Positions 1 through 64,000 of a DNA stretch of 64,000 nucleotides are shown here, piece after piece. Every line of letters starts with the position of its first letter. The stretch's first letter is position 1. The notes below the pieces were generated by a model. That model ran no database searches and was not told the DNA's origin. It saw only the letters and a program-made list of their open reading frames with translations. The position numbers were made by a program, and so were the translations under genes. Origin of the DNA: Catenisphaera adipataccumulans (GTDB lineage: Bacteria > Bacillota_I > Bacilli_A > Erysipelotrichales > Erysipelotrichaceae); contig NZ_JACHHK010000002.1 of the NCBI RefSeq assembly GCF_014202755.1, positions 310,001 to 374,000 of the forward strand, written 5' to 3'.

Positions 1-1
1 T

Positions 2-3000
2 ACCGGCGGCGGATTTACAGACGATCTTACACCTCAGACATTTTCTCTTGATACACAGTTTGCAGGCTGGAATTTTGAGAATGTCTACTCTGGCTTTACC
101 GTGTCTAAGTTCAGAGTCATGGACCGCAATGGAAATTATGGAAACTGGGTATCCGTATCTTCTGATGGATCTACGCAGTTATCCGAACAACAGATGATGA
201 GCAGGTCTGGAGTAACCTCTTTTGGCGGATTTGATGTTTTCTACAGCCGTAATCAACATGGCATTGATTATTACAGCGGCAACGAAATCATTCACCAGGA
301 GACAGGCATCTATTATGAAGCCAGCCTGGCATCGTACGGCGAAGATGGAGAAAATTACTATGTGCCGGAAGAGGCACCGACCACAGTGCCGGCAGGAGCC
401 CAATTTGCGGGATGGTATAAAGACCCTGAATGCACAGTTCCTTATGATTTTGATCATGCAAAAATGCCGGACGATAACGTCATTGTTTACGCAAAATGGG
501 AACTGCCGAAAGTAAAAGCAAAAGTTTATGACGAAATGGGCGGCGGCAGTCTCGTCGATACCATTACAGTGGATTATGGCGGTACCGTGGATGAAAATCT
601 GATGCCAAACGTCAAAGACGAAAGCGGAAATTATATTGTTTATACAAACAGTTCAAAAACGATCACGATCCCGGATGACGCAGTTTGGGTCGGATGGGAT
701 ATAAAAACCACGGATGACAGCGGCGAGACATCTTATGAAACGTATAGTTTTGATACGCAGCTGACAAAAGATATTGAATTATATCCACATTATGTACAGC
801 AGCATAAGTATAAAGTCACTTATGATGCCAATGGCGGATCGGGTACGGTAACCGATTCAAAAACTTATGTTGGCGGCGACAACTGTTATGCGGATGTCCA
901 AAGCGGCAGTCCGCTGACACCGCCGACAGGCAAAGTGTTCCTTTATTGGAATACGAAAGCCGATGGTACCGGAACGACATATTATCCAGACGATAAAATA
1001 AAGATTACCAAAGATGAAACACTTTATGCTATTTATGGTGAATCTCCGAAAGCGACGGATTTGACGTATCATTCAAATTATCCTTCTGATACAGGACTCT
1101 CTGAAGTGACCACAAAACAGACAGTCGATGATGCAAGTGTATTGATCAATAACCAAGACTTGACTGTGTATACGTTGGATCAGTCAAATATCCCAGCTCC
1201 TGCTGGTTATGAATTCATCGGCTGGAAAGATGGAAATGGCAAAGAATATGCACCTGGAGCGTCAATCGGTGTCGATGTAAATGATCCTCAGCCGAATGCA
1301 TTATATGCAGTCTGGGCTAAAAAACCGACAAAGGATGTATTCAAGAGCGGTGAGACGCAGTCGATCGATGGCCAGACAGTCAAGGCCGGAGAGCTGCTGG
1401 ATTACAAGATCACGTACAAGAATACGACCGATCAGGAAGAGACGGTGACGATCACCGATAAGATCCCTGCGAACAGTACGTTCCAGTCAGCAGATAACGA
1501 AGGCAGCTATGCGAATGGCACGGTGACATGGGAAAAGACAGTCGCAGCCGGCGAGAGCATCACGGTCAAATTCACGGTGAAGGTCAAGGAGAACAGTGGC
1601 ACCGCATTGGAAAACCAGGCTGTAGTGAACGACGGCACGAATAATTTCAATACGAATAAGACCACGAACCCGACACCGACGCCGCCGACCGATCCGACAA
1701 AGGATGTGTTCAAGAGTGGTGAGACGCAGTCGATCGACGGCAAGAAAGTACAAGCCGGCGACAAACTGGATTACAAGATCACGTACAAGAATACGACCGG
1801 ATCGGCACAAACGGTGAATATCACCGATGCGATCCCGTCCAACAGTGAATACGTCGACGGTTCAGCAGATCATGACGGAACCTATTCGAATGGTACCGTG
1901 ACATGGAGCGGCATCACGTTAGAGGATGGAAAAAGCATCACAGTCAAATTCACGGTCAAGGTCAAGGAGAACAGTGGCACTACATTGGAAAACCAGGCCG
2001 TAGTGAACGACGGCACGAATAATTTCGATACGAATAAGACTACGAACCCGACACCGACGCCGCCGACCGATCCAACAAAGGATGTGTTCAAGAGTACGGA
2101 TGAACAGAATTCGATCGACGGCAATCAGGTGAAGGCCGGAGACGAGCTGGTATACAAGATCACATATACGAATACGACCGGTGCGGATGCGACGGTGGAT
2201 ATCACCGATGCGATCCCGGAGAACAGTAAGTATGTAGAAGGCTCGGCAGATAACGGAGGAACTTACTCAAATGGAAAAGTAACATGGAACGATCTGTCGG
2301 TTTCCAAAGATTCAAGCATCACGGTCAAGTTCACGGTGAAGGTCAAAGAGAATAATGGCACGGTATTGAAGAATAAAGCCGATGTCATCGAAGGAACGAA
2401 TACATACACGACGAATGAGACCACAAATCCGACGCCGACACCGCCGACCGATCCGACAAAGGATGTGTTCAAGAGCGGTGAGACGCAGTCGATCGATGGC
2501 CAGACAGTCAAGGCCGGAGAGCTGCTGGATTACAAGATCACATACAAGAATACGACCGGTGCGGATGCGACAGTGGATATCACCGATGCGATCCCGGCCA
2601 ACAGTGAGTACGTCGACGGTTCAGCAGATCATGACGGAACCTATTCGAATGGTACCGTGACATGGAGCGGCATCACGTTAGAGGATGGAAAAAGCATCAC
2701 GGTCAAATTCACGGTGAAGGTCAAAGAGAATAATGGCACGGTATTGAAGAATAAGGCCGATGTCATCGAAGGAACGAATACATACACGACGAATGAGACC
2801 ACGAACCCGACGCCGACGCCGCCGACCAAGCCAAAGAAAGATGTTTTCAAAAGCTCGGATGAACAGAACTCGATTGATGGCAAGAAAGTACAGGCGGGAG
2901 ATGAGCTGCTTTACAAGATCACGTATAAGAACACGTCCAATGAGGAGAAAACATTGACGATCACAGATGCAATTCCGAAGAACAGTTCTTATGTAGAAAA

Positions 3001-3388
3001 CTCTGCAGATAACGGCGGAACCTATGAAAACGGTATATTGACATGGAGCAACATCACGTTGGCAAGCGGTGAAAGCATTACGGTCAGCTTCAAAGTAACA
3101 GTGGATTCAAACAACGGTACGAAATTGACCAATCAGGCGAAGGTGAACGACGGTTCCAATACATATACAACGAACGAGACCGTGAATCCGACGCCGGAAG
3201 AACCAACCAGCCCGCCGCAGAACAATGATAAAACTTCAAGTTCAAAACCATCAAAGCCGGTAAAAAGCAAGAAAAATATATCGGTTTTGACATCGATGGA
3301 ATCAAACAGCGGACTTACTCTGATCATGTTGGCAGGAAGCTTGCTTGCGGCTGTTCTGTTGGAACGCCGCCGCAGAAATCGAGCATGA
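2..3388 (+). CDS. Large cell-surface repeat protein, 5' end missing
   Basis: The reading frame is open from base 2, so the GTG at 101 is an internal codon and the N-terminus lies outside the window. The first part (about 350-1320) holds InlB/Flg_new-type beta modules (AGWYKDPEC, YDANGGSG, FLYWNTKADGTGTTY and VFAWAK-like ends). Then follow five DUF11-type repeats of about 125 residues, a Pro/Ser/Lys linker and a C-terminal hydrophobic segment closed by ERRRRNRA. The tail resembles a sortase signal, yet no LPXTG is visible before the membrane segment, so covalent anchoring is uncertain. Function is probably adhesion or matrix contact, inferred only from the domains. A hairpin terminator follows at 3439. 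Confidence 0.9.
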   Translation, partial: TGGGFTDDLTPQTFSLDTQFAGWNFENVYSGFTVSKFRVMDRNGNYGNWVSVSSDGSTQLSEQQMMSRSGVTSFGGFDVFYSRNQHGIDYYSGNEIIHQETGIYYEASLASYGEDGENYYVPEEAPTTVPAGAQFAGWYKDPECTVPYDFDHAKMPDDNVIVYAKWELPKVKAKVYDEMGGGSLVDTITVDYGGTVDENLMPNVKDESGNYIVYTNSSKTITIPDDAVWVGWDIKTTDDSGETSYETYSFDTQLTKDIELYPHYVQQHKYKVTYDANGGSGTVTDSKTYVGGDNCYADVQSGSPLTPPTGKVFLYWNTKADGTGTTYYPDDKIKITKDETLYAIYGESPKATDLTYHSNYPSDTGLSEVTTKQTVDDASVLINNQDLTVYTLDQSNIPAPAGYEFIGWKDGNGKEYAPGASIGVDVNDPQPNALYAVWAKKPTKDVFKSGETQSIDGQTVKAGELLDYKITYKNTTDQEETVTITDKIPANSTFQSADNEGSYANGTVTWEKTVAAGESITVKFTVKVKENSGTALENQAVVNDGTNNFNTNKTTNPTPTPPTDPTKDVFKSGETQSIDGKKVQAGDKLDYKITYKNTTGSAQTVNITDAIPSNSEYVDGSADHDGTYSNGTVTWSGITLEDGKSITVKFTVKVKENSGTTLENQAVVNDGTNNFDTNKTTNPTPTPPTDPTKDVFKSTDEQNSIDGNQVKAGDELVYKITYTNTTGADATVDITDAIPENSKYVEGSADNGGTYSNGKVTWNDLSVSKDSSITVKFTVKVKENNGTVLKNKADVIEGTNTYTTNETTNPTPTPPTDPTKDVFKSGETQSIDGQTVKAGELLDYKITYKNTTGADATVDITDAIPANSEYVDGSADHDGTYSNGTVTWSGITLEDGKSITVKFTVKVKENNGTVLKNKADVIEGTNTYTTNETTNPTPTPPTKPKKDVFKSSDEQNSIDGKKVQAGDELLYKITYKNTSNEEKTLTITDAIPKNSSYVENSADNGGTYENGILTWSNITLASGESITVSFKVTVDSNNGTKLTNQAKVNDGSNTYTTNETVNPTPEEPTSPPQNNDKTSSSKPSKPVKSKKNISVLTSMESNSGLTLIMLAGSLLAAVLLERRRRNRA
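1325..3190 (+). repeat. Five tandem DUF11-type repeats inside the surface gene
   Basis: Units begin with P-T/K-K-D-V-F-K-S at 1325, 1694, 2072, 2453 and 2831, giving periods of 369, 378, 381 and 378 bases. Each unit has the order D-V-F-K-S, S-I-D-G, Y-K-I-T-Y-N-T, I-T-D-I-P, V-T-W, S-I-T-V-F-V and ends with N-P-T-P. Units 2 and 4 share long identical stretches at DNA level (for instance around 1855-1935 and 2632-2710), while unit 5 has diverged most. This points to recent duplication or gene conversion among the inner units. Confidence 0.9.
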
Positions 3389-3438
3389 TTGGCTTACGCG
3401 AAACAACTGAAGCAGGCTCCTATATATGATTAAAAACG

Positions 3439-3470
3439 GATGCGGAATGAATATGTTCCGCATCTGTTCT
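3439..3470 (+). terminator. Terminator of the surface gene
   Basis: Stem GATGCGGAA (3439-3447) pairs with TTCCGCATC (3456-3464) around an 8-base loop and is followed by a short T-rich run. Confidence 0.7.
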
Positions 3471-3491
3471 TATCGAATCTCTAAATCAATT

Positions 3492-3515
3492 AACAGTGCT
3501 TTCAGCACTGTTTTT
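3492..3515 (+). terminator. Second hairpin terminator before pirin
   Basis: AACAGTGCT (3492-3500) pairs with AGCACTGTT (3504-3512) with a 3-base loop, running into five T. It sits 50 bases after the first hairpin, so the surface gene has two tandem stops or this one belongs to a lost gene. Confidence 0.75.
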
Positions 3516-3598
3516 CTATGCCCATCCCTTCAGAGCATTTCACTGGCAAAAACATCTAATTAGATATAAAATACAGACGATCATAAGGAGGTATGAAA

Positions 3599-4447
3599 AT
3601 GGAACGAAAAATACGCAGAATGGTACGAGGATATCCGACACAGGACGGCGCCGGCGTCAAATTGATCCGCGTGCTCGGCAACGAGACCGTGCACGATTTC
3701 AGCCCGTTTCTCATGTTAGATTCTTTTGACAGTACACAGCCGGCCGATTATACCGCTGGTTTCCCGCTGCACCCGCATCGCGGCATCGAAACGATCAGCT
3801 ATGTGGCAAAAGGAAAAATGCAGCACAAAGATACATTGGGATTTGAAGACACAGTTGGAGACGGTGAGGTCCAGTGGATGACGGCCGGCTCCGGCATCGA
3901 ACACGAAGAGAACATCCCGCCGGCTGAACGATTATTGGGCATTCAGCTGTGGATGAATTTACCGAAGAAGGATAAAATGTGTCCGCCGGCTTACCATGCG
4001 ATCAAACACAAAGATATCGAGGAAATCCCGATTGCCGAGGGCCAAGGTACCTTACGTCTTTTAGCAGGAACCTATTTGGATCATACGGGTTTTCAAGGGG
4101 AATATCAGCCGTTGGATTACTACGAATTGATCCTTAAACCGGGTGCATCCATAAGCCTGCCGAGCGACCCGCAGAAAACTGCCATGGTCTTCACGTTATC
4201 CGGTGATGCCGAAATAGCGGGCACGTCGGTACGCGAAAAAACTGCTGCTGCTTTATCAGAAGGCGATACGGTATCGATCCAGGCACCCGCAGAGGGTCCG
4301 GAAATTCGGGTGCTTTATATGAGCGCGCCGGCATTGGATGAACCAGTTGCGTGGGGCGGACCGATCGTCATGAATACAAGAGAAGAACTGCATGAAGCGT
4401 TTAATGAACTGCGCAATGGAACATTCATCAAGGAGCTGTCGAAATGA
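3599..4447 (+). CDS. Pirin family protein
   Basis: A 282-residue bicupin of the pirin family. The metal ligands expected for pirin are all visible: His58, His60, His102 and Glu104 in PLHPHRGIET and GSGIEHEE. Bacterial pirins such as YhhW act as quercetin dioxygenases or redox-sensing regulators; which applies here cannot be read from sequence. I chose the ATG at 3599 because AAGGAGG at 3585-3591 lies 7 bases before it; the in-frame ATG at 3593 would leave only one base. It appears to be a single-gene unit, with a terminator hairpin overlapping its stop codon. Confidence 0.92.
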   Translation: MERKIRRMVRGYPTQDGAGVKLIRVLGNETVHDFSPFLMLDSFDSTQPADYTAGFPLHPHRGIETISYVAKGKMQHKDTLGFEDTVGDGEVQWMTAGSGIEHEENIPPAERLLGIQLWMNLPKKDKMCPPAYHAIKHKDIEEIPIAEGQGTLRLLAGTYLDHTGFQGEYQPLDYYELILKPGASISLPSDPQKTAMVFTLSGDAEIAGTSVREKTAAALSEGDTVSIQAPAEGPEIRVLYMSAPALDEPVAWGGPIVMNTREELHEAFNELRNGTFIKELSK

Positions 4448-4456
4448 CAGCTTTTT
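4434..4456 (+). terminator. Terminator overlapping the pirin stop
   Basis: AGCTGTC (4434-4440) pairs with GACAGCT (4446-4452), loop of 5, followed by T5. The stop codon TGA at 4445-4447 lies in the loop and right arm. Confidence 0.8.
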
Positions 4457-4519
4457 CTATTGCGGCGTCAAAATAAGAAAAATATAATATAATTAAATAA
4501 AGAAAGAAAGGAGATTGAT

Positions 4520-5911
4520 ATGAACATCATTTTATTACGGCATGGACAGGCAAAAAAAGCCGAAACGCCTGACGGCGATGCGGAAAGAAAATTGACCGGC
4601 GCCGGTAAAAAGGCCATGCGTGCTGTTCTGCAGCGGGATGTCAATTTACTTTCGACACGCGGGGACATCATCTTCTGGACCAGTCCGCTGATCCGTGCCC
4701 GCCAAACCGCTAAGATCTTTCAGCGTGCGATCCGCAGCGCCCGCAACGTCGATCTGGATATGAAAGTGCAGGAAGCCCTGAATAATACCGAGATCCATGA
4801 TATCGTATCCGTTCTCACCGAAGCATTGTATACCGATGCTTTTGGATCCAATGATACGTTGGTGATGGTCGGCCACGATCCGCAGATGACCAGACTGATC
4901 GAATATTTGACCGGACAAAAAATCCGTTTTCAGGCTGGTGCACATATCTGCCTGTATCTATCCGATGAGACGCGAAATCATATCCGCACATGCGATGATA
5001 CGGAAGCAGCGGCACAGGTACTGATGCATGCCGCCAAGATCCGCTGGTTTATCCAGGGACCGAATTTTGCCGACTGGCAGACCATGGTCGATCTGGAAAA
5101 AATTCTGGTGCATGGATTTGAAAATGTCAAAAAACAATGCAAAGAATTTACGGATCATCCAGATGATGCCGATGCGGTCCACGATCTGCGCGTTTCCATC
5201 CGGACCCTGCGCTCTTATGTCTGGTTTATCAAACCATTCCAGAAAGCGAAACAAAATCAGCGGATGCAGATCCAACTGCGCACGTTGGTCCGGGCGCTGT
5301 CCCGTCTGCGCGAACTGGATGTGCTGGCCGAGGATACAAAACGTGTGGATGTCGATCTAGCGCCGGCTGTCAATGGACCGGAACCGCCCGAAACGCTTGA
5401 TGCGGTCATCCGTCGCTGCCGGGCCGCCGAATGTGAAGAAGTACTGAAACGGTTTGCTTCCCGTGACTGTGCAGAAACGTGGAAAAGCCTGGAAAAAGAA
5501 TTCAGCCGGATCCACTGGAACAATGAAACGGAACAGGAAGGCCTCTCAGATCAAGTTATCAGCGACCGGCTGACCGAGCTGACCGAAACAATGCGGCACG
5601 ATTATCAAAAGTTAGATCCAGGCGATGTTGAAGCGGCACACAAAGTCCGCAAAGATGCGAAAAAGATCCGTTACAATGCCCGTGGTTTGAAAGAACTGAC
5701 CGGCCCGCGGAAAGACGTGGTCGATACGATGCATGAGATCCAGGACAAGCTCGGTGCCTTGTGCGATGCCCGTGTGAATATCGATCTGCTGGAAGAACTG
5801 ATCCATCACGAAGCACTCTCCGACTTGGCCCGCTGGCAGGCTGTAAATCTGCAGGTGATTGAAAAACAAACAGAAAAACAATGCATGAAAATGCTTATGG
5901 ATCAACAATGA
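4520..5911 (+). CDS. SixA-like histidine phosphatase fused to a CHAD domain
   Basis: Residues 1 to about 165 form a SixA/phosphoglycerate-mutase type phosphatase with the RHG catalytic motif at 7-9 and the second histidine at 119 (MVGHD). Residues about 195-463 form a CHAD domain with the basic helix signature VHDLRVSIRTLR (230-241) and the second-half copy around 375 (HKVRKDAKKIRY). CHAD domains bind polyphosphate, so the likely role is hydrolysis of a phosphohistidine or phosphate ester in a polyphosphate setting; this pairing is an inference. RBS AAAGGAG lies upstream. It ends one base before the stop of the convergent ClC gene. Confidence 0.9.
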   Translation: MNIILLRHGQAKKAETPDGDAERKLTGAGKKAMRAVLQRDVNLLSTRGDIIFWTSPLIRARQTAKIFQRAIRSARNVDLDMKVQEALNNTEIHDIVSVLTEALYTDAFGSNDTLVMVGHDPQMTRLIEYLTGQKIRFQAGAHICLYLSDETRNHIRTCDDTEAAAQVLMHAAKIRWFIQGPNFADWQTMVDLEKILVHGFENVKKQCKEFTDHPDDADAVHDLRVSIRTLRSYVWFIKPFQKAKQNQRMQIQLRTLVRALSRLRELDVLAEDTKRVDVDLAPAVNGPEPPETLDAVIRRCRAAECEEVLKRFASRDCAETWKSLEKEFSRIHWNNETEQEGLSDQVISDRLTELTETMRHDYQKLDPGDVEAAHKVRKDAKKIRYNARGLKELTGPRKDVVDTMHEIQDKLGALCDARVNIDLLEELIHHEALSDLARWQAVNLQVIEKQTEKQCMKMLMDQQ

Positions 5912-5934
5912 TCAGGCTTCGGCCTGATTTTTTT
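5911..5934 (+). terminator. Terminator inside the 3' end of the convergent ClC gene
   Basis: ATCAGGC (5911-5917), TTCG loop, GCCTGAT (5922-5928) and a run of seven T. The hairpin ends the SixA-CHAD transcript and at the same time encodes the last residues of the opposite-strand ClC protein. Confidence 0.85.
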
Positions 5935-7180
5935 CTGCCTTCGGTAAGGGAATTATAGAAGCAAGATAAGCCGACAGCAGCAGCGGCAGGATGAACCGGA
6001 TCGGGAAACAGAGGAAAAGGACCGCGGTCACCGTCAGCGGCTTGCGCATGATAGAACCATAGGCTCCGGCTACAGTGCAGACGACCGCAAACAGCGGCAG
6101 CACACCCGTTAAAGATGCCAGCGCAAACCCCAAGGACGCACTGCAGTAAATGATCGGAAAAATACTTCCGCCTTTCCATCCGAAGGATAGACAAAGATTG
6201 GTGGCGATCATTTTAGCCAGTGCCGTGAGGATCAAAAAAGATACCGATACAGACTGCCACCGGGAAGCTAAGTGCAGCAGCTTGGCCTCGCCGCTGAACA
6301 TCGTCAGCGGATTCCAGGCCCCCAGCAGCCCCATACCTATTCCGGCAATCAAACAAGAAACGACACGATGATCCCGAAAGGGTACGGATAAACGATGGGC
6401 CGCGCGCTCTGTGATCTGAAAGAACCAGCCCAGGGCAATGCCGGCAGCGACCAGCACCGGAAACCAGATCCAGTCATCAAGACCGGCGTGTCCCGGCCAG
6501 GCAAGATGCGGCAGTCCATGTCCGCCGCCGAACCATTTGGACAACGATTCCGATACCAGCAGCGCGCCGCCGATGGCACAAAGATAAATAATGATCTTCG
6601 ATATTTTCAATTCTTTGGGATCAAAAAACAGCGGCTCTTCATCATGCGTATGTTCAAAGTTATTGACCAGCCCGAACAATGGTGCCCGGAACACAACGCC
6701 CAGTGCAGCAGCAAATCCGGATTTTTCCAGCTCCCGCAGTTCGCGGACATTGTATTTCAAATGATCGCCCACATAGCAGCACAATGCCGTGATGATACCA
6801 GTCAGACCGGCCTCCGGACCGAGCGAGCCGCCGAAGATCAGCGGCAGAAGCATGCCGATGATGAGTACAGGCAGATGATGATAATCATAGGTACCGTCTT
6901 GTTTCAGCTTGGCAAAGACCTCCTCCATCGTGTCGGGAAAGATGCCGTACTTTTGTTGGAAGAGGCCGATCAGCAGACCGCCGAGCGTACAAATCAGTAA
7001 AGTATAAAGCCAGCGATGACCAAGTGCACTCGGGATCACGGTCCAGATCCAATTTGTGCTGACAGAAAGCAGGTGCAGGACGATCCATACGATCGCACCG
7101 GTCAAGATACCCAGCAGCAGGGCATACAGCGCAATGGATGCGACGCTGACAGTTTTCGTTTTTTTTGACATCGTATTCAT
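5912..7180 (-). CDS. ClC family chloride/proton channel or antiporter
   Basis: A polytopic membrane protein of 422 residues with ClC selectivity-filter elements: GGSLGPEAGLTG, holding the gating glutamate of the G(K/R)EGP motif, and GWKGGSIFPI, matching GxFxP. The canonical first GSGIP element is not obvious and no C-terminal CBS domains are present. The start at 7180 (MNTMSKK) is supported by GGAGG at 7187-7191 on the minus strand; a longer start at 7198 would contain that RBS. Halide or fluoride selectivity cannot be decided. It is divergent from the aldo/keto reductase operon with 133 bases between the starts. Confidence 0.85.
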   Translation of the reverse strand: MNTMSKKTKTVSVASIALYALLLGILTGAIVWIVLHLLSVSTNWIWTVIPSALGHRWLYTLLICTLGGLLIGLFQQKYGIFPDTMEEVFAKLKQDGTYDYHHLPVLIIGMLLPLIFGGSLGPEAGLTGIITALCCYVGDHLKYNVRELRELEKSGFAAALGVVFRAPLFGLVNNFEHTHDEEPLFFDPKELKISKIIIYLCAIGGALLVSESLSKWFGGGHGLPHLAWPGHAGLDDWIWFPVLVAAGIALGWFFQITERAAHRLSVPFRDHRVVSCLIAGIGMGLLGAWNPLTMFSGEAKLLHLASRWQSVSVSFLILTALAKMIATNLCLSFGWKGGSIFPIIYCSASLGFALASLTGVLPLFAVVCTVAGAYGSIMRKPLTVTAVLFLCFPIRFILPLLLSAYLASIIPLPKAEKNQAEA

Positions 7181-7313
7181 AACATTCCTCCGGGACATAC
7201 GAATTTATTTTATCATGCGCTATTCATTTGGTAAAATCTCCAATTCAATATCGATTCTGTACAACCGGGCAGGGGCACTTCATAATTTGAATAGAAAACG
7301 GAGGCGTCAGGAT

Positions 7314-8312
7314 ATGAACAGAACATTAGGAAAAGATTTAGTTGTCTCACCGGTCGGTTTAGGATGCATGGGATTTTCTCATGGCTATGGTGCTCCGACT
7401 GAAGAAAAACAAGCAGAACAACGAATCCGGGAAGCTTATGATCTCGGTTATCGATATTTTGATACGGCGGAAGTCTATGGCACACCGGATGATCCGCATC
7501 ACAATGAAAAACTGGTCGGCAAGGCACTGGCCGATGTGCGCGATGATGTAGTTATTTCTGATAAATTCGGTTTGTCGTTTGACTTGGACAGTGATCAAGT
7601 TCCGTATCCGTTGATCCCGGATGCGCGTCCGGAGACGATCCGCCGTTCAGTGGAAGGTTCGCTGCAGCGGCTGGGCACCGATCACATTGACCTATATTTT
7701 CAGCATCGCATCGATCCAAATGTCGAACCCGAGACGGTTGCCGGTGTCATGGCCGATCTGATTCGAGAAGGAAAAATTACACATTGGGGAATTTCGGAAG
7801 CCAACGAAGAGTATCTCCGCCGGGCGCATGCTGTTTGTCCGGTGACAGCGGTGCAGAACCGCTATTCGATGATGGCACGTCAATATGAAACATTGTTTCC
7901 AGTGCTTGAAGAGCTGCAGATCGGTTTTGTGGCCTTTTCCCCGATGGCAAATGGTTTCTTAACAGGCCAGTACGGCAAAGGCCAGCACTTTGATGCCGCG
8001 GTCGATTATCGGGCATCGATGCCGCAGTTCAAGGATGAAGCCATTGAACAAAACCAGGCATTATTGGATCTGATTTCCCAATTTGCTGAAGCGAAAGGTG
8101 CAACTTCCGCACAGATTTCTTTGGCGTGGATGTTAAATAAAAAGCCTTGGATCGTACCGATCCCGGGCAGCCGAAAACCAGCTCGTATGAAGGAGAACTT
8201 CCATGCGGCGGATATTCCTTTGACAGCAGCGGAAGTCCGCCGGCTGGATGATGCACTGGATCATGTAAATATGTCGGCCGTCTTCGGCGGCAGTGCCGTA
8301 AAGGGTCGGTAA
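7314..8312 (+). CDS. Aldo/keto reductase
   Basis: A 332-residue NAD(P)H-dependent aldo/keto reductase of the YakC/AKR13-like type. The catalytic tetrad is visible as Asp50, Tyr55 (YFDTAEVYG), Lys84 (ISDKFG) and His131 (YFQHRIDP), and the NADP-binding IPGSRKPARMKEN segment is near the C-terminus. The start follows GGAGG at 7300-7304 by 9 bases. It is the first gene of a tight operon; the next gene begins one base after its stop. Substrate unknown, presumably an aldehyde or ketone produced by the esterases downstream. Confidence 0.9.
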   Translation: MNRTLGKDLVVSPVGLGCMGFSHGYGAPTEEKQAEQRIREAYDLGYRYFDTAEVYGTPDDPHHNEKLVGKALADVRDDVVISDKFGLSFDLDSDQVPYPLIPDARPETIRRSVEGSLQRLGTDHIDLYFQHRIDPNVEPETVAGVMADLIREGKITHWGISEANEEYLRRAHAVCPVTAVQNRYSMMARQYETLFPVLEELQIGFVAFSPMANGFLTGQYGKGQHFDAAVDYRASMPQFKDEAIEQNQALLDLISQFAEAKGATSAQISLAWMLNKKPWIVPIPGSRKPARMKENFHAADIPLTAAEVRRLDDALDHVNMSAVFGGSAVKGR

Positions 8313-8313
8313 C

Positions 8314-9207
8314 ATGTATCAGCCGTTGTCTTTTCCCAAAGTAATGGCAGAAATTCCAGACGCTTTTGAGCGTCCAGCCAACTGCCCAGGAAAACTGGTA
8401 AATTTGAATTATCAAACATGGGAAGCCTTTACGTATCAAAAACGACTTCAGCGACTGAAGAAAAGAGCTGTCGTCTATTTGCCCTATAACTATGATCCGA
8501 AGCAGCAATACAACGTGTTCTACTTGATGCACGGCGGCTGGAGCAATGAAACGACGTATCTGGGCATTCCGGGAAAACCAAGTACGTTTAAAAATGTGAT
8601 CGACAATGCCGTTGAGACGAAAACAATGGCCCCGATGATCATCGTCTGTCCCACCTATAACAACACTTCGGTCCGTGACAGCAGCGACTATTCTATGGCT
8701 GTTGAACTGACTGCCCGTTATCCCCAGGAACTGGTCAATGATTTAATACCGGCCGTCGAAGGAACCTTCTCGACCTTTGCGGCATCCACTGACCGCATAG
8801 ATTTGCGCGCTTCCCGGGATCACCGGGCATTCGGCGGATTTTCAATGGGGTCGGTGGCCACATGGCAGGTCTTTGCCCAGTGCTTGGATGTATTTCGTTA
8901 CTTCTTTCCGTCCAGCGGCAATCTGACCGCCGACGGAAAGAAGATGGCAAAACTGGTAAAAGATCAAGGATTTGGGCCAGAAGACTTTTTCATCTTTGCG
9001 GCTTCAGGCACGCATGATTTTGCGTATCCTGCCTTTTCCGAACAGATTCAGAACATGTCGAAGGAAGATTTGTTTCAGACTGTTTCGAATGAACAGGAAG
9101 GCAATTTGTGTTATCGCATCAAACGCCATGGAGTCCATGGTAAAGAAGATGCACTGCAGTATTTTTATCAAGCGATGAGCCGGATCTGGAAACCGGCAGA
9201 AAAGTAA
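8314..9207 (+). CDS. Cytosolic CE1-type esterase
   Basis: A 297-residue alpha/beta hydrolase of the feruloyl-esterase/esterase-D-like CE1 group without signal peptide. The nucleophile is Ser177 in GGFSMGSVATW; LMHGGWSNE holds the oxyanion region, and an acidic residue in ASGTHDFAYPAF and a His in RHGVHG could complete the triad. It begins one base after the aldo/keto reductase stop with only a weak GGGTCGG RBS, suggesting translational coupling. It is clearly paralogous to the C-terminal half of the lipoprotein at 10296 (shared PTYNNT, NDL.PAVE, FGGFSMGSVATW, DFAY). Substrate is not known. Confidence 0.88.
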   Translation: MYQPLSFPKVMAEIPDAFERPANCPGKLVNLNYQTWEAFTYQKRLQRLKKRAVVYLPYNYDPKQQYNVFYLMHGGWSNETTYLGIPGKPSTFKNVIDNAVETKTMAPMIIVCPTYNNTSVRDSSDYSMAVELTARYPQELVNDLIPAVEGTFSTFAASTDRIDLRASRDHRAFGGFSMGSVATWQVFAQCLDVFRYFFPSSGNLTADGKKMAKLVKDQGFGPEDFFIFAASGTHDFAYPAFSEQIQNMSKEDLFQTVSNEQEGNLCYRIKRHGVHGKEDALQYFYQAMSRIWKPAEK

Positions 9208-9220
9208 GGAGGAAAAACCG

Positions 9221-10303
9221 ATGCGTTATATGAAAGGTGTCGTCATCGAAGGAAAAAATAAAATGGCGGTCAGCGACCATTGTCCGGTACCGGAACCGGA
9301 AAACATTGTTCCCACCGGTGCTTTGATCAAACCAATGATTTGGTCACCTTGTACCAGTGATGCCCATTTATGTGCCACGGGAGCAGCCAGTCTGCCTTAT
9401 TTGGTCGGCAAAGCAGTCGGTCATGAAATGTGCGGCGTGATCAAGGCCGTGGGCAGCGATGTACATGATTTCAAAGTAGGGGATCCGGTCATTGTTTGTG
9501 CCGTCATGCCGGTATGGCGTTCCTTGGAAGCACAGGACGGCCAGGCTAAACAGCGTCAGGACAATATGTATGCGGGAATCGATTATCCGGACCGCGGCGG
9601 TTCGTTTGTCGAAGAATATTACATCCGTGATGCGGATATGAATCTGGCGAAGATCCCGGAAGGCGTCACGATGGAACAGGCGGTGATGGTGCCGGATATG
9701 ATGTGTACGGCTTTCGAGGGCGTACAGGCACTGAATATGAAATTCGGACAGTCCGTGGCCATATTGGGCATCGGTCCGGTCGGATTGATGGCTGTGCGGG
9801 CAGCCGTCCTGCAGGGAGCCGGGTCGATCTATGCGATCGGTTCGCGGCCGATCTGTTTTGATGTTGCCAAGCAATACGGTGCGACAAAATGCATCGATTA
9901 TCACAATGAAGATTATATCGATCAGATTCTTGCCGACAATCACGGTCCGGTCGACAATGTGGTATTGTGCGGCGGTACGGAAAAAGAGTTAAGCAAAGGT
10001 CTGCAGATGCTGAAAAACGGCGGAACTTTGGTAAATTTATCCGCGTATTTCGGCAATTCATCCATTCCGATCGAACCGGCGGTCTGGGGATTCGGTTACG
10101 GTGATAAAACAATCAAGGGTGTCGGCTGCGGCGGCGGACGTGTACTGCTGAGCCGGATGGCCAATCTGATTCAAACAGGTCGGGTCGAGCCAGAAAAATT
10201 GATCACTCACCGCTTTCATGGACTGGATCAGATCCCGGCAGCCATGGATCTGTTCCTCAATCATGATCGAACGCTGATCAAACCGGTGATCTACAATGAC
10301 TGA
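9221..10303 (+). CDS. NADP-dependent secondary-alcohol (isopropanol-type) dehydrogenase
   Basis: A 360-residue zinc-dependent medium-chain dehydrogenase strongly resembling the Clostridium beijerinckii/Thermoanaerobacter brockii secondary alcohol dehydrogenases. Catalytic zinc ligands Cys44 (SPCTSD), His68-Glu69 (GHE) and Asp159 (MVPDMM) match that family, and the NADP-selecting GSRP motif (Ser208, Arg209) follows the GIGPVG nucleotide loop. The four-cysteine structural zinc lobe is absent, as in that family. RBS AAGGAGG lies upstream. It is third in the esterase operon and overlaps the following lipoprotein gene by 8 bases. Likely reaction: reversible reduction of a small ketone. Confidence 0.9.
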   Translation: MRYMKGVVIEGKNKMAVSDHCPVPEPENIVPTGALIKPMIWSPCTSDAHLCATGAASLPYLVGKAVGHEMCGVIKAVGSDVHDFKVGDPVIVCAVMPVWRSLEAQDGQAKQRQDNMYAGIDYPDRGGSFVEEYYIRDADMNLAKIPEGVTMEQAVMVPDMMCTAFEGVQALNMKFGQSVAILGIGPVGLMAVRAAVLQGAGSIYAIGSRPICFDVAKQYGATKCIDYHNEDYIDQILADNHGPVDNVVLCGGTEKELSKGLQMLKNGGTLVNLSAYFGNSSIPIEPAVWGFGYGDKTIKGVGCGGGRVLLSRMANLIQTGRVEPEKLITHRFHGLDQIPAAMDLFLNHDRTLIKPVIYND

Positions 10304-12149
10304 TTTATTTCGAAAAGTCGGTGCGGTTTGTTTAGCCGTTGTTCTGCTGCTGTCCGGCTGCACGCAGACCGCTGCCGAGTCCGGACACTTTACAAAAGAT
10401 ACATCGATCCAGGAAGTCATCAATGATAAGGCGTTTGACAATTACGGCCGCCTGATGTTTCCGACGGACGACAACTATTACAGCGGAGATACATTGGGGG
10501 ATCTGCAGCTGACATGGTATAACAACATCAATCCCGATAAAACAGTGGAAATCGTCAATTATTTCTACGATCAAGTACAGCAGGACCAGCGTATTTTTTA
10601 TCCGATTTATTCCAAGAGCGAACGGAAGGCGGATCCGGAAAAAGCGGACACCGGTATTTTCTTTTTCCGCGGACAGTCCGGCGCAAAGACGGCCGTCGTC
10701 AATGCGGGCGGCGGGTTTGCGTATGTCGGTGCCATGCAGGATAGTTTCCCGGTGGCCTTGGAGTTATCAAAGAAAGGATACAACGCGATCGCGCTGATCT
10801 ATCGGCCGGAAGAAGAAACGGCATATGAAGATTTAGCGTATGCGATCACCTGGCTGCGAAAACATGCGGATGAGCTGCAGATCGATATGACGGATTATTC
10901 ACTTTGGGGCGGTTCAGCCGGTGCACGAATGGCCAATCGGGTCGGTACCGACGGCACGGCATCATTCGACGAACCTGCTTCCCCGCAGCCGGCAGCCGTG
11001 ATCACGCAGTATACCGGATTGAGCGAAGTGACAGGAAAGGAACCGCCGACCTATGCGAATGTCGGTACGGATGACAGCATCGCCGATGCCGAAACAATGA
11101 CAGAACGCATCGATGCGATCAAGGAAAACGGCACCGATGCGGAAATTGAAGTATTCAAAGGATTGGAACATGGTTTTGGTTTAGGCGAAGGCACGGCAGC
11201 AGAAGGCTGGGTCGATCATGCGGTCTCATTCTGGAAAAAACATATGACAACAGAGGATATAGTTGCTTCCGCCGTGAACATTCCCGACTCGATCCGTAAG
11301 ATCCCGCGTCGTTACTTTCGTCAGGCCCGCCAGCAGGGTACATTAGAAGATCTGAATTATCAGACGTGGGAATCCTTTTCGTATGAAGAGCATCAAACAC
11401 GGCTGAACAAACATGCGGTGGTCTACTTGCCGTATCAGTATGATCCCAGTCAGCAGTACGATGTATTTTATTTGATGCACGGCGGCTGGAGCAATGAGAA
11501 CAGCCTGCTGGGCAGTCCCGGTTCTCCTTCAGAATTTAAGAACGTCCTTGATCATGCGATCCAGGAAGGCAAACTGCGCCCGATGATCATTGTCTGCCCC
11601 ACCTATAACAACACCAATGAAAACGGCCAGGATTCAGATGACTTTTCACTGGCGCTGCAGCTGACCGATCAGTTTCATAACGAATTAACGAATGATTTGA
11701 TGCCGGCTGTTGAAAGCAAGTATAGTACGTATGCCGAAGAGCCGACACCGGCAGGATTTGCGGCGTCGCGGGATCATCGCGGATTCGGCGGATTTTCCAT
11801 GGGATCCGTTGCCACCTGGCATACGTTCCAATACAATTTGGACGACTTCCGTTATTTTCTGCCGATGAGCTGCGGAACCGATTTAGACAATTCGGTCTTG
11901 TGGCAGGATGCAGAAAATCGGGATCCAGGCGATTACTTTGTCTTTATTATGACCGGCACAAAAGATTTTGCGTATTCGTATGAACAGGAGCGTCATCAGG
12001 CGATGGAAGATTCCGGTGTGTTTACGGATATTGACCAACAAAGTAACGGCAACTTTGCGTATCGCGTGAAAAAAGGCTACGATCACGATGCGACCGCAGC
12101 CGAAGAATATACATATAACGGATTGACGGCGTTCTTTCCGTCCTCATAA
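10296..12149 (+). CDS. Lipoprotein with two esterase/hydrolase domains
   Basis: The N-terminus is a lipoprotein signal with lipobox LSGC (Cys22), so the mature protein should sit on the outer face of the membrane. Residues about 115-315 form a BD-FAE/acetyl-xylan-esterase-like alpha/beta hydrolase with nucleophile Ser207 (GGSAGA), Asp259 or 260 (VGTDD) and His292 (EHGFG). Residues about 345-617 form a CE1-type esterase with Ser501 (GGFSMGS), homologous to the cytosolic esterase at 8314. The start overlaps the dehydrogenase stop by 8 bases. The double-domain surface enzyme probably removes acyl groups from a polysaccharide or ester outside the cell; this role is inferred. Confidence 0.88.
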   Translation: MTDLFRKVGAVCLAVVLLLSGCTQTAAESGHFTKDTSIQEVINDKAFDNYGRLMFPTDDNYYSGDTLGDLQLTWYNNINPDKTVEIVNYFYDQVQQDQRIFYPIYSKSERKADPEKADTGIFFFRGQSGAKTAVVNAGGGFAYVGAMQDSFPVALELSKKGYNAIALIYRPEEETAYEDLAYAITWLRKHADELQIDMTDYSLWGGSAGARMANRVGTDGTASFDEPASPQPAAVITQYTGLSEVTGKEPPTYANVGTDDSIADAETMTERIDAIKENGTDAEIEVFKGLEHGFGLGEGTAAEGWVDHAVSFWKKHMTTEDIVASAVNIPDSIRKIPRRYFRQARQQGTLEDLNYQTWESFSYEEHQTRLNKHAVVYLPYQYDPSQQYDVFYLMHGGWSNENSLLGSPGSPSEFKNVLDHAIQEGKLRPMIIVCPTYNNTNENGQDSDDFSLALQLTDQFHNELTNDLMPAVESKYSTYAEEPTPAGFAASRDHRGFGGFSMGSVATWHTFQYNLDDFRYFLPMSCGTDLDNSVLWQDAENRDPGDYFVFIMTGTKDFAYSYEQERHQAMEDSGVFTDIDQQSNGNFAYRVKKGYDHDATAAEEYTYNGLTAFFPSS

Positions 12150-12150
12150 G

Positions 12151-12177
12151 ACAGGCTTGAAAAAGCCTGTTTTTTTT
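12151..12177 (+). terminator. Terminator of the esterase operon
   Basis: ACAGGCTT (12151-12158), GAAA loop, AAGCCTGT (12163-12170), then eight T. The T-run overlaps the stop codon of the convergent DUF2207 gene. Confidence 0.88.
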
Positions 12178-14065
12178 ACCAGGCGCCTCCGCCTCCGCCG
12201 CCGAAACCGCCGCCGGAGAAGCCGCCGCCGGAGAAACCGCCGCCGCCAGTTGTATCGCCGCCGCTCTGGATGAGGGCACTGTTCATCTGGTGCGTGTAGG
12301 TGTGGAACAACGAACTGTACCATATTGAACTATAAACCATGCCCGAATCATAGCCGTCGTACCAATCCGGCTTTCCGATCTGGATCTCTTCAAACTTCTT
12401 GGCCCAGGTCTTATCCATGCCCATGACATAGGCATACGGCATGATATGGAAGAAATATTCCGGATCCTGATCCGAGAGGGCTTTCAGACGGTCGTATTCT
12501 GCCGTTTCGATGAAACGGCGGAAGCCCAGTATCTTGCCCATCAATTCCGCGCCATGTTTGGTCAGGGAACGCATGAAGACGGAGCAGAGCACCATGATCA
12601 CATAAGCAGCCACGCATCCGATAGCGGCAGCTGCGCTGACCCAGGCGAAGATAAAACTGCCGAAGATGCCGCCGCCGATCACGAGCAGTACGATGCCGAT
12701 CGTGCGGATGATTCCGATCTTGGCTTTGGTCATGCTTTTTCGGCGGTCAAAGGTCATATTGACCATCACTAAACCAAAGATGGACGGCAGCAGTACAATG
12801 ATCGGTAAGAAGATACAAAGAAATGTAGTATAGGAATAATATCCGGTGACAAACGATACGATCAAGATCATGAGCGCAAACAGCACATAGGTCAAGCCGC
12901 GGCAGAAGTTGGCCTGCTTATTGTAGATTTGATCGTCGCCGGCAAATTGTTCCTTCACTTTCTCTTTGGTGTTTTCAACGATTTTTCCAAAACTGTCCGG
13001 CAGATTGCTCAAGTCTTTGGTTTTTTTACTATTGAAAAGATGTTTATAAAAATACCGACTGAATTTTGGATCTTTTGGATCCGCTTCTGTTTTTTTGATC
13101 AGCACAAGGTGATCTTCTTCTTTCTCTTCGATGCTCAGGTAACCGCGGTCGGCATAATACATGATCATCGAAAGCACATCTTTGTTTTCCGCACTGCCGT
13201 CGATAATATAACCAATTTCACAAGGGGTCATGCCTTCCGGCGGTTCGAATTCAACGGTCTCCACGATTTGCGGATCGCGTCCGTACTTAAACCAAAGCAC
13301 AGCGGCTACGGCCGGGATGATCGTAATCGCCATCCAAAGATATTTGATCGAACTGGCCCGGCTAGGCGGATCGACCCAGTATCCTTCCGGCAGATCCGCT
13401 TTCACAGTGGCACCGACACCGGACGGCACATTATCCCCCATTAAAATGATCGTTTTATTTTCCTTATCGATCGTCTGCGTAAAATAGTCGGAAATGGGAT
13501 CCTCTGCTCCGTAGCTGCCGCTGTAGAATTCCAGATCGTCCCAGTCCATCGATTTTGGCAGGGTCAACGTGCTCGTGACCGTACCGACGGACGTCTCCCA
13601 GTCCGTCGGGAACAGATCGTAGGATAGATAATCATTTATTTTAGAATCGTCTTTGTAGCAGACCAGATCGTAGCTGATATGATAGGTGTGTTCACCGGTG
13701 ACGGTTTTATCTTCATCCCCGATGCGCAGGACCTTGTAACCAGATCCATATTCGGACTCGGTAGAAGTATTGAGCGGATCATCACCGGCATTTTCATTGG
13801 TGACAATATACTGCTTTTCTGAATATGGGATATAGCGATAGATGCCATGATGGGCATGAGAACCAAAGTCGACCACGATGGTTTCCTTTACATGCATCGT
13901 ATGGTTCTTGGCAACCGTGGTATGGATGGTGAAACTTTCGGTCGTATAGTTGGCACTTTCATCCGCATAGATCTGCCCGCCGGCCTGCAGCGGCGCAAAA
14001 AAACAAAACAAAAACGCGAGAAAGATCGCGGCGGAGAATCGCAAAAATTGTCGGATCCTGGTCAT
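12176..14065 (-). CDS. DUF2207 family membrane protein
   Basis: A 629-residue protein with an N-terminal signal sequence (FLAFLFCFFAPLQAG), an extracellular DUF2207 domain beginning with the typical V.ETIVVDFG..HHGIYRYIPY pattern, a membrane segment near residue 245, a cytosolic domain, two or more further membrane segments around 400-500 and a C-terminal Gly/Ser/Phe-rich tail (GGGFSGGGFGGGG). The same architecture is seen in YciQ-like proteins; function is not known. RBS AGGAGGG precedes the ATG on the minus strand. It is monocistronic and separated from uvrA-like gene by 164 bases. Confidence 0.88.
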   Translation of the reverse strand: MTRIRQFLRFSAAIFLAFLFCFFAPLQAGGQIYADESANYTTESFTIHTTVAKNHTMHVKETIVVDFGSHAHHGIYRYIPYSEKQYIVTNENAGDDPLNTSTESEYGSGYKVLRIGDEDKTVTGEHTYHISYDLVCYKDDSKINDYLSYDLFPTDWETSVGTVTSTLTLPKSMDWDDLEFYSGSYGAEDPISDYFTQTIDKENKTIILMGDNVPSGVGATVKADLPEGYWVDPPSRASSIKYLWMAITIIPAVAAVLWFKYGRDPQIVETVEFEPPEGMTPCEIGYIIDGSAENKDVLSMIMYYADRGYLSIEEKEEDHLVLIKKTEADPKDPKFSRYFYKHLFNSKKTKDLSNLPDSFGKIVENTKEKVKEQFAGDDQIYNKQANFCRGLTYVLFALMILIVSFVTGYYSYTTFLCIFLPIIVLLPSIFGLVMVNMTFDRRKSMTKAKIGIIRTIGIVLLVIGGGIFGSFIFAWVSAAAAIGCVAAYVIMVLCSVFMRSLTKHGAELMGKILGFRRFIETAEYDRLKALSDQDPEYFFHIMPYAYVMGMDKTWAKKFEEIQIGKPDWYDGYDSGMVYSSIWYSSLFHTYTHQMNSALIQSGGDTTGGGGFSGGGFSGGGFGGGGGGAW

Positions 14066-14229
14066 AAAACCCTCCTTTGTGAAAAAGTCTCTATTCTTAA
14101 CATTAGTATACCTTCGATTTTGCGAGATGAGAAGTAAAATATAAGTAAAGAAGTACGCGCAGAAAAATGAATGCTCATAGATAAATTACGATCAAAATGA
14201 TATGGTGAACATAAAGAAAGAAGAAAAAT

Positions 14230-16722
14230 ATGAAGAAAGAAAAGAAGAACCCACCCGCCCATATCGAAGTCCGCGGTGCCCGGGTGCACAATTTGAAAAA
14301 TATTGATGTTGATATCCCGCTTTCTCAGATCACGGCGATCGCCGGGGTTTCGGGATCCGGGAAATCTTCGCTGGCTTTGGGTGTTCTGTATTCCGAAGGT
14401 TCCCGGCGGTATCTGGAGGCCTTGTCGACCTATACCCGCCGGCGCATGACTCAGGCGGAAAAAGCCGAAGTCGAGGCGGTCAACTACATTCCGGCCGCTC
14501 TGGCGCTGCATCAGCGTCCGGCGATCCCTGGTGTGCGCAGTACCTTCGGGACATCGACCGAGCTGCTGAACAGCCTGCGTTTGATGTTTTCACGGCTGGC
14601 CAGCCATCGCTGTCCGAATGGGCATTATGTTGAACCGTCGATGAACGTCGCAGCCGAAAAAGAACTGGTTTGTCCTGTCTGCGGGGCACATTTCTATGGA
14701 CCGGGCGCCGAGGAACTTGCCTTCAACAGCGGCGGTGCGTGTCCGACCTGCAGCGGCACCGGCATTGTCCGGACCGTCGATGAATCAACGCTGGTGCCGG
14801 ATGAGAATCTGAGCATCGATGAAGGCGCGGTCAAACCATGGCAGACCCTGATGTGGTCGTTGATGAAAGACATCGCCCGCGAGATGGGGGTCCGCACCGA
14901 TGTACCGTTTAAAGAACTGACACCGAAAGAACGGGATATCGTGTTCAACGGCCCGGCTGTCAAGAAAAACATTGTCTATCAGAATCAGACGACCGGCGCG
15001 ACCGGGGATATGAATTTTACGTATTTCAACGCCAAATACACGGTGGAAAATGCCCTTTCCCGCGTGAAAGACGAAAAAGGCATGAAACGGGTCGAAAAAT
15101 TCCTGAAACAGGATGTATGTCCGGATTGTCACGGGACGCGTCTGTCCGAAGCAGCGCGTGCTCCGCGGCTGTGCGGTATTTCTTTGGCCGATGCCTGCCA
15201 GATGACCTTGTCCGAACTGGATGACTGGGTCAGCGGCGTACCGGCCTGGGTGCCGGAAGCGATGCGGCCGATGGCCGAAAGCATCTGTGATTCATTTCAT
15301 CGTGTAGCCCGCCGTTTATTGGATCTCGGTCTAGGGTACCTCTCGTTGGATCGGGCGGCCTCAACGCTTTCGACCGGAGAACGGCAGCGTATGCAGCTGG
15401 CAAGAGCGGTCCGCAACCGGACGACCGGGGTGCTCTATGTACTGGATGAACCATCCATCGGTCTGCATCCGGCCAATATCGAAGGTCTGACAGGTGTCAT
15501 GGAAGATCTGGTCCGTGACGGGAATACCGTGGTGCTGGTCGATCACGATACGCAGATCTTAAAGCAGGCGGACTGGATGATCGAAATGGGACCGGGAGCC
15601 GGCGCCAAAGGCGGCACCGTCATCGCCGAAGGAACCATTGCGGATATCGAACAAGATCCATGCTCGGCCATCGGCCCATATCTCAGCGGCAGGCAGGATG
15701 TTCAGGTACGCGAACGGTGTACGCCGGCCAAACTGTTTGCGCATGGCATGATCCGCATGCAGACCAATTCGATCCATACGGTACAGCCATTGGATGTTTC
15801 CTTTCCGAAAAACCGGCTGTCTGTCGTAACGGGTGTATCAGGTTCCGGCAAGACCACGATGGTCCTGGAAAGCCTGATCCCAGGATTACAGGCAGAAGGG
15901 AAACAATTGCCGGAGCACGTGCGAACGATCGATACCGGCGGCATCAAGCAGGCCAAGCTGATCGATGCGTCTCCGATCGGCATCAACATCCGTTCGACCG
16001 TGGCAACGTATGCGAATGTGCACAACGAGCTGCGCAAGGTGTTTGCGAAAACCGAAGCGGCGCAGGCAGCCGGCTACAAGGCGGGTGACTTTTCCTATAA
16101 TACTGGGCAGTTAAAATGCCCGACCTGCGAAGGGACGGGTACGATCAGTCTGGATGTGCAGTTTCTGCCCGATGTTGCGATCACCTGCCCGGATTGTCAT
16201 GGCTCCCGGTACAGCCATCAGGCCGATGCGGTTCGCTGGACCAATGCGGCGGGCAAAGCGTATTCGCTGCCGGAATTGATGGCGATGAGCGTGGACGAAG
16301 CGCTGCAGGCTTGTCAGGGACTGCCCCTGGTGCAGCGCCGGCTGCAGGTGCTCAGTGATTTAGGACTGGGCTATCTGACGTTGGCGGAGCAGACGCCGAG
16401 TTTATCCGGCGGGGAGGCGCAGCGACTGAAACTGGCCAGTGAAATGAAAAAACCGCAGGCGGATACCCTGTTTGTGTTTGATGAACCGACCATCGGTCTG
16501 CATCCATTGGATGTGCAGACCTTGCTGCGGGTGTTCCAGCGGCTGCTGGATCATGGGGCAACGGTCATCGTGATCGAACACGATCTGGATGTGATCCGGA
16601 ATGCGGATTATATTGTCGATATGGGTCCGGGCGGCGGTCAGGAAGGCGGCCGGATCGTGGTATCCGGCACTGTTGACGAGGTACGTGCCTGCCCGGAAAG
16701 CAGGACCGGCAAATATCTTTAA
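14230..16722 (+). CDS. UvrA-like ABC ATPase (UvrA2-type excinuclease paralogue)
   Basis: An 830-residue tandem ABC ATPase of the UvrA family, shorter than the usual 930-950 residues of UvrA. It has two Walker A motifs (GVSGSGKSS at 39-47 and GVSGSGKTT), two signature motifs (LSTGERQR and LSGGEAQR), Walker B sequences VLDEPSIGLHP and VFDEPTIGLHP, and zinc-type cysteine pairs (CPVCG, CPTCSGTG, CPDCHGT, CPTCEGTG, CPDCHGS). UvrA2 proteins are often tied to resistance to DNA-binding drugs; no uvrB or uvrC is nearby. The RBS is weak (AAGAAAGAAG). The stop overlaps the stop of the convergent thioesterase. Confidence 0.9.
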   Translation: MKKEKKNPPAHIEVRGARVHNLKNIDVDIPLSQITAIAGVSGSGKSSLALGVLYSEGSRRYLEALSTYTRRRMTQAEKAEVEAVNYIPAALALHQRPAIPGVRSTFGTSTELLNSLRLMFSRLASHRCPNGHYVEPSMNVAAEKELVCPVCGAHFYGPGAEELAFNSGGACPTCSGTGIVRTVDESTLVPDENLSIDEGAVKPWQTLMWSLMKDIAREMGVRTDVPFKELTPKERDIVFNGPAVKKNIVYQNQTTGATGDMNFTYFNAKYTVENALSRVKDEKGMKRVEKFLKQDVCPDCHGTRLSEAARAPRLCGISLADACQMTLSELDDWVSGVPAWVPEAMRPMAESICDSFHRVARRLLDLGLGYLSLDRAASTLSTGERQRMQLARAVRNRTTGVLYVLDEPSIGLHPANIEGLTGVMEDLVRDGNTVVLVDHDTQILKQADWMIEMGPGAGAKGGTVIAEGTIADIEQDPCSAIGPYLSGRQDVQVRERCTPAKLFAHGMIRMQTNSIHTVQPLDVSFPKNRLSVVTGVSGSGKTTMVLESLIPGLQAEGKQLPEHVRTIDTGGIKQAKLIDASPIGINIRSTVATYANVHNELRKVFAKTEAAQAAGYKAGDFSYNTGQLKCPTCEGTGTISLDVQFLPDVAITCPDCHGSRYSHQADAVRWTNAAGKAYSLPELMAMSVDEALQACQGLPLVQRRLQVLSDLGLGYLTLAEQTPSLSGGEAQRLKLASEMKKPQADTLFVFDEPTIGLHPLDVQTLLRVFQRLLDHGATVIVIEHDLDVIRNADYIVDMGPGGGQEGGRIVVSGTVDEVRACPESRTGKYL

Positions 16723-17117
16723 CACTTACAGCCTGTACCGGTATATTGTGCGACCGCACGGCCGGTATCGTCGGTGACATCAACATTCAGGACGGTCAGG
16801 CGCCGGCCGTTTTTGATACAATAGGCATGCGCAAAGAGTTTCTGCCCATGCACACGGTTCAGGTAATTCATCGTGACAGTTTGTGAAACGGTCGGCCGGT
16901 GGATCTGATTGGCCGCGACCGCAAACGCAAAATCGGCCAGCGTAAAGATGGCACCGCCCATGACACCGCCGTTGGCGTTCTTGTGATTTTCATTCAGTAC
17001 CAGGGAGCAGGTTGCTTCGGTCTCACCGATCGTATCGATGACCATGCCGTTGATACGCGCAAAGCGATCGTCATAAAAATATTGTCGGGCTTCTTCGATT
17101 GTCTGAAATGTTCCCAT
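16719..17117 (-). CDS. PaaI-family hotdog thioesterase
   Basis: A 132-residue single hotdog domain with the PaaI signature NANGGVMGGAIFTLADFAFAVAAN, where the Asp of the ADF segment and the preceding helix form the active site of acyl-CoA thioesterases. It most likely hydrolyses an aromatic or short-chain acyl-CoA. AGAGGA precedes the ATG. Its TAA stop and the TAA of the UvrA-like gene are the two strands of one TTAA palindrome. Confidence 0.85.
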   Translation of the reverse strand: MGTFQTIEEARQYFYDDRFARINGMVIDTIGETEATCSLVLNENHKNANGGVMGGAIFTLADFAFAVAANQIHRPTVSQTVTMNYLNRVHGQKLFAHAYCIKNGRRLTVLNVDVTDDTGRAVAQYTGTGCKC

Positions 17118-17250
17118 AGGATCCTCTTTCTTTTTTTCCTATCCTACCATAAACAGGCGGAATATGAAAAAATAGCGTCCGATTTGTGAATATGTGATAC
17201 GGATAAAAAGACAGAAATTTGCTATGGTGAAATGGAAAGGAGCGAAAAAC

Positions 17251-17769
17251 ATGAAACCATCTGCTTTCAACACCAAAATTTTTAATTTATTTGATCAAAA
17301 CTGGGCCATCGTGACCGCAGGCACGCCGGATCGTTACAATTCCATGACCATCAGCTGGGGAAGCATGGGAACCATCTGGGGCGCACCGAATCATGGTCGG
17401 CCCATCGTGACGGTGTACATCAATCCGCTGCGCTATACCTATGAAGTTTTAAATGAAAGCGATCGTTTTACGGTCAGCTTTTTCCCGAAAGCCAATCGTC
17501 CGGATCTGATCCTCATGGGCACCCGCACCGGCCGGTTCGGTGATACGAAAAAAGGCACCAATCTGACACCGGTCTTTGATGACGGGTTTGTCTATTATCG
17601 GGAATCGATCTTAACGTTTGAATGTGAGAAACTGTATCAGCAGACGCTGGATAAAAAACAAATTCCGGCTTCGATCGCGGATGCCTTCTATGCCCCGGAG
17701 GAGCAGGCGCACCGCATGTATATCGGCGAAGTCAAGAAGATCATTGAAAAAGGAGAAGAAGATGAATAA
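17251..17769 (+). CDS. Flavin reductase-like domain protein
   Basis: A 172-residue FMN-binding split-barrel protein of the flavin reductase type (FNLFDQNWAIVTAGTPDRYNSMTISWG, then RPIVTVYINPLRYT and SFFPK). The start at 17251 is preceded by AAAGGAG with 8 bases spacing; an upstream in-frame ATG at 17194 has no RBS. It shares an operon with the aldo/keto reductase that starts inside its last codons (8-base overlap), so the two are translationally coupled. The electron acceptor is unknown. Confidence 0.87.
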   Translation: MKPSAFNTKIFNLFDQNWAIVTAGTPDRYNSMTISWGSMGTIWGAPNHGRPIVTVYINPLRYTYEVLNESDRFTVSFFPKANRPDLILMGTRTGRFGDTKKGTNLTPVFDDGFVYYRESILTFECEKLYQQTLDKKQIPASIADAFYAPEEQAHRMYIGEVKKIIEKGEEDE

Positions 17770-18610
17770 ATTAACAGATGTTTATACACTGCGCAATGGC
17801 GTAAAAATTCCGTGTGTCGGCTTCGGCACCTGGCGGATCCCGGACGGGGAAACGGCGGTCAATGCCGTCAAAGCCGCCGTGCAGGCTGGATACCGTCATA
17901 TTGATACGGCTGCAGTTTACCACAATGAAAAAAGCGTGGGCAAGGGAATCGAGGAGTGCGGCGTACCGCGGGAGCAGTTGTTTGTCACCAGTAAAGTCTG
18001 GAATACCGAACGCGGGTACGATAAAACCATCGCGGCTTTTGAGAAGACCTTGAACGACTTGCAGCTGGATTATCTGGATCTGTATTTGATCCACTGGCCG
18101 GCAGCCGCGCATCAGTTTGAGAACTGGGAAGCTATCAATGTCGATACCTGGAAAGCGATGACCGAACTGTATCAGGCCGGCAAGATCCGTGCCATCGGGG
18201 TTTCTAACTTCCTGCCGCATCATTTGAAGGCATTGATGGAAACCGAAGTGCCGCCGATGGTCGATCAGATCGAGTACCATCCGGGTTTCTGCCGTAAAGA
18301 GACGGTGGATTTCTGCAAAGCCCATGATATCTTGGTGGAAGCGTGGAGCCCGCTGGGCGCCGGCAAGATGCTTCAGAACGAACAACTGATCAAAATGGCC
18401 GGCCGTTATCATAAGTCCACGGCGCAGGTCGTGCTGCGCTGGGTCATCCAGAACGGTGTGCTGCCGCTGACACGCTCTGTCACACCGGCACACATTGTCG
18501 AAAATGCGGATTTGTTTGATTTTGAACTGTCCGATGAAGATATGAAATTCATCAATGAGATGCCATATTTTGCGGGTTCCGGCAATGATCCGGACCGCGT
18601 CGATTTCTAA
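17762..18610 (+). CDS. Aldo/keto reductase (2,5-diketogluconate reductase type)
   Basis: A 282-residue AKR5-like reductase. Visible motifs are GFGTWRIPDG, the catalytic Asp and Tyr in HIDTAAVYHNE, Lys in TSKVWN, His in LYLIHWP, and the NADP-binding end (PLTRSVTPAHIVEN). The start codon follows GGAGAAG inside the flavin reductase gene. Likely a broad carbonyl reductase that uses NADPH; coupling with a flavin protein suggests shared redox duty. A 282-residue open frame on the opposite strand here looks like a by-product of codon use. Confidence 0.9.
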   Translation: MNKLTDVYTLRNGVKIPCVGFGTWRIPDGETAVNAVKAAVQAGYRHIDTAAVYHNEKSVGKGIEECGVPREQLFVTSKVWNTERGYDKTIAAFEKTLNDLQLDYLDLYLIHWPAAAHQFENWEAINVDTWKAMTELYQAGKIRAIGVSNFLPHHLKALMETEVPPMVDQIEYHPGFCRKETVDFCKAHDILVEAWSPLGAGKMLQNEQLIKMAGRYHKSTAQVVLRWVIQNGVLPLTRSVTPAHIVENADLFDFELSDEDMKFINEMPYFAGSGNDPDRVDF

Positions 18611-18678
18611 CGTGAGCATTTGAATTACGATTCGCCTTTCTTTATGCGATGATGAAAGCAGAGAAAGGAGATGATTTC

Positions 18679-20367
18679 ATGAAGATCATAATTATCGGCG
18701 GTGTTGCCGGCGGAGCGACGGCCGCAACGCGGCTGCGCCGTTTGGATGAACACGCGGAAATCATTCTATTGGAGCGTTCAGGCTATGTTTCCTATGCCAA
18801 CTGCGGGCTGCCGTACTACATCGGCGGCATCATTGAAAACAAGCAGGATCTGACGCTGAATACACCAGAAAGTTTCAGTACACGGTTCGGCATCGATGTG
18901 CGGGTGCATCAGGAAGCCATCGACATCGATCGGGAACATAAAATCGTTACGATCCGAGAAACGGAAACCGATCGTGTCTATCGGGAAAAATACGACAAAT
19001 TGATTTTATCGCCGGGCGCAAGACCTGTGCAGCCGCCTTTGCCGGGCATCGACAGTCACAACTTGTTTACACTGCGCACGGTGGAAGATGCCTTGGCCAT
19101 TCGTCAATTCATCGAAACGCGAAAACCAAAATCAGCAATCATGGCCGGCGGTGGTTTTATTGGCTTGGAAGTTGCGGAGAATCTGCGTCATGCCGGTCTT
19201 GATGTGACGATCGTTGATCTGGCGGATCAGGTCATGACGCCGTTTGATGCGGATATGGCGGCATTGATCCAGGCACAGCTGAAGAAAAACGGCATTCATC
19301 TCAAATTGAAAAGCAGTATTGCCGGCTTTGAGGAAACGGAAACCGGGATCCGCGTATTACGCAAGGACGAAGCATCGCTGGAAGCAGACATGGCCTTGTT
19401 GGCGATCGGTGTCCGTCCGGATACCAAGCTGGCCGAAAAAGCCGGTCTGCAGCTGGGCTTGAAAGGCGCGATCGTTGTCGATGATACGATGAAAACATCG
19501 GATCCGTCGATCTACGCGGTCGGGGATGCGGTCGTCATCCGTAATGCCGTCACCAACCAGGAAGCACTGATTGCCCTGGCTGGTCCGGCCAATAAAGAAG
19601 GGCATATTGCGGCGGATAATATCTGCGGTCTTGAAGCGCATGCGCAGGGATCCTTAGGCTCATCGGTCGTCAAGATCTTCGATATGACGGCAGCCAGTAC
19701 GGGCTTAAGCGAGAAAGCTGCGGCTGCGGCAGGAATCGATTTTGATCGGGTCGTTTTATCGCCGCTTTCCCATGCCGGATATTATCCGGGTGCGCAGTCG
19801 ATGTTCATGAAAGTTGTCTATGAACGGCAAAGTCTGCGGCTGCTCGGCGCCCAGATCGTCGGATATGAAGGCGTCGACAAACGGATCGATGTTATAGCTA
19901 CAGCGATCAAGGCCGGTCTGAAGGCCGATGCCTTGGCAGACCTGGATCTGGCTTATGCACCGCCGTATTCTTCGGCCAAAGATCCTGTCAACATGGCAGG
20001 CTATATCATCCGCAACGTCAGCGGCGGTTTGATGAAACAATTCCACTGGAATGAGGTCCAGGATCTGCCGGCTGCCGCATTCAAGCTGGATACGCGGACG
20101 GAGGCAGAATATGCGGCCGGTCATATCGATGGATTTAAAAATATTCCGCTGGATGAACTAAGAGAACGCTTGGAGGAAATCCCGGCCGGACAGCCGGTGT
20201 ACGTGATGTGTCAGAGCGGTCTGCGCAGCTACATCGCCTGCCGGATCTTGATGCAGAATGGATATGATGCGTACAATCTTTCCGGCGGATATAGTTTTTA
20301 CAGCGCTGTTATGCAGGAGCGCATGCCGGCTTCATCGGCCTTGCCATGCGGAATGGAGATCAAATAA
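18679..20367 (+). CDS. CoA-disulfide reductase with C-terminal rhodanese domain
   Basis: A 562-residue FAD- and NAD(P)H-dependent disulfide reductase of the CoADR-rhodanese type. The N-terminal FAD loop is IIIGGVAGG, the single redox cysteine is Cys42 (SYANCGLPYY), a second nucleotide loop is AGGGFIGLE, and residues about 465-555 form a rhodanese domain with catalytic Cys in VMCQSGLRS. Such fusions reduce CoA disulfide, CoA persulfide or polysulfide and help oxygen and sulfane-sulfur homeostasis in anaerobes. Start at 18679 has AAAGGAG 8 bases upstream. Confidence 0.92.
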   Translation: MKIIIIGGVAGGATAATRLRRLDEHAEIILLERSGYVSYANCGLPYYIGGIIENKQDLTLNTPESFSTRFGIDVRVHQEAIDIDREHKIVTIRETETDRVYREKYDKLILSPGARPVQPPLPGIDSHNLFTLRTVEDALAIRQFIETRKPKSAIMAGGGFIGLEVAENLRHAGLDVTIVDLADQVMTPFDADMAALIQAQLKKNGIHLKLKSSIAGFEETETGIRVLRKDEASLEADMALLAIGVRPDTKLAEKAGLQLGLKGAIVVDDTMKTSDPSIYAVGDAVVIRNAVTNQEALIALAGPANKEGHIAADNICGLEAHAQGSLGSSVVKIFDMTAASTGLSEKAAAAAGIDFDRVVLSPLSHAGYYPGAQSMFMKVVYERQSLRLLGAQIVGYEGVDKRIDVIATAIKAGLKADALADLDLAYAPPYSSAKDPVNMAGYIIRNVSGGLMKQFHWNEVQDLPAAAFKLDTRTEAEYAAGHIDGFKNIPLDELRERLEEIPAGQPVYVMCQSGLRSYIACRILMQNGYDAYNLSGGYSFYSAVMQERMPASSALPCGMEIK

Positions 20368-20394
20368 ACCTGGGATCTGATCCCAGGTTTTATT
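20366..20394 (+). terminator. Terminator between CoADR and the P-type ATPase
   Basis: AAACCTGGGAT pairs with ATCCCAGGTTT (20380-20390) around a 3-base loop and runs into TTTTATT. It lies between convergent genes and may act both ways. Confidence 0.8.
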
Positions 20395-22267
20395 GTTCCT
20401 GATCTTTGACCGACAGAAGCATCAGGGAATTCAATACGACGAAAACAGAACCGGCATTGTGCACCAGGGCGCCGACGACCGGATCGAGGATGCCGGCCGC
20501 AGCGAGGACCGTGGCCAAGGCATTCAGAGAAAGGGAAATGATGATGTTGGTCCGGATCTTCTGCAGGACCTTGCGGGAAAGATCGATCAGATAGGGGATC
20601 CGGCTGATATCATCCTGTACCAGGACGACGTCGGAAGATTCAATGGCCACATCGGAGCCAATGCCGCCCATCGCAATGGCCGCATCCGCTGTCCGCAGTG
20701 CCACGGCATCGTTGATACCGTCGCCGATCATACAAACCTTATGATCTTGTTCCTGGTATTGATGAATGATTTTCTGTTTGTCTTCCGGCAGCAGTTCACT
20801 GTGCACGGCGGATACGTTTACCTGATCTGCGATGGTTTGAGCAGCGGCTGGATTGTCACCAGTCAGCAGCACGGTCTCTACCTTCATGCGGTGAAGCTTT
20901 TGGATCATCGGCGCAGCGCTTTGCCGTACGGTATCCGACAGTGCGATCAAGCCGGCTGCCTGTTCATCGACAGCCAGAAAAACGACGGTTGCGCCGCGGG
21001 CCTGAAATTCATTTTTTAACGATTCGTCCAAGTCCACGGCATGTTCTTTGAGAAAACTGCCTTTGCCGACCAACAGATGCCTGCCGTTATACATGGCTTC
21101 GATGCCTTTGCCTGGTGTAACAGTATACTCAGACGCTTGTTCTTTTGTATCGGCAGCGGCACAAATGGCCTGGCCGATCGGATGCTCCGAGCGGGCTTCG
21201 GCAATGGCCGCCAGCTTCAGGATATCGGCTTTGGCCCATTTTGGATCTAAGGATTTGATTTCGGTGATGCTCAGCTCACCGTAGGTCAGGGTCCCGGTTT
21301 TATCCAGTGCGACAGTATCGATGGTGCCGAAGCGCTGCAAGGCTTCGCCGGATTTGACGATCATACCATATTTTGCGGCATTGCCGATGCCGGCGACGAC
21401 GGCAGTCGGTGTGGCCAGAATGAAGGCGCAGGGGCAGACCACGACGAGCACCGTGACGGCACGCAGGAAAGCAGCCGATGGATCACCGAGAACGACACGG
21501 TTGATGATAAACGTAAGGACTGCGGCCGTAAAGGCGGCAATGACCAGCCAGGACGCCCATCGATCGGCCAGCGTAACGATCGGCGCCTTGTTTGCGTCAG
21601 CCTGTTTGGCCAGATCGATCATTTTCTGCAGCGAACTGTCTTTGACTTCGGTCGCCGCGACATATTCAAAGATTCCCTGCTTGTTTATGGTACCGCTGAG
21701 CACTGGATCACCGATTGTCTTATCGACCGGCAGGGATTCTCCGGTCATGACCGACTGGTCGATGGCCGTGCTCCCTTTACAGATGGTGCCGTCTGTCGGT
21801 ATCGTTTCGCCGGCCAGGATGATGATCGTATCACCGATCTTTATATTTTCTGCCGGTATGTTTTCTTCTTTGCCGTTCCGCCGGACATGAACTATTTTCG
21901 GCATCAGCTGGATCAAGCTTGTCAGACTTTTTTTGGCTTTGGCCGCGGTGTAATCTTCCAGTGCAGATCCAATTTCCATAATGAGGGCAACCTCGCCGGC
22001 CGCAAAGAACTCTTTGGCGATCAAAGAGCCGATCAAAGCCAGGGAAACCAGTACATCGGCCGTGATATCGTGTTCCGTGATCACGGCTTTGACGGCTCCG
22101 ATGATGATCGGAATGCCGCAAAGTACAATGGCGATCCATGCCATATCGATTGCCCCTGGCAATGTTATCCATTTTCCCAGGCTGATGATCAAAGCAGCGC
22201 CGGAGATGACGATCCGTACGATGCGGAATTTGGCTTCATCGGTCAGCCATATTTTTATGCGATTCAT
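20390..22267 (-). CDS. Heavy-metal translocating P1B-type ATPase
   Basis: A 625-residue P1B ATPase with transmembrane CPC motif (VVVCPCAFILATPTAVVAG), phosphorylation motif DKTGTLT, TGES actuator motif (VMTGESLPVD), SEHPIG nucleotide-site His-Pro and GDGINDA hinge. There is no N-terminal metal-binding domain. The final membrane helix carries HNAGSVFVVLNS, which is not the Asp pattern of classic Zn/Cd pumps or the His-Glu pattern of Co pumps, so the metal is uncertain; Zn, Cd, Mn or Fe export are possible. A TetR regulator is encoded divergently and palindromes lie between them. Confidence 0.9.
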   Translation of the reverse strand: MNRIKIWLTDEAKFRIVRIVISGAALIISLGKWITLPGAIDMAWIAIVLCGIPIIIGAVKAVITEHDITADVLVSLALIGSLIAKEFFAAGEVALIMEIGSALEDYTAAKAKKSLTSLIQLMPKIVHVRRNGKEENIPAENIKIGDTIIILAGETIPTDGTICKGSTAIDQSVMTGESLPVDKTIGDPVLSGTINKQGIFEYVAATEVKDSSLQKMIDLAKQADANKAPIVTLADRWASWLVIAAFTAAVLTFIINRVVLGDPSAAFLRAVTVLVVVCPCAFILATPTAVVAGIGNAAKYGMIVKSGEALQRFGTIDTVALDKTGTLTYGELSITEIKSLDPKWAKADILKLAAIAEARSEHPIGQAICAAADTKEQASEYTVTPGKGIEAMYNGRHLLVGKGSFLKEHAVDLDESLKNEFQARGATVVFLAVDEQAAGLIALSDTVRQSAAPMIQKLHRMKVETVLLTGDNPAAAQTIADQVNVSAVHSELLPEDKQKIIHQYQEQDHKVCMIGDGINDAVALRTADAAIAMGGIGSDVAIESSDVVLVQDDISRIPYLIDLSRKVLQKIRTNIIISLSLNALATVLAAAGILDPVVGALVHNAGSVFVVLNSLMLLSVKDQEQ

Positions 22268-22304
22268 CCTGTCCTCCTTTTCCTATTTTTATGTACAATA
22301 TATT

Positions 22305-22395
22305 TGTTAGCGAACAGATTGTTCTGTAATTTGATTTTACTTGCGAAATGCAGGACCGACAAGAATCAGTTTTTCATGATCGTTCGATATCGAAC
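22305..22395. promoter_or_regulatory. Palindromes between P-type ATPase and TetR gene
   Basis: A perfect 14-base palindrome GTTCGATATCGAAC lies at 22382-22395 and a second inverted repeat GAACA-GAT-TGTTC at 22312-22324. Both share GAAC/GTTC half-sites. Their place in the 167-base divergent region makes them candidate operators for the TetR-type regulator. Confidence 0.6.
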
Positions 22396-22434
22396 AAAAA
22401 TTGAAATCTATTCGAAAAAGAGGAGGAAAACACG

Positions 22435-22986
22435 ATGGACCGCAGACAACGGAAAACCAGAAAAGCAATATTTGATGCGTTCAGCCGTCTTTTAGAGAAG
22501 AAGCATTATAGTCATATTTCGGTACAGAATATTATTGATGAGGCCGATGTCGGACGGACGACGTTTTATGCGCACTTTCAGACCAAGGAGGATCTTTTGA
22601 ATCAGATGTGCGAGGACATTTTTGGGCATGTTTTTTCACAAGTGCGGGAAAAGGAACACACTCATGACTTTTCGTCAAAGCCGGAAACGTTGAAGAATGA
22701 ACTGACGCATCTTTTATATCATCTAAAAGAACGGCAGAAAGATATTTTCCGGCTTCTGTCCGGAGAAAGCGGCGATATCTTCCTGAAGTATTTTAAGGAA
22801 CAATTGGCAAAAGCCTTTGATGGGATGAATGAATGGTTCCCAGGATCCGTGCCCAAAGCGTATGCGGAAGCGGTCTATGTGACAGCTTTTGCGGAAATGG
22901 TCTCGATGTGGGTGAAACAGGGAACGATAGAAACACCGGAAACATTGGTGAACTATTATTATGATTTGATGAGGCTAGGATCCTGA
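22435..22986 (+). CDS. TetR-family transcriptional regulator
   Basis: A 183-residue TetR regulator. The N-terminal helix-turn-helix runs over about residues 8-55 (AIFDAFSRLLEKKHYSHISVQN, then VGRTTFYAHFQTKEDLL). The C-terminal ligand domain resembles the TetR_C_8/DhaS-like group. GAGGAGG lies 8-10 bases before the ATG. It is divergent from the metal ATPase and probably represses it and itself through the palindromes in between. Confidence 0.88.
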   Translation: MDRRQRKTRKAIFDAFSRLLEKKHYSHISVQNIIDEADVGRTTFYAHFQTKEDLLNQMCEDIFGHVFSQVREKEHTHDFSSKPETLKNELTHLLYHLKERQKDIFRLLSGESGDIFLKYFKEQLAKAFDGMNEWFPGSVPKAYAEAVYVTAFAEMVSMWVKQGTIETPETLVNYYYDLMRLGS

Positions 22987-23111
22987 TCGATCTTAGTTGA
23001 ATTTCTATATTTAAGCTTTTGTGATTGATAGAAAAATATCATAAACGTGCAAATATTCTTTAAAATATGATCGATTAATGATAGTATTGAATCATAAAAG
23101 GAGGATTTATC

Positions 23112-23831
23112 ATGAAACCCACCAAGAAAGCATCAGAAATGAGCATTCAAGAATTAGCAAGATACATTGATTACAGTGTATTAAAACCGCAGTTTAGTGA
23201 AAAGGAAATTGTTGAATTGTGTAAAAAAGGAGTTTCCTTAGGCGTTGCTCAAGTGTGCATCAGTCCTGCTTACATGGCGCTTTGTGAGCCCTATGTAAAA
23301 GGAACCCATACAAAACTAGGCCCGACGTGTGATTTTCCTTTTGGCAACACATCTTTAGAATCAAAAGTCGCGCAGGCAAAATGGGCATTGGCGTATGACA
23401 CAGTAGGTGAATTGGATATGGTCGCAAATTTTGGATTGATTCGTTCAGGAAAATATGACGAAGTGGCGAAAGAAATCCATGCGGTGGCCGATGTATGTCA
23501 TGAAAAAGGAATTGAATTGAAAGTCATTCTTGAAACAGGTGCTTTAAATGAAGAGCAGATTCGTAAAGGAGCTCGGACTGTGGTTGCCGGTGGCGCTGAC
23601 TGGGTCAAAACGAGCACAGGGTTCCTGACTGGATTTGATGATAAGGGAGCAACGCCGGAAATTATTCAGATCTTGATGGATGAAGTCGGCGGTCAAATCA
23701 AAATCAAAGGCAGCGGACATATCCGTACGCGTGAACACTTTTTGAAACTGATCGATATGGGGATCGATCGGATGGGTGTTGGATATAAATCGGCGCCAGT
23801 GGTATTGGGCCTGGACGAAGAGCAAGCGTAA
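23112..23831 (+). CDS. deoC: Deoxyribose-phosphate aldolase
   Basis: A 239-residue class I aldolase that cleaves 2-deoxy-D-ribose 5-phosphate to glyceraldehyde 3-phosphate and acetaldehyde. Schiff-base Lys166 is in DWVKTSTGF, the catalytic Asp102 in GELDMVANFG and the second lysine in IKIKGSGHIR. AAAGGAGG precedes the ATG. The gene and the DeoR regulator after it are richer in A/T than the flanking genes. No nucleoside phosphorylase or transporter is adjacent, so it may serve a 2-deoxy sugar or a related substrate rather than a full deo operon. Confidence 0.93.
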   Translation: MKPTKKASEMSIQELARYIDYSVLKPQFSEKEIVELCKKGVSLGVAQVCISPAYMALCEPYVKGTHTKLGPTCDFPFGNTSLESKVAQAKWALAYDTVGELDMVANFGLIRSGKYDEVAKEIHAVADVCHEKGIELKVILETGALNEEQIRKGARTVVAGGADWVKTSTGFLTGFDDKGATPEIIQILMDEVGGQIKIKGSGHIRTREHFLKLIDMGIDRMGVGYKSAPVVLGLDEEQA

Positions 23832-23897
23832 TTTCGTTTTAAAAGCTGAGGGGAAATCAGTGATCCACATGGTATACTTTTATAGCGAAAGGATTGA

Positions 23898-24683
23898 TTG
23901 TTTCAAACGATGATAGCGAAAGAAAGACAGGATCTCATTTTACAAAAAATCCATGCGGACGGCGTTGTCTACTTAAACGAGCTTGCAAAGGAGTTCAATG
24001 TATCTGCCTGTACCATTCGCAGAGATTTTGAAAAATTAGAAAAGCTCAATTTCTGCAGGCGTGTCCACGGCGGTGCTGTCAAAGTTCAGAATCCGCAGCA
24101 CAGTTTAGAAATGACGGATCTGCACATGGATCAGAGAATTACAATGCATATGGATGAAAAAAAAGCACTGTGTCAGCGTGTGGCTCAAATGATCGACAAT
24201 GGAGACTGTGTGTTTATTGATGGCGGGACGACTTTCATGTACATCATGGAATATTTAAAAGATAAAAAGATTACCGTGGTTTCTCATAATATGCTGCTGA
24301 AAAATGATGATGCGTATCAATGTGAGTTATATATTCTAGGCGGCAGAAACAGTTCGAAGTATCAAATGAACCTAGGCCCCATGGTGCTGGATGATTTGTC
24401 CTATTTCCATTTTGATAAAGTTTTTCTGGGGGCAGCCGGCTTTGCGTTGGAAAATATGAATTTTTATACTGCAGAGCTGGAAACTGCTAAAGTGAAGCAG
24501 CAGGCGATAAAACAAGGACAAGAATGCTATGTTGTTCTTGATTCCAGTAAAATTGGTGTGTATGGTTTCTATGCCATGACGAATCTTGCGGATTTAAATG
24601 GCTTGGTCACGACGCAGAATATAAAATCAGTGAAAGAAAAGCTGATTTGGGTGCCGATGCCTGAACAATCATCGGAAGTGTAA
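23898..24683 (+). CDS. DeoR-family transcriptional regulator
   Basis: About 261 residues; N-terminal winged helix (LNELAKEFNVSACTIRRDFEKLEKLNF) followed by the RVHGGAVK junction and the DeoRC sugar-phosphate sensor domain (IDGGTTFMYI...VVSHNMLL). The start is uncertain: TTG at 23898 has AAAGGA only 4 bases upstream, while the ATG at 23910 (MIAKERQ) has it 16 bases away. It lies 66 bases after deoC and likely regulates it. A terminator follows immediately. Confidence 0.87.
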   Translation: MFQTMIAKERQDLILQKIHADGVVYLNELAKEFNVSACTIRRDFEKLEKLNFCRRVHGGAVKVQNPQHSLEMTDLHMDQRITMHMDEKKALCQRVAQMIDNGDCVFIDGGTTFMYIMEYLKDKKITVVSHNMLLKNDDAYQCELYILGGRNSSKYQMNLGPMVLDDLSYFHFDKVFLGAAGFALENMNFYTAELETAKVKQQAIKQGQECYVVLDSSKIGVYGFYAMTNLADLNGLVTTQNIKSVKEKLIWVPMPEQSSEV

Positions 24684-24686
24684 TGG

Positions 24687-24712
24687 GAAGCGCATCGCAA
24701 GCGCTTCTTTTT
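24687..24712 (+). terminator. Terminator of deoC-deoR
   Basis: GAAGCGC (24687-24693) pairs with GCGCTTC (24701-24707), loop of 7, then TTTTT. Confidence 0.85.
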
Positions 24713-24816
24713 AATATTGAAAAGGCTATTCATTGGATGAATGCAGGAGTGCAAAATCGATATTGTACGAACGGTGCTTACCAATGTTACACTGCCGATG
24801 AACGGAGGTACAGACT

Positions 24817-25683
24817 ATGGAATATTTTACATTAAATAATGGTGTCAAGACGCCGAAAGAGGGATTCGGCGTTTTCCAGATCCCGGATCCTGCACAGTGC
24901 GAAGAAGTGACATACAATGCGATCAAGACCGGCTATCGGCTGATCGATACGGCAGCAGCTTACATGAACGAAGAAGCTGTCGGCAAGGCGGTCAAACGGG
25001 CCATTGCGGACGGCTTGACGACGCGTGATGAATTGTTCATCACCACCAAGGTCTGGGTCCAGGATATGACCGATGAACAGACCACGTACGATGCGATCAA
25101 GACCTCACTGCAGAAACTGGATCTGGAATACGTCGATTTGATCCTGATCCATCAGGCGATGAAAGACTACTTTGCGGCATACCGCGGCATGGAACGGGCT
25201 TATAGGGATGGATTGGTCCGCGCGGTCGGCGTGGCCAATTTCTTCCCGGAAATGTTGACGAATCTTTGCGAGAATGTTGAAGTGATGCCGGTATTAAATC
25301 AAGTGGAACTGCACCCGTTCTTCACGCAGGAAGCCGCGATCGAAAATATGAAAAAATATCACATCGTGCCGCAGGCCTGGGCTCCGCTGGCCGAAGGCAA
25401 ACATGGCATCTTTACAGATCCGGAGCTGAGTGCGATCGGCAAAAAATATGGCAAGACCGCTGCGCAGGTGGCTCTGCGCTGGAACGTACAGCGCGGGGTC
25501 TCGATCATTCCGAAATCGACCCATGTCGAACGTATGGAACAGAATATCGATATTTGGGACTTTGAACTGACAGAGGAAGAAATGAAGACCATTGCCGCCA
25601 AAGACTTAGGCCATTCGGAAATCATCAATCATTACGATCCGGAACTCGTACGGGCTTTGAATCGTATGAACATTCATGACTGA
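24817..25683 (+). CDS. Aldo/keto reductase
   Basis: A 288-residue AKR of the diketogluconate/YtbE type: GFGVFQIPDP, RLIDTAAAYMNEE with catalytic Asp and Tyr, TTKVWVQD with Lys, LILIHQA with the active-site His, and the IPKSTHVERMEQN cofactor loop. CGGAGG precedes the ATG. It stands alone with its own terminator. Substrate is unknown. Confidence 0.9.
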   Translation: MEYFTLNNGVKTPKEGFGVFQIPDPAQCEEVTYNAIKTGYRLIDTAAAYMNEEAVGKAVKRAIADGLTTRDELFITTKVWVQDMTDEQTTYDAIKTSLQKLDLEYVDLILIHQAMKDYFAAYRGMERAYRDGLVRAVGVANFFPEMLTNLCENVEVMPVLNQVELHPFFTQEAAIENMKKYHIVPQAWAPLAEGKHGIFTDPELSAIGKKYGKTAAQVALRWNVQRGVSIIPKSTHVERMEQNIDIWDFELTEEEMKTIAAKDLGHSEIINHYDPELVRALNRMNIHD

Positions 25684-25693
25684 GGATCGAAAG

Positions 25694-25719
25694 CTGGATC
25701 GAAAAGATCCAGTTTTTTT
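25694..25719 (+). terminator. Terminator after the aldo/keto reductase
   Basis: CTGGATC (25694-25700), GAAAA loop, GATCCAG (25706-25712), then seven T. Confidence 0.88.
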
Positions 25720-25720
25720 G

Positions 25721-25763
25721 TTGACAAGGAAAGAAAGATGATTTAAACTGTAGCCAGCTACAG
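25721..25763 (+). promoter_or_regulatory. Promoter and operator of the marR-ABC unit
   Basis: TTGACA at 25721-25726 and TAAACT at 25744-25749 are 17 bases apart. The perfect inverted repeat CTGTAGC-CA-GCTACAG at 25748-25763 overlaps the -10 end and start-site region. The same 15 bases recur at 26221, which fits autorepression by the MarR protein. Confidence 0.75.
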
Positions 25764-25777
25764 AATGGAGGAATCCT

Positions 25778-26203
25778 ATGGAAATGAACATTGGTTATTT
25801 ATTGAAGAATGTATCGGATAAGATGCGTGTCATGGGCGATGCGGATCTGAAAAAATACCACCTGACGTTTTCGCAGTCCACGGTCTTGGCTTTTTTAAAA
25901 AGTCAGGACGGATATCAATCAACGCAAAAAGAAATTGAGCGCTTTATGCGGGTCTCTCATCCAACCGTTGTGGGCATCCTGGCCCGGATGGAAAAATCCG
26001 GATTTGTGACCACGGCGCTGGATCCGCATGATCGGCGGCATAAAATCGTCACCTTGACGCAGCAGGCAGTCGATGTTTCTGAGGTATTGGAACAATCGAT
26101 GCATGCTAATGAAAGACGGATGACCAAGTCGCTCAATGAGGAGGAAATCGCCAAATTAAAACGTTACTTGATGGTGATGTATAAAAATCTGGAAGATCTT
26201 TGA
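25778..26203 (+). CDS. MarR-family transcriptional regulator
   Basis: A 141-residue MarR regulator with winged helix (LTFSQSTVLAFLK, then QKEIERFMRVSHPTVVGILARMEKSGFVTTALDPHDRRHKIVTLT, the last part being the DxRxK/R wing). It is preceded by TGGAGG and by a perfect operator palindrome, and is followed 45 bases later by the two halves of an ABC exporter with another copy of the operator in the gap. Likely a drug-responsive repressor of that exporter. Confidence 0.9.
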   Translation: MEMNIGYLLKNVSDKMRVMGDADLKKYHLTFSQSTVLAFLKSQDGYQSTQKEIERFMRVSHPTVVGILARMEKSGFVTTALDPHDRRHKIVTLTQQAVDVSEVLEQSMHANERRMTKSLNEEEIAKLKRYLMVMYKNLEDL

Positions 26204-26220
26204 TCTTTCATGCCTTAAAA

Positions 26221-26234
26221 TGTAGCCAGCTACA
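26221..26234 (+). promoter_or_regulatory. Second copy of the MarR operator
   Basis: TGTAGC-CA-GCTACA, a perfect 6-2-6 repeat identical to the core of the site at 25749. It lies 15 bases before the first ABC gene start and just upstream of its RBS, so bound protein could block a promoter or elongation into the exporter genes. Confidence 0.75.
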
Positions 26235-26248
26235 GGAAGGAGAATCGT

Positions 26249-28033
26249 ATGATAAGAACTTTGTTGAAAAGTATGCGGCAGTACAAGAAAAGCTCTTGGC
26301 TGACGGTTATTTGTTCCATCATGGAAGTCGTGATGGAAATTATTATTCCGATGATGATGTCCAACTTGATCGATTACGGTATCACCGACGGCAAAATGCC
26401 GATGGTTTGGAAATACGGCATTGCGATCTTGATCTTTGCATTGTTGGAACTTTTTTTTGGCACGCTCAGCGCTCATTTCGGCGCCGAGGCAGCCGCTGGT
26501 TTCAGTGCCAATTTACGGTCGGACATGTATAAAAATGTTCAGACGTTTTCTTTTTCGAACATCGATAAATTCTCGACCGCTTCGATCATCACCCGTCTGA
26601 CCACGGATGTGACCAATGTGCAGAATGCTTATCAGATGTTGATCCGCATGGCCATCCGCGGTCCGGTCATGATTTTATTTTGTTTCATCGTCTGTCTGAG
26701 CATCAGCGTGAAGATTTCCATGATCTTTCTGATCATCATTCCGCTGCTCGGTTTCTGCCTGGTGCTGATCATCTTGAAAGTACGTCCGATCTTCACCCGT
26801 GTGTTCCGGACCTACGATAACATGAACAATATCGTGGAAGAAAACGTACGCGGCATCCGGGCCGTCAAGACCTTTAATCAGGAAGAGGGACAAATCAGCC
26901 GTTTCAAAAACATCAGTCAGAAAGTGTATGAATACTACTGCAAAGGTGAAAAGATCATCGCGCTGAACTCGCCGCTGATGCAGTTCTGTATGTATGTATG
27001 CACGCTGCTGATCGCGTGGATCGGTGCCAAGATGATCGTCGCTTCCGGCAACAATCCGGCGCTTGGTCTGACGGCCGGCAATCTGACCGAACTGCTGACG
27101 TATTCGATCCAGATCCTGATGAGTTTGATGATTTTATCGATGGTCTTTGCGATGATCACGATTGCTTCCTCTTCGATGGAGCGGATCGCAGAATTGCTTC
27201 AGGAAAAGACCGACATCACCAACCCGGAACATCCGGTCATGTCAGTGGAAGACGGCAGCATCACCTTCGATCATGTCAACTTCCGTTACCAGACCGCATC
27301 GAATGATCTCACGCAGAAGAAACGAAAAAATGTATTGAGCGATATCAATCTACAAATCGATTCCGGTCAGACCGTCGGCATCATCGGTGCGACCGGTTCG
27401 GCCAAGACGTCGCTGGTTCAGTTAATCCCGCGTCTGTATGATGTTACCAGCGGTACGCTGCAGGTCGGCGGCCGGAACGTAAAAGACTATGACTTGCAGA
27501 CGCTGCGCGACAGCGTGGCGATGGTCCTGCAGAAAAATGAACTGTTCTCCGGTACGATCAATGAGAATCTGCGCTGGGGCGATCCATCCGCAACGGACGA
27601 AGAAATCAAGACCGCCTGTCATCAGGCCTGTGCCGATGAGTTCATCGAACAGTTCCCGGACGGTTATGAAACACGGATCGAGCAGGGCGGCAGCAATGTT
27701 TCCGGCGGGCAGAAACAGCGGCTGTGCATTGCCCGTGCCCTGCTGAAGAAGCCGAAAATTCTGATCCTGGATGATTCAACTTCCGCCGTGGATACCAAGA
27801 CCGATGCCTTGATCCAGAAATCGTTCCGGGAGGATCTGCCGGAAACGACCAAGATCATCATTGCCCAGCGCATCAGCTCAGTTCAGAATGCGGATCAGAT
27901 CATCGTTCTGGATGACGGTCATGTCAATGCCGTCGGCACGCATGATGAATTGGTGAAAAATAACACGATCTACCGCGAGATCTATGAATCACAGACCCGG
28001 AAAGGAGGTTCGTCCGATGGAAAAGAACAATAA
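26249..28033 (+). CDS. Heterodimeric ABC exporter subunit with degenerate site
   Basis: A 594-residue ABC exporter half: six membrane helices over about residues 15-320, then a nucleotide-binding domain. Walker A is GATGSAKTS (Ala in place of the usual Gly before Lys), signature NVSGGQKQR, and Walker B ILILDDSTSAVD with Asp instead of the catalytic Glu. Such a non-consensus half normally pairs with a consensus partner, as in EfrAB, LmrCD or BmrCD. The next gene starts 17 bases before this stop. RBS GAAGGAG. Likely exports lipophilic drugs or a cell-envelope compound. Confidence 0.92.
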   Translation: MIRTLLKSMRQYKKSSWLTVICSIMEVVMEIIIPMMMSNLIDYGITDGKMPMVWKYGIAILIFALLELFFGTLSAHFGAEAAAGFSANLRSDMYKNVQTFSFSNIDKFSTASIITRLTTDVTNVQNAYQMLIRMAIRGPVMILFCFIVCLSISVKISMIFLIIIPLLGFCLVLIILKVRPIFTRVFRTYDNMNNIVEENVRGIRAVKTFNQEEGQISRFKNISQKVYEYYCKGEKIIALNSPLMQFCMYVCTLLIAWIGAKMIVASGNNPALGLTAGNLTELLTYSIQILMSLMILSMVFAMITIASSSMERIAELLQEKTDITNPEHPVMSVEDGSITFDHVNFRYQTASNDLTQKKRKNVLSDINLQIDSGQTVGIIGATGSAKTSLVQLIPRLYDVTSGTLQVGGRNVKDYDLQTLRDSVAMVLQKNELFSGTINENLRWGDPSATDEEIKTACHQACADEFIEQFPDGYETRIEQGGSNVSGGQKQRLCIARALLKKPKILILDDSTSAVDTKTDALIQKSFREDLPETTKIIIAQRISSVQNADQIIVLDDGHVNAVGTHDELVKNNTIYREIYESQTRKGGSSDGKEQ

Positions 28034-29912
28034 AATTCAAGGACAAACGATGAAACGTTTGATCGGATATATGACCAAACAGAAAAAAGAACTGGTCTTG
28101 GTCGTGGTCTGCATCATTGTTTCTGCTCTGGCTACTGCGGCGTCTTCGATGTTTATCCAGACTTTGATCGATAACTATATCATGCCGTTGTTGGGAACAG
28201 CGAACCCCGATTACAGCGGTCTGCTGCATATGTTGGCGGTGCTGGCAGTCATCTTCGCATTCGGTATCCTTGGAACACTGATCTACAACCGGCGTTCCGT
28301 TGTGATCGCGCAGCGTACGATGAAAGATATCCGTAATGATATGTTCAGTCATATGCAGAATTTACCGATCCGTTATTTTGATCAGAATGAACACGGCGAT
28401 ATCATGTCGCTTTACACCAACGATGCGGATACCCTGCGTCAGATGATCGCACAGTCGGTACCGCAGCTGATTTCTTCGTTGTTCACGATGATTGCGGTGT
28501 TTGCCTGCATGCTTTATTTATCGCTTTGGCTGACGTTGTTTACGATCGTTGTCATTGTGCTGATCCTGTTGGTCGTCAAGCGGATCTCTGCTTCGGCCGG
28601 CCGTTATTTTACCGAGCAGCAGACATCCTTGGGCAGTTTGGACGGCTATGTCGAAGAGATGGTCAACGGGCAGAAGGTCATCAAGGTGTTCAACCATGAA
28701 AAGCAAGCTGTTGATGGTTTTGAAGAGCGTAACGAAGCCTGGCGGCAAAGCTCATCTAAAGCCAACGGCAAGTCCAATGCGATGATGCCGATCATGAATG
28801 TTATGGGATATGGATTGTATGTCGTGATCGCGGTCATCGGCGGCTATATGGCAATCAACGGCTTGACAAACTATGGTTTGATCAGCGGCCGAGGCATCCT
28901 GACCCTGGGCACGATCGCCTCCTTCCTGACCTTGACGCGCAGCTTTATCAATCCGCTTTCGCAGATTTCTGCGCAGCTGAATTCCATGATCACCGCATTG
29001 GCCGGTGCTGATCGGATCTTCCGGTTTATGGATGAGCAGACGGAAACCGATGAGGGCTATGTGACTTTGGTCAACTGCCGCATCGATGAAGACGGCAAGA
29101 TCACCGAATGTGCCGAACGGACCGGTCAGTGGGCGTGGAAACATCCGCATCATGACGGTACGCTGACCTATACGAAACTGAGCGGCGCCATCACGATGAA
29201 TCATGTGGATTTTGGCTATGTGCCGGATAAAACCGTGCTGCATGATATTACGTTGTATGCAAATCCGGGCCAAAAAATCGCTTTTGTAGGCGCGACCGGT
29301 GCCGGCAAAACGACCATCACGAACTTGATCAACCGATTCTATGATATTTCCGACGGCAAGATTCGTTATGACAACATCAACATCAATAAAATCAAAAAAG
29401 CCGATCTGCGCCGCAGTCTGGGCATGGTCCTGCAGGAAGTCAACTTATTTACCGATACGGTCATGGAAAATATCCGCTTCGGCAATCCGCAGGCCAGTGA
29501 TGAAGACTGTATCCGGGCCGCCAAACTGGCCAATGCGGACAGTTTTATCCGCATGCTTCCGGATGGATACAATACGGTATTGAAAAACGGCGGTGCCAGC
29601 CTGTCGCAGGGCCAGCGTCAGCTGCTGTCCATTGCCAGAGCTGCAGTCTCCGATCCGCCGGTCATGATCCTTGATGAGGCGACCAGTTCCATCGATACCC
29701 GCACCGAGGCCTTGGTGCAGTCCGGACTGGATAACTTAATGGCCGGCCGGACGGTCTTCGTGATCGCGCATCGTCTGTCTACCGTGCAGAATTCGGATGT
29801 GATCATGGTCCTGGATCATGGCCGCATCATTGAACGAGGCAGCCACGAGTCGTTGATTGCCGAAAAGGGCATGTATTATCAATTGTATACCGGTGCATTT
29901 GAGCTGGAGTAA
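28017..29912 (+). CDS. Heterodimeric ABC exporter subunit with consensus site
   Basis: The 631-residue partner half. The start at 28017 follows AAAGGAGG by 8 bases inside the preceding gene. It has six membrane helices, Walker A GATGAGKTT, Walker B MILDEATSSID with the catalytic Glu, and a variant signature SLSQGQRQ (Gln in place of Gly), typical of the partner that completes the degenerate site with the other subunit. An insertion of about 55 residues (around 345-400, CRIDEDGKITECAERTGQW) precedes the nucleotide-binding domain. Expressed with the first half under MarR control. Confidence 0.92.
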   Translation: MEKNNKIQGQTMKRLIGYMTKQKKELVLVVVCIIVSALATAASSMFIQTLIDNYIMPLLGTANPDYSGLLHMLAVLAVIFAFGILGTLIYNRRSVVIAQRTMKDIRNDMFSHMQNLPIRYFDQNEHGDIMSLYTNDADTLRQMIAQSVPQLISSLFTMIAVFACMLYLSLWLTLFTIVVIVLILLVVKRISASAGRYFTEQQTSLGSLDGYVEEMVNGQKVIKVFNHEKQAVDGFEERNEAWRQSSSKANGKSNAMMPIMNVMGYGLYVVIAVIGGYMAINGLTNYGLISGRGILTLGTIASFLTLTRSFINPLSQISAQLNSMITALAGADRIFRFMDEQTETDEGYVTLVNCRIDEDGKITECAERTGQWAWKHPHHDGTLTYTKLSGAITMNHVDFGYVPDKTVLHDITLYANPGQKIAFVGATGAGKTTITNLINRFYDISDGKIRYDNININKIKKADLRRSLGMVLQEVNLFTDTVMENIRFGNPQASDEDCIRAAKLANADSFIRMLPDGYNTVLKNGGASLSQGQRQLLSIARAAVSDPPVMILDEATSSIDTRTEALVQSGLDNLMAGRTVFVIAHRLSTVQNSDVIMVLDHGRIIERGSHESLIAEKGMYYQLYTGAFELE

Positions 29913-29918
29913 TTGCGC

Positions 29919-29950
29919 TTGACAAGCCCGCTGAAATTGATTACTGTATA
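29919..29950 (+). promoter_or_regulatory. Possible promoter of the PAP2 gene
   Basis: TTGACA at 29919-29924, just after the ABC gene stop, with a weak -10 (TACTGT at 29942, spacing 17, or the nearby TATAGA). No terminator hairpin was seen between the two genes, so read-through is also possible. Confidence 0.45.
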
Positions 29951-29980
29951 GAGCAATCAAAACAGAGGGAGGACAAACAC

Positions 29981-30490
29981 ATGATCGATTGGGCAATCCT
30001 TGACGGTATTCAAAATCTTCGGACACCATTTCTGGATGCATTGATGCCGATCATCACCAACAGCGTTTCTTTATGGTTCGTGCTGACCGCTGTGCTGCTG
30101 CTGATCCCGAAAACACGGAAGATCGGCATTATACTGTCGGTTGCGATCCTGTTGGAACATCTGATCGTGTCGCTTGGCATGAAGCCTCTCTTTCAGCGGG
30201 AGCGGCCTTTTGAGATCCGGGACATCGAGCTGCTGATATCGGCGCCGCGGGGCTATTCGTTTCCTTCCGGCCACTCGGCTTTGTCTTTTGCGGCAGCTTC
30301 GGTGATCTGGCTGCGCGGGCCGAAAAAATGGCGCCTGCTTGCGGTGATCGCTGCCTGTGCCATTGCCTTTTCCCGATTATACCTGTATGTTCATTTCCCG
30401 TCAGATGTACTTGTCGGCGCGGCAGTCGGCATCTTCTGCGGCTGGGCAGCCGTGAGACTTACTTCGGCCCGTGACAAAACGACCTGCTGA
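29981..30490 (+). CDS. PAP2-family membrane phosphatase
   Basis: A 169-residue PAP2 phosphatase, with the three conserved motifs: KPLFQRERPF (motif 1), PSGHSALSFA (motif 2) and SRLYLYVHFPSDVLVGAAVG (motif 3), spread over about five membrane helices. The likely substrates are undecaprenyl diphosphate or phosphatidate type lipids at the outer face of the membrane. RBS GGGAGG. The stop codon lies within a strong terminator hairpin. Confidence 0.9.
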   Translation: MIDWAILDGIQNLRTPFLDALMPIITNSVSLWFVLTAVLLLIPKTRKIGIILSVAILLEHLIVSLGMKPLFQRERPFEIRDIELLISAPRGYSFPSGHSALSFAAASVIWLRGPKKWRLLAVIAACAIAFSRLYLYVHFPSDVLVGAAVGIFCGWAAVRLTSARDKTTC

Positions 30491-30509
30491 TTTCAGCAGG
30501 TCGTTTTTT
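30476..30509 (+). terminator. Terminator between PAP2 and the GNAT-Ogt gene
   Basis: AAAACGACCTGCTGA (30476-30490) is perfectly complementary to TCAGCAGGTCGTTTT (30493-30507), followed by more T. The hairpin includes the last codons of both convergent genes and may work in both directions. Confidence 0.88.
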
Positions 30510-31515
30510 GTTCCAGATTCAATAAAGCGGCTTTGATATCTAAACCATCGGCCGCGCTGCCGTTTCCGGCCGTATAGCCGACCAAGCGGCCGTTCTGGCC
30601 GATGATGCGGTGACAGGGGATCAGAATGGAGATCGGATTCTTACGGACGGCCTGTCCCACTGCCTGAGCAGACTGCCGGCGTCCGGTCGCTTTCTTTAAC
30701 TGTTCCGCCAACATTCCATAGGTCGCGGTCTGTCCGTAAGGGACCTGTGCGACAAGTGACCAGACAGCGCGCTGAAACGGTGTGCCCTGGGCATAATAGA
30801 AAGGCCGCGGACCTGGATCTTCTTTTTGAAAATACCGATCCAGCCATGTCTTTGTTTCGTCGAACACCGGACAGCTTTGCGAAGGAGCCGTTGGTTTATC
30901 CGACCAGGAAAGACCAGTTAGGACATAGCCGTCGCTGGTCATCTGCAGCCAGCCAAACGGCGACTGATAAAAAGCAATCTTGAGCTGCGGATCCGGATCA
31001 AAGCGCTCAAAGGCCAGACGCGGGATATCGTCTTCAATGACATGGACGATGCCGCATTGTACGAAACCGGACTTTTTCATTAAATTCTGCATGACGGTAT
31101 TATCGCCGTGAGTATCCATGCGCAGATGGCCGCAGCGCGCAAAGGCCCACTCCAGGCAGAAAGCGCCGATGCCTTTGACCGATCCGTCGCCGGCCAGTCG
31201 GTGAATGACACCGTATTGTTCCGCTTTATCCGGATCCATGGCGAGGCGGGATGGCCAGCTGCCCTCCGTGATCCGGTCATACTGCGGGTCGGCATGCGCC
31301 CCATAGACCAGACAAAAGGTGCCGACGATGCGGTCCTTGTCTGTACAGACATAGGAATGGCCGTTTTGAATATCTTCTTCGATGACCGAACGGGGCGGCC
31401 AGTGTGTCGGGCCCCATTGGTTCGGGTTGCCGTGCTCGGCCATGAAGCGGCGGGCGCCGGCATAAATTTCTTCCAGCCGATCGACATCGGTTAGTTGTGT
31501 CTTGCGAATTTCCAT
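30493..31515 (-). CDS. GNAT acetyltransferase fused to O6-alkylguanine-DNA alkyltransferase
   Basis: A 340-residue fusion. Residues 1 to about 165 form a GNAT domain (YAGARRFMAEHGNPNQWG start, GIGAFCLEWAFARCGHLRMDTHGDN acetyl-CoA region). Residues about 175-340 form an Ogt/MGMT domain with the helix-turn-helix (QTATYGMLAEQLKKATGRRQSA) and the alkyl-accepting Cys301 in IPCHRIIG. The second half repairs O6-methylguanine by suicidal transfer. The RBS (AAGGAG) is within the end of the upstream cysK gene, 8 bases away, so the two form an operon. Confidence 0.9.
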   Translation of the reverse strand: MEIRKTQLTDVDRLEEIYAGARRFMAEHGNPNQWGPTHWPPRSVIEEDIQNGHSYVCTDKDRIVGTFCLVYGAHADPQYDRITEGSWPSRLAMDPDKAEQYGVIHRLAGDGSVKGIGAFCLEWAFARCGHLRMDTHGDNTVMQNLMKKSGFVQCGIVHVIEDDIPRLAFERFDPDPQLKIAFYQSPFGWLQMTSDGYVLTGLSWSDKPTAPSQSCPVFDETKTWLDRYFQKEDPGPRPFYYAQGTPFQRAVWSLVAQVPYGQTATYGMLAEQLKKATGRRQSAQAVGQAVRKNPISILIPCHRIIGQNGRLVGYTAGNGSAADGLDIKAALLNLEQKTTC

Positions 31516-31523
31516 AATGCTCC

Positions 31524-32453
31524 TTATTCATCAAACAACGGGGTCGAGAAGTAGCGTTCCGCGGTATCCGGCAGGATCGTGACCACGGTCTTGCCTTTGC
31601 CAAGTTTCTTTGCCAGCTGGATGGCGGCTGCGACATTTGTGCCGCTGGAAATTCCGCACATGATGCCTTCTTCCCGTGCTAACCGCTGCGAGGTCTTGAT
31701 CGCATCTTCATCGTTGATGATGCAGATATTGTTGTAGATGTTTTGATTCAGGATGGCCGGAATGATGCCGTCGCCGATGCCCATCTGCAGGTGGGTGCCG
31801 ATCGAACCGCCCGAAAGGATGGCGGCATTTTCCGGTTCGACCGCCCAGATCTCAATGCCCGGGTTGTATTTTTTCAATGTTTCGCCGATGCCGGTGATCG
31901 TACCGCCGGTCCCGATGCCGGAACAGAAACCATGGATCGGCTTATTGGCCGCTTCAATGATCTCCATGCCGGTGCCGTCACGCTGGATGGCCGGATTGGC
32001 TGGGTTCTCAAACTGCTGCGGTACGAATACCTTTGGATTTTCCGCTTTCATGCGATCTGCAATGGCTGCACATTGGGCAATGCATTTGCCGATGTTGCCG
32101 TCATCGTGGACCAATTTGACTTCCGCACCGTAATGACGGACCAGTTTCCGTCGTTCCTCACTGACGGAGTCCGGCATGATGATGATCGTTTGATAGCCGC
32201 GCACTGCGCCGACCAAAGCCAGGCCGATGCCTTGGTTGCCGCTGGTCGGCTCTACAATGATGCTGTCGGGATGGAGGAGGCCTTCTTTTTCGGCCTTCCG
32301 GATCATATTGTAAGCCGTTCTCGTCTTGATCGAGCCGCCGACATTCAGCCCTTCAAATTTGACCAGGATCTCCGCGGCATCGTCCGGAACCATGCGGTTC
32401 AGGCGGATCAGCGGGGTGTGTCCCATGGCCTCTAATATATTATTGCAGATCAT
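31524..32453 (-). CDS. cysK: Cysteine synthase (O-acetylserine sulfhydrylase)
   Basis: A 309-residue PLP enzyme that makes cysteine from O-acetylserine and sulfide. PLP lysine is Lys43 in GGSIKTRTAYN (the usual sequence is SVKDR), the substrate loop is PTSGNQGIG, and the phosphate loop GTGGTITG. The ATG at 32453 is preceded by TAAGGAGA at 32459-32466 on the minus strand; a longer frame to 32510 would include the promoter. It leads the cysK/GNAT-ogt operon from a very good promoter. Confidence 0.93.
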   Translation of the reverse strand: MICNNILEAMGHTPLIRLNRMVPDDAAEILVKFEGLNVGGSIKTRTAYNMIRKAEKEGLLHPDSIIVEPTSGNQGIGLALVGAVRGYQTIIIMPDSVSEERRKLVRHYGAEVKLVHDDGNIGKCIAQCAAIADRMKAENPKVFVPQQFENPANPAIQRDGTGMEIIEAANKPIHGFCSGIGTGGTITGIGETLKKYNPGIEIWAVEPENAAILSGGSIGTHLQMGIGDGIIPAILNQNIYNNICIINDEDAIKTSQRLAREEGIMCGISSGTNVAAAIQLAKKLGKGKTVVTILPDTAERYFSTPLFDE

Positions 32454-32481
32454 AAATATCTCCTTATAAGTTCCAAAGCCG

Positions 32482-32510
32482 ATTATATCGGTTTGACGAT
32501 AGATTTTCAA
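32482..32510 (-). promoter_or_regulatory. cysK promoter
   Basis: On the minus strand TTGAAA (32510-32505) and TATAAT (32487-32482) are separated by exactly 17 bases, about 30 bases upstream of the start codon. No riboswitch or T-box leader fits in the short leader. Confidence 0.8.
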
Positions 32511-32525
32511 TAGTTCTGGTTCTTA

Positions 32526-32554
32526 TTGACCAAGGTGATTTTCAATTTTATACT
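32526..32554 (+). promoter_or_regulatory. Promoter of the tetR-ene reductase unit
   Basis: TTGACC (32526-32531) and TATACT (32549-32554) with 17 bases between. Its -35 lies only 15 bases from the -35 of the divergent cysK promoter, so the two back-to-back promoters may influence each other. Confidence 0.8.
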
Positions 32555-32588
32555 GTATTTAGATGAACAGTGTTCGGAGAAAATGATC

Positions 32589-33224
32589 ATGCCACGTTAT
32601 TTGACCGAAGAACAACGAAACCAAAAACGAGAGCTGCTGCTGAAAGCAGCCGCTGACTTGTTTCAGACGAAAACCTATTCTGATATTACAATGCGGGAGC
32701 TTTGTGCCGCTGCCGGCATCGGGCTAGGCACCTTTTTTGACTATTTTCCGAAAAAAGAAGCTCTGTTTACAGAATTGATCCGGCAGAATTATGCCCGTTG
32801 GTTTGCGAAAGAACGGGACTGGCTGGATGCCCAACAAGTTATTTCCTATCATCAATTTAAGGAACATTTGATCAACGTCGTCAGCCGTACGGTGAAAGAA
32901 GACCGCTTTTTTGTCCGTTTGATGATGCTGGTCAGCCGTTTTGGTTATCCTTCTTTGGTCCGTGAGCCGAACACGTATAGTGAAACGTATCATACGGTCA
33001 TGGTGCTGGTTGAAGCCAAGACGGATTTCTGCACGGCCGCCCAGGCACGGGAAGTGTATACATTTGCGCATGCTGCGGTGACCGGTTATTTTCATTTTCT
33101 GCATCATGCCATGTTGATCAACGGGGAATCGGCGGATATCGAAGATCAGCTGAACCAGGCGGTTTCCTGTTTTCTCGATGGTTATTTTCTGCCGCAGGCA
33201 GATAAGGAGGATACATATGTATAA
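32589..33224 (+). CDS. TetR-family regulator
   Basis: A 211-residue TetR regulator with N-terminal helix-turn-helix (LLKAAADLFQTKTYSDITMRELCAAAGIGLGTFFDYFPKKEALF) and a variable C-terminal domain. The second ATG at 32589 is preferred: GGAGA lies 8 bases before it but only 2 before the ATG at 32583. Its last 8 bases overlap the ene-reductase start, so the regulator and reductase are coexpressed and it probably represses its own operon. Confidence 0.88.
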   Translation: MPRYLTEEQRNQKRELLLKAAADLFQTKTYSDITMRELCAAAGIGLGTFFDYFPKKEALFTELIRQNYARWFAKERDWLDAQQVISYHQFKEHLINVVSRTVKEDRFFVRLMMLVSRFGYPSLVREPNTYSETYHTVMVLVEAKTDFCTAAQAREVYTFAHAAVTGYFHFLHHAMLINGESADIEDQLNQAVSCFLDGYFLPQADKEDTYV

Positions 33225-35157
33225 TAAATTGTTTGAACCGGGCAAGATCGGCGGTTTGGAATTGAAGAACCGTGTGGTCATGACCGCGATGGGCTGCAGT
33301 CTGGCAGAGCCGGACGGCCATCCGGGACCGCAGATGATCGAATACTACAAGGCCCGGGCTAAAGGAGGGGCAGGCCTGATCATTACGGAAATTACACGGA
33401 TCGATGACGCCGAAGGCGCCAGCACACCTTGCCAGCTGTCCGTGACCAATCTGAAAGTTGTACCAGGCCTGGTGCGTCTGACCGATGCTGTTCATGCTTA
33501 CGACACGAAGATCCTGATCCAGCTGCATCATGCCGGCAATCAGATTTCCAGCAAGCTGATCGGCGGCCGCCAGCCAGTTTCTGCATCCGATGTGACGTGC
33601 TCTACGATCGGTGAACAGCCGCGTGCTTTATCGACGGAAGAAGTCGAAGGTCTGGTCAAAAAGTTCGTGACCGGCGCAGTGATCGCCCAGTTAGGCGGTG
33701 CGGATGGTGTGGAGATCCATGCCGCACATGGTTATCTGGTCGGTCAGTTCCTGTCGCCGCACACCAATCATCGGACGGACAAATACGGCGGTGATCTGCA
33801 GGGACGTATGCGCTTCTTGATCGAGATCGTCATGGGCATCCGTCAGTACTGCGGACCGAAGTTCGTCATCAGTGTCCGCATGGACGGCGATGAGTTCATC
33901 CCGGACGGTCTGCATCTGGACGAGGCGGTCGTCGTTGCGAAGACGATGGAAAAATTAGGCGTCGATGTGATCGATGTCAGCTGCGGTACGTATGAATCCG
34001 GTATTACCATTGTCGAACCGAATGCCTATCCGGAAGCTTGGCCGCAGAAGGTGAACTTGGCGAAGACGATCCGCGAAAATATCGATCTGCCGGTGATCGC
34101 GGTCAATAATATCAAGCATCCGGCAACAGCGGAAAAACTGCTGGAAGATGGTGTCAGCGACTTTGTCGGCGTTGCCCGCGGTCAGCTGGCCGATCCGGAA
34201 TGGACCAACAAGGCCAAAGCGGGCCACGATATGCGGATCCGCAAATGCATCAATTGTATGGAGTGCTTCCGTCTGCTCGCAATGGGCCGTCCGCTGGAAT
34301 GCACCTTGAATCCGGTTTTAGGACGTGAGTATCTCATTGGCGAGGAACATCTGAAAAAAGACGGTGCCGGCCGTACGGTTGCGGTCATCGGCGGCGGACC
34401 TGCCGGTATGGAAGCAGCCTTGACCTTGGCAAAACGTGGATTCCATGCGGTGCTCTTTGAAGAACACGAACATTTAGGCGGCACGGTCAATTTAGCTGCG
34501 GTTCCGCCGCATAAAGAACGCCTGCTGGAATTCATCGATACGATGGCGCTTCAAATGAAGGAAGCCGGTGTGGATGTGCGTCTGTCAACGCCGGGGACCG
34601 TGGAAGCGTGCCAAGCCGTGCATGCCGAGGCAGTCTTCGTGGCTACCGGCGGATATCCGATCATTCCGTCATTAAAAGGTACGGACAAAGCGGTGACCAG
34701 TACCGATGTGCTGACAGGTACAGCGGATCTGGAAGGCAAGAACATCGTTGTGATCGGCGGCGGTGTCACCGGATTGGAAACGGCAGAATATCTGGCCGTA
34801 AATAAGAAAAACAAGGTGACCGTGGTCGAAATGATGGACAATGTCGGTGCCGGATTGTATAAGAGCGCACTGTATCCGATCATGAAGGCATTGAAAGAAA
34901 ACGGTGCCGAAGTGAAGACCAGCACCAAGCTGACGGAAATCGAAGAAGGCAAAGCCATTGTCGAAACCAATGGTCAGCGCACGGAAATTCCTTGTGATGC
35001 GGTCGTTCTGGCCATGGGCGTCAAACCGGACCGCAGTCTGGCCGATGATCTGCAGCAGGCTTTTGATCAGGTCATTTATGTTGGTGACTGCCAGCAGCCA
35101 GGACAGATCCGGGAAGCGTTACATGCCGGCTACGATAAAGCGTTTGTTTATGAATAA
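33217..35157 (+). CDS. NADH:flavin oxidoreductase / 2,4-dienoyl-CoA reductase family
   Basis: A 646-residue old-yellow-enzyme fusion like FadH, BaiCD/BaiH or cinnamate reductase FldZ. An N-terminal FMN TIM barrel (residues 1 to about 335) is followed by a 4Fe-4S site CINCMECF...ECTLNP, then FAD and NAD(P) loops IGGGPAGMEA and IGGGVTGLET. These enzymes reduce the C=C bond of enoates, dienoyl-CoA or bile-acid intermediates; substrate cannot be read here. AAGGAGG precedes the ATG at 33217 inside the tetR gene, and a terminator follows at once. Confidence 0.92.
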   Translation: MYNKLFEPGKIGGLELKNRVVMTAMGCSLAEPDGHPGPQMIEYYKARAKGGAGLIITEITRIDDAEGASTPCQLSVTNLKVVPGLVRLTDAVHAYDTKILIQLHHAGNQISSKLIGGRQPVSASDVTCSTIGEQPRALSTEEVEGLVKKFVTGAVIAQLGGADGVEIHAAHGYLVGQFLSPHTNHRTDKYGGDLQGRMRFLIEIVMGIRQYCGPKFVISVRMDGDEFIPDGLHLDEAVVVAKTMEKLGVDVIDVSCGTYESGITIVEPNAYPEAWPQKVNLAKTIRENIDLPVIAVNNIKHPATAEKLLEDGVSDFVGVARGQLADPEWTNKAKAGHDMRIRKCINCMECFRLLAMGRPLECTLNPVLGREYLIGEEHLKKDGAGRTVAVIGGGPAGMEAALTLAKRGFHAVLFEEHEHLGGTVNLAAVPPHKERLLEFIDTMALQMKEAGVDVRLSTPGTVEACQAVHAEAVFVATGGYPIIPSLKGTDKAVTSTDVLTGTADLEGKNIVVIGGGVTGLETAEYLAVNKKNKVTVVEMMDNVGAGLYKSALYPIMKALKENGAEVKTSTKLTEIEEGKAIVETNGQRTEIPCDAVVLAMGVKPDRSLADDLQQAFDQVIYVGDCQQPGQIREALHAGYDKAFVYE

Positions 35158-35162
35158 AGAGG

Positions 35163-35186
35163 AAGCCTCCTGCGGGAGGCTTTTTT
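35163..35186 (+). terminator. Terminator after the ene reductase
   Basis: AAGCCTCC (35163-35170), TGCG loop, GGAGGCTT (35175-35182), run of six T. Confidence 0.87.
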
Positions 35187-35213
35187 CTGTGGTATCCTTA
35201 AGGAGGTGATAAA

Positions 35214-35666
35214 ATGATCGAAATTCATACGATGCGGGTAAAAGATGCCCAAACCGTCATAGAAATGATGAAAGTTTTTTATGCTTCGCCGGCCGTTCAT
35301 ACCAATGGATCGACTGAAATCTTTGAGCAGAATGTCAATCGATGTCTGCAGGACGAACCATATCTGGAAGGCTACGTTATGAAGGAAGACGGGCAGATCG
35401 TCGGTTATGCCATGGCAGCCAAAAGTTTCGCGACCGAATTTGGCAAGCCGTGTATCTGGCTCGAAGATTTGTATCTGAAACCGGAAGCACGCAGCCGCGG
35501 TCTGGCACATCGCTATTTTAATTTTATGAAACAAAAATATCCGGATACGGTGTTCCGGCTGGAAGCCTCCAGCGGCAATACGAAAGCCATCGATTTATAT
35601 CGCCGGCTGGGTTTTTCGGAAATGACGTATACGGAAATGAAATATGAAACGAGGGAGAGAAAATGA
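35214..35666 (+). CDS. GNAT-family N-acetyltransferase
   Basis: A 150-residue single GNAT domain. The acetyl-CoA motif A is at LEDLYLKPEARSRGLAHRYFNFM, followed by the motif B helix RLEASSGNTKAIDLYRRLGF. RBS AAGGAGGTGAT is close to ideal. Its stop overlaps the start of the P1-family peptidase (ATGA), so the two are cotranslated; this pairing hints at acetylation of amino acids or peptides, an inference. Confidence 0.88.
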   Translation: MIEIHTMRVKDAQTVIEMMKVFYASPAVHTNGSTEIFEQNVNRCLQDEPYLEGYVMKEDGQIVGYAMAAKSFATEFGKPCIWLEDLYLKPEARSRGLAHRYFNFMKQKYPDTVFRLEASSGNTKAIDLYRRLGFSEMTYTEMKYETRERK

Positions 35667-36625
35667 TCAAAACGATTTCAGTAACAGACATTCCTGGCTT
35701 TCAGATCGGCCAGGCAGAGAATCAGGAAGCAGCGACCGGCGTGACGGTCATTTTGGCACAGGATAGTGCGCCGGCGGGCATGGATATCCGCGGCGGCGGT
35801 CCGGCTTCCCGGGAAACCGGTCTGCTTGATCCGATCGCGGCCTGTGATGCGGTCAATGCGGTCGTGTTATCCGGCGGCAGCGCATACGGACTGAACTGTG
35901 CCGGCGGGGTGATGCGTTATCTGGAAGAGCGCGGCATTGGTTTTCAGACCGAATATGGCTGTGTGCCGCTGGTCTGTGCTTCATGCATTTTTGACTTAGG
36001 CGTCGGCGATCCGAAGGTCCGTCCCGATGAAGATATGGCTTATCAGGCGTGTGTGAATGCCCCGAATTTTAAGGAAGGAAATTACGGGGCCGGCACAGGA
36101 GCAACGGTCGGCAAGGCGGCCGGTTCTGCCTTCATGATGAATTCCGGCATAGGTTCGGCAGCTGTGCAGGTCGGCGACTTGATGGTCGGCGCGATCGTAG
36201 CGGTCAATGCGTTAGGTGATATCTACGACCCGGTAACCGGCAGAAAATTGGCTGGCCAGTTAAGCAAAGAAGGCACGCTGGATGCTTCGTCGGAAGACAC
36301 GCTGATCGCCATGGCCGAGCAGCTGGCCCCGCATGCCAATACGACCATCGGTGTGATCCTGACCAATGCGCAGTTTGACAAAACGATGTTGACAAAGATA
36401 GCCGGCATGGGGCATGACGGCATGGCCCGTGCCATCCGTCCGGTCCATACGATGTTTGACGGCGATACGCTCTATGCGTTGAGCGGCGGTCATGTACCGG
36501 CAGATGTGAATGTTGTCGGTGCCCTGGCAGCTAAAGTGACGGCACAGGCCATTGATCATGCAGCCCTGCATACGCCTCCGCAGTACGGACTGAAGTGTGC
36601 AGCGGATTTTATAAAGGAAAAATAA
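35663..36625 (+). CDS. P1-family (DmpA/S58) peptidase
   Basis: A 320-residue protein of the DmpA/L-aminopeptidase D-esterase family, an Ntn-like fold that cleaves itself between a Gly/Asn and Ser/Thr. The typical DIRGGGPASRETGLLDP start, VVLSGGSAYGLNCAGGV segment and GAGTGATVGKAAG loop are all visible. The gene starts in the ATGA overlap with the acetyltransferase. Family members release N-terminal amino acids or beta-amino acids from amides and small peptides. Confidence 0.9.
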   Translation: MIKTISVTDIPGFQIGQAENQEAATGVTVILAQDSAPAGMDIRGGGPASRETGLLDPIAACDAVNAVVLSGGSAYGLNCAGGVMRYLEERGIGFQTEYGCVPLVCASCIFDLGVGDPKVRPDEDMAYQACVNAPNFKEGNYGAGTGATVGKAAGSAFMMNSGIGSAAVQVGDLMVGAIVAVNALGDIYDPVTGRKLAGQLSKEGTLDASSEDTLIAMAEQLAPHANTTIGVILTNAQFDKTMLTKIAGMGHDGMARAIRPVHTMFDGDTLYALSGGHVPADVNVVGALAAKVTAQAIDHAALHTPPQYGLKCAADFIKEK

Positions 36626-36643
36626 AAAAAGTTATCAAATATC

Positions 36644-36675
36644 GGAGAGCACTTGAATCAGTGGTCTCCTTTTTC
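36644..36675 (+). terminator. Probable terminator of the GNAT-P1 peptidase unit
   Basis: GGAGAGCAC (36644-36652) pairs with GTGGTCTCC (36661-36669) with one G-G mismatch, followed by TTTTTC. Confidence 0.7.
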
Positions 36676-36716
36676 TATTCAAAAGATTGGCACAAATTGA
36701 TGAGCGTGCGGCATGG

Positions 36717-36746
36717 ATTGATGTTCCAATGAACATCAATATTTTT
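36717..36746 (+). promoter_or_regulatory. Inverted repeat before the SDR pseudogene
   Basis: ATTGATGTTC-CAAT-GAACATCAAT (36717-36740) followed by ATTTTTTAT. It could be a second terminator or an old operator of the decayed dehydrogenase gene 70 bases downstream. Confidence 0.5.
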
Positions 36747-36808
36747 TATGATAAGGACGTCAAATGACTCAGGCGCAGTAAGCAATAAAGAAAGGATAAG
36801 AATCAATT

Positions 36809-37109
36809 ATGAAAAATACAGCACTGATCACAGGTTCATATGGCGGTTTAGGAACATGTTTTATGAATATTCATGCTGCAAATCACGGGGATTTAATTTT
36901 GGTCGGAAGAAATCAGACAAAGCTTGATCAACAGGCGAAGGAAACCGAAAACAGAAATGGTATCAAAGCACATACAATTGCAGCCGATCTTTCCAAACCG
37001 ACAGCAGCCTAGTTTATTTATGATATGTGCAAAAAGAACGGCTGGCAGCCGGATATCATCATCAACAAGTTACTAACAGGGGTTGATGCATTAAAAGATA
37101 TCAACTTAA
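36809..37109 (+). pseudogene. Short-chain dehydrogenase remnant
   Basis: The frame opens MKNTALITGSYGGLGTCF, the TGxxxGxG cofactor motif of SDR enzymes (here GSYGGLGT), with LVGRNQTKL and AADLS as expected for the first Rossmann half. A TAG at 37010 interrupts it after 67 codons. Past the stop the same frame continues with F-I-Y-D-M-C-K-K-N-G-W-Q-P-D-I-I-I-N, the family sequence before the NNAG motif, then breaks down. The catalytic Ser-Tyr-Lys half is gone. A good start remains, so this is a recent nonsense mutation plus 3' deletion. Confidence 0.85.
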
Positions 37110-37113
37110 TAAT

Positions 37114-37147
37114 AAAAGACTCATGAGTGAGATCTCACGGGTCTTTT
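37114..37147. terminator. Bidirectional terminator between SDR remnant and DeoR gene
   Basis: AAAAGACTC (37114-37122) pairs with GGGTCTTTT (37139-37147) with one G-T pair, enclosing a 12-base palindrome GTGAGATCTCAC. Runs of A and T flank both sides. Confidence 0.75.
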
Positions 37148-37161
37148 TTATAGATATCAAA

Positions 37162-37923
37162 CTATACTTGTATTACTTTTGTGCTTTTAGATAAAGATTC
37201 GATGATGTTTTTATTGGTCTCCTGACTGGTGATTAAAACGTCGATGTCGGACCATTTTGCATATTTTAGCATCGATGAGTAAGTTGCTTTACTTGAATCG
37301 CTCAATACAAAAGTCTTCTTAGCACAGTTGATCGCATGCTGCTTCACATCTAGATCTTCAAAGTTATTCGTAGTCGGACCGTTATGCCTTTCAAAGCCAG
37401 ATGTCCCCATGATTGCCGCATCAACTCTTACCGACTGCAAGAACGATATTGTTTCTGGACCGTAGCTGCAAGAAACTTTTGTGTTGATATACCCTCCGGT
37501 AAATATGATTCTGTTTTTTGTATCGAACAGAGTGTTCACTACAGGCAGTGAATTGGTTATGATCGTAAATTCTTTGTCTTTGATCAGATTGGCAAAATGC
37601 AGTACGGTGCTTCCTGTATCAAGAAAAAATACAGAATCATTTTCAATTAAAGAGATTGCTTCTTTGCAAATACGTATTTTTTCTTCTTTATTGTTTTCCA
37701 GACGGGAGGATATAGGATAGATACCAAAATCATTTTTGTGAACGACCGCATTACCAAGCCAACGATTAATTTCGCCATTTTCTGTTAATGCATTTAGATC
37801 TCTGCGGATCGTTTCACTTGAAACGCCTAATTTTTCCGCTAATTCACTGGTTTTAACCGTTCCGTTGATGGATATTAGTTCAATAATTTGTTTTCGTCGT
37901 TCTTCTATACTCAGTTTTTTCAT
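37162..37923 (-). CDS. DeoR-family regulator of the hexulose-phosphate operon
   Basis: A 253-residue DeoR/GlpR-type regulator: winged helix (KTSELAEKLGVSSETIRRDLNALTENGEI) and DeoRC domain with FLDTGSTVLHFANLI and IITNSLPVVNTL sugar-phosphate loops. GAGGA lies 7 bases before the start. It is divergent from hps with a 213-base region full of palindromes, so it most likely controls the hps-phi-PTS-mtlD operon in response to a phosphorylated sugar intermediate. AT-rich like the operon. Confidence 0.9.
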   Translation of the reverse strand: MKKLSIEERRKQIIELISINGTVKTSELAEKLGVSSETIRRDLNALTENGEINRWLGNAVVHKNDFGIYPISSRLENNKEEKIRICKEAISLIENDSVFFLDTGSTVLHFANLIKDKEFTIITNSLPVVNTLFDTKNRIIFTGGYINTKVSCSYGPETISFLQSVRVDAAIMGTSGFERHNGPTTNNFEDLDVKQHAINCAKKTFVLSDSSKATYSSMLKYAKWSDIDVLITSQETNKNIIESLSKSTKVIQV

Positions 37924-38014
37924 TTTTATTCCTCAAAATTGTGTTTAATTCAAATTACTTTCCCACATATTTTACAGCATTTCGTGTAGCATTAGCAATA
38001 TTCTCCAAGAAAAG

Positions 38015-38120
38015 TGCAAATTCCACAAAAAATATATGTAAATGCAACATTTAATGTTGCCAAACCACACTTATAATGGTAATATAATTGCGTAAATCAC
38101 AAATATTTGTGGAATTGCAA
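38015..38120 (+). promoter_or_regulatory. Operator and promoter region of the hps operon
   Basis: Three symmetric elements are visible: GCAACATT-T-AATGTTGC (38044-38060, perfect), CACAAATATTTGTG (38098-38111, perfect) and an inverted pair of GCAAATTCCACAAA (38015-38028) with TTTGTGGAATTGC (38106-38118). A promoter TTGCCA (38057) with TAATAT (38080, spacing 17) or TATAAT (38083) lies between them. Arrangement fits repression by the divergent DeoR protein. Confidence 0.6.
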
Positions 38121-38136
38121 TAAAGGAGGAGCGTTG

Positions 38137-38766
38137 ATGATGAAATTGCAACTTGCGCTAGATGACTTGGAATTGAATGATGCGTTAGCTCTTGTTCAAA
38201 AAGTGAGAGACGATATTGACATTATTGAGGTCGGGTCACCATTTATTATCGAGGAAGGCATGAGAGCTGTTCGTGAACTGAAAAAACGGTTTCCAGAAAA
38301 ACTGATTTTAGCGGACACAAAAATTATGGATGCCGGTGAATATGAAGCTGAAAAAACATACATTGCCGGGGCGGATATCTGCACAGTTTTAGGAGTGACC
38401 GATTCTTTAACGATTAAAGGATGCTTAGAGGCTGCAAAAAAATATGGCAAGAAGGTCATGGTCGATATGATTTGCGTGGAAGATGTTCCGAAACGTGTAG
38501 CTGAAATAGAATCAATCGGTGTTGATTTTATTGGTGTTCATGTAGGTGTCGATCAACAAGCCGTTGGAATTACCCCGTTGGAAAAATTAGCCGAAATGAA
38601 AAAAGTTTCGAAAAAATCGAAGATCTCCGTTGCCGGAGGAATTAATCCCAAAACAGTAGCTGATTATAAAAAGGTTGGTGCCGATGTCATCATTGTCGGC
38701 GGCGGAATCACACATGCTAAAGATCCGGTTGCTGCTGCTCATGCAATCGCTGAAAAAATAAAATAG
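38137..38766 (+). CDS. hxlA: 3-hexulose-6-phosphate synthase
   Basis: A 209-residue (beta/alpha)8 enzyme of the OMP-decarboxylase superfamily. The metal and catalytic motif is D-T-K-I-M-D-A-G (Asp60, Lys62, Asp65), which is the HPS form rather than the K-I-A-D-A-G form of UlaD 3-keto-L-gulonate-6-phosphate decarboxylase. The C-terminal phosphate loop is VAGGINP and IVGGGITHAKDP. It interconverts D-arabino-3-hexulose 6-phosphate with ribulose 5-phosphate and formaldehyde. AAGGAGG precedes the ATG at 38137. The isomerase partner follows after 15 bases. Confidence 0.88.
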   Translation: MMKLQLALDDLELNDALALVQKVRDDIDIIEVGSPFIIEEGMRAVRELKKRFPEKLILADTKIMDAGEYEAEKTYIAGADICTVLGVTDSLTIKGCLEAAKKYGKKVMVDMICVEDVPKRVAEIESIGVDFIGVHVGVDQQAVGITPLEKLAEMKKVSKKSKISVAGGINPKTVADYKKVGADVIIVGGGITHAKDPVAAAHAIAEKIK

Positions 38767-38781
38767 AAAGAAGTAATAAAT

Positions 38782-39342
38782 ATGAAGGCAAAAAAACTAC
38801 AAATCATTTCCGAGGAAATTAGTAAGTACAGCCAGTATGTAACGCAAGAAGATATCGACCGTTTCGTACAGGCAATTCTGAAAGCAAAACGTATTTTTGT
38901 CAATGGCGCAGGACGTTCTGGTTTTGCTGCCAGAGCGTTTTCAAATCGGCTTATGCATTTAGGACTGACCGTTTATTTTGTCGGTGAACCAACCACACCT
39001 TCTATTCACGAAGGAGACTTGCTGGTCATTGGATCAGGAAGCGGCACAACGGCTTCTCTTGTTTCCAATGCAAAAAAAGCCAAATCAACAGGTGCTAGCA
39101 TTGCTACATTGACAATTGATCCAAAAGCCACGATTGGATCAATGGCTGATGTAGTTGTCGTTATCCCAGGGGCAACACCGAAAAATGAAGAAGTCAACAA
39201 CACAAATCTTTCGCAGCAGCCGATGGGAAGCTTGTTTGAACAATTGAGCTGGTTAACCTATGATTCAGTGATTATGGAATTGATGCCGCTGCTGCATCAA
39301 ACAGAAGATGAAATGTTTAGCCGACATGCAAATATGGAGTAA
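38782..39342 (+). CDS. hxlB: 6-phospho-3-hexuloisomerase (SIS domain)
   Basis: A 186-residue SIS-domain protein of the PHI family: FVNGAGRSGFAARAFSNRLMHLGL with the sugar-phosphate Ser, VGEPTTPSIHEGDLLVIGSGSGTT, and the C-terminal catalytic His/Glu region. It converts D-arabino-3-hexulose 6-phosphate to fructose 6-phosphate and normally works with HPS in the ribulose monophosphate pathway. Here the product fructose 6-phosphate is also what a mannitol-1-phosphate dehydrogenase gives, so PHI links the PTS branch to HPS. Confidence 0.9.
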   Translation: MKAKKLQIISEEISKYSQYVTQEDIDRFVQAILKAKRIFVNGAGRSGFAARAFSNRLMHLGLTVYFVGEPTTPSIHEGDLLVIGSGSGTTASLVSNAKKAKSTGASIATLTIDPKATIGSMADVVVVIPGATPKNEEVNNTNLSQQPMGSLFEQLSWLTYDSVIMELMPLLHQTEDEMFSRHANME

Positions 39343-39354
39343 GAAGGTATAAGT

Positions 39355-41229
39355 ATGGAAGCAAAAACAACACAAGCAAAAATCCAAAAATTTGGTTCTA
39401 CTTTAAGTGCGATGGTAATGCCAAATATTGGCGTCTTTATTGGATGGGGTTTATTGACAGCGTTCGTTATTGATACGGGCTGGATCCCAAATGCATATTT
39501 GAACGAACTCGTTTCCCCGATTTTAACATATTGTTTACCATTATTGATTGGCTATACGGCAGGATATAACGTATATGGCCGCCGCGGCGGTGTCATCGGC
39601 GCATTTGCAACAATGGGCATGATCGTTGGCAGCAGTGTAACAATGCTGGTCGGCGGAATGATCATGGGACCGCTTGGAGCTGTATGTATCAGAAAGTTTG
39701 ATCGAGCTGTGGAAGGTAAAGTAAAACCAGGATTAGAAATGTTGGTTGACAATTTTTCTCTTGGTTTGATTGGTTTAGCTCTCTGCCTGTTGGGCTACGT
39801 CATTGCAGCACCTATATTAACAACAATCGAGAACGTATTATCAAGCGGCGTACAGGTATTGTGTGATAAGAATTTAATTCCATTAGCAGCACTCTTTGTA
39901 CAGCCTGCTCAGATCCTCTTCTTAAATAACGCAATCAATCATGGCATTATGATTCCGTTAGGTATTGAACAAGCTGCAAAAACTGGAAAATCAGTCTTAT
40001 TTTTGGTAGAAGCAAGCGGAGCTTGCTGGGTTGGTCTTGCGGCAGCGTTCGCAAAATTTGGCAATAAATCTGCCCGAAGAAGTGCACCAGGTGCTGTGCT
40101 GATCATGTTCTTCGGCGGTATTGCAGAAGTATGTTTCCCATACTGCTTAACGATGCCGATCACAATTTTAGGCCCGATTGCAGGTAATATGTTTTCTCTG
40201 TTCGTATTGACCGCATTTGGCGGCGGTACAGTTGGACCAGTTTCACCAGGATCCGTCATTGCCTATTTTATGATGACTCCAAAAGACAGCATGCTTGTTA
40301 ATGCAATTGCATACTTTGGATCCTTATGCATTACATTTGTGGTTACCGGATTTATTTTAAAACACTACCGACAAGAGGAGACTCTAGACGAAGAGGATGC
40401 TAAAGGTGAAAGTACGGCTGCTAATTTTATTCCTTTCACTCAACCATTAGGGGAAGTAAATAAAATTGTGTTTGCCTGTGATGCAGGTATGGGTTCGAGT
40501 GCAATGGGTGTATCAATTTTGAAGAAAAGGCTTGCAAATATTGGCCTGAATCCAGAAATTAAACATGTTGCCGTATCAGAAATACCAAATGATACAGATA
40601 TAGTCGTTACAAATGAAAACCTGGCGAAGAGAGCTGAAATGGTAACGGGTGGAAAGATCCCAATTTTAACCTTATCAAACTTTATGGACGAATCGGAGTA
40701 CGACAGTATTGCTAATCATATCCAGCAGATGTCAGATAAAAGTAAGAACGTGAATCAGCCGGCAAAAAATGATGTAGATGATCAAAAAAATGTACAAAAA
40801 GTAAATAAAGATATTTTCCCGGATGAGAATATTGTTTTAGGAGCTAAGTTTGATAACAAACAACAAGCCATTGAAGCTTGCGCAGATATCTTTATTAAAA
40901 ACGGTTATACCACAAAACAGTATAAACAAGACATGATCGAGCGTGATAAAGATGTATCCGTTTATATCGGAAATGGTGTTGCGCTGCCGCATGGATTATC
41001 CGCATCGGAAGGAAATGTTCTGACCTCTGGAATTTGCTTGATCCAAGTACCGGACGGTGTCGATTTTGATGGCAATATGGCATATTTGCTGATTGGTGTT
41101 GCCGGAAAAGGTGAAGAACATGTACAAATCTTAGGAAAATTAGGCGAAATTATGCTTGATGAAAAGAATTTATCAGCATTGAAGACGGCAAAAACGAAAA
41201 TGGATATTAAGAACGTACTTAAATTTTAG
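39355..41229 (+). CDS. Mannitol-family PTS EIICBA
   Basis: A 624-residue fused permease. Residues 1 to about 345 form the membrane EIIC domain of the MtlA type (GSTLSAMVMPNIGVFIGWGLL start, NNAINHGIMIPLG and GGIAEVCFPY substrate loop). EIIB phosphorylation Cys375 lies in FACDAGMGSSAMG, and EIIA His546 in VALPHGLSASEG after a linker rich in Asn and Lys. It imports and phosphorylates a hexitol, mannitol being the default guess. It starts 12 bases after the isomerase gene, in the same operon. Confidence 0.92.
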   Translation: MEAKTTQAKIQKFGSTLSAMVMPNIGVFIGWGLLTAFVIDTGWIPNAYLNELVSPILTYCLPLLIGYTAGYNVYGRRGGVIGAFATMGMIVGSSVTMLVGGMIMGPLGAVCIRKFDRAVEGKVKPGLEMLVDNFSLGLIGLALCLLGYVIAAPILTTIENVLSSGVQVLCDKNLIPLAALFVQPAQILFLNNAINHGIMIPLGIEQAAKTGKSVLFLVEASGACWVGLAAAFAKFGNKSARRSAPGAVLIMFFGGIAEVCFPYCLTMPITILGPIAGNMFSLFVLTAFGGGTVGPVSPGSVIAYFMMTPKDSMLVNAIAYFGSLCITFVVTGFILKHYRQEETLDEEDAKGESTAANFIPFTQPLGEVNKIVFACDAGMGSSAMGVSILKKRLANIGLNPEIKHVAVSEIPNDTDIVVTNENLAKRAEMVTGGKIPILTLSNFMDESEYDSIANHIQQMSDKSKNVNQPAKNDVDDQKNVQKVNKDIFPDENIVLGAKFDNKQQAIEACADIFIKNGYTTKQYKQDMIERDKDVSVYIGNGVALPHGLSASEGNVLTSGICLIQVPDGVDFDGNMAYLLIGVAGKGEEHVQILGKLGEIMLDEKNLSALKTAKTKMDIKNVLKF

Positions 41230-41242
41230 GAGGGAATAAAAA

Positions 41243-42394
41243 ATGAAAACAGCAGTTCATTTTGGAGCCGGTAAAATTGGAAAAGGATTTATTGGTGATT
41301 TGTTACATGACAGTGGATACGATATCACTTTTGTCGATGTGAACCAATCTGTTGTTGATACATTAAATAAAGATCATCAATATAGTTTGTTTTTGCTCGA
41401 CCACGATTATAAAGAAAAGGTGATCGATCATGTAAAAGCATATTTTACGAATACAGATTACAATCAGATCATTGAAGAAATCGCTAATGCAGAGATCGTT
41501 ACAACATCTGTGATGGCTACGAATTTGGTAAAAATTGCTCCGTTGTTAGCAGATGGTTTGAAAAGCCGTTTAAACAAAGGCAAGAAAAAAGTCGTTGTGA
41601 TGGCATGTGAAAATGCGATCATGGGAACCGATATGCTGAAAAAAGCGATGATTGATTCTGGAAACATTACGGAAGAGCAATTAGATGAAGTGGGTGTTTA
41701 TCCAAATACAGCAGTTGACCGCATGGTTTTTGAAGGGAACCACCATGGAAAAAATGGTATTGAAATCGATGATGATTATGAATTAGTCATTGAGGCAAAC
41801 AAGCTAGATGATCTTGAAAACAAACCAATTAAAAATGCGGAATATGTGAAAAATTTAGGTATGTACTTGGAACGAAAAATTTATATGGTAAATTGCGGTC
41901 ATACGGTGACGAGTTATTTTGGCTATATCAAAGGCTATAAAACCATTCAGGATTCTTTGAAAGACCCAGAACTCGTTGATGAAATGAAGAAAGCAGTAAT
42001 GGAATCCGCATCTGCCTTAGAAAGAGAATATGGATTCAAACATGAAGATCTTGTGTCCTATTATGATAAGATGATCATTAATCGATATACAACTCCAGGC
42101 ATTGCTGATCCGGTTACCAGAGTTGCCAGAGAACCAATTCGTAAGATCGCTCCAAATGAAAGAATCATGGGCCCTGCAATCAAATGTGAAAAGTATGGAT
42201 TGGATAATGAATACTTGCTGAAAGCATGTGCATGTGCGCTTGCTTATAAATATGAAAAAGATAAGCAGGCTGTGACGCTTCAAAAATTTATTGCAGAGAA
42301 TGGTGTCGAAGCAGCAATCAAAAAGTATATTGGATTAGATAAAAATGACCGCATGACGAAAAGAATTGTTGAAATTTACAATTCTCTCGTTTGA
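41243..42394 (+). CDS. mtlD: Mannitol-1-phosphate 5-dehydrogenase family
   Basis: A 383-residue polyol-specific long-chain dehydrogenase. The NAD loop is HFGAGKIGKGF at the N-terminus and the active-site lysine, asparagine and histidine have the family spacing (Lys212, Asn217, His220 in RKIYMVNCGH). MtlD usually reads VNTGHA at this place, so the C-G-H-T variant may mean a different hexitol phosphate. AGGAGGG precedes the ATG. Product with mannitol 1-phosphate would be fructose 6-phosphate. Last gene of the operon; a terminator follows 100 bases later. Confidence 0.88.
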   Translation: MKTAVHFGAGKIGKGFIGDLLHDSGYDITFVDVNQSVVDTLNKDHQYSLFLLDHDYKEKVIDHVKAYFTNTDYNQIIEEIANAEIVTTSVMATNLVKIAPLLADGLKSRLNKGKKKVVVMACENAIMGTDMLKKAMIDSGNITEEQLDEVGVYPNTAVDRMVFEGNHHGKNGIEIDDDYELVIEANKLDDLENKPIKNAEYVKNLGMYLERKIYMVNCGHTVTSYFGYIKGYKTIQDSLKDPELVDEMKKAVMESASALEREYGFKHEDLVSYYDKMIINRYTTPGIADPVTRVAREPIRKIAPNERIMGPAIKCEKYGLDNEYLLKACACALAYKYEKDKQAVTLQKFIAENGVEAAIKKYIGLDKNDRMTKRIVEIYNSLV

Positions 42395-42493
42395 TCCTTA
42401 TTTACTACGTATAATTTCAACTGCAGATTCTCCCTCTGATTTAGTTTGCTAAGCAGGTTGATTATACGATGTTGAATAAATGCAATTCGAAAG

Positions 42494-42522
42494 AAAGACG
42501 GACTTAATTAGTCCGTCTTTTT
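42494..42522. terminator. Bidirectional terminator after mtlD
   Basis: AAAGACGGACT (42494-42504), TAATT loop, AGTCCGTCTTT (42510-42520) and more T. It also ends the convergent LUD gene, whose stop begins at 42523. Confidence 0.88.
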
Positions 42523-43126
42523 AGTACCCAAGATCTTCATGGATCAGGATGACTTCATAGTCGGTGGATGTTGGCTTATCCCAAAGCACGTTCAGGATCC
42601 TGCAGATGCGTTCCGGGCTTTGGCAGTCCGCGCACTTGTCCAGGACACTGCACGGTGTCTTCTTATGCAGGCGCTGGGCGTTTTTCGGGGCGGCGATATT
42701 GCGGGCACGGGCCAGTGCTTCATCGAAAGTCGGCGCCAGCTTGTTTTCGCCGATCACAAAGATGACCTTTTGATGCCCATAAAGGGTAGAGGCAATGCGG
42801 TTGCCGTAGCCGTCGATATTGATGATCATGCCGTCCTCGGATAAGCCATTGGCGGAACAAATATACAGTTCGGTCTGTGCAGCTGCCTTCCGCATGTCTT
42901 CTGCGGTCTGGCCTTCCGGAATGCGCCAGTGCCAATACACTTCGTTATGCGGCTGCAGACGTTCATATAAACCCATCGCATCCAACGTGACCGAGCCGCC
43001 GAAGCCGACGGTTTTCTGATCAATTTCTGCATCCAACGCATCAGCTGCTTCTTTGGCCGTATCAAAGCACTTGACCTGATAGCCTTTGGCTTCCAATGCT
43101 TTTTTTACTTTATCAAAACTTTTCAT
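42521..43126 (-). CDS. LUD-domain protein (DUF162, lactate-utilisation type)
   Basis: A 201-residue LUD protein related to LutC/LutB N-terminal domain and YkgG. The GFGGSVTLDAMGL loop and GMIINIDGYGNRIASTLYGHQKVIFVIGENK segment are typical; Cys residues near the end (CSVLDKCADCQSPERIC) could bind metal. Family members work with iron-sulfur partners in lactate oxidation, though many stand alone with unknown role. It follows the DeoR gene after 8 bases, with AGGAGG RBS, so both are in one operon. Confidence 0.85.
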   Translation of the reverse strand: MKSFDKVKKALEAKGYQVKCFDTAKEAADALDAEIDQKTVGFGGSVTLDAMGLYERLQPHNEVYWHWRIPEGQTAEDMRKAAAQTELYICSANGLSEDGMIINIDGYGNRIASTLYGHQKVIFVIGENKLAPTFDEALARARNIAAPKNAQRLHKKTPCSVLDKCADCQSPERICRILNVLWDKPTSTDYEVILIHEDLGY

Positions 43127-43134
43127 ATGACCTC

Positions 43135-43887
43135 CTATACATGTTTTCTGCCGTCCGTGGTGATGTAGCGGATCCGATCCGGCGGGAAGGAACCGATGTC
43201 ATCGGTGATGATAATAGCTTCATCCAGATCGGCAAAAGGCACCGGACAGAGCACGTTGAATTTTGACGCATCCGCCAGAATGTACGGATGATCGGAATGA
43301 CGGATGCCAAGAGCCTTGGTGTCGGCTTCCAATTCATTGGATGTCGTGAAACCGACGCGCTCATGAATGCCGTTGGTGCCGACAAAGGAAATATCAAAAT
43401 AGAATTCTTCCATCATGCGGATGGCTTGTTTGCCGGCTACAGCTTCAGTCGGCCAGTACAGATTGCCGCCCAACATGATCGTCGAAATATGCCGCTGTCC
43501 TAAGATCTGTAAATGGGGGATCCCCGGCGTGACGACGGTGATGTTTTTCGCAGTGATGAATTCCAACATTTCATAGGTCGTACTGCCGGCATCGATATAA
43601 ACCATCTGGTTGTCCTGGATCAGCTTGGCAGCCGTATATGCGATCTGGCGCTTGCTTGTATGATGCGTCTGGCTTTTGATCATCATGGCCGGTTCCTGCA
43701 TTTGGGTGCCGGACAAGCGGACGCCGCCATGATAGCGTTCTACCATATTCAGGTCTTCCATCTGCTGCAGATCGCGGCGGACAGTGGCCGGCGAAACGTG
43801 CAGCGTATCCACCAGCGCATCGACCGAAACGGACTGCTGCTTGCGGCAGATCTCGATAATTGTGGTCCATCGTTCTTGCTTCGACAT
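43135..43887 (-). CDS. DeoR-family regulator of the second hexitol operon
   Basis: A 250-residue DeoR-type regulator with winged helix (SVDALVDTLHVSPATVRRDLQQMEDLNMVERYHGGV) and DeoRC domain with IDAGSTTYEMLEFI and VVTPGIPHLQIL loops. The start at 43887 has GGAGG (43893-43897) 5 bases upstream. It is divergent from the pfkB/PTS operon and probably senses a ketose or hexitol phosphate made by it. Confidence 0.9.
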   Translation of the reverse strand: MSKQERWTTIIEICRKQQSVSVDALVDTLHVSPATVRRDLQQMEDLNMVERYHGGVRLSGTQMQEPAMMIKSQTHHTSKRQIAYTAAKLIQDNQMVYIDAGSTTYEMLEFITAKNITVVTPGIPHLQILGQRHISTIMLGGNLYWPTEAVAGKQAIRMMEEFYFDISFVGTNGIHERVGFTTSNELEADTKALGIRHSDHPYILADASKFNVLCPVPFADLDEAIIITDDIGSFPPDRIRYITTDGRKHV

Positions 43888-43902
43888 AAGAACCTCCAAA
43901 AT

Positions 43903-44015
43903 AATCATTATTATGATCGTTTTAATCATTATAACAATCTATATTCAATAAAACAATGAGTATTTGATTGAATTGCGTTCAAATATATTGATAAATCAAA
44001 TGAAGTCGTTATACT
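43903..44015 (+). promoter_or_regulatory. Promoter and operators of the second hexitol operon
   Basis: TTGATA (43988-43993) and TATACT (44010-44015) with 16 bases between form a likely promoter. AATCATTAT occurs twice in the same direction at 43903 and 43924, a spacing of 21 bases or two helical turns, as DeoR proteins often use direct repeats. The inverted repeat TTGAA-TTGCG-TTCAA (43968-43982) abuts the -35. Confidence 0.6.
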
Positions 44016-44052
44016 GAAAGCGTAGATGAAAACGCATACAGGAGGAACGAAG

Positions 44053-44970
44053 ATGATTTACACTGTAACATTCAATCCATCGCTGGACTACATCATCCAT
44101 GTGGAAAAATTCCGCGCCGGACAGATCAACCGGACGGATGAGGAATTGATCTTTCCCGGCGGCAAAGGAATCAACGTTTCCATTGTGCTGAAGCACCTGG
44201 GCATCGAGAGCACTGCCTGGGGATTTGTGGCCGGGTTTACCGGAAAGGAAATTGAGAAGCGTCTTGGCGACATGGGCGTACGAACCGATTTCATTGTTTC
44301 CGAAAACGGGCTGAGCCGCATCAATGTGAAGATGCATTCCGATGAAGAAACCGAGATCAACGGCCGCGGGCCGAAGATCTTGGACGCGGATATCCGGAAG
44401 CTGTATGAAAAGCTTGATGGTTTGAAGACCGGCGATGTATTGATCCTTTCCGGAAGTATTCCTTCTAGTATGCCGGAGACGATGTATATGGACATCATGA
44501 AACATTTACAAGGCCGCGGCATCAACATTGTGGTCGATGCGACCCGGGACCTGCTGGTCAAGGTGCTGCCGTACCATCCCTTCCTGATCAAACCGAACAA
44601 CCACGAGCTGTCGGAAATTTTCGGGACAGAAATTACCGAAAAAGACGATGTGCTGAACTATGCGGGAAAAATGCAGGAGATGGGAGCGCGCAATGTCTTG
44701 GTCTCGATGGCCGGTGAGGGTGCCGTGCTGCTGACCGAAGACGGCCAATCGTTCCGGGCCGAAGCGCCGAAAGGAAAAGTGGAAAATTCCGTCGGCGCCG
44801 GTGATTCCATGGTTGCCGGTTTCATGTATGGATATATGCAGGATCATGATTATCAGAAGGCGTTTGAATACGGTGTCTGCACCGGAAGTGCCAGTGCTTT
44901 TTCCAAAGAGCTGGCAACAAAAACGGAAGTGGAAGCCTTATTAAAGAACAGCCGAAAATGTTTTGAGTGA
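44053..44970 (+). CDS. 1-phosphofructokinase/tagatose-6-phosphate kinase family
   Basis: A 305-residue PfkB sugar kinase of the FruK/LacC/TagC group: FNPSLDYI start, PGGKGINVSIVLKHLG substrate motif, and catalytic base Asp251 in NSVGAGDSMVAGF. It phosphorylates a ketose 1-phosphate or 6-phosphate to a bisphosphate. The RBS GGAGG lies 7 bases before 44053. Followed after 18 bases by an EIICBA and a SorE-like reductase, which favours a ketose 1-phosphate as substrate. Confidence 0.9.
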   Translation: MIYTVTFNPSLDYIIHVEKFRAGQINRTDEELIFPGGKGINVSIVLKHLGIESTAWGFVAGFTGKEIEKRLGDMGVRTDFIVSENGLSRINVKMHSDEETEINGRGPKILDADIRKLYEKLDGLKTGDVLILSGSIPSSMPETMYMDIMKHLQGRGINIVVDATRDLLVKVLPYHPFLIKPNNHELSEIFGTEITEKDDVLNYAGKMQEMGARNVLVSMAGEGAVLLTEDGQSFRAEAPKGKVENSVGAGDSMVAGFMYGYMQDHDYQKAFEYGVCTGSASAFSKELATKTEVEALLKNSRKCFE

Positions 44971-44988
44971 GAGAAAGGTTAGGAAAAC

Positions 44989-46848
44989 ATGAAAGAAAAA
45001 GTACAATCGTTTGGCCGCTTTTTAAGCGGAATGGTCATGCCGAACATCGGCGCATTCATCGCATGGGGTCTATTGACCGCCCTGTTTATCGATACCGGCT
45101 GGACGCCGAATGCTGCACTGGCTACGATCGGCACACCGATGCTGACGTATTTACTGCCGGTGCTGATTGCGTACCAAGGCGGCAAGATGGTCGGCGGACC
45201 GCGCGGCGCGGTAGCCGGTGCTGTCGCAACGATCGGTGTCATCTGCGGTACCGAGTATACCATGTTGATGGGCGCCATGGTCATGGGTCCGTTTGCCGGC
45301 TGGTGCATGAAGAAAGTCGATGCTATGTTTGAAGGACACATCAAACCGGGATTTGAGATGTTGGTCAACAACTTCTCTCTGGGAATCCTGGCGATGCTGC
45401 TGGCGATCTTAGGCTTCTATGTCATTGGTCCTTTCATGGCCGGTGTGCTGAACGTCTTAAGTGCCGGTGTGCAGGTATTGGTCAACCATCAATTATTACC
45501 GCTGATCTCCGTATTCGTCGAACCGGCCAAAGTCCTGTCCCTGAACAACGCGATCAACCATGGTATTTTCACTCCGCTGGGTGCCGAGCAGGTCAAAGAA
45601 ACCGGCCGTTCGATCTTCTATATGATCGAAACCAACCCAGGTCCGGGAACTGGTGTGCTGCTGGCCTATTCCTTCTTTGCCAAAGATGAACATACAAAAC
45701 AGTCGGCTCCGGCTGCTCTGATCGTGCATTTATTCGGCGGTATCCACGAGATCTCCTTCCCGTATATCTTAATGAACCCGCTGCTGCTGCTGGCAACGAT
45801 CGGTGGTTCGGTCTGCGCGATGATCTATAATTCCATCATGGGACTGGGTCTGGTTTCACCGGCTTCTCCGGGATCGATCTTTGCCTTTGTCGGCATGGCA
45901 CCGAAGGGCGAAACCATTCAGGTATTATTGAGCATCGTCATCGCTGCCGGTGTATCCTTCCTGATTGCCAGCCCGATCGTTCGTTTCAGCAATGCCAAGA
46001 AATCTTTGGATTCTGCATCGGATCAGATGGCCGATATGAAAGCAGCCTCCAAAGGCGCTACGGCTTATACGACCAGTGAATCCGGCCAGAAAGTCGATTT
46101 ACGTACGTTAGATCACATTGTATTCGCTTGTGATGCCGGAATGGGCAGTTCGGCGATGGGCTCAGCTGTTCTGCAGCGAAAATTATCTGCCGCCGGTTTT
46201 GACAACATTACCGTTTCACACGCTCCGGTATCTGAAATTCCAGCCGGCACCGAACTGGTTGTCTGCCATCGGGATCTGGCCGAACGTGCAGTGAAGAGCG
46301 CACCGAATGCCAAGCTTGTTACGATCACCGATTTCATGACCGCACCGGAATACGATGAAATCATCAAAGAACTGCAGGATGCCCGTCTGAATACCAATCC
46401 AGAAAATGCCGAAGGTTCGGACTTCCACGGCGGAATCCTGATCAAGAAGAATATTCACTTGAACGGCCCGGAAAAGAACAAAGAAGAAGTCATCAAAGAA
46501 ATGGGCAAAGTGATGTACGAAAGCGGCTATACGACCGAGAAATATACCGAAGCGATGTTTGAAAAAGAAAAAGTCTTCAATACCGCCATCGGCAATGAGA
46601 TCGCCATCCCGCACGGCATTGAATCCATGACCGGTGAAATCAAGAATTCCGGTATTGCGATCTTCACTTATCCGGATGGTATGGACTGGGGCGACGGCAA
46701 TATCGTCAAGCTGGTTATCGGTGTCGCTTCCGTCGGCAACGATCACATGGCTGCCCTGCAGAAGATCGCTGAAGCATGCAGCACGACCGAAGATGTCGAA
46801 AAAATTGTGAAAATGGATGTCGATGAGATATATAATCTATTTAAGTAA
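44989..46848 (+). CDS. Second mannitol-family PTS EIICBA
   Basis: A 619-residue paralogue of the permease at 39355 with the same domain order. EIIC begins FGRFLSGMVMPNIGAFIAWGLL and has NNAINHGIFTPLG and GGIHEISFPY; EIIB Cys381 is in FACDAGMGSSAMG; EIIA His542 in IAIPHGIESM. The GGIHEISFPY loop follows MtlA of E. coli more closely than the GGIAEVCFPY loop of the first copy, so this one is the better candidate for true mannitol uptake, or for a related hexitol. Its GC is higher than the first copy. Confidence 0.92.
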   Translation: MKEKVQSFGRFLSGMVMPNIGAFIAWGLLTALFIDTGWTPNAALATIGTPMLTYLLPVLIAYQGGKMVGGPRGAVAGAVATIGVICGTEYTMLMGAMVMGPFAGWCMKKVDAMFEGHIKPGFEMLVNNFSLGILAMLLAILGFYVIGPFMAGVLNVLSAGVQVLVNHQLLPLISVFVEPAKVLSLNNAINHGIFTPLGAEQVKETGRSIFYMIETNPGPGTGVLLAYSFFAKDEHTKQSAPAALIVHLFGGIHEISFPYILMNPLLLLATIGGSVCAMIYNSIMGLGLVSPASPGSIFAFVGMAPKGETIQVLLSIVIAAGVSFLIASPIVRFSNAKKSLDSASDQMADMKAASKGATAYTTSESGQKVDLRTLDHIVFACDAGMGSSAMGSAVLQRKLSAAGFDNITVSHAPVSEIPAGTELVVCHRDLAERAVKSAPNAKLVTITDFMTAPEYDEIIKELQDARLNTNPENAEGSDFHGGILIKKNIHLNGPEKNKEEVIKEMGKVMYESGYTTEKYTEAMFEKEKVFNTAIGNEIAIPHGIESMTGEIKNSGIAIFTYPDGMDWGDGNIVKLVIGVASVGNDHMAALQKIAEACSTTEDVEKIVKMDVDEIYNLFK

Positions 46849-46861
46849 ATAGGAGGCCTAT

Positions 46862-48139
46862 ATGAAAACAAAAGCAGTAAGAATGTACGGAAAAATGGAT
46901 TTGCGTCTGGAAGAGTTCGAACTTCCGGAAATCAAGGATGATGAGATCTTAGCGAAGATCTACAGCGACAGCTTGTGCATGTCAACATATAAACTGGCGC
47001 TGCAGGGCAAGGAACATAAACGTGCGCCGCAGAACATCGATACCCACCCGGTCATCACCGGCCATGAGTTTGCCGGCGTGATCGTCAAAGTCGGCAAAAA
47101 ATGGCAGGATCAATTCAAGCCAGGCATGCGCTTTGCGCAGCAGCCGGCGCTGAACTACAAAGGATCGATGGCATCCCCGGGCTATTCGTATGAATATTTC
47201 GGCGGAGACTGCACTTACTGCATTTTCCCGCATGAAGCAATGGAAGTCGGTGCGCTGATGCCGTTCCATGGCGACAGCTTCTATAAAGCCTCGCTGGGCG
47301 AGCCGCTGTCCTGCTCGATCGGTGCGATGCACGCCCAGTATCATACGAAACAAGGTGTGTACCATCATGAAATGGGATTGAAGCGCGGCGGCAATCTGAT
47401 CATCATGGGCGGCTGCGGTCCGATGGGACTGGGTGCTGTTTCCTACGGTGTGGTCTGCGACTATCATCCAAAACGCATCGTGGTGACCGATGTCAACGAT
47501 GAAAAGATCAAACGCGCCGAAGAAGTGGTCTCCCCGGCCTGGGCCAAAGAACATGGTGTCGAATTGATGTATGTCAACACCGCTGCTATGGATGATCCGA
47601 AACAAGGCCTGATGGATCTGACGGACGGTCACGGCTACGATGATGTGCTGATCTATGTACCGATCCCGGCCGTTGCGGAACTGGGCAATCAGGTACTGGC
47701 TTATGATGGCTGCATGTCGTTTTTCTCCGGCCCCAGCAATAAAGATTTCCGTGCGAAGGTCAATCTGTATGACTGCCACTACAACGCGACCCACATCATG
47801 GGTACGACCGGCGGCAACAACGATGATTTGATCGAAGCCAATCAGCTGGCCGCCGATGATATCATTGATCCGGCGGTCATGGTGACTCATGTCGGCGGCA
47901 TCGATTCGATCGCCGAAGCAACGAAAAACCTGCCGAATCTGCCGGGCGGCAAAAAGCTGGCCTATACGCAGTTCAACATGCCGATGACCGCCATCGAAGA
48001 TTTTGGCAAACTCGGTGAAACGGATCCGTTCTTTAAAGAACTGGATGCCTGCTGCAAGGCCCACAATGGTTTGTGGAATGCCGAGGCAGAGAAGATGATC
48101 TTCGAACACTTCGGTGTCACGGTCGATGCGATCGATTAA
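46862..48139 (+). CDS. SorE-like ketose-1-phosphate reductase (zinc dehydrogenase)
   Basis: A 425-residue zinc-dependent medium-chain dehydrogenase that resembles L-sorbose-1-phosphate reductase SorE: YSDSLCMSTYKLA with Cys39, ITGHEFAG with His68-Glu69, PGYSYEYFGGDCTY, GEPLSCSIGAMHAQYH, NAD loop IMGGCGPMGLG, and HIMGTTGGNNDD. SorE interconverts L-sorbose 1-phosphate and glucitol 6-phosphate. In this operon it would oxidise the PTS product to a ketose 1-phosphate for the kinase at 44053. It begins 13 bases after the PTS gene with AGGAGG. Its stop shares a TTAA palindrome with the convergent lipoprotein. Confidence 0.82.
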   Translation: MKTKAVRMYGKMDLRLEEFELPEIKDDEILAKIYSDSLCMSTYKLALQGKEHKRAPQNIDTHPVITGHEFAGVIVKVGKKWQDQFKPGMRFAQQPALNYKGSMASPGYSYEYFGGDCTYCIFPHEAMEVGALMPFHGDSFYKASLGEPLSCSIGAMHAQYHTKQGVYHHEMGLKRGGNLIIMGGCGPMGLGAVSYGVVCDYHPKRIVVTDVNDEKIKRAEEVVSPAWAKEHGVELMYVNTAAMDDPKQGLMDLTDGHGYDDVLIYVPIPAVAELGNQVLAYDGCMSFFSGPSNKDFRAKVNLYDCHYNATHIMGTTGGNNDDLIEANQLAADDIIDPAVMVTHVGGIDSIAEATKNLPNLPGGKKLAYTQFNMPMTAIEDFGKLGETDPFFKELDACCKAHNGLWNAEAEKMIFEHFGVTVDAID

Positions 48140-48717
48140 TTCATAGGATAGACATAAAGATGAACGCTGTCATATGTTGGCAGCAGGGAATCGCTTTGAA
48201 CAGGAAAGTCAAAATGACTTTCCTGTTTTGCGTTCAGCCGGTCGGCAAATCCCGCTTTCATCGCCACCGGCTTGCCGTGCCGGCGGTATACCGCTGTGAT
48301 CATCGGCGTCACCGTCTTTTGGGAACGATTTTTGACCAGGCCGGACAAGGTCGTCGAATAGGTCCCTTTGTCGATGTGCACCGCGCTGATCTGCAGCGGA
48401 TCGATGCTGCGTTTTTTGCCGCATGCATAATGCAGGAGGCGGACCTTCATGGTTTTGGGTTTGCTCATTTCAACGGCAGAGGCATAGTACATCGTCTGAT
48501 CGACGCGGGGGATCGTCACGGTCTGTGTCTGCTGATCAAATGTAAGCTTGACTTGGACATTTCGCAGCGGCCGCGGATCCTGGATGCGGAATCCATAATA
48601 AACAACATGCAGATCCGGATCATAATAGCTGACCGTCTGATCGATCACCGGTTCCGGCGGACTGCAGGCACTGAGGCAAAATAAGAATACGATCCATACC
48701 ACGATTTTTCGGCACAT
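48136..48717 (-). CDS. Putative lipoprotein of unknown function
   Basis: A 193-residue protein with an N-terminal hydrophobic stretch and lipobox CLSAC (Cys18), so probably membrane-anchored. I recognise no family; the mature part has beta-rich segments (VHVVYYGFRIQD, RNVQVKLTFDQQTQTVTIP) and looks like an immunoglobulin-like or FxLYD-type fold. The start at 48717 has AAAGGAG 8 bases upstream. It follows hydF after 50 bases on the same strand and may be cotranscribed. Confidence 0.7.
   Translation of the reverse strand: MCRKIVVWIVFLFCLSACSPPEPVIDQTVSYYDPDLHVVYYGFRIQDPRPLRNVQVKLTFDQQTQTVTIPRVDQTMYYASAVEMSKPKTMKVRLLHYACGKKRSIDPLQISAVHIDKGTYSTTLSGLVKNRSQKTVTPMITAVYRRHGKPVAMKAGFADRLNAKQESHFDFPVQSDSLLPTYDSVHLYVYPMN
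48199..48229 (+). terminator. Terminator of the second hexitol operon, inside a convergent gene
   Basis: AACAGGAAAGTCA (48199-48211), AAA loop, TGACTTTCCTGTT (48215-48227) and TTTT, 60 bases after the SorE-like stop. It lies wholly inside the coding region of the opposite-strand lipoprotein. Confidence 0.8.
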
Positions 48718-48767
48718 AAAAAGCACTCCTTTCTCTTTTGTACGAAACAGAAAGCAGTGCGTCCAAT

Positions 48768-49961
48768 TTAAGCGGAGAGAGCGGCAAAAGCGCGCATGCA
48801 CCGGTCCAGGATCCCCTGCATATAGGCGATCACCACGCCGTAGTTGGTGATCGGTACACCGGCATCGCGGGCACATGCGATGCGATAACTCATTTCCCGC
48901 TTGGGCAGGGTGCAGCCCCCGCAGTGGATGATCATTTTATACGGGGATAGATCATCCGGAAATTCCGTGCCGCTGGTCGTTTCGATGTGCGGCTTGAAAC
49001 CAATGTGCTGCTCGATCCAATGCGGCAGTTTGACCGTGCCGATGTCTTCACACTGCCGATGGTGCGTGCATCCTTCACTGATCAAGATCGTATCGTTTTC
49101 CTGCACGGTCTCCAGGGCCGCAGCGCCATCGACTAAGGTTTCCAGGTCGCCTTTGTAGCGGGCCATCAAGATCGAGAAGGAAGTCAGCGGCACATCGTCC
49201 GGCGTATCGGCGGCGACGTGCGCAAATGCCTGACTGTCCGTGATGACCACGCGCGGCGGCTGGTTCAAATTGGCCAGCGTTTTTTTCAGTTCGGTTTCTT
49301 TGCATATTACTGCTGTCGCGTTGGTATCGAGAATGTCGCGGATGGTCTGCTGCTGCGGCAGGATCAGACGTCCCTTGGGCGCGGCGGAGTCGATCGGAAC
49401 GACCAGAACAGCGGTGTCGCCTGGATGCAGCAGATCGCCGATGATGCGCCGTTCGGTTTCCGGCGGCCGGTCCATCGCGGCGATGCGTTCTTTCAGCTCT
49501 TCGATATGTTCGCCGGTCTTGGCGCTGACCCAGATGGAATCAGCCGGCAGATCGGATCGGTCGGCAACGGTATCGGCTTTATTGTAGACGATCAGATAAG
49601 GAATGGCTTTCGCTTTGATCCGTTCAAGAATGGCCTGGTCTTCCGCAGACAGACCGGCTTTGCCGTCTAAGACCAACAGCGCTATATCCGTTCGATTCAA
49701 TGCCTGGTAAGCTTTGCGGATGCGCAGTGCGCCCAGTTCGCCGACATCATCCAGTCCTGGGGTATCGGTAAAGACGACCGGACCTAACGGCAGCAGTTCC
49801 ATGGCCTTATTGACAGGGTCAGTCGTGGTGCCAGAAATTTCAGAAACAACCGCCAGATTCTGGTGGGTGATCGCATTCATCAGGCTGGATTTACCGGCGT
49901 TGCGTTTGCCGAACAAGCCGATGTGGATCCGTTCGCCCGATGGCGTTTGGTTCATGTTCAT
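48768..49961 (-). CDS. hydF: [FeFe]-hydrogenase maturation GTPase HydF
   Basis: A 397-residue HydF. The GTPase domain has G1 GKRNAGKS (18-25), switch GTTTDPV, DTPG and NKAD; the C-terminal part carries the 4Fe-4S ligands in EGCTHHRQC and HCGGC, matching the CxH...HCxxC pattern of the family. HydF is the scaffold on which the diiron subcluster is built before transfer to the hydrogenase. No hydA, hydE or hydG is in the window, so they must be elsewhere. AGGAGG is 7 bases before the start. Confidence 0.93.
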   Translation of the reverse strand: MNMNQTPSGERIHIGLFGKRNAGKSSLMNAITHQNLAVVSEISGTTTDPVNKAMELLPLGPVVFTDTPGLDDVGELGALRIRKAYQALNRTDIALLVLDGKAGLSAEDQAILERIKAKAIPYLIVYNKADTVADRSDLPADSIWVSAKTGEHIEELKERIAAMDRPPETERRIIGDLLHPGDTAVLVVPIDSAAPKGRLILPQQQTIRDILDTNATAVICKETELKKTLANLNQPPRVVITDSQAFAHVAADTPDDVPLTSFSILMARYKGDLETLVDGAAALETVQENDTILISEGCTHHRQCEDIGTVKLPHWIEQHIGFKPHIETTSGTEFPDDLSPYKMIIHCGGCTLPKREMSYRIACARDAGVPITNYGVVIAYMQGILDRCMRAFAALSA

Positions 49962-50019
49962 AAGGAAGCCTCCTTTTATTTAGTTATTTTACCTTGCTTA
50001 ACCGAAAATTGCATCCGGA

Positions 50020-50048
50020 CTGGCAAAAATATAAAATTGTTTTATACT
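50020..50048 (+). promoter_or_regulatory. Possible promoter of the cupin gene
   Basis: CTGGCA (50020-50025) and TATACT (50043-50048), spacing 17, about 30 bases before the start codon. Confidence 0.5.
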
Positions 50049-50076
50049 GAAAACTAGTGTAATAGGAGGATGTTTT

Positions 50077-50712
50077 ATGAAAGAAACTGCCGGAAAGGTA
50101 TTTTCCATTGCGAAAGAAAACCCGCTGATCCCGGGCTGTACCATCACGAAAGAACTGAATGCGGATTCAACATATTATTTCTTGGCACAGTACGGAGATA
50201 TCAAAGCAGAACGATATGAGAACGAAAAACTGATCATGGTCATCGACGGCCGGATGGACGTGCAGACGGATCAAAATCAGGAACTGACCAAAGGCATGGT
50301 CTTCGTGATCCCGACCGATCAAAGTGTTCATATGAGCACTGGAACCGGCTGCATCTTTACGATGTTTGAGATCAAAGACGGCGCCCAGATGCCGGCGGAT
50401 CTGAAAAAGAACACCGCATTGGCACTGGCCGATCTGATCCCGCAGGCACAAGGAAGCGTCGTCAATAAAGACCTGCTTACCCAAGCCGGCGGCAAGCTGT
50501 GCGTGATGCGTCTGGATGCCGGAACGGAGCTGAAAGAACATGCGGCAGACGGAGATGCGCTGTTGTTTGCGGTCGAGGGCGAAGCCACGATCACATATGA
50601 AGGAAAAGAATTTGCCATTCGGCATGATGAAAGTTTCCTGTTTGCCAAAGGCGCTGTACATGCACTGAAGGCAAAAGAACCGTTTACGATGGTTCTGTGG
50701 ATGGAAGACTAA
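50077..50712 (+). CDS. Two-domain cupin protein
   Basis: A 211-residue bicupin. Two barrels are visible, residues about 30-105 (YFLAQYGDIKAERYENEKLIMVIDGRMDVQT, GMVFVIPTDQSVHMS) and about 130-210 (CVMRLDAGTELKEHAADGDALLFAVEGEATI, FLFAKGAVHALKA). The classic His pair of the metal site is complete only in part (ELKEHAAD and AVHAL in the second barrel). Likely a small-molecule binder or sensor; function unknown. AGGAGG RBS and own terminator. Confidence 0.82.
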   Translation: MKETAGKVFSIAKENPLIPGCTITKELNADSTYYFLAQYGDIKAERYENEKLIMVIDGRMDVQTDQNQELTKGMVFVIPTDQSVHMSTGTGCIFTMFEIKDGAQMPADLKKNTALALADLIPQAQGSVVNKDLLTQAGGKLCVMRLDAGTELKEHAADGDALLFAVEGEATITYEGKEFAIRHDESFLFAKGAVHALKAKEPFTMVLWMED

Positions 50713-50738
50713 AAAAAAGACGGCGTGCCGTCTTTTTT
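50711..50738. terminator. Bidirectional terminator after the cupin gene
   Basis: GACGGC-GT-GCCGTC (50719-50732) flanked by eight A on the left and six T on the right, serving both convergent genes. Confidence 0.88.
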
Positions 50739-51207
50739 ATTTGACTATTTTCTCTAACATCGTCTTCTCGGTCTGAAAGCCCATCCGTTCATAGAACGCT
50801 TTGGCGTTGTCGTTGCCTTCCCAGACATTTAAGGTGACGTGGTAACATCCCATGGCTTTGGCCTGTGCCATGACATAGTCGACCAGCTTCTGCCCGATGT
50901 GCTGGTGACGGATGTTTTGATCGACGCACAGATCATCGATATAAATGGTTTCATGCGCCTTCATATTGACGGCATCTGTCTTTTCCAGGATGCAGAAAGC
51001 ATAGCCGATGACGCTGTCTTCGTCATTGACGGCGACATAGATCGGGCGGGATGCATCGTGCAGAATTTCTTTCAATTCAGCATCGGTATATTTGCGGGTA
51101 CCGGAAATAAAGAGATCCGGCCGCGCTTGTGCATGGATCTCCAGGACCTGAGATAAAAGCCGGTCGATGGCTGGAATGTCTTTTTCTTGTGCCGGACGAA
51201 TATTCAT
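50737..51207 (-). CDS. GNAT-family N-acetyltransferase
   Basis: A 156-residue GNAT enzyme. Motif A is DDLCVDQNIRHQHIGQKLVDYVM and the C-terminal motif GCYHVTLNVWEGNDNAKAFYERMGF is typical of diamine/ribosomal-type acetyltransferases. AGAGG precedes the start. It is monocistronic, convergent with the cupin gene; substrate not known. Confidence 0.88.
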   Translation of the reverse strand: MNIRPAQEKDIPAIDRLLSQVLEIHAQARPDLFISGTRKYTDAELKEILHDASRPIYVAVNDEDSVIGYAFCILEKTDAVNMKAHETIYIDDLCVDQNIRHQHIGQKLVDYVMAQAKAMGCYHVTLNVWEGNDNAKAFYERMGFQTEKTMLEKIVK

Positions 51208-51323
51208 AGGATCTGCCTCTTTTCTTTGGGCTTATTATAACGTACGTTCTTTTTTCTGTGAAGCATCTAAGTTGCAGGCGGGAACGGATTCCGGTAAGTT
51301 TAAGCTAACAGGAGGTGAACGAT

Positions 51324-52283
51324 ATGATGAAACATGTAACCGTGATCGGCGGCGGTGTATTGGGCACGCAGATTGGTTTGATGGGCGCATATACCGGTCA
51401 CCAAGTGACCTTCTGGCTGCGCAGTGAATCATCGATCGGCCGGACCCAGCCGAAATTGGAACGGTATAAGAAAATGATGATCGATGAGCTGGAACGATCG
51501 AAACAACTGATCGGCAATCCGCTGGCTGCTGCGTATTTTCCGAAAGGACTGATCCCAGACCCGGCCAATATCACGGTAGCGAAGATCGATGCATCCATCG
51601 AAACAGCGCGGCAGCGTTTTGAAGAACAGATCGAAATCACGCTGGACCTGGCAGAAGCCGTCAAAGAAGCAGATATCGTTATTGAAGCGATGTCAGAAGA
51701 TCCGGCACAGAAAAAACAGATTTACGAACGTCTGAAAGCAGTGATGCCGGCCAAGACCATCTTATGCACCAATTCCTCGACCTTGCTTCCTAGTCAGTTC
51801 GCCGAAGCGACCGGCAGACCGGAAAAATATCTGTCGATGCATTTTGCCAATCAGATCTGGCGGTTCAATACCGCAGAGATCATGAAACACGAAAAGACGG
51901 ATGAAGCCGTATTTAATACAGTGATCCAGTTTGCGGAAGAGCTCAATATGGTGCCGATCCCGATCTACAAAGAACAGCCAGGCTATGTGCTGAATTCACT
52001 GCTGGTGCCGTATTTATCCGCCGCGCAGCAGCTGTGGGCCGTAGGGATCGCTGATCCGGAAAAGATCGATCAGACATGGAAGATCGGAACCGGCGCACCG
52101 AAAGGCCCGTTTGAGATCATCGATGTCGTTGGTTTAGAGACCGTATACAACATTGCCAAGCGTCAGCCGCAGGCAGAGACGGAAGGCACGATCCCGAATC
52201 AGATCACGAAGCTTTTGAAAGAGAAGATCGAAAAAGGAGAAACTGGTATTCATGCCGGCAAAGGTTTTTATACCTATGAATAA
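51324..52283 (+). CDS. 3-hydroxyacyl-CoA dehydrogenase family protein
   Basis: A 319-residue protein with N-terminal NAD-binding Rossmann domain (VTVIGGGVLGTQIGLMGAYTGH) and C-terminal HCDH helical domain (EQPGYVLNSLLVPYL...GAPKGPFEIIDVVGLE). The catalytic His is in LSMHFANQIW, followed by the Asn of the domain end (SSTLLPSQFA). AGGAGG lies 8 bases before 51324; the GTG at 51315 is inside the RBS. It stands alone without thiolase or crotonase, so it may act on a hydroxyacid other than hydroxybutyryl-CoA. Confidence 0.88.
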   Translation: MMKHVTVIGGGVLGTQIGLMGAYTGHQVTFWLRSESSIGRTQPKLERYKKMMIDELERSKQLIGNPLAAAYFPKGLIPDPANITVAKIDASIETARQRFEEQIEITLDLAEAVKEADIVIEAMSEDPAQKKQIYERLKAVMPAKTILCTNSSTLLPSQFAEATGRPEKYLSMHFANQIWRFNTAEIMKHEKTDEAVFNTVIQFAEELNMVPIPIYKEQPGYVLNSLLVPYLSAAQQLWAVGIADPEKIDQTWKIGTGAPKGPFEIIDVVGLETVYNIAKRQPQAETEGTIPNQITKLLKEKIEKGETGIHAGKGFYTYE

Positions 52284-52308
52284 GGAGCAGATTTACTGCT
52301 CCTTTTTT
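52284..52308. terminator. Terminator after the hydroxyacyl-CoA dehydrogenase
   Basis: GGAGCAG (52284-52290), ATTTA loop, CTGCTCC (52296-52302), then six T; overlaps the 3' end of the convergent membrane-protein gene. Confidence 0.87.
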
Positions 52309-52766
52309 CGTATCAGATGAACCAGCGCATAGATGCCGAATCCCACGCTGAGCACCCATGCCCATAACATCGCGTAAATCCCGTTGTTGATCATGTCCCG
52401 GCCGCCCTGTAAATAAAGTGCACCGCCGGTTTCATAATCGGTTTCCAGCATCGCTTTAAGCATCAAGCCAAAATTGCGGCTGTAAATGAATAAGATCGTA
52501 CTGACGGCAAAGAAAATGAGCAGCGCGATCACACCTTTTGATTTTTGTTTCTGTTTGATCAAAGTGATGATCGCCATGACCAGGCCGACAACGCTTACGA
52601 CCAAGGAGGCAATGTAACCATAAAAGATCCGGCCGACGGCGATCACGACGGCTGTATCGTTCAAATCGCTGATGCTTAATGCCGTACGGAAAAAATAAAT
52701 CAAAGTCACCAGGCCGACAAGGCCGGCTGCCAAGGTGAGGATGTAGAGCCATTTTGTGTTCTTCAT
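52293..52766 (-). CDS. Small four-helix membrane protein, unknown function
   Basis: A 157-residue protein with four hydrophobic segments (about 6-26, 45-67, 78-98, 130-150) and a basic C-terminus (RKKEQ). I recognise no family. The start at 52766 has AAGGAG just upstream; longer in-frame starts to 52829 lack one. Monocistronic. Confidence 0.75.
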   Translation of the reverse strand: MKNTKWLYILTLAAGLVGLVTLIYFFRTALSISDLNDTAVVIAVGRIFYGYIASLVVSVVGLVMAIITLIKQKQKSKGVIALLIFFAVSTILFIYSRNFGLMLKAMLETDYETGGALYLQGGRDMINNGIYAMLWAWVLSVGFGIYALVHLIRKKEQ

Positions 52767-52898
52767 AAAAACTCCTTTTTTCTTATTATAGAATGTCGGC
52801 CTTTTCTCAACCATGAACTTTTGGTTCATACCATCTGAACCGACCGGAGATAGCAGAAAAGAACCGCTTGGTATATAAAAAAAGAAAGGAGGAAGTCG

Positions 52899-53414
52899 AT
52901 GAAAACATTAATTGCTTATTATTCTCGTGCGGGAGAAAATTATGTAGGCGGTCAGATCCGTTCTTTATCTGTGGGCAATACGAAACGTGCCGCGCAGATG
53001 CTCGCGAAATCTACGGGAGCCGATCTTTTTGAAATCAAACAAAGAATTCCATATTCCGATCGATACAATGAATGCATCGCGCAGGCACAGGCCGACCAGC
53101 GAAACGACGTCCGTCCGGCGCTGACTGCTTTGCCGGAAAACTGGGATGCATATGATGAAATATATCTAGGCTATCCGAATTATTGGAATACCATGCCGAT
53201 GGCTGTGTTTACCTTTTTGGAAAGCCTGGACTGGACCGGCAAGACGATCCATCCGTTCTGTACCAATGAGGGCAGCGGCATGGGCCGCAGTCTGACCGAT
53301 CTGAAGCGGCTCTGTCCGCAGGCAGCGGTCACAGCCGGTCTGTCCATTTATGGTTCGCAGATCGCACATGCCCGTTCTACGATCGAAGCCTATGTGAAAC
53401 AATTCAATTCCTGA
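52899..53414 (+). CDS. Flavodoxin family protein
   Basis: A 171-residue flavodoxin-like protein with the FMN phosphate loop near the N-terminus (IAYYSRAGENYV), long insertion typical of the flavodoxin_4 group, LGYPNYWNTMPMAVFTFLES and the HPFCTNEGSGMGRSL second flavin loop. It carries electrons or acts as a quinone/flavin reductase. AAAGGAGG RBS 8 bases before the start. Confidence 0.88.
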   Translation: MKTLIAYYSRAGENYVGGQIRSLSVGNTKRAAQMLAKSTGADLFEIKQRIPYSDRYNECIAQAQADQRNDVRPALTALPENWDAYDEIYLGYPNYWNTMPMAVFTFLESLDWTGKTIHPFCTNEGSGMGRSLTDLKRLCPQAAVTAGLSIYGSQIAHARSTIEAYVKQFNS

Positions 53415-53447
53415 CGCTTTTTGACCAATTGGTGTTAAACTGATGAT

Positions 53448-53660
53448 ATGGGACAGACGATCAGAAAAGCGCTGTGGCTGACAGCCGGCAGTTTCTTTTT
53501 GGTCCTGGGATTGATCGGGCTGGCGATCCCGATTATACCACAGGTGCCGTTCTTACTGGCATCGGCATTCTGTTTTTCCAAAGGGTCAGAGCGTTTTAAT
53601 AAAAAAATGAAAGAATCCAGGCTTTATCATTGGATCATGAAAAAGCTGCACCGTTCATAA
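53448..53660 (+). CDS. Short DUF454 (YbaN-type) membrane protein
   Basis: A 70-residue protein with the DUF454 core GSFFLVLGLIGLAIPIIPQVPFLLASAFCFSKGSERFNKKMKES. It has two hydrophobic segments. YbaN proteins are usually 110-130 residues, so the second half of the family is missing; the frame closes cleanly and no extension is visible, hence a naturally short version or a truncation. No strong RBS. It lies 33 bases after the flavodoxin gene. Confidence 0.7.
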   Translation: MGQTIRKALWLTAGSFFLVLGLIGLAIPIIPQVPFLLASAFCFSKGSERFNKKMKESRLYHWIMKKLHRS

Positions 53661-53681
53661 AAAAAGAGCTCGAATGAGCTC
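53659..53681 (-). terminator. Minus-strand hairpin terminator with no clear gene
   Basis: Read on the minus strand: GAGCTC-ATTC-GAGCTC followed by seven T. No confident minus-strand gene ends here. Confidence 0.65.
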
Positions 53682-53948
53682 CACGGAGAGATCATGACAA
53701 GCTGCCTGTTTTACAATTCAGTATGGGAAGAAGACAGTATATCTGCAGCAGGTGAATTGCCATGAATAGACCAGGTGCAGCCGGAACCATGATATTGGCA
53801 GAGTTGATGAAGCGTCATGTTTCCGATTGAATGAGAGGTACTGCACCGGGCCGATCAATACGGAATATCCTTCCGTTATGAATATCTTATAAGGCATAGG
53901 AATCGGAAACAAGTCAAAAGTTTTACCAAAACCCGGAAAAGAATTGAT
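53682..53948. other. Gap without a confident gene
   Basis: About 270 bases between two minus-strand terminators. The only complete small frame is on the minus strand at 53897-53718 (59 codons, MPYKIFITEGYS start, rich in Trp, Phe, Cys and Tyr at the end) but it has no ribosome binding site. Short inverted repeats occur (CGGAA-TATCC-TTCCG; GGTGCAG at 53776 with CTGCACC near 53841). Could be a small RNA, a decayed gene or plain spacer. Confidence 0.4.
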
Positions 53949-53977
53949 AAAAAAGCCAGAGTCTTGGCTCCGGCTTA
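53949..53977 (-). terminator. Terminator of the cytidylate-kinase-like gene
   Basis: On the minus strand AGCCGGAG (53975-53968) pairs with CTCTGGCT (53961-53954) with one G-T pair, then TTTTTT. Confidence 0.75.
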
Positions 53978-54556
53978 ATACAATCTTTTGATCAGATCGA
54001 CACATGTATCGATGCCCAGGACGCCGCTGTCCAGCGCGATATGATAGTTTTCGGCATCGCCCCATGTACTGTCAGTATAGAACTGATAATACGCTTTCCG
54101 GCGTTTGTCTTTGTCTTTGACCCGTTTCAGCGGGGCTTCTTCCCGCTCGCCATACACTTCGACGATCCGCTTGGCGCGGAATTTCGGATCGGCATGAATA
54201 AATACGGTCAGGCAGTCGGCTTTGCCGCGCAGCAGATAATCTGCACATCTTCCGACAATGACGCATGGCCCTTTTTCGGCCAGTTCATAAATGATCTTGC
54301 TTTGGATGCGCCACAAATCGTCCTGCGGTGAGTGGCCGTACATGTTGCGGCCGGCCAGTGCGTTGGCAAACCAGTTGCCCGAGACGGTATATTCGCTGTT
54401 TTCTTTGACAAAGTCTTCGGACATGCCGCTGGCTTCGGCCAGCCGGTTGATCAGTTCTTCATCGTAGCAGGGAATACCTAATTGTTCGGCAACTTTTTTA
54501 CCGATGGTGCGGCCGCCGCTGCCGAATTCACGGCTGATGGTGATGATTCTGTTCAT
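53975..54556 (-). CDS. Cytidylate kinase-like family protein
   Basis: A 193-residue P-loop protein of the cytidylate-kinase-like (AAA_26) family common in Firmicutes: ITISREFGSGGRTIGKKVAEQLGIPCYDEELI, with the P-loop G-S-G-G-R-T-I-G lacking the usual Lys of Walker A. Arg-rich LID-type segment follows (RAKRIVEVYGEREEAPLKRVKDKDKRRKAYY). Real substrate is not known; it is not the main Cmk. RBS AAAGGAGG. Confidence 0.88.
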   Translation of the reverse strand: MNRIITISREFGSGGRTIGKKVAEQLGIPCYDEELINRLAEASGMSEDFVKENSEYTVSGNWFANALAGRNMYGHSPQDDLWRIQSKIIYELAEKGPCVIVGRCADYLLRGKADCLTVFIHADPKFRAKRIVEVYGEREEAPLKRVKDKDKRRKAYYQFYTDSTWGDAENYHIALDSGVLGIDTCVDLIKRLY

Positions 54557-54698
54557 CAGGGATCCTCCTTTCTGCTTCTCTTTCTATAGTAACATATTTG
54601 CTATTCAGAAAACGAAAGACGGCTTGCGTTTTTGATTGTGTACAAAGCTTGAACCGCATGGCAAGATGGATTTATCAATAGAAAGCAGGAACCAAATC

Positions 54699-55475
54699 AT
54701 GAACTTTTATTTTTCAGGAACCGGCAACAGTATGTATATTGCCGAGCAGCTGGATACCCAGAGCGAAAGTATCCCGCAGGTGATGAAATCAGGGAAGCGA
54801 GTCTTTCAGGATCGGATCATTGGTCTGGTCTGCCCGATCTACGGCCATGAAATGCCGCAGATGGTCAAACAGTTTTTAAAAGAAGCCGAATTCAAGACGG
54901 ATTATTTCTATATCATCCTGACCTATGGCAGGCGGCATGCCAATGCCGTGGAACTGGCAAGGGATTATGCGGAAAGTGTCGGGATCAAACCGGCTTATAT
55001 CGCTACGCTTTTGATGGTCGATAACTTTCTGCCGGCTTTTGATATGGCCCAGGAAGTGACCTTGGAAAAGCATGTGGACCGTCAGCTGGAGACGATCCGC
55101 AAAGAAATTCAAAGCGGCTGCCGGAAAATCGAAGCTGTTACCGAGCAGGATCGTGCCGGCCATGCGGAATTTCTGCAGAACATGAAAAACCTTCATGTCC
55201 AGGCGCCGTATGAAACGTATTGGGGACAATTTGAGGTAACGGATGCATGCATCGGGTGCGGCATCTGTTCGAAGATCTGCCCGGCCGGCTGTATTTCGAT
55301 CATTGATCAGCGCGCGGTCCATGAAAAAGATGGCTGCCAGGCTTGTTACGCATGTATTCATTCATGTCCGCAGACAGCCATTCATCTTAAGATCGGCGAG
55401 GCCAATCCCGATGCCCGCTATCGCAACGAACACATTTCACTTTCGCAGTTGATCAAAGCGAATCATCAAAAATAA
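54699..55475 (+). CDS. EFR1-type flavodoxin-ferredoxin fusion
   Basis: A 258-residue EFR1 protein: N-terminal flavodoxin-like domain starting MNFYFSGTGNSMYIAEQL and a C-terminal 2[4Fe-4S] ferredoxin domain (CIGCGICSKICPAGCI and CQACYACIHSCPQTAI). Electron-transfer protein of anaerobes, partner unknown. AGGA lies 8 bases before 54699; longer upstream codons lack an RBS. First gene of a run of redox genes; the flavin reductase follows after 13 bases. Confidence 0.9.
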   Translation: MNFYFSGTGNSMYIAEQLDTQSESIPQVMKSGKRVFQDRIIGLVCPIYGHEMPQMVKQFLKEAEFKTDYFYIILTYGRRHANAVELARDYAESVGIKPAYIATLLMVDNFLPAFDMAQEVTLEKHVDRQLETIRKEIQSGCRKIEAVTEQDRAGHAEFLQNMKNLHVQAPYETYWGQFEVTDACIGCGICSKICPAGCISIIDQRAVHEKDGCQACYACIHSCPQTAIHLKIGEANPDARYRNEHISLSQLIKANHQK

Positions 55476-55488
55476 AGGAGGAAATTTT

Positions 55489-56040
55489 ATGAGAAAAGAT
55501 TTTGGCGGCAAGCCATTTATGTATCCGCAGCCGGTGCTGATCATCGGCACATACAATGAGGACGGTACGGCCAACGCCATGAATGCTGCCTGGGGCGGCA
55601 TTTGCGGCGCCGACCGGATCATTATTGATTTAAGCATGCATAAGACCACAGAGAATATTCTGCGTGAAAAAGCCTTCACGGTCCATATGGCCGATGTGAA
55701 ACACGAAACAGAAGCCGATTACCTTGGCTTGGTTTCCGGAAATAAAGTACCCGATAAATTGACAAAGGCTGGCTTCCATACCACAGCTTCCGCTCATGTT
55801 CATGCGCCGATCATCGAGGAACTGCCGCTGGCACTGGAGTGCGAACTGGTCCATCAGACGGAAGAAGGCATCGTCGGCAAGATCGTCAATGTGAGCATCG
55901 ATGAAAGCGTGCTCGATGAAAACGGAAAACTGGATCCGGATCGATTAGAGGCCATCGCCTTTGATCCGATGAATGCCGCTTATCTGCGGGTCGGCGGCAA
56001 GGTCGGCAATGCGTTCTCGGATGGGAAAAAATTGATGTGA
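55489..56040 (+). CDS. Flavin reductase family protein
   Basis: A 183-residue FMN-binding split barrel: MYPQPVLIIGTYNEDGTANAMNAAWGGICGADRI, then HADVKHETEAD.LGLVSGN and VGKIVNVSIDESVLDENGKLD at the end, the layout of flavoredoxin-type proteins. Coupled to the EFR1 gene, so it may take electrons from ferredoxin. RBS AAAGGAGG. A terminator follows immediately. Confidence 0.9.
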   Translation: MRKDFGGKPFMYPQPVLIIGTYNEDGTANAMNAAWGGICGADRIIIDLSMHKTTENILREKAFTVHMADVKHETEADYLGLVSGNKVPDKLTKAGFHTTASAHVHAPIIEELPLALECELVHQTEEGIVGKIVNVSIDESVLDENGKLDPDRLEAIAFDPMNAAYLRVGGKVGNAFSDGKKLM

Positions 56041-56061
56041 CAGTCCGGGAGGACTGTTTTT
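56040..56061 (+). terminator. Terminator or attenuator after the flavin reductase
   Basis: ACAGTCC (56040-56046), GGGA loop, GGACTGT (56051-56057), then T5. The next gene begins 28 bases later on the same strand, so partial read-through is possible. Confidence 0.75.
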
Positions 56062-56088
56062 GGCATGATTGAAGAAAGGAGGACCCCA

Positions 56089-57201
56089 ATGATCGATCTA
56101 TCAATCAAGAAATTAGGATTTGGTTTGATGCGTCTGCCGAAAAAGGACGATCAAATCGATTTGGAACAAGTAAAAACCATGGTGGACTTATTTATGGCAG
56201 CAGGCTGTACGTATTTTGACACGGCTTGGGCCTATCCAGGCAGTGAAGAGGCCATCCGCAAAGCGCTGATCGAACGCTATCCGCGCGATTCTTTCACCAT
56301 CGCAACCAAGAATGCCGCATGGCTGGAATGCAAAAATCGGGACGATGCGATCCGCCAATTTGAAACCTCCTTGGAACGAACGGGTGCAGGCTACTTTGAT
56401 TTCTATCTGCTTCATAATTTAGGTCAGCAGCGCACCCAGGTCTTTGAAGACTTTGATATGTGGAATTTTGTCAAAGAGAAAAAAGCCGAAGGCAAGATCA
56501 AACACATCGGCTTCTCTTTCCATTCTACTGCTGATGAACTGGAAAAGATCCTCATTGCGCATCCGGAAGCCGAATTCGTTCAGCTGCAGATCAATTATGC
56601 CGACTGGAACGATCCCGACATTCAGTCACGCAAAAACTACGAAATGGCCAGAAAGTATGGTAAACCCGTCGTCATCATGGAACCAGTCAAAGGCGGCTTG
56701 CTGGCAGCGCCGCCCGATGCCGTAGAAAAGATCTTTAAAAAAGCGGATCCCGATGCGTCCTGCGCTTCCTGGGCCATTCGTTTTGCGGCCGGTCTGGACG
56801 GCGTGATCACCGTTTTATCGGGCATGAGCAACATCGCCCAGATGCAGGACAACTTATCCTATATGAAAGAATTCAGACCGCTGGATGAAAAAGAACAGGC
56901 CGTCATCCGCCAGGCGCAGCAGGCCATGCATGAAATTCCATTGATCCCGTGCACCTCCTGCAATTATTGTGCCGAGGTCTGTCCGAAAGAAATCGGTATT
57001 TCCCAGACGTTCAAGGCGCTGAATTTACTGACACTGTACCGCAATCTCGATATGGCCAAACACCGCGAACAGGTAGATGTCGATCTGGCCGGCCGTAAAC
57101 ATGCGGAAGCATGCATACAGTGCGGCCGCTGTGAACAGGTATGTCCGCAGCACATTACGATCCGTTCTTATCTGCAGGAAGCGAAGGAAAAACTGCGTTG
57201 A
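56089..57201 (+). CDS. Aldo/keto reductase with C-terminal ferredoxin domain
   Basis: A 370-residue fusion. Residues 1 to about 275 form an aldo/keto reductase barrel (GFGLMRLPKKDD, YFDTAWAYPGSEE, ATKNAAW with the active-site Lys, FYLLHNLG with His). Residues about 285-365 carry two 4Fe-4S motifs (CTSCNYCAEVCPKE and CIQCGRCEQVCPQH). Such proteins are common in anaerobes, with ferredoxin as possible electron source. AAAGGAGG is 6 bases before 56089. The next gene starts inside its stop codon (TTGA). Confidence 0.92.
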   Translation: MIDLSIKKLGFGLMRLPKKDDQIDLEQVKTMVDLFMAAGCTYFDTAWAYPGSEEAIRKALIERYPRDSFTIATKNAAWLECKNRDDAIRQFETSLERTGAGYFDFYLLHNLGQQRTQVFEDFDMWNFVKEKKAEGKIKHIGFSFHSTADELEKILIAHPEAEFVQLQINYADWNDPDIQSRKNYEMARKYGKPVVIMEPVKGGLLAAPPDAVEKIFKKADPDASCASWAIRFAAGLDGVITVLSGMSNIAQMQDNLSYMKEFRPLDEKEQAVIRQAQQAMHEIPLIPCTSCNYCAEVCPKEIGISQTFKALNLLTLYRNLDMAKHREQVDVDLAGRKHAEACIQCGRCEQVCPQHITIRSYLQEAKEKLR

Positions 57202-57764
57202 ACTATCTGATGACAAGAACCGATGCGGATGCGGCATTTTGGGATCATACGGGGACCCTTGCGCTGGACGGCCGCTGCGGCAGCGGCAAGACCACCTGGG
57301 CCAAACACTTGGCCGGGCAAGGGACGATCGTGGTTGTTTCCATGGATGATTTCTATCTGCCGGCGGATCAGCGCAGATCCGGACCGGCCGGGCACATGGA
57401 TATTGCCCGGATCCGCGCGGTGCTGCAGACTTTATCAAACGAAAAGGACGCAGCGTATGCGCCCTTTGACTGCCGTAATCAGACGTACAAACCGTCTGTG
57501 CGGATCCCATGGGGAAAACGCATTCTTGTAGAAGGCAGTTATGCGATGCACCCGGATCTACAGGTGTTTTATGATTTTATGTTTTTTATGACCTGCGGGA
57601 AAGATGTACAGAAACAACGGCTGCTTCGTCGTGATCCAGAACGGTTTCCGGATTTTGAACAACGATGGATCCCGCGGGAAGAAGCGTATTTTCAGGCTTA
57701 TGCGACTGCATCCAAAGCCAATGCGCTGATCGTAACAGATGATTGGAAAGAAGAGAAAGAATGA
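57198..57764 (+). CDS. P-loop kinase, uridine kinase-like
   Basis: A 188-residue P-loop kinase. Walker A is DGRCGSGKTTWAK, then VVSMDDFYLPADQR with the substrate-binding Asp pair, GSYAMHP, and the LID Arg region (KQRLLRRDPERFPDFEQRW). The likely start is TTG at 57198, overlapping the preceding stop, with AAGGA 9 bases upstream; the ATG at 57210 has none. Uridine kinase family enzymes phosphorylate nucleosides or other small alcohols; pairing with the ECF component next to it suggests it traps the imported compound. Confidence 0.82.
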   Translation: MNYLMTRTDADAAFWDHTGTLALDGRCGSGKTTWAKHLAGQGTIVVVSMDDFYLPADQRRSGPAGHMDIARIRAVLQTLSNEKDAAYAPFDCRNQTYKPSVRIPWGKRILVEGSYAMHPDLQVFYDFMFFMTCGKDVQKQRLLRRDPERFPDFEQRWIPREEAYFQAYATASKANALIVTDDWKEEKE

Positions 57765-58309
57765 AAGAGAATCGTGTGAAGAATTTGGCATTGGCGGCCT
57801 TATTTCTGGCATTGTGCATGATCTTACCGTTTGTGACCGGACAGATCCCGCAGATCGGCCAGGCGCTGCTGCCGATGCACATTCCCGTTTTATTGTGCGG
57901 ATTGATCTGCGGCAAACGATTCGGCGGAATCGTCGGCTTCATTGCACCGCTGCTGCGCTTTGTGCTTTTCGGCATGCCGCCGATTTATCCGACGGGTCTG
58001 GCGATGTGTTTCGAACTGGCAGCCTATGGTTTTTTGATCGGCTGGCTGTTTGAGAAATCAAGCCATTCATTGGGCGCGTTGTATCGCTGTTTGATCATGG
58101 CCATGGTCGGCGGCCGGATCGTCTGGGGCGCGGCCGAAGTGATCCTGTTAGGACTTGGCCATCAGGCATTTACATGGAAACTTTTTATGGCAGGTGCCTT
58201 TATCAATGCGATCCCAGGCATCGTGCTGCAGCTGGTGTTGATCCCGCTGCTGATGATGACGCTGGATAAAACAGGCGTTTATACGCTGCAGAAAAAGTCC
58301 GCGGCTTAG
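57761..58309 (+). CDS. ECF transporter S component
   Basis: A 182-residue membrane protein with about six hydrophobic helices: LALAALFLALCMILPF, QALLPMHIPVLLCGLICGKRFGGIVGFIAPLLRF, GLAMCFELAAYGFLIGW, then two more. The LPMHIPVLLCG..G stretch is typical of the pantothenate/folate/HMP-type S components. It binds the vitamin or nucleoside and needs a shared EcfAAT module, which is not in the window. The start overlaps the kinase stop (ATGA). Confidence 0.85.
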   Translation: MKENRVKNLALAALFLALCMILPFVTGQIPQIGQALLPMHIPVLLCGLICGKRFGGIVGFIAPLLRFVLFGMPPIYPTGLAMCFELAAYGFLIGWLFEKSSHSLGALYRCLIMAMVGGRIVWGAAEVILLGLGHQAFTWKLFMAGAFINAIPGIVLQLVLIPLLMMTLDKTGVYTLQKKSAA

Positions 58310-58331
58310 CAGATGGAAGCATCTGCTTTTT
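58308..58331 (+). terminator. Terminator after the ECF S component
   Basis: AGCAGATG (58308-58315), GAAG loop, CATCTGCT (58320-58327), then T5. Confidence 0.85.
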
Positions 58332-58399
58332 GTTTTGTTCCATCTTCCTTTGCGGTCAGAAGGGACATATGTTACTGTGAATAGGAAAAGAGTGACAAA

Positions 58400-58975
58400 A
58401 TGAAGATCTGGCTGACAAGACATGGACAAACGAATTTAAATAAAAAGCACCTGATGCAGGGGAAGACCGATGAGCCGCTGAATGAAACCGGACGGAAACA
58501 AGCGGCGGAAGCCCGTCAGAAAATCGGGAATATCCACTTCGATGCGGTCTATTCCAGCCGCTTGGACCGTGCCATTGAAACGGCTTCGATCATCGGGAAT
58601 GTGCCCCGGGATCAAGTCATCATCGATGACCGGCTGATCGAAGTGGAGTTCGGAAAATATGAAATGAAGAAATATTACGGACTGGGACTGAAGATGACAG
58701 CATTTTGGCTGCTGCCGGAGATCCTGCCGGCACCGAAGACCGTGGAATCCGTTCAGTCAATGGTCCGGCGCAGTTCCTCATTTCTGAATGAGCTGGAAAC
58801 CAAAGACTATGACAATGTGCTGATTGTCTGTCACGGCGGTATCATCCGGGCGCTGCGCGGTTACTTAGAAGACCGCAAAAACGGCATCCGCTGGCGTCCG
58901 AAACCAAAGAACTGTGAAATTATTGAATATGAATTCCGTGACGGAAAGCACCGCACCATTCATACGTTCAAATAA
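58400..58975 (+). CDS. Histidine phosphatase family protein
   Basis: A 191-residue phosphoglycerate-mutase-like phosphatase: catalytic LTRHGQTNLN (RHG at 7-9), VYSSRLDRAIETA, EVEFGKYE and the second His in LIVCHGGIIRAL. Acts on small phosphorylated metabolites such as alpha-ribazole phosphate or sugar phosphates; which one is unclear. RBS is weak (AGGAAAAGAG). Confidence 0.88.
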   Translation: MKIWLTRHGQTNLNKKHLMQGKTDEPLNETGRKQAAEARQKIGNIHFDAVYSSRLDRAIETASIIGNVPRDQVIIDDRLIEVEFGKYEMKKYYGLGLKMTAFWLLPEILPAPKTVESVQSMVRRSSSFLNELETKDYDNVLIVCHGGIIRALRGYLEDRKNGIRWRPKPKNCEIIEYEFRDGKHRTIHTFK

Positions 58976-59002
58976 AAAACGATGACCAAAAGGAGGTCAT
59001 CG
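58974..59002 (-). terminator. Terminator of the alpha/beta hydrolase gene
   Basis: On the minus strand CGATGACC (59002-58995) pairs with GGTCATCG (58987-58980), then six T. Confidence 0.85.
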
Positions 59003-59004
59003 CA

Positions 59005-59859
59005 TCAGAGAGAAGTGCGAGAAGCACGGGCAGCCTTTTTCGCTTTGTATCGATTCAGAAGGTGTTTCCAGTTCGGCATGTATTCGCCTTCCTCTTCTTC
59101 CTGCTTCTTTTTCGCAGCCTTGCGCTGCTGTTTATCTTTTTGCTGGACCCAGCTTTTCACAAAACGGATGTATTCTTCCGGGTGGCCGAGGCTGAGGCCG
59201 CCGTGGGAATAATTCAGCAGCATGAATATTTCTGATCCAGCTACCTTATCGTGCAGAAGATCTGCACTTTCTTTATATTTCTTGCTTTCACGCTGCCCGA
59301 CAAGTATGGCGAGTTTTCCCGTATAATCTTTGATGGAATCCGGCAGCTGATAGTTATAGGTCTCGTCATACATGCGGGCCAATGTTTCCTGCGGAATCGT
59401 TTTTAAGTTTTCATAATATTCATGTTCCGCTGCATCGTCCGAAAATTTTGCGTAGTACATGAAAGAATTGAAGAGTTTGTTATGGGAGAGCGTCGGGGCA
59501 TGGACCGCAGCCAGATCGCTCCAATTGCGCAGTTTTGACGGCAGCAGCAGGGCGCTTTCCACCATCGCAAATTCGCATAGATCATTTCTTTGACTCAGCA
59601 TCTCCGTGACGATCTGCGCTCCCAGACTGAAGCCGGCAAGGACCTGGATATGTCCGTCATATTGCTCATCGATATATTGAATGAGTTCTTCTGCCGTTTG
59701 TTGGATGGAAGTAAACGAGTCGTTCAAAAGCGGCAGAACAATTTCAAAATCTTTTTTAAATTCCTTCACCTGCGTTTTGAAACTGAATGCGGAAAGACAT
59801 TCGCCATGAATGTACATCATGACTGGCTTTTTCTTATGAATATATCTCTTGTATTCCAT
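59005..59859 (-). CDS. Alpha/beta hydrolase
   Basis: A 284-residue alpha/beta hydrolase: MYIHGECLS oxyanion region, nucleophile Ser78 in LAGFSLGAQ, and His in NYSHGGLSLGHPEEYI. The last 45 residues are highly charged (QQRKAAKKKQEEEEGEYM..., RYKAKKAARASR). The start at 59859 has GAGGAG upstream; a longer frame to 59901 lacks one. The cre-like site lies 28 bases upstream of its start. Substrate unknown. Confidence 0.85.
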   Translation of the reverse strand: MEYKRYIHKKKPVMMYIHGECLSAFSFKTQVKEFKKDFEIVLPLLNDSFTSIQQTAEELIQYIDEQYDGHIQVLAGFSLGAQIVTEMLSQRNDLCEFAMVESALLLPSKLRNWSDLAAVHAPTLSHNKLFNSFMYYAKFSDDAAEHEYYENLKTIPQETLARMYDETYNYQLPDSIKDYTGKLAILVGQRESKKYKESADLLHDKVAGSEIFMLLNYSHGGLSLGHPEEYIRFVKSWVQQKDKQQRKAAKKKQEEEEGEYMPNWKHLLNRYKAKKAARASRTSL

Positions 59860-59886
59860 GTTTTCGCTCCTCTTATTTTCATTATA

Positions 59887-59901
59887 TCGAAGCGCTTTCA
59901 A
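59887..59901. promoter_or_regulatory. cre-like catabolite-control site
   Basis: TTGAAAGCGCTTCGA on the minus strand matches the CcpA operator pattern WTGNAANCGNWNNCW at all but one position. It lies between the divergent alpha/beta hydrolase and PRD-regulator genes, where carbon catabolite control would be expected. Confidence 0.5.
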
Positions 59902-59994
59902 AAGAAAATGGTAAAAGCTTGCAGAGGATCATGCAAAGAGTTACCCTGTTCAAAAAGAAATTTTTTCATATGATATAAACAGGGGGAGTGCAGC

Positions 59995-62043
59995 ATGATC
60001 AACAAACGAAGCATGGAAATTATTCAAACCATCATTGACCAGGAACGCTACCACAAACCATGCACGCTCGAGCTCTTGAAAGAGCAATACAAAGTATCTG
60101 AACGTACACTGCGCTATGATCTGGACAATATTTCTGAGTTTCTTGAGCAGCAAGGATGCAAAGCATTGGGCTACGATAATGACGGGAGCATCCGGCTTAA
60201 TAATCCGATCTATACCGTTCAGAAAGCTGTTTCCCAGCTGGATTTTTACTCCATGAAATTAACCAAAGACGAACGCTGTGCAGTGATCGCCTATGATCTG
60301 GCTGCAGCCGATCAGCCGCTCACCATGCAGAAACTGGCCGATTCGTTGTATGTCAGCCGCTCAACCATTTTACATGACATGGATGAAACCAAAAAAATAG
60401 TGTCTGATTTTGATTTAAAGCTTGAATCCTCGAAAAAAGGTCTGTATTTAACTGGATGCGAAAGTGACCGCCGAATTTTGATGATGAATTTTTATCAGAA
60501 GGCTGAACTGCGGCAAATGGATCAAAGGCAGACCGCAGACGAACAGATGATCGATCAAATCGTTCGCGAAGAAATCCGCTCCATCGAAAAACAGGATTCC
60601 TTGTTTTTTACCGACGAATCTTACAGTGATCTGCTGACATACATTTTTATCATGCAGGAAGAAATAAAAAAAGATCGTCTGGTCGAAATTGATTATGTAC
60701 TGCGCCACCCGTCAATGGATGCCATCGCTTCAGAGATCCTGAAAAAAATCACTGATGCCCTGCATTTGAAATATATTTTGACAGAAGAGTATTTATTAAG
60801 CGACATATTATACAATCTCAATTATCTGCGCCGCAACGACATTGATGAAAATTTAATGCGCATTCAAATCGCAGCGGATGAGTTTATCAATGCGGTTGCC
60901 GTTGATCTGAATCAGCACATTTATCGTGATTTTCAGTTTTATCAGAACTTGATCAATCATCTGCAGTCGACATTTAAAGACATCCCGATGGCATCAGACT
61001 CCGACGATCATCTGCTTCAGCGGGGCGTCACGGATAACCCGGAAGTCGAAGCGGCGGTGCGCAAGAATCTGCCGATCCTGGAAGAGATCGTCAAGCGCTC
61101 GCTGACCAATGACGAAATTGCTTATATTACGATCCATGTCTGTGCCGCGATCGAACGAAGCAAGCAGCGGGAAAATTCGTTGTCCGTCTTATTGGTCACG
61201 AACGGCGGCGGCAGCGCGGCGGAGCTTTTACTGATGAAATTAAAACGATATTTTCGCTTTCATGTATTGGATGTGATCCCGGAACATATTGTCGGCATCT
61301 ATGATCTGAGTCAGGTCGATCTGATCATTACGACCGTACCGCTGGATGTGACGGAATGCGAAACGGTGCTGCTGCATCCGTATTTAAGCGATGAAGACTG
61401 TATCTTATTGGGAGAGCGGATCGAAACGATCCAAAGCCGGAAGAAAAACGGTGCGCATAACCGGACATTTTTGCGGTTGGAAAATATCATCGCGAATTCG
61501 ATTGTCCGCAGTTCCCTGAATAAAGATGAAATTTACGTCAATATTATTTCGGATCTTCGGAATGTATTTGTACCGGAGATGAAAGATCAGATGGCATTAT
61601 GCAATCTTCTGCAAGGTCATATACAAGTCGATGTGGAGGCGGACACATGGGAAGAAGCAGTGCAGAAAAGTGCTGCACCGCTTCTGAAAGAAGGTTACTT
61701 TAATTCGATTTATGTCGAACAGATGATCCAAAGCGTCTATACCAACGGGCCGTATATCGTGATCGGGCCGCATTTTGCTTTACCGCACGGCACACCGAAC
61801 CGGGGTCAGAAATTGGCACTGAACCTGATTCGTCTGAAGCATCCCGTAACATTCGGCGCAAAAGCATTTGATCCCGTGTATTTTGTGTGCTGCATGTCGA
61901 CGCAGGATAAGGAATCACATTTGAAACCAATGTTTCATATCATGAGCCTTTTACGAGATAAAGAATGTCTGCAGGCTTTGATCGAAGCGAAGGACGCGGC
62001 GGAAATTATGCGCATTTTGTTTGATTATGAACAGATGCTATAG
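59995..62043 (+). CDS. PRD-containing transcriptional activator (MtlR/LicR type)
   Basis: A 682-residue PTS-regulated activator. N-terminal HTH domains (LELLKEQYKVSERTLRYDLDNISEFL; MQKLADSLYVSRSTILHDMD), two PRD domains (about 190-400, with NDEIAYITIHVCAAIERS in the second), an EIIB-like segment (VLLVTNGGGSAAELLL, no clear Cys) and a C-terminal EIIA domain with His598 in FALPHGTPNRG. Phosphorylation by HPr and EII enzymes at PRD and EIIA sites would set activity. The best targets are the mannitol-type operons upstream or the genes after it. RBS GGGGAG. Confidence 0.9.
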   Translation: MINKRSMEIIQTIIDQERYHKPCTLELLKEQYKVSERTLRYDLDNISEFLEQQGCKALGYDNDGSIRLNNPIYTVQKAVSQLDFYSMKLTKDERCAVIAYDLAAADQPLTMQKLADSLYVSRSTILHDMDETKKIVSDFDLKLESSKKGLYLTGCESDRRILMMNFYQKAELRQMDQRQTADEQMIDQIVREEIRSIEKQDSLFFTDESYSDLLTYIFIMQEEIKKDRLVEIDYVLRHPSMDAIASEILKKITDALHLKYILTEEYLLSDILYNLNYLRRNDIDENLMRIQIAADEFINAVAVDLNQHIYRDFQFYQNLINHLQSTFKDIPMASDSDDHLLQRGVTDNPEVEAAVRKNLPILEEIVKRSLTNDEIAYITIHVCAAIERSKQRENSLSVLLVTNGGGSAAELLLMKLKRYFRFHVLDVIPEHIVGIYDLSQVDLIITTVPLDVTECETVLLHPYLSDEDCILLGERIETIQSRKKNGAHNRTFLRLENIIANSIVRSSLNKDEIYVNIISDLRNVFVPEMKDQMALCNLLQGHIQVDVEADTWEEAVQKSAAPLLKEGYFNSIYVEQMIQSVYTNGPYIVIGPHFALPHGTPNRGQKLALNLIRLKHPVTFGAKAFDPVYFVCCMSTQDKESHLKPMFHIMSLLRDKECLQALIEAKDAAEIMRILFDYEQML

Positions 62044-62805
62044 GCATTGAACGATTTCAATGCCTTTTTTTTCAAACGGTTCCTGCGCTTCGGCCGTAAA
62101 TTCGTAGGTTGTGATCAATGTATATGGTTTATGGCTGTGGATCGGCACAAAATGCCGCTGCATCATCTTCGTGGTATCAGCCAGCACATAAATCTTCGGT
62201 ACGGTTTCAAATAACGATTCGACAATATCACTTTCTACGACCGATGAGCAATACAGCCGGCCGGTTTCATCGACGGCATTGATGCCGATAAAAGCGGCAT
62301 CCAAACGAAACTGTTGTAAATCATGCAGCGCCATCGGGCCGGTGAGGGTCAGGGAGTTTTTTCGCAGCTCACCGCCGATGACGATCAGATGCAGCTGGTC
62401 ATCGGTGGATAAATGATAAGCGATATTGATCGCATTGGTGACAATGGTCAGCGGCATCGTGTGCATCAGATGCAGTCCAAAGATATTGATCGTTGAACCG
62501 CTCGCAATAAATAGCCGTTCGTTCTCATGGACAAACGTCAGTGCGGTCTGTGCGATGCGCCGCTTTTCATCAACACGCTGCTTGCTGCGTTTCAACAAAG
62601 AGGTTTCCGTATCCTGGATCTTTTTTTCTTTTAAGACGGCGCCGCCATGAGTGCGGATGACCAGTCCCTTTTGTTCCAATTCCTTTAAATCTCTGCGTGC
62701 TGTCATCGGCACTACATCAAAATGGCGGCAAATGGTCGCAATTAAGATCTCATCCCGTTCAGATAACATATCCATGATCGCTTGTTGTCGAGCTTGTTTA
62801 TTCAT
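62038..62805 (-). CDS. DeoR-family transcriptional regulator
   Basis: A 255-residue DeoR-type regulator: winged helix (LIATICRHFDVVPMTARRDLKELEQKGLVIRTHGGAV) and sensor domain (FIASGSTINIFGLHL, IVTNAINIAYHL). No clear ribosome binding site precedes the ATG at 62805, so it may be poorly translated or leaderless. It is divergent from the hydroxyacid dehydrogenase, and three CGAACAT repeats in between are likely its operators. Its stop shares a CTATAG palindrome with the PRD regulator stop. Confidence 0.88.
   Translation of the reverse strand: MNKQARQQAIMDMLSERDEILIATICRHFDVVPMTARRDLKELEQKGLVIRTHGGAVLKEKKIQDTETSLLKRSKQRVDEKRRIAQTALTFVHENERLFIASGSTINIFGLHLMHTMPLTIVTNAINIAYHLSTDDQLHLIVIGGELRKNSLTLTGPMALHDLQQFRLDAAFIGINAVDETGRLYCSSVVESDIVESLFETVPKIYVLADTTKMMQRHFVPIHSHKPYTLITTYEFTAEAQEPFEKKGIEIVQCL
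62042..62072 (+). terminator. Terminator of the PRD regulator inside the DeoR gene
   Basis: AGGCATTGA (62042-62050), 6-base loop, TCAATGCCT (62057-62065), eight T. It begins within the stop and encodes the C-terminus of the opposite-strand DeoR protein. Confidence 0.87.
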
Positions 62806-62824
62806 AGGAAAATTGTATCACAAA

Positions 62825-62935
62825 ATGTTCGAATAAAACATATAATTGGCAAAAATAACGAAAACCGAACATGTATATTGAGAATCATGCACAAATTCAT
62901 TAAATTAATAATATATAAACGTTCAAAACGAACAT
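62825..62935. promoter_or_regulatory. CGAACAT repeats between the DeoR gene and dehydrogenase
   Basis: ATGTTCG at 62825-62831, CGAACAT at 62866-62872 and 62929-62935, plus GTTC just before the last one. Same heptamer in both directions within 111 bases of the divergent region, as expected for a multi-site DeoR operator. Confidence 0.6.
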
Positions 62936-62949
62936 TTGGAGGTGGAAAT

Positions 62950-63978
62950 ATGAAATGTACTGCAGTCGGCGATATGCTGCTCAAGGAAAGTGACTTTCGC
63001 TCTGCTTTACAAGATTTGCCCGGCATCATAAGCTATCAAGGCCTGGAATGGAAGGCGGACATGGATCGTACGGCCATGCGGGAACTGATCCGTAAGATCG
63101 AGACGGAGGGCAGTGAAGCTTATTCCCTGCCGGAAGAAATCTATCAGGCCATGATCGACAGTGATGTTCTTTTTGTTCATCTTTGTCCTGTCGGCAAAGA
63201 CGTCATCCGCAACGCGTCTCATCTGAAATATATCTTTTCAGCGCGCGGCGGACTGGAGAACATTGCCGTCAAGGAAGCGCAGGCAAAAGGCATCCACATC
63301 ATTCATTGTCCGATGCACAATGCCCATGCGGTCGCCGAAATGACGATCGGAATGATGCTTTGTGAAAGCCGGAATCTGGCCCGTGCGGATGAAGCGTTGA
63401 AAAACCATATTTGGCGCGAACAGTATCCAAATTCCGGTCACATTACCGAACTGCGCAGCATGACGATCGGCATTATTGGATTCGGAACCATTGGACGATT
63501 GGTTGCTGAGCTGCTTCAGCCGTTCCATACAATGATTTACGCCAATGATCCATTTGTGCCGGCCGATGAAATCAAAAAAGCCGGCTGTGTGCCGGTCGAT
63601 CGGGGCACCTTGCTGAAGCAGTCCGATATCATCACGCTTCACGGCCGCATCGGTCCGAACGATCCGCCGCTGATCGGTGCCGAAGAACTGAAGAAAATGA
63701 AACCGAATGCGTATTTGATCAACACGGCCCGGGCGGTGCTCGTTGATATGGATGCGTTGGCCGATGCGTTGAAAAACCATCAGATCCAGGGAGCGGCACT
63801 GGATGTATTTCCAAGCGAACCGCCGCAGTTCGATCATCCGATCTTCAAGCTGGATAATGTCACCTTGACCAATCACCGCGGCGGAGATACCGTCGATTCC
63901 TATCGTCGGGCGCCGGAATTATTGGCAGATATGTATCGCGAAGTCATGGAAACCGGAAAAACAAGGACGATGTTATGA
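62950..63978 (+). CDS. D-isomer-specific 2-hydroxyacid dehydrogenase
   Basis: A 342-residue enzyme of the phosphoglycerate/glycerate dehydrogenase type. NAD loop GIIGFGTIGRLVAELL, catalytic Arg in FSARGGLENI, Glu in FPSEPPQ and His in TNHRGGDT can be seen. The start at 62950 follows GGAGGTGG. It reduces a 2-keto acid or oxidises a D-2-hydroxy acid; placement next to DeoR and an overlapping downstream gene suggests a sugar-acid pathway. Confidence 0.9.
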   Translation: MKCTAVGDMLLKESDFRSALQDLPGIISYQGLEWKADMDRTAMRELIRKIETEGSEAYSLPEEIYQAMIDSDVLFVHLCPVGKDVIRNASHLKYIFSARGGLENIAVKEAQAKGIHIIHCPMHNAHAVAEMTIGMMLCESRNLARADEALKNHIWREQYPNSGHITELRSMTIGIIGFGTIGRLVAELLQPFHTMIYANDPFVPADEIKKAGCVPVDRGTLLKQSDIITLHGRIGPNDPPLIGAEELKKMKPNAYLINTARAVLVDMDALADALKNHQIQGAALDVFPSEPPQFDHPIFKLDNVTLTNHRGGDTVDSYRRAPELLADMYREVMETGKTRTML

Positions 63979-64000
63979 GAATAGAAGAAACCAAATTTTT
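63975..64000 (+). CDS. Start of a further operon gene, cut by the window end
   Basis: ATG at 63975 overlaps the dehydrogenase stop as ATGA and opens a frame MRIEETKF that runs to the last base. Too short to identify. Confidence 0.45.

Follow-up and report, generated by a model that had tools for sequence, protein, structure and literature searches.

Hexulose-phosphate enzymes in a putative hexitol PTS operon of Catenisphaera adipataccumulans

The 64,000-nt stretch of the C. adipataccumulans genome analysed here (the window; GCF_014202755.1, NZ_JACHHK010000002.1, positions 310,001-374,000, forward strand) comes from a gut-type bacterium and contains a gene group in which 3-hexulose-6-phosphate synthase (HPS) and 6-phospho-3-hexuloisomerase (PHI) precede a mannitol-family PTS EIICBA and an MtlD-type polyol-phosphate dehydrogenase. 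Our preferred reading, held tentatively and with somewhat less than even confidence, is that this DeoR-controlled operon degrades one polyol, likeliest a hexitol other than D-mannitol, by way of a 2-keto and then a 3-keto hexose 6-phosphate, which HPS would cleave to a pentulose 5-phosphate and formaldehyde. Read directly in the sequence are the gene identities, a likely single transcription unit, recurrence of the association, the clade and motif of the EIIC, swapping of enzyme partners and the absence of oxidative pentose phosphate genes; the substrate, the direction and all reactions of the hexitol operon, and the fate of the formaldehyde, we infer.

Table 1. Features of the operon region, as positions in the window.
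Feature	Position	Strand	Evidence or remark
DeoR/GlpR-family regulator	37162..37923	-	divergent from operon; PF08220 and PF00455 above cut-off
Candidate operator half-site AATTCCACAAA	38019..38029	+	first arm of perfect 11-bp inverted repeat, second at 38106-38116; arms 76 nt apart
Candidate promoter TTGCCA-17-TAATAT	38057..38085	+	consensus scan; TG before -10 hexamer
Candidate operator half-site TTTGTGGAATT	38106..38116	+	second arm of 11-bp inverted repeat
HPS	38137..38766	+	TIGR03128 283.8 bits, cut-off 200; nearest PDB chain 3f4w
PHI, HxlB-type	38782..39342	+	TIGR03127 238.3 bits, cut-off 160
Hexitol PTS EIICBA, GI[AG]E clade (MtlA1)	39355..41229	+	PRK15083 609.6 bits, cut-off 589; TIGR00851 cut-off missed; GIAE motif; clade
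MtlD-type polyol-phosphate dehydrogenase	41243..42394	+	PF01232 and PF08125; K-x4-N-x2-H motif; separate clade
Intrinsic terminator	42492..42522	+	after mtlD; 13-bp stem, 5-nt loop, -18.5 kcal/mol, z -6.7

The layout is that described in the initial annotation, with the regulator divergent from four genes that run in one direction and are separated by 15, 12 and 13 bases, and no methylotroph-like feature turned up in the vicinity of the operon, in keeping with the non-methylotroph setting it had proposed. The HPS start is placed at the ATG at 38137, behind AAAGGAGGAG; the mechanical open reading frame opens earlier, at the TTG at 38107. Promoter-like sites found by consensus scan are as numerous in the region as in shuffled sequence, so it is its position between the arms of the inverted repeat that supports the candidate promoter. 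The four genes likely form a single DeoR-controlled transcription unit, and orthologues of the regulator (41-45% identity) adjoin the same EIICBA and MtlD at five other loci (L125, L126, L127, L128 and L129). That the operator motif might mark a wider regulon was rejected, a 13-base motif being no commoner in the window than expected by chance; nor is the half-site motif, taken by itself, a rare one in the window.

The initial annotation had allowed that the HPS homologue might prove to be a 3-keto-L-gulonate-6-phosphate decarboxylase (KGPDC), an identity ruled out by family models and residues alike. The protein passes the curated HPS model (Table 1) and fails those for KGPDC (PRK13306, 133.5 against a cut-off of 250; the UlaD model, 116.2 against 294), keeps the active-site residues D9, E31, D60, K62, D65 and H135, and has D110, V138, A166 and G189 at UlaD positions E112, R139, T169 and R192, which we take to be significant from the UlaD mutant structures 1xbx and 1xbz. 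By these measures it is a true HPS-type protein and not KGPDC. The residue at UlaD position 139, V or A in mtl-linked HPS and mostly F in chromosomal copies, was dropped as a marker since bona fide HPS chains vary there too. In the HPS tree the window copy clusters with those of L124 and L129 (support 98), apart from a second copy in the same genome on C1. PHI has homologues of known structure in the YckF, AF1796 and MJ1247 chains and falls inside the HPS-linked PHI clade; the PHIs of operons that carry an Rpe-like epimerase form a separate clade (support 100).

The EIIC domain lacks the GIHE motif of mannitol transporters and does not group with reference mannitol EIICs. In the EIIC tree it lies in a 24-member clade (SH-aLRT 99) with all seven mannitol references on the other side, and six positions divide the two sides (E. 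coli M55, E182, G224, H256, L291 and V319). At the GIHE histidine, H256, all 24 clade members carry Ala or Gly and all 22 others carry His; the window protein reads GIAE. Against the mannitol EIIC model TIGR00851 it scores 389.6, under the cut-off of 468.4. A neighbouring EIICBA scores 463.5 on the same model, also slightly below the cut-off. PHI is linked in 20/24 members of the clade, eight times with HPS, ten with an Rpe-like protein and twice with Gnd (two of the four members without PHI are on short contigs), compared with 1/20 on the reference side once two loci selected through PHI are excluded; the p value of 1e-7 is descriptive only, as the rows are related. From this clade structure and the constancy of PHI beside a swapping partner, PHI seems to belong with the transported polyol, which is probably other than plain mannitol.

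The dehydrogenase is also set apart from its mannitol counterparts. The MtlD-type protein falls under every PRK02318 equivalog cut-off (best 338.2 against 356) and belongs to a clade distinct from the seven reference MtlDs, and its catalytic K-x4-N-x2-H is kept (RKIYMVNCGH, aligned with RKLFTLNTGH of E. coli MtlD, 3h2z). In the same family, L083/L179 pairs a GIHE-type EIIC with an MtlD of the window's clade (60% identical), so the window enzyme, the sole MtlD of its genome, may well act on mannitol 1-phosphate.

HPS-PHI genes beside MtlA and MtlD homologues, which the initial annotation had proposed to seek in other genomes, were found at eight loci including the window, in five gene orders, among Clostridia, Lachnospiraceae, Lactiplantibacillus, Bombilactobacillus, Vagococcus and Enterococcus; the pair is present in 0/7 mannitol reference operons. 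Recurrence in such distant Bacillota with rearranged orders indicates that the association is not chance. Wider surveys of HPS across the class and of MtlA across the phylum took in few relevant genomes and contributed nothing further. The closest kin of the operon, L126 and L127, encode an EIICBA 63% and MtlDs 60-62% identical to those of the window, yet have an Rpe-PHI pair in place of HPS-PHI. Indeed, across operons of the EIIC clade the partner of PHI is HPS, an Rpe-like epimerase or a 6PGDH-like enzyme, the last being the only oxidoreductase adjoining PHI in L141 and L142.

In our tentative pathway the EIICBA would import and phosphorylate the polyol, the MtlD-type enzyme would oxidise its penultimate carbon to give a 2-ketohexose 6-phosphate, PHI would shift the carbonyl to C3, and HPS, working in the cleaving direction, would split the 3-keto intermediate into a D-pentulose 5-phosphate and formaldehyde. 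HPS interconverts ribulose 5-phosphate plus formaldehyde and hexulose 6-phosphate with an equilibrium that favours condensation, so cleavage would depend on a sink for formaldehyde, such as its reduction to methanol; no gene for such a sink is present in the window operon, which counts against the pathway, and we know of no documented action of HPS on a C4 epimer. Were formaldehyde released, an alcohol dehydrogenase gene after HPS-PHI would be expected, and an Fe-dependent one follows the pair in L131 and two enterococci, the nearest model for that of L131 being the aldehyde-reducing YqhD. In the sister operons the Rpe-like epimerase would correct the 3-keto intermediate, because C4 of 3-hexulose 6-phosphate sits like C3 of ribulose 5-phosphate, and PHI would then return the product to fructose 6-phosphate. 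We also consider, as a rather doubtful generalisation, a class of rare-hexitol PTS operons spread over Bacillota, Actinomycetota and Pseudomonadota, with a core of GI[AG]E-type EII and PHI and with interchangeable modules resolving 3-ketohexose 6-phosphates: HPS would act by cleavage, releasing pentulose 5-phosphate together with formaldehyde, an Rpe-like 4-epimerase would correct the 3-ketose for return to fructose 6-phosphate, and the 6PGDH-like enzyme, as a hexitol 6-phosphate 3-dehydrogenase, would make the 3-ketose directly.

A serious rival, although we think it unlikely, is the route first put forward in the initial annotation, in which D-mannitol is imported, MtlD yields fructose 6-phosphate, and PHI and HPS convert part of this to ribulose 5-phosphate and formaldehyde, replacing a missing oxidative pentose phosphate route. 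Its genomic premise stood: searching one gene family at a time, we found no zwf, 6PGDH or phosphoketolase (XFP_N) in the genome, which is 97.5% complete, and the absence of XFP_N also rules out phosphoketolase as a pentulose sink. Conversion of fructose 6-phosphate into pentulose 5-phosphate and formaldehyde is established for archaea (PMC9700705), and hxlA/hxlB of Lacticaseibacillus casei have been interpreted likewise (PMC7716342). The genome's only MtlD being that of the window also favours it. The gene for another fructose-6-phosphate-forming step, manA, is linked to HPS-PHI in C. adipataccumulans and other genomes, which suits an ordinary fructose-6-phosphate shunt and is a point against our preferred pathway. 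Against the mannitol route stand the EIIC, outside the mannitol clade and without the GIHE histidine, and the replacement of HPS by an Rpe-like protein in close sister operons, which a ribulose 5-phosphate shunt leaves unexplained. Nor is the window pair the sole source of pentose phosphates, since the genome encodes split transketolases and transaldolase-family proteins, through which pentoses are possible without HPS, as well as the HPS-PHI pair on C1, with manA and of the type common in the family, which could already be supplying pentoses.

The other route raised at the outset, direct oxidation of a rare hexitol to 3-hexulose 6-phosphate that PHI converts to fructose 6-phosphate, HPS being accessory, agrees with the comparative data better than the mannitol shunt in what it says of the hexitol and PHI: within the EIIC clade it is PHI that stays constant, and 6PGDH-type enzymes, the only oxidoreductases beside it in L141 and L142, normally oxidise at C3. 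It is nonetheless improbable for the window, as MtlD-type enzymes oxidise the penultimate carbon and the catalytic motif is unchanged, and it ignores HPS, which retains all catalytic residues and is co-inherited in HPS-type operons. It is likewise quite unlikely that HPS-PHI run forwards, with methanol-derived formaldehyde being fixed and ribulose 5-phosphate supplied from a pentitol or hexitol. In favour of this, the HPS equilibrium lies towards condensation, L131, L138 and L140 have alcohol dehydrogenase genes after the HPS-PHI pair, and with a pentitol MtlD would yield pentulose 5-phosphate directly; but the window operon has no gene for a methanol or formaldehyde source, the L131 enzyme resembles an aldehyde reductase, and a pentitol does not explain PHI in the Rpe and 6PGDH types. 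That a housekeeping HPS-PHI pair merely landed beside an mtl operon is very improbable and largely refuted, for although the order HPS-PHI-MtlA is absent from about 40 other PHI-positive loci in the gene-order survey, the association recurs in differing orders in Clostridia, Lachnospiraceae, Lactobacillaceae and Enterococcaceae, and the genes have short gaps and a shared promoter and terminator.

Known systems each share part of this arrangement. The archaeal RuMP pathway (Thermococcus kodakarensis and others) has HPS and PHI without zwf and 6PGDH and a proposed cleaving direction, whereas the window pair sits in a DeoR-linked hexitol PTS operon of a genome with a second pair and with transketolase and transaldolase homologues. 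Mannitol operons (mtlA-mtlD in E. coli; mtlA-mtlR-mtlF-mtlD in enterococci and staphylococci) have EIICBA and an MtlD-type dehydrogenase in the same order; the window differs in having DeoR rather than MtlR, the added HPS-PHI, a GI[AG]E-clade EIIC and an MtlD of a separate clade. The hxlAB formaldehyde operon of Bacillus and Staphylococcus also places HPS before PHI but, in the B. subtilis plasmid record, without a linked PTS or polyol dehydrogenase. A Salmonella plasmid cassette (PTS EIIC, cupin glucose-6-phosphate isomerase, hxlB, hxlA) likewise joins PTS import, a 2-ketohexose phosphate step, PHI and HPS; its EIIC is of the glucose family where the window operon has a hexitol EII, and an isomerase stands in for the dehydrogenase. 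Operons of Yersinia, Ewingella, Frigoribacterium and Enterococcus raffinosus share the PHI homologue, mannitol-family EII and polyol-phosphate dehydrogenase, with the Rpe-like epimerase in place of HPS and PHIs of the separate clade. A full-text literature search covering few subscription journals, and so weak evidence of novelty, returned no report of HPS-PHI within a mannitol or hexitol PTS operon. What is new here, on comparative grounds, is the placement of the window EIIC in a well-supported non-reference clade, the Ala or Gly at the GIHE histidine, and the constancy of PHI beside a swapping partner.

HPS and PHI are usually classed under formaldehyde fixation or detoxification, and here they are placed within the sugar-alcohol catabolism of anaerobic and lactic bacteria. 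The GIHE position may serve as a sequence marker separating mannitol transporters from polyol transporters now labelled mannitol-specific in databases. Should HPS-PHI indeed cleave a sugar phosphate derived from a hexitol, sugar alcohols would be a source of formaldehyde or methanol in gut bacteria, which would also obtain pentose phosphates without glucose-6-phosphate dehydrogenase. That PHI is kept nearly always in related operons points to an undescribed route of sugar-alcohol breakdown.

The four genes encode 3-hexulose-6-phosphate synthase (HPS), 6-phospho-3-hexuloisomerase (PHI), a mannitol-family EIICBA and an MtlD-type dehydrogenase, and the ORF coordinates (gaps of 15, 12 and 13 bases) bear out the initial annotation's positions for all of them and for the divergent DeoR. 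In profile searches HPS reached 283.8 bits against TIGR03128, whose cut-off is 200, and PHI reached 238.3 against TIGR03127 (cut-off 160). The competing identity for HPS, 3-keto-L-gulonate-6-phosphate decarboxylase (KGPDC), was rejected and the original naming stands: the protein scores under the KGPDC models and, aligned to E. coli UlaD structures, has HPS-type residues (D110, V138, A166, G189) at UlaD E112, R139, T169 and R192, which from the UlaD mutant series we take to tell KGPDC from HPS. Its active-site acidic, lysine and histidine residues are all intact. The EIICBA passes the general IICBA model (609.6 > 589) and fails the mannitol EIIC model (389.6 < 468.4); the MtlD-type enzyme falls below all MtlD equivalog cut-offs and retains the K-x4-N-x2-H motif. 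The repeat-flanked promoter and terminal hairpin make joint transcription of the four genes under DeoR likely. Directly downstream lies a second hexitol-type operon; IICB-MtlR-IIA-PfkB-SorE sets occur at four loci elsewhere (L149, L150, L152, L153).

Coordinates of the operon, its signals and related loci (window positions unless a locus, L, is named)
Feature	Position	Strand	Basis or content
DeoR	37162-37923	-	ORF call
HPS	38137-38766	+	ORF call, TIGR03128
PHI	38782-39342	+	ORF call, TIGR03127
EIICBA	39355-41229	+	ORF call, general IICBA model
MtlD-type	41243-42394	+	ORF call, K-x4-N-x2-H motif
Perfect 11-bp inverted repeat	38019-38029, 38106-38116		AATTCCACAAA; arms bracket promoter
Candidate promoter	38057-38085		TTGCCA-17-TAATAT
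13-bp hairpin plus T residues, unit end	42492-42522		-18.5 kcal/mol, z -6.7
Short-chain dehydrogenase (SDR) remnant	36809-37013		MKNTALITGSYGGLG...; stops at in-frame TAG before DeoR terminator region
Second hexitol-type operon	42521-48139		LUD-domain protein (-), DeoR (-), PfkB/1-PFK-type kinase, GIHE-type EIICBA, SorE-like zinc dehydrogenase
6PGDH-like operons	L141 6505-11083; L142 6605-10416		RpiR, NAD-type 6PGDH-like protein, PHI, mannitol-family EII
Rpe-like proteins, motif DGR	L126 7573-8307; L143 6810-7505		
Enterococcus raffinosus megaplasmid operon	L174 1064-6416		DeoR, Rpe-like, PHI, MtlD, EIIA, EIICB
Salmonella plasmid cassettes	L168 4994-8582; L169 4841-8576		PTS EIIC, cupin glucose-6-phosphate isomerase, hxlB, hxlA
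Host's third PHI operon	L074 7957-11666 (host contig C1:128956-132665)		BglG/GatC/GatA/Rpe/PHI/SDR

The tree built from 46 EIIC domains, seven of them mannitol references (E. coli, Yersinia frederiksenii, Priestia, E. faecalis, L. plantarum plasmid, S. aureus, Paenibacillus), parts into two sides (support 99), and the window EIIC belongs to a clade with 24 members. Where the opposite side has His in 22/22 (the GIHE motif, E. coli position 256), every one of the 24 has Ala or Gly; M55, E182, G224, L291 and V319 also separate the sides. The adjoining Glu257 has a reported role in mannitol binding (Saraceni-Richards and Jacobson 1997, listed in PMC12900739). A PHI gene lies near 20 clade members (8 with HPS, 10 with Rpe-like and 2 with 6PGDH-like partners), and two of the four others are on short contigs. 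The PHI link (20/24 versus 1/20 opposite, two loci chosen by PHI being left out; p 1e-7) is descriptive, as the sequences compared are related to one another and the search started from the window protein itself. The dehydrogenase alone is no proof of a new substrate, since at L083/L179 a GIHE EIIC is accompanied by an MtlD that shares 60% identity with that of the window.

With the EIICBA as query, 32 loci were recovered from 84,980 species genomes, and the gene-order search proposed initially found HPS-PHI adjoining MtlA/MtlD homologues at seven loci besides the window: HPS-PHI-MtlA-MtlD in Clostridia (L124), MtlA-MtlD / DeoR / HPS-PHI in L. plantarum EGD-AQ4 (L129), MtlA-MtlD-HPS-PHI-FeADH in Lachnospiraceae (L131), IICB-MtlR-IIA-MtlD-HPS-PHI in Vagococcus and Bombilactobacillus (L133, L136), and HPS-PHI-IICB-MtlR-IIA-MtlD-HPS-PHI-FeADH in Enterococcus (L138, L140). 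Such rearrangement across distant families argues for a functional tie. The window HPS clusters with L124 and L129 (support 98), apart from the genome's C1 copy, which suggests a cassette lineage of its own, transferred between families; the weakly supported PHI tree points the same way. On the Salmonella plasmids, too, PHI and HPS close a PTS operon.

The partners of PHI vary. L126 and L127 carry a window-like EIICBA/MtlD/DeoR set (63%, 60-62% and 43-45% identical) with Rpe-like and PHI replacing HPS-PHI, and a HAD phosphatase; Yersinia, Ewingella, Izhakiella and Microbacteriaceae combine a related EII with Rpe-like, PHI and a sorbitol-6-phosphate-dehydrogenase-like SDR. These Rpe-linked PHIs of polyol operons form a separate clade (support 100). 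Ribulose-phosphate 3-epimerases typically read DGG, and the DGR of two Rpe-like partners may mark a different substrate. The 6PGDH-like protein is the only dehydrogenase of L141/L142 and could be the enzyme that oxidises C3 of a hexitol 6-phosphate. L174, whose EIIC is GIHE-type, is a second, separate PHI-polyol association outside the Ala/Gly (GI[AG]E) EIIC clade.

It is possible, as initially proposed, that mannitol is converted via fructose 6-phosphate to ribulose 5-phosphate and formaldehyde. The cleaving direction is established in archaea (PMC9700705) and was the interpretation given to L. casei genes (PMC7716342), and no oxidative branch was found: zwf and 6PGDH, like phosphoketolase, are missing from the host genome (Bacillota, 2.0 Mb, 97.5% complete). 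Transketolase is represented there by two split copies, the transaldolase family by two proteins and the ribulose-phosphate 3-epimerase family by several genes. Against this, the EIIC is of non-mannitol type, sister operons exchange HPS for Rpe-like, and contig C1 holds a second HPS-PHI pair, with its own divergent DeoR and manA next downstream. PHI exceeds the cut-off in 44/245 genomes of the order, mostly in such pairs (DeoR often adjoining, manA sometimes). The host's third PHI, without HPS, adjoins a GatC-type EIIC, EIIA, ribulose-phosphate 3-epimerase, SDR and BglG-type regulator. The operon MtlD is the genome's sole Mannitol_dh_C protein; Fe-ADH matches number eleven. Formaldehyde fixation with the polyol as co-substrate is possible too, but lacks a formaldehyde source. 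Chance neighbourhood of HPS-PHI and mtl genes is excluded for practical purposes.

The HPS, PHI, mannitol-family EII and MtlD families and the cleaving direction of RuMP are known; neither HPS-PHI as a polyol PTS operon component nor PHI with alternating partners in such operons was found described in the literature searched. From family knowledge, MtlD or SDR would oxidise the polyol phosphate to a 2-ketohexose 6-phosphate, which PHI would convert to the 3-ketohexose 6-phosphate. HPS would cleave this to a pentulose 5-phosphate and formaldehyde, whose release is indirectly supported by Fe-type alcohol dehydrogenases adjoining HPS-PHI in two lineages, while an Rpe-like enzyme would epimerise C4 and PHI return the product to fructose 6-phosphate. 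C4 of 3-hexulose 6-phosphate and C3 of ribulose 5-phosphate are placed equally relative to carbonyl and phosphate, so both TIM-barrel enzymes would meet a familiar shape. 6PGDH normally oxidises 6-phosphogluconate at C3, and its relative would likewise turn a hexitol 6-phosphate into the 3-ketose used by PHI. As PHI is constant while its HPS, Rpe-like and 6PGDH-like partners vary, we infer that its role lies with the transported polyol and not with the general pentose need of the cell.
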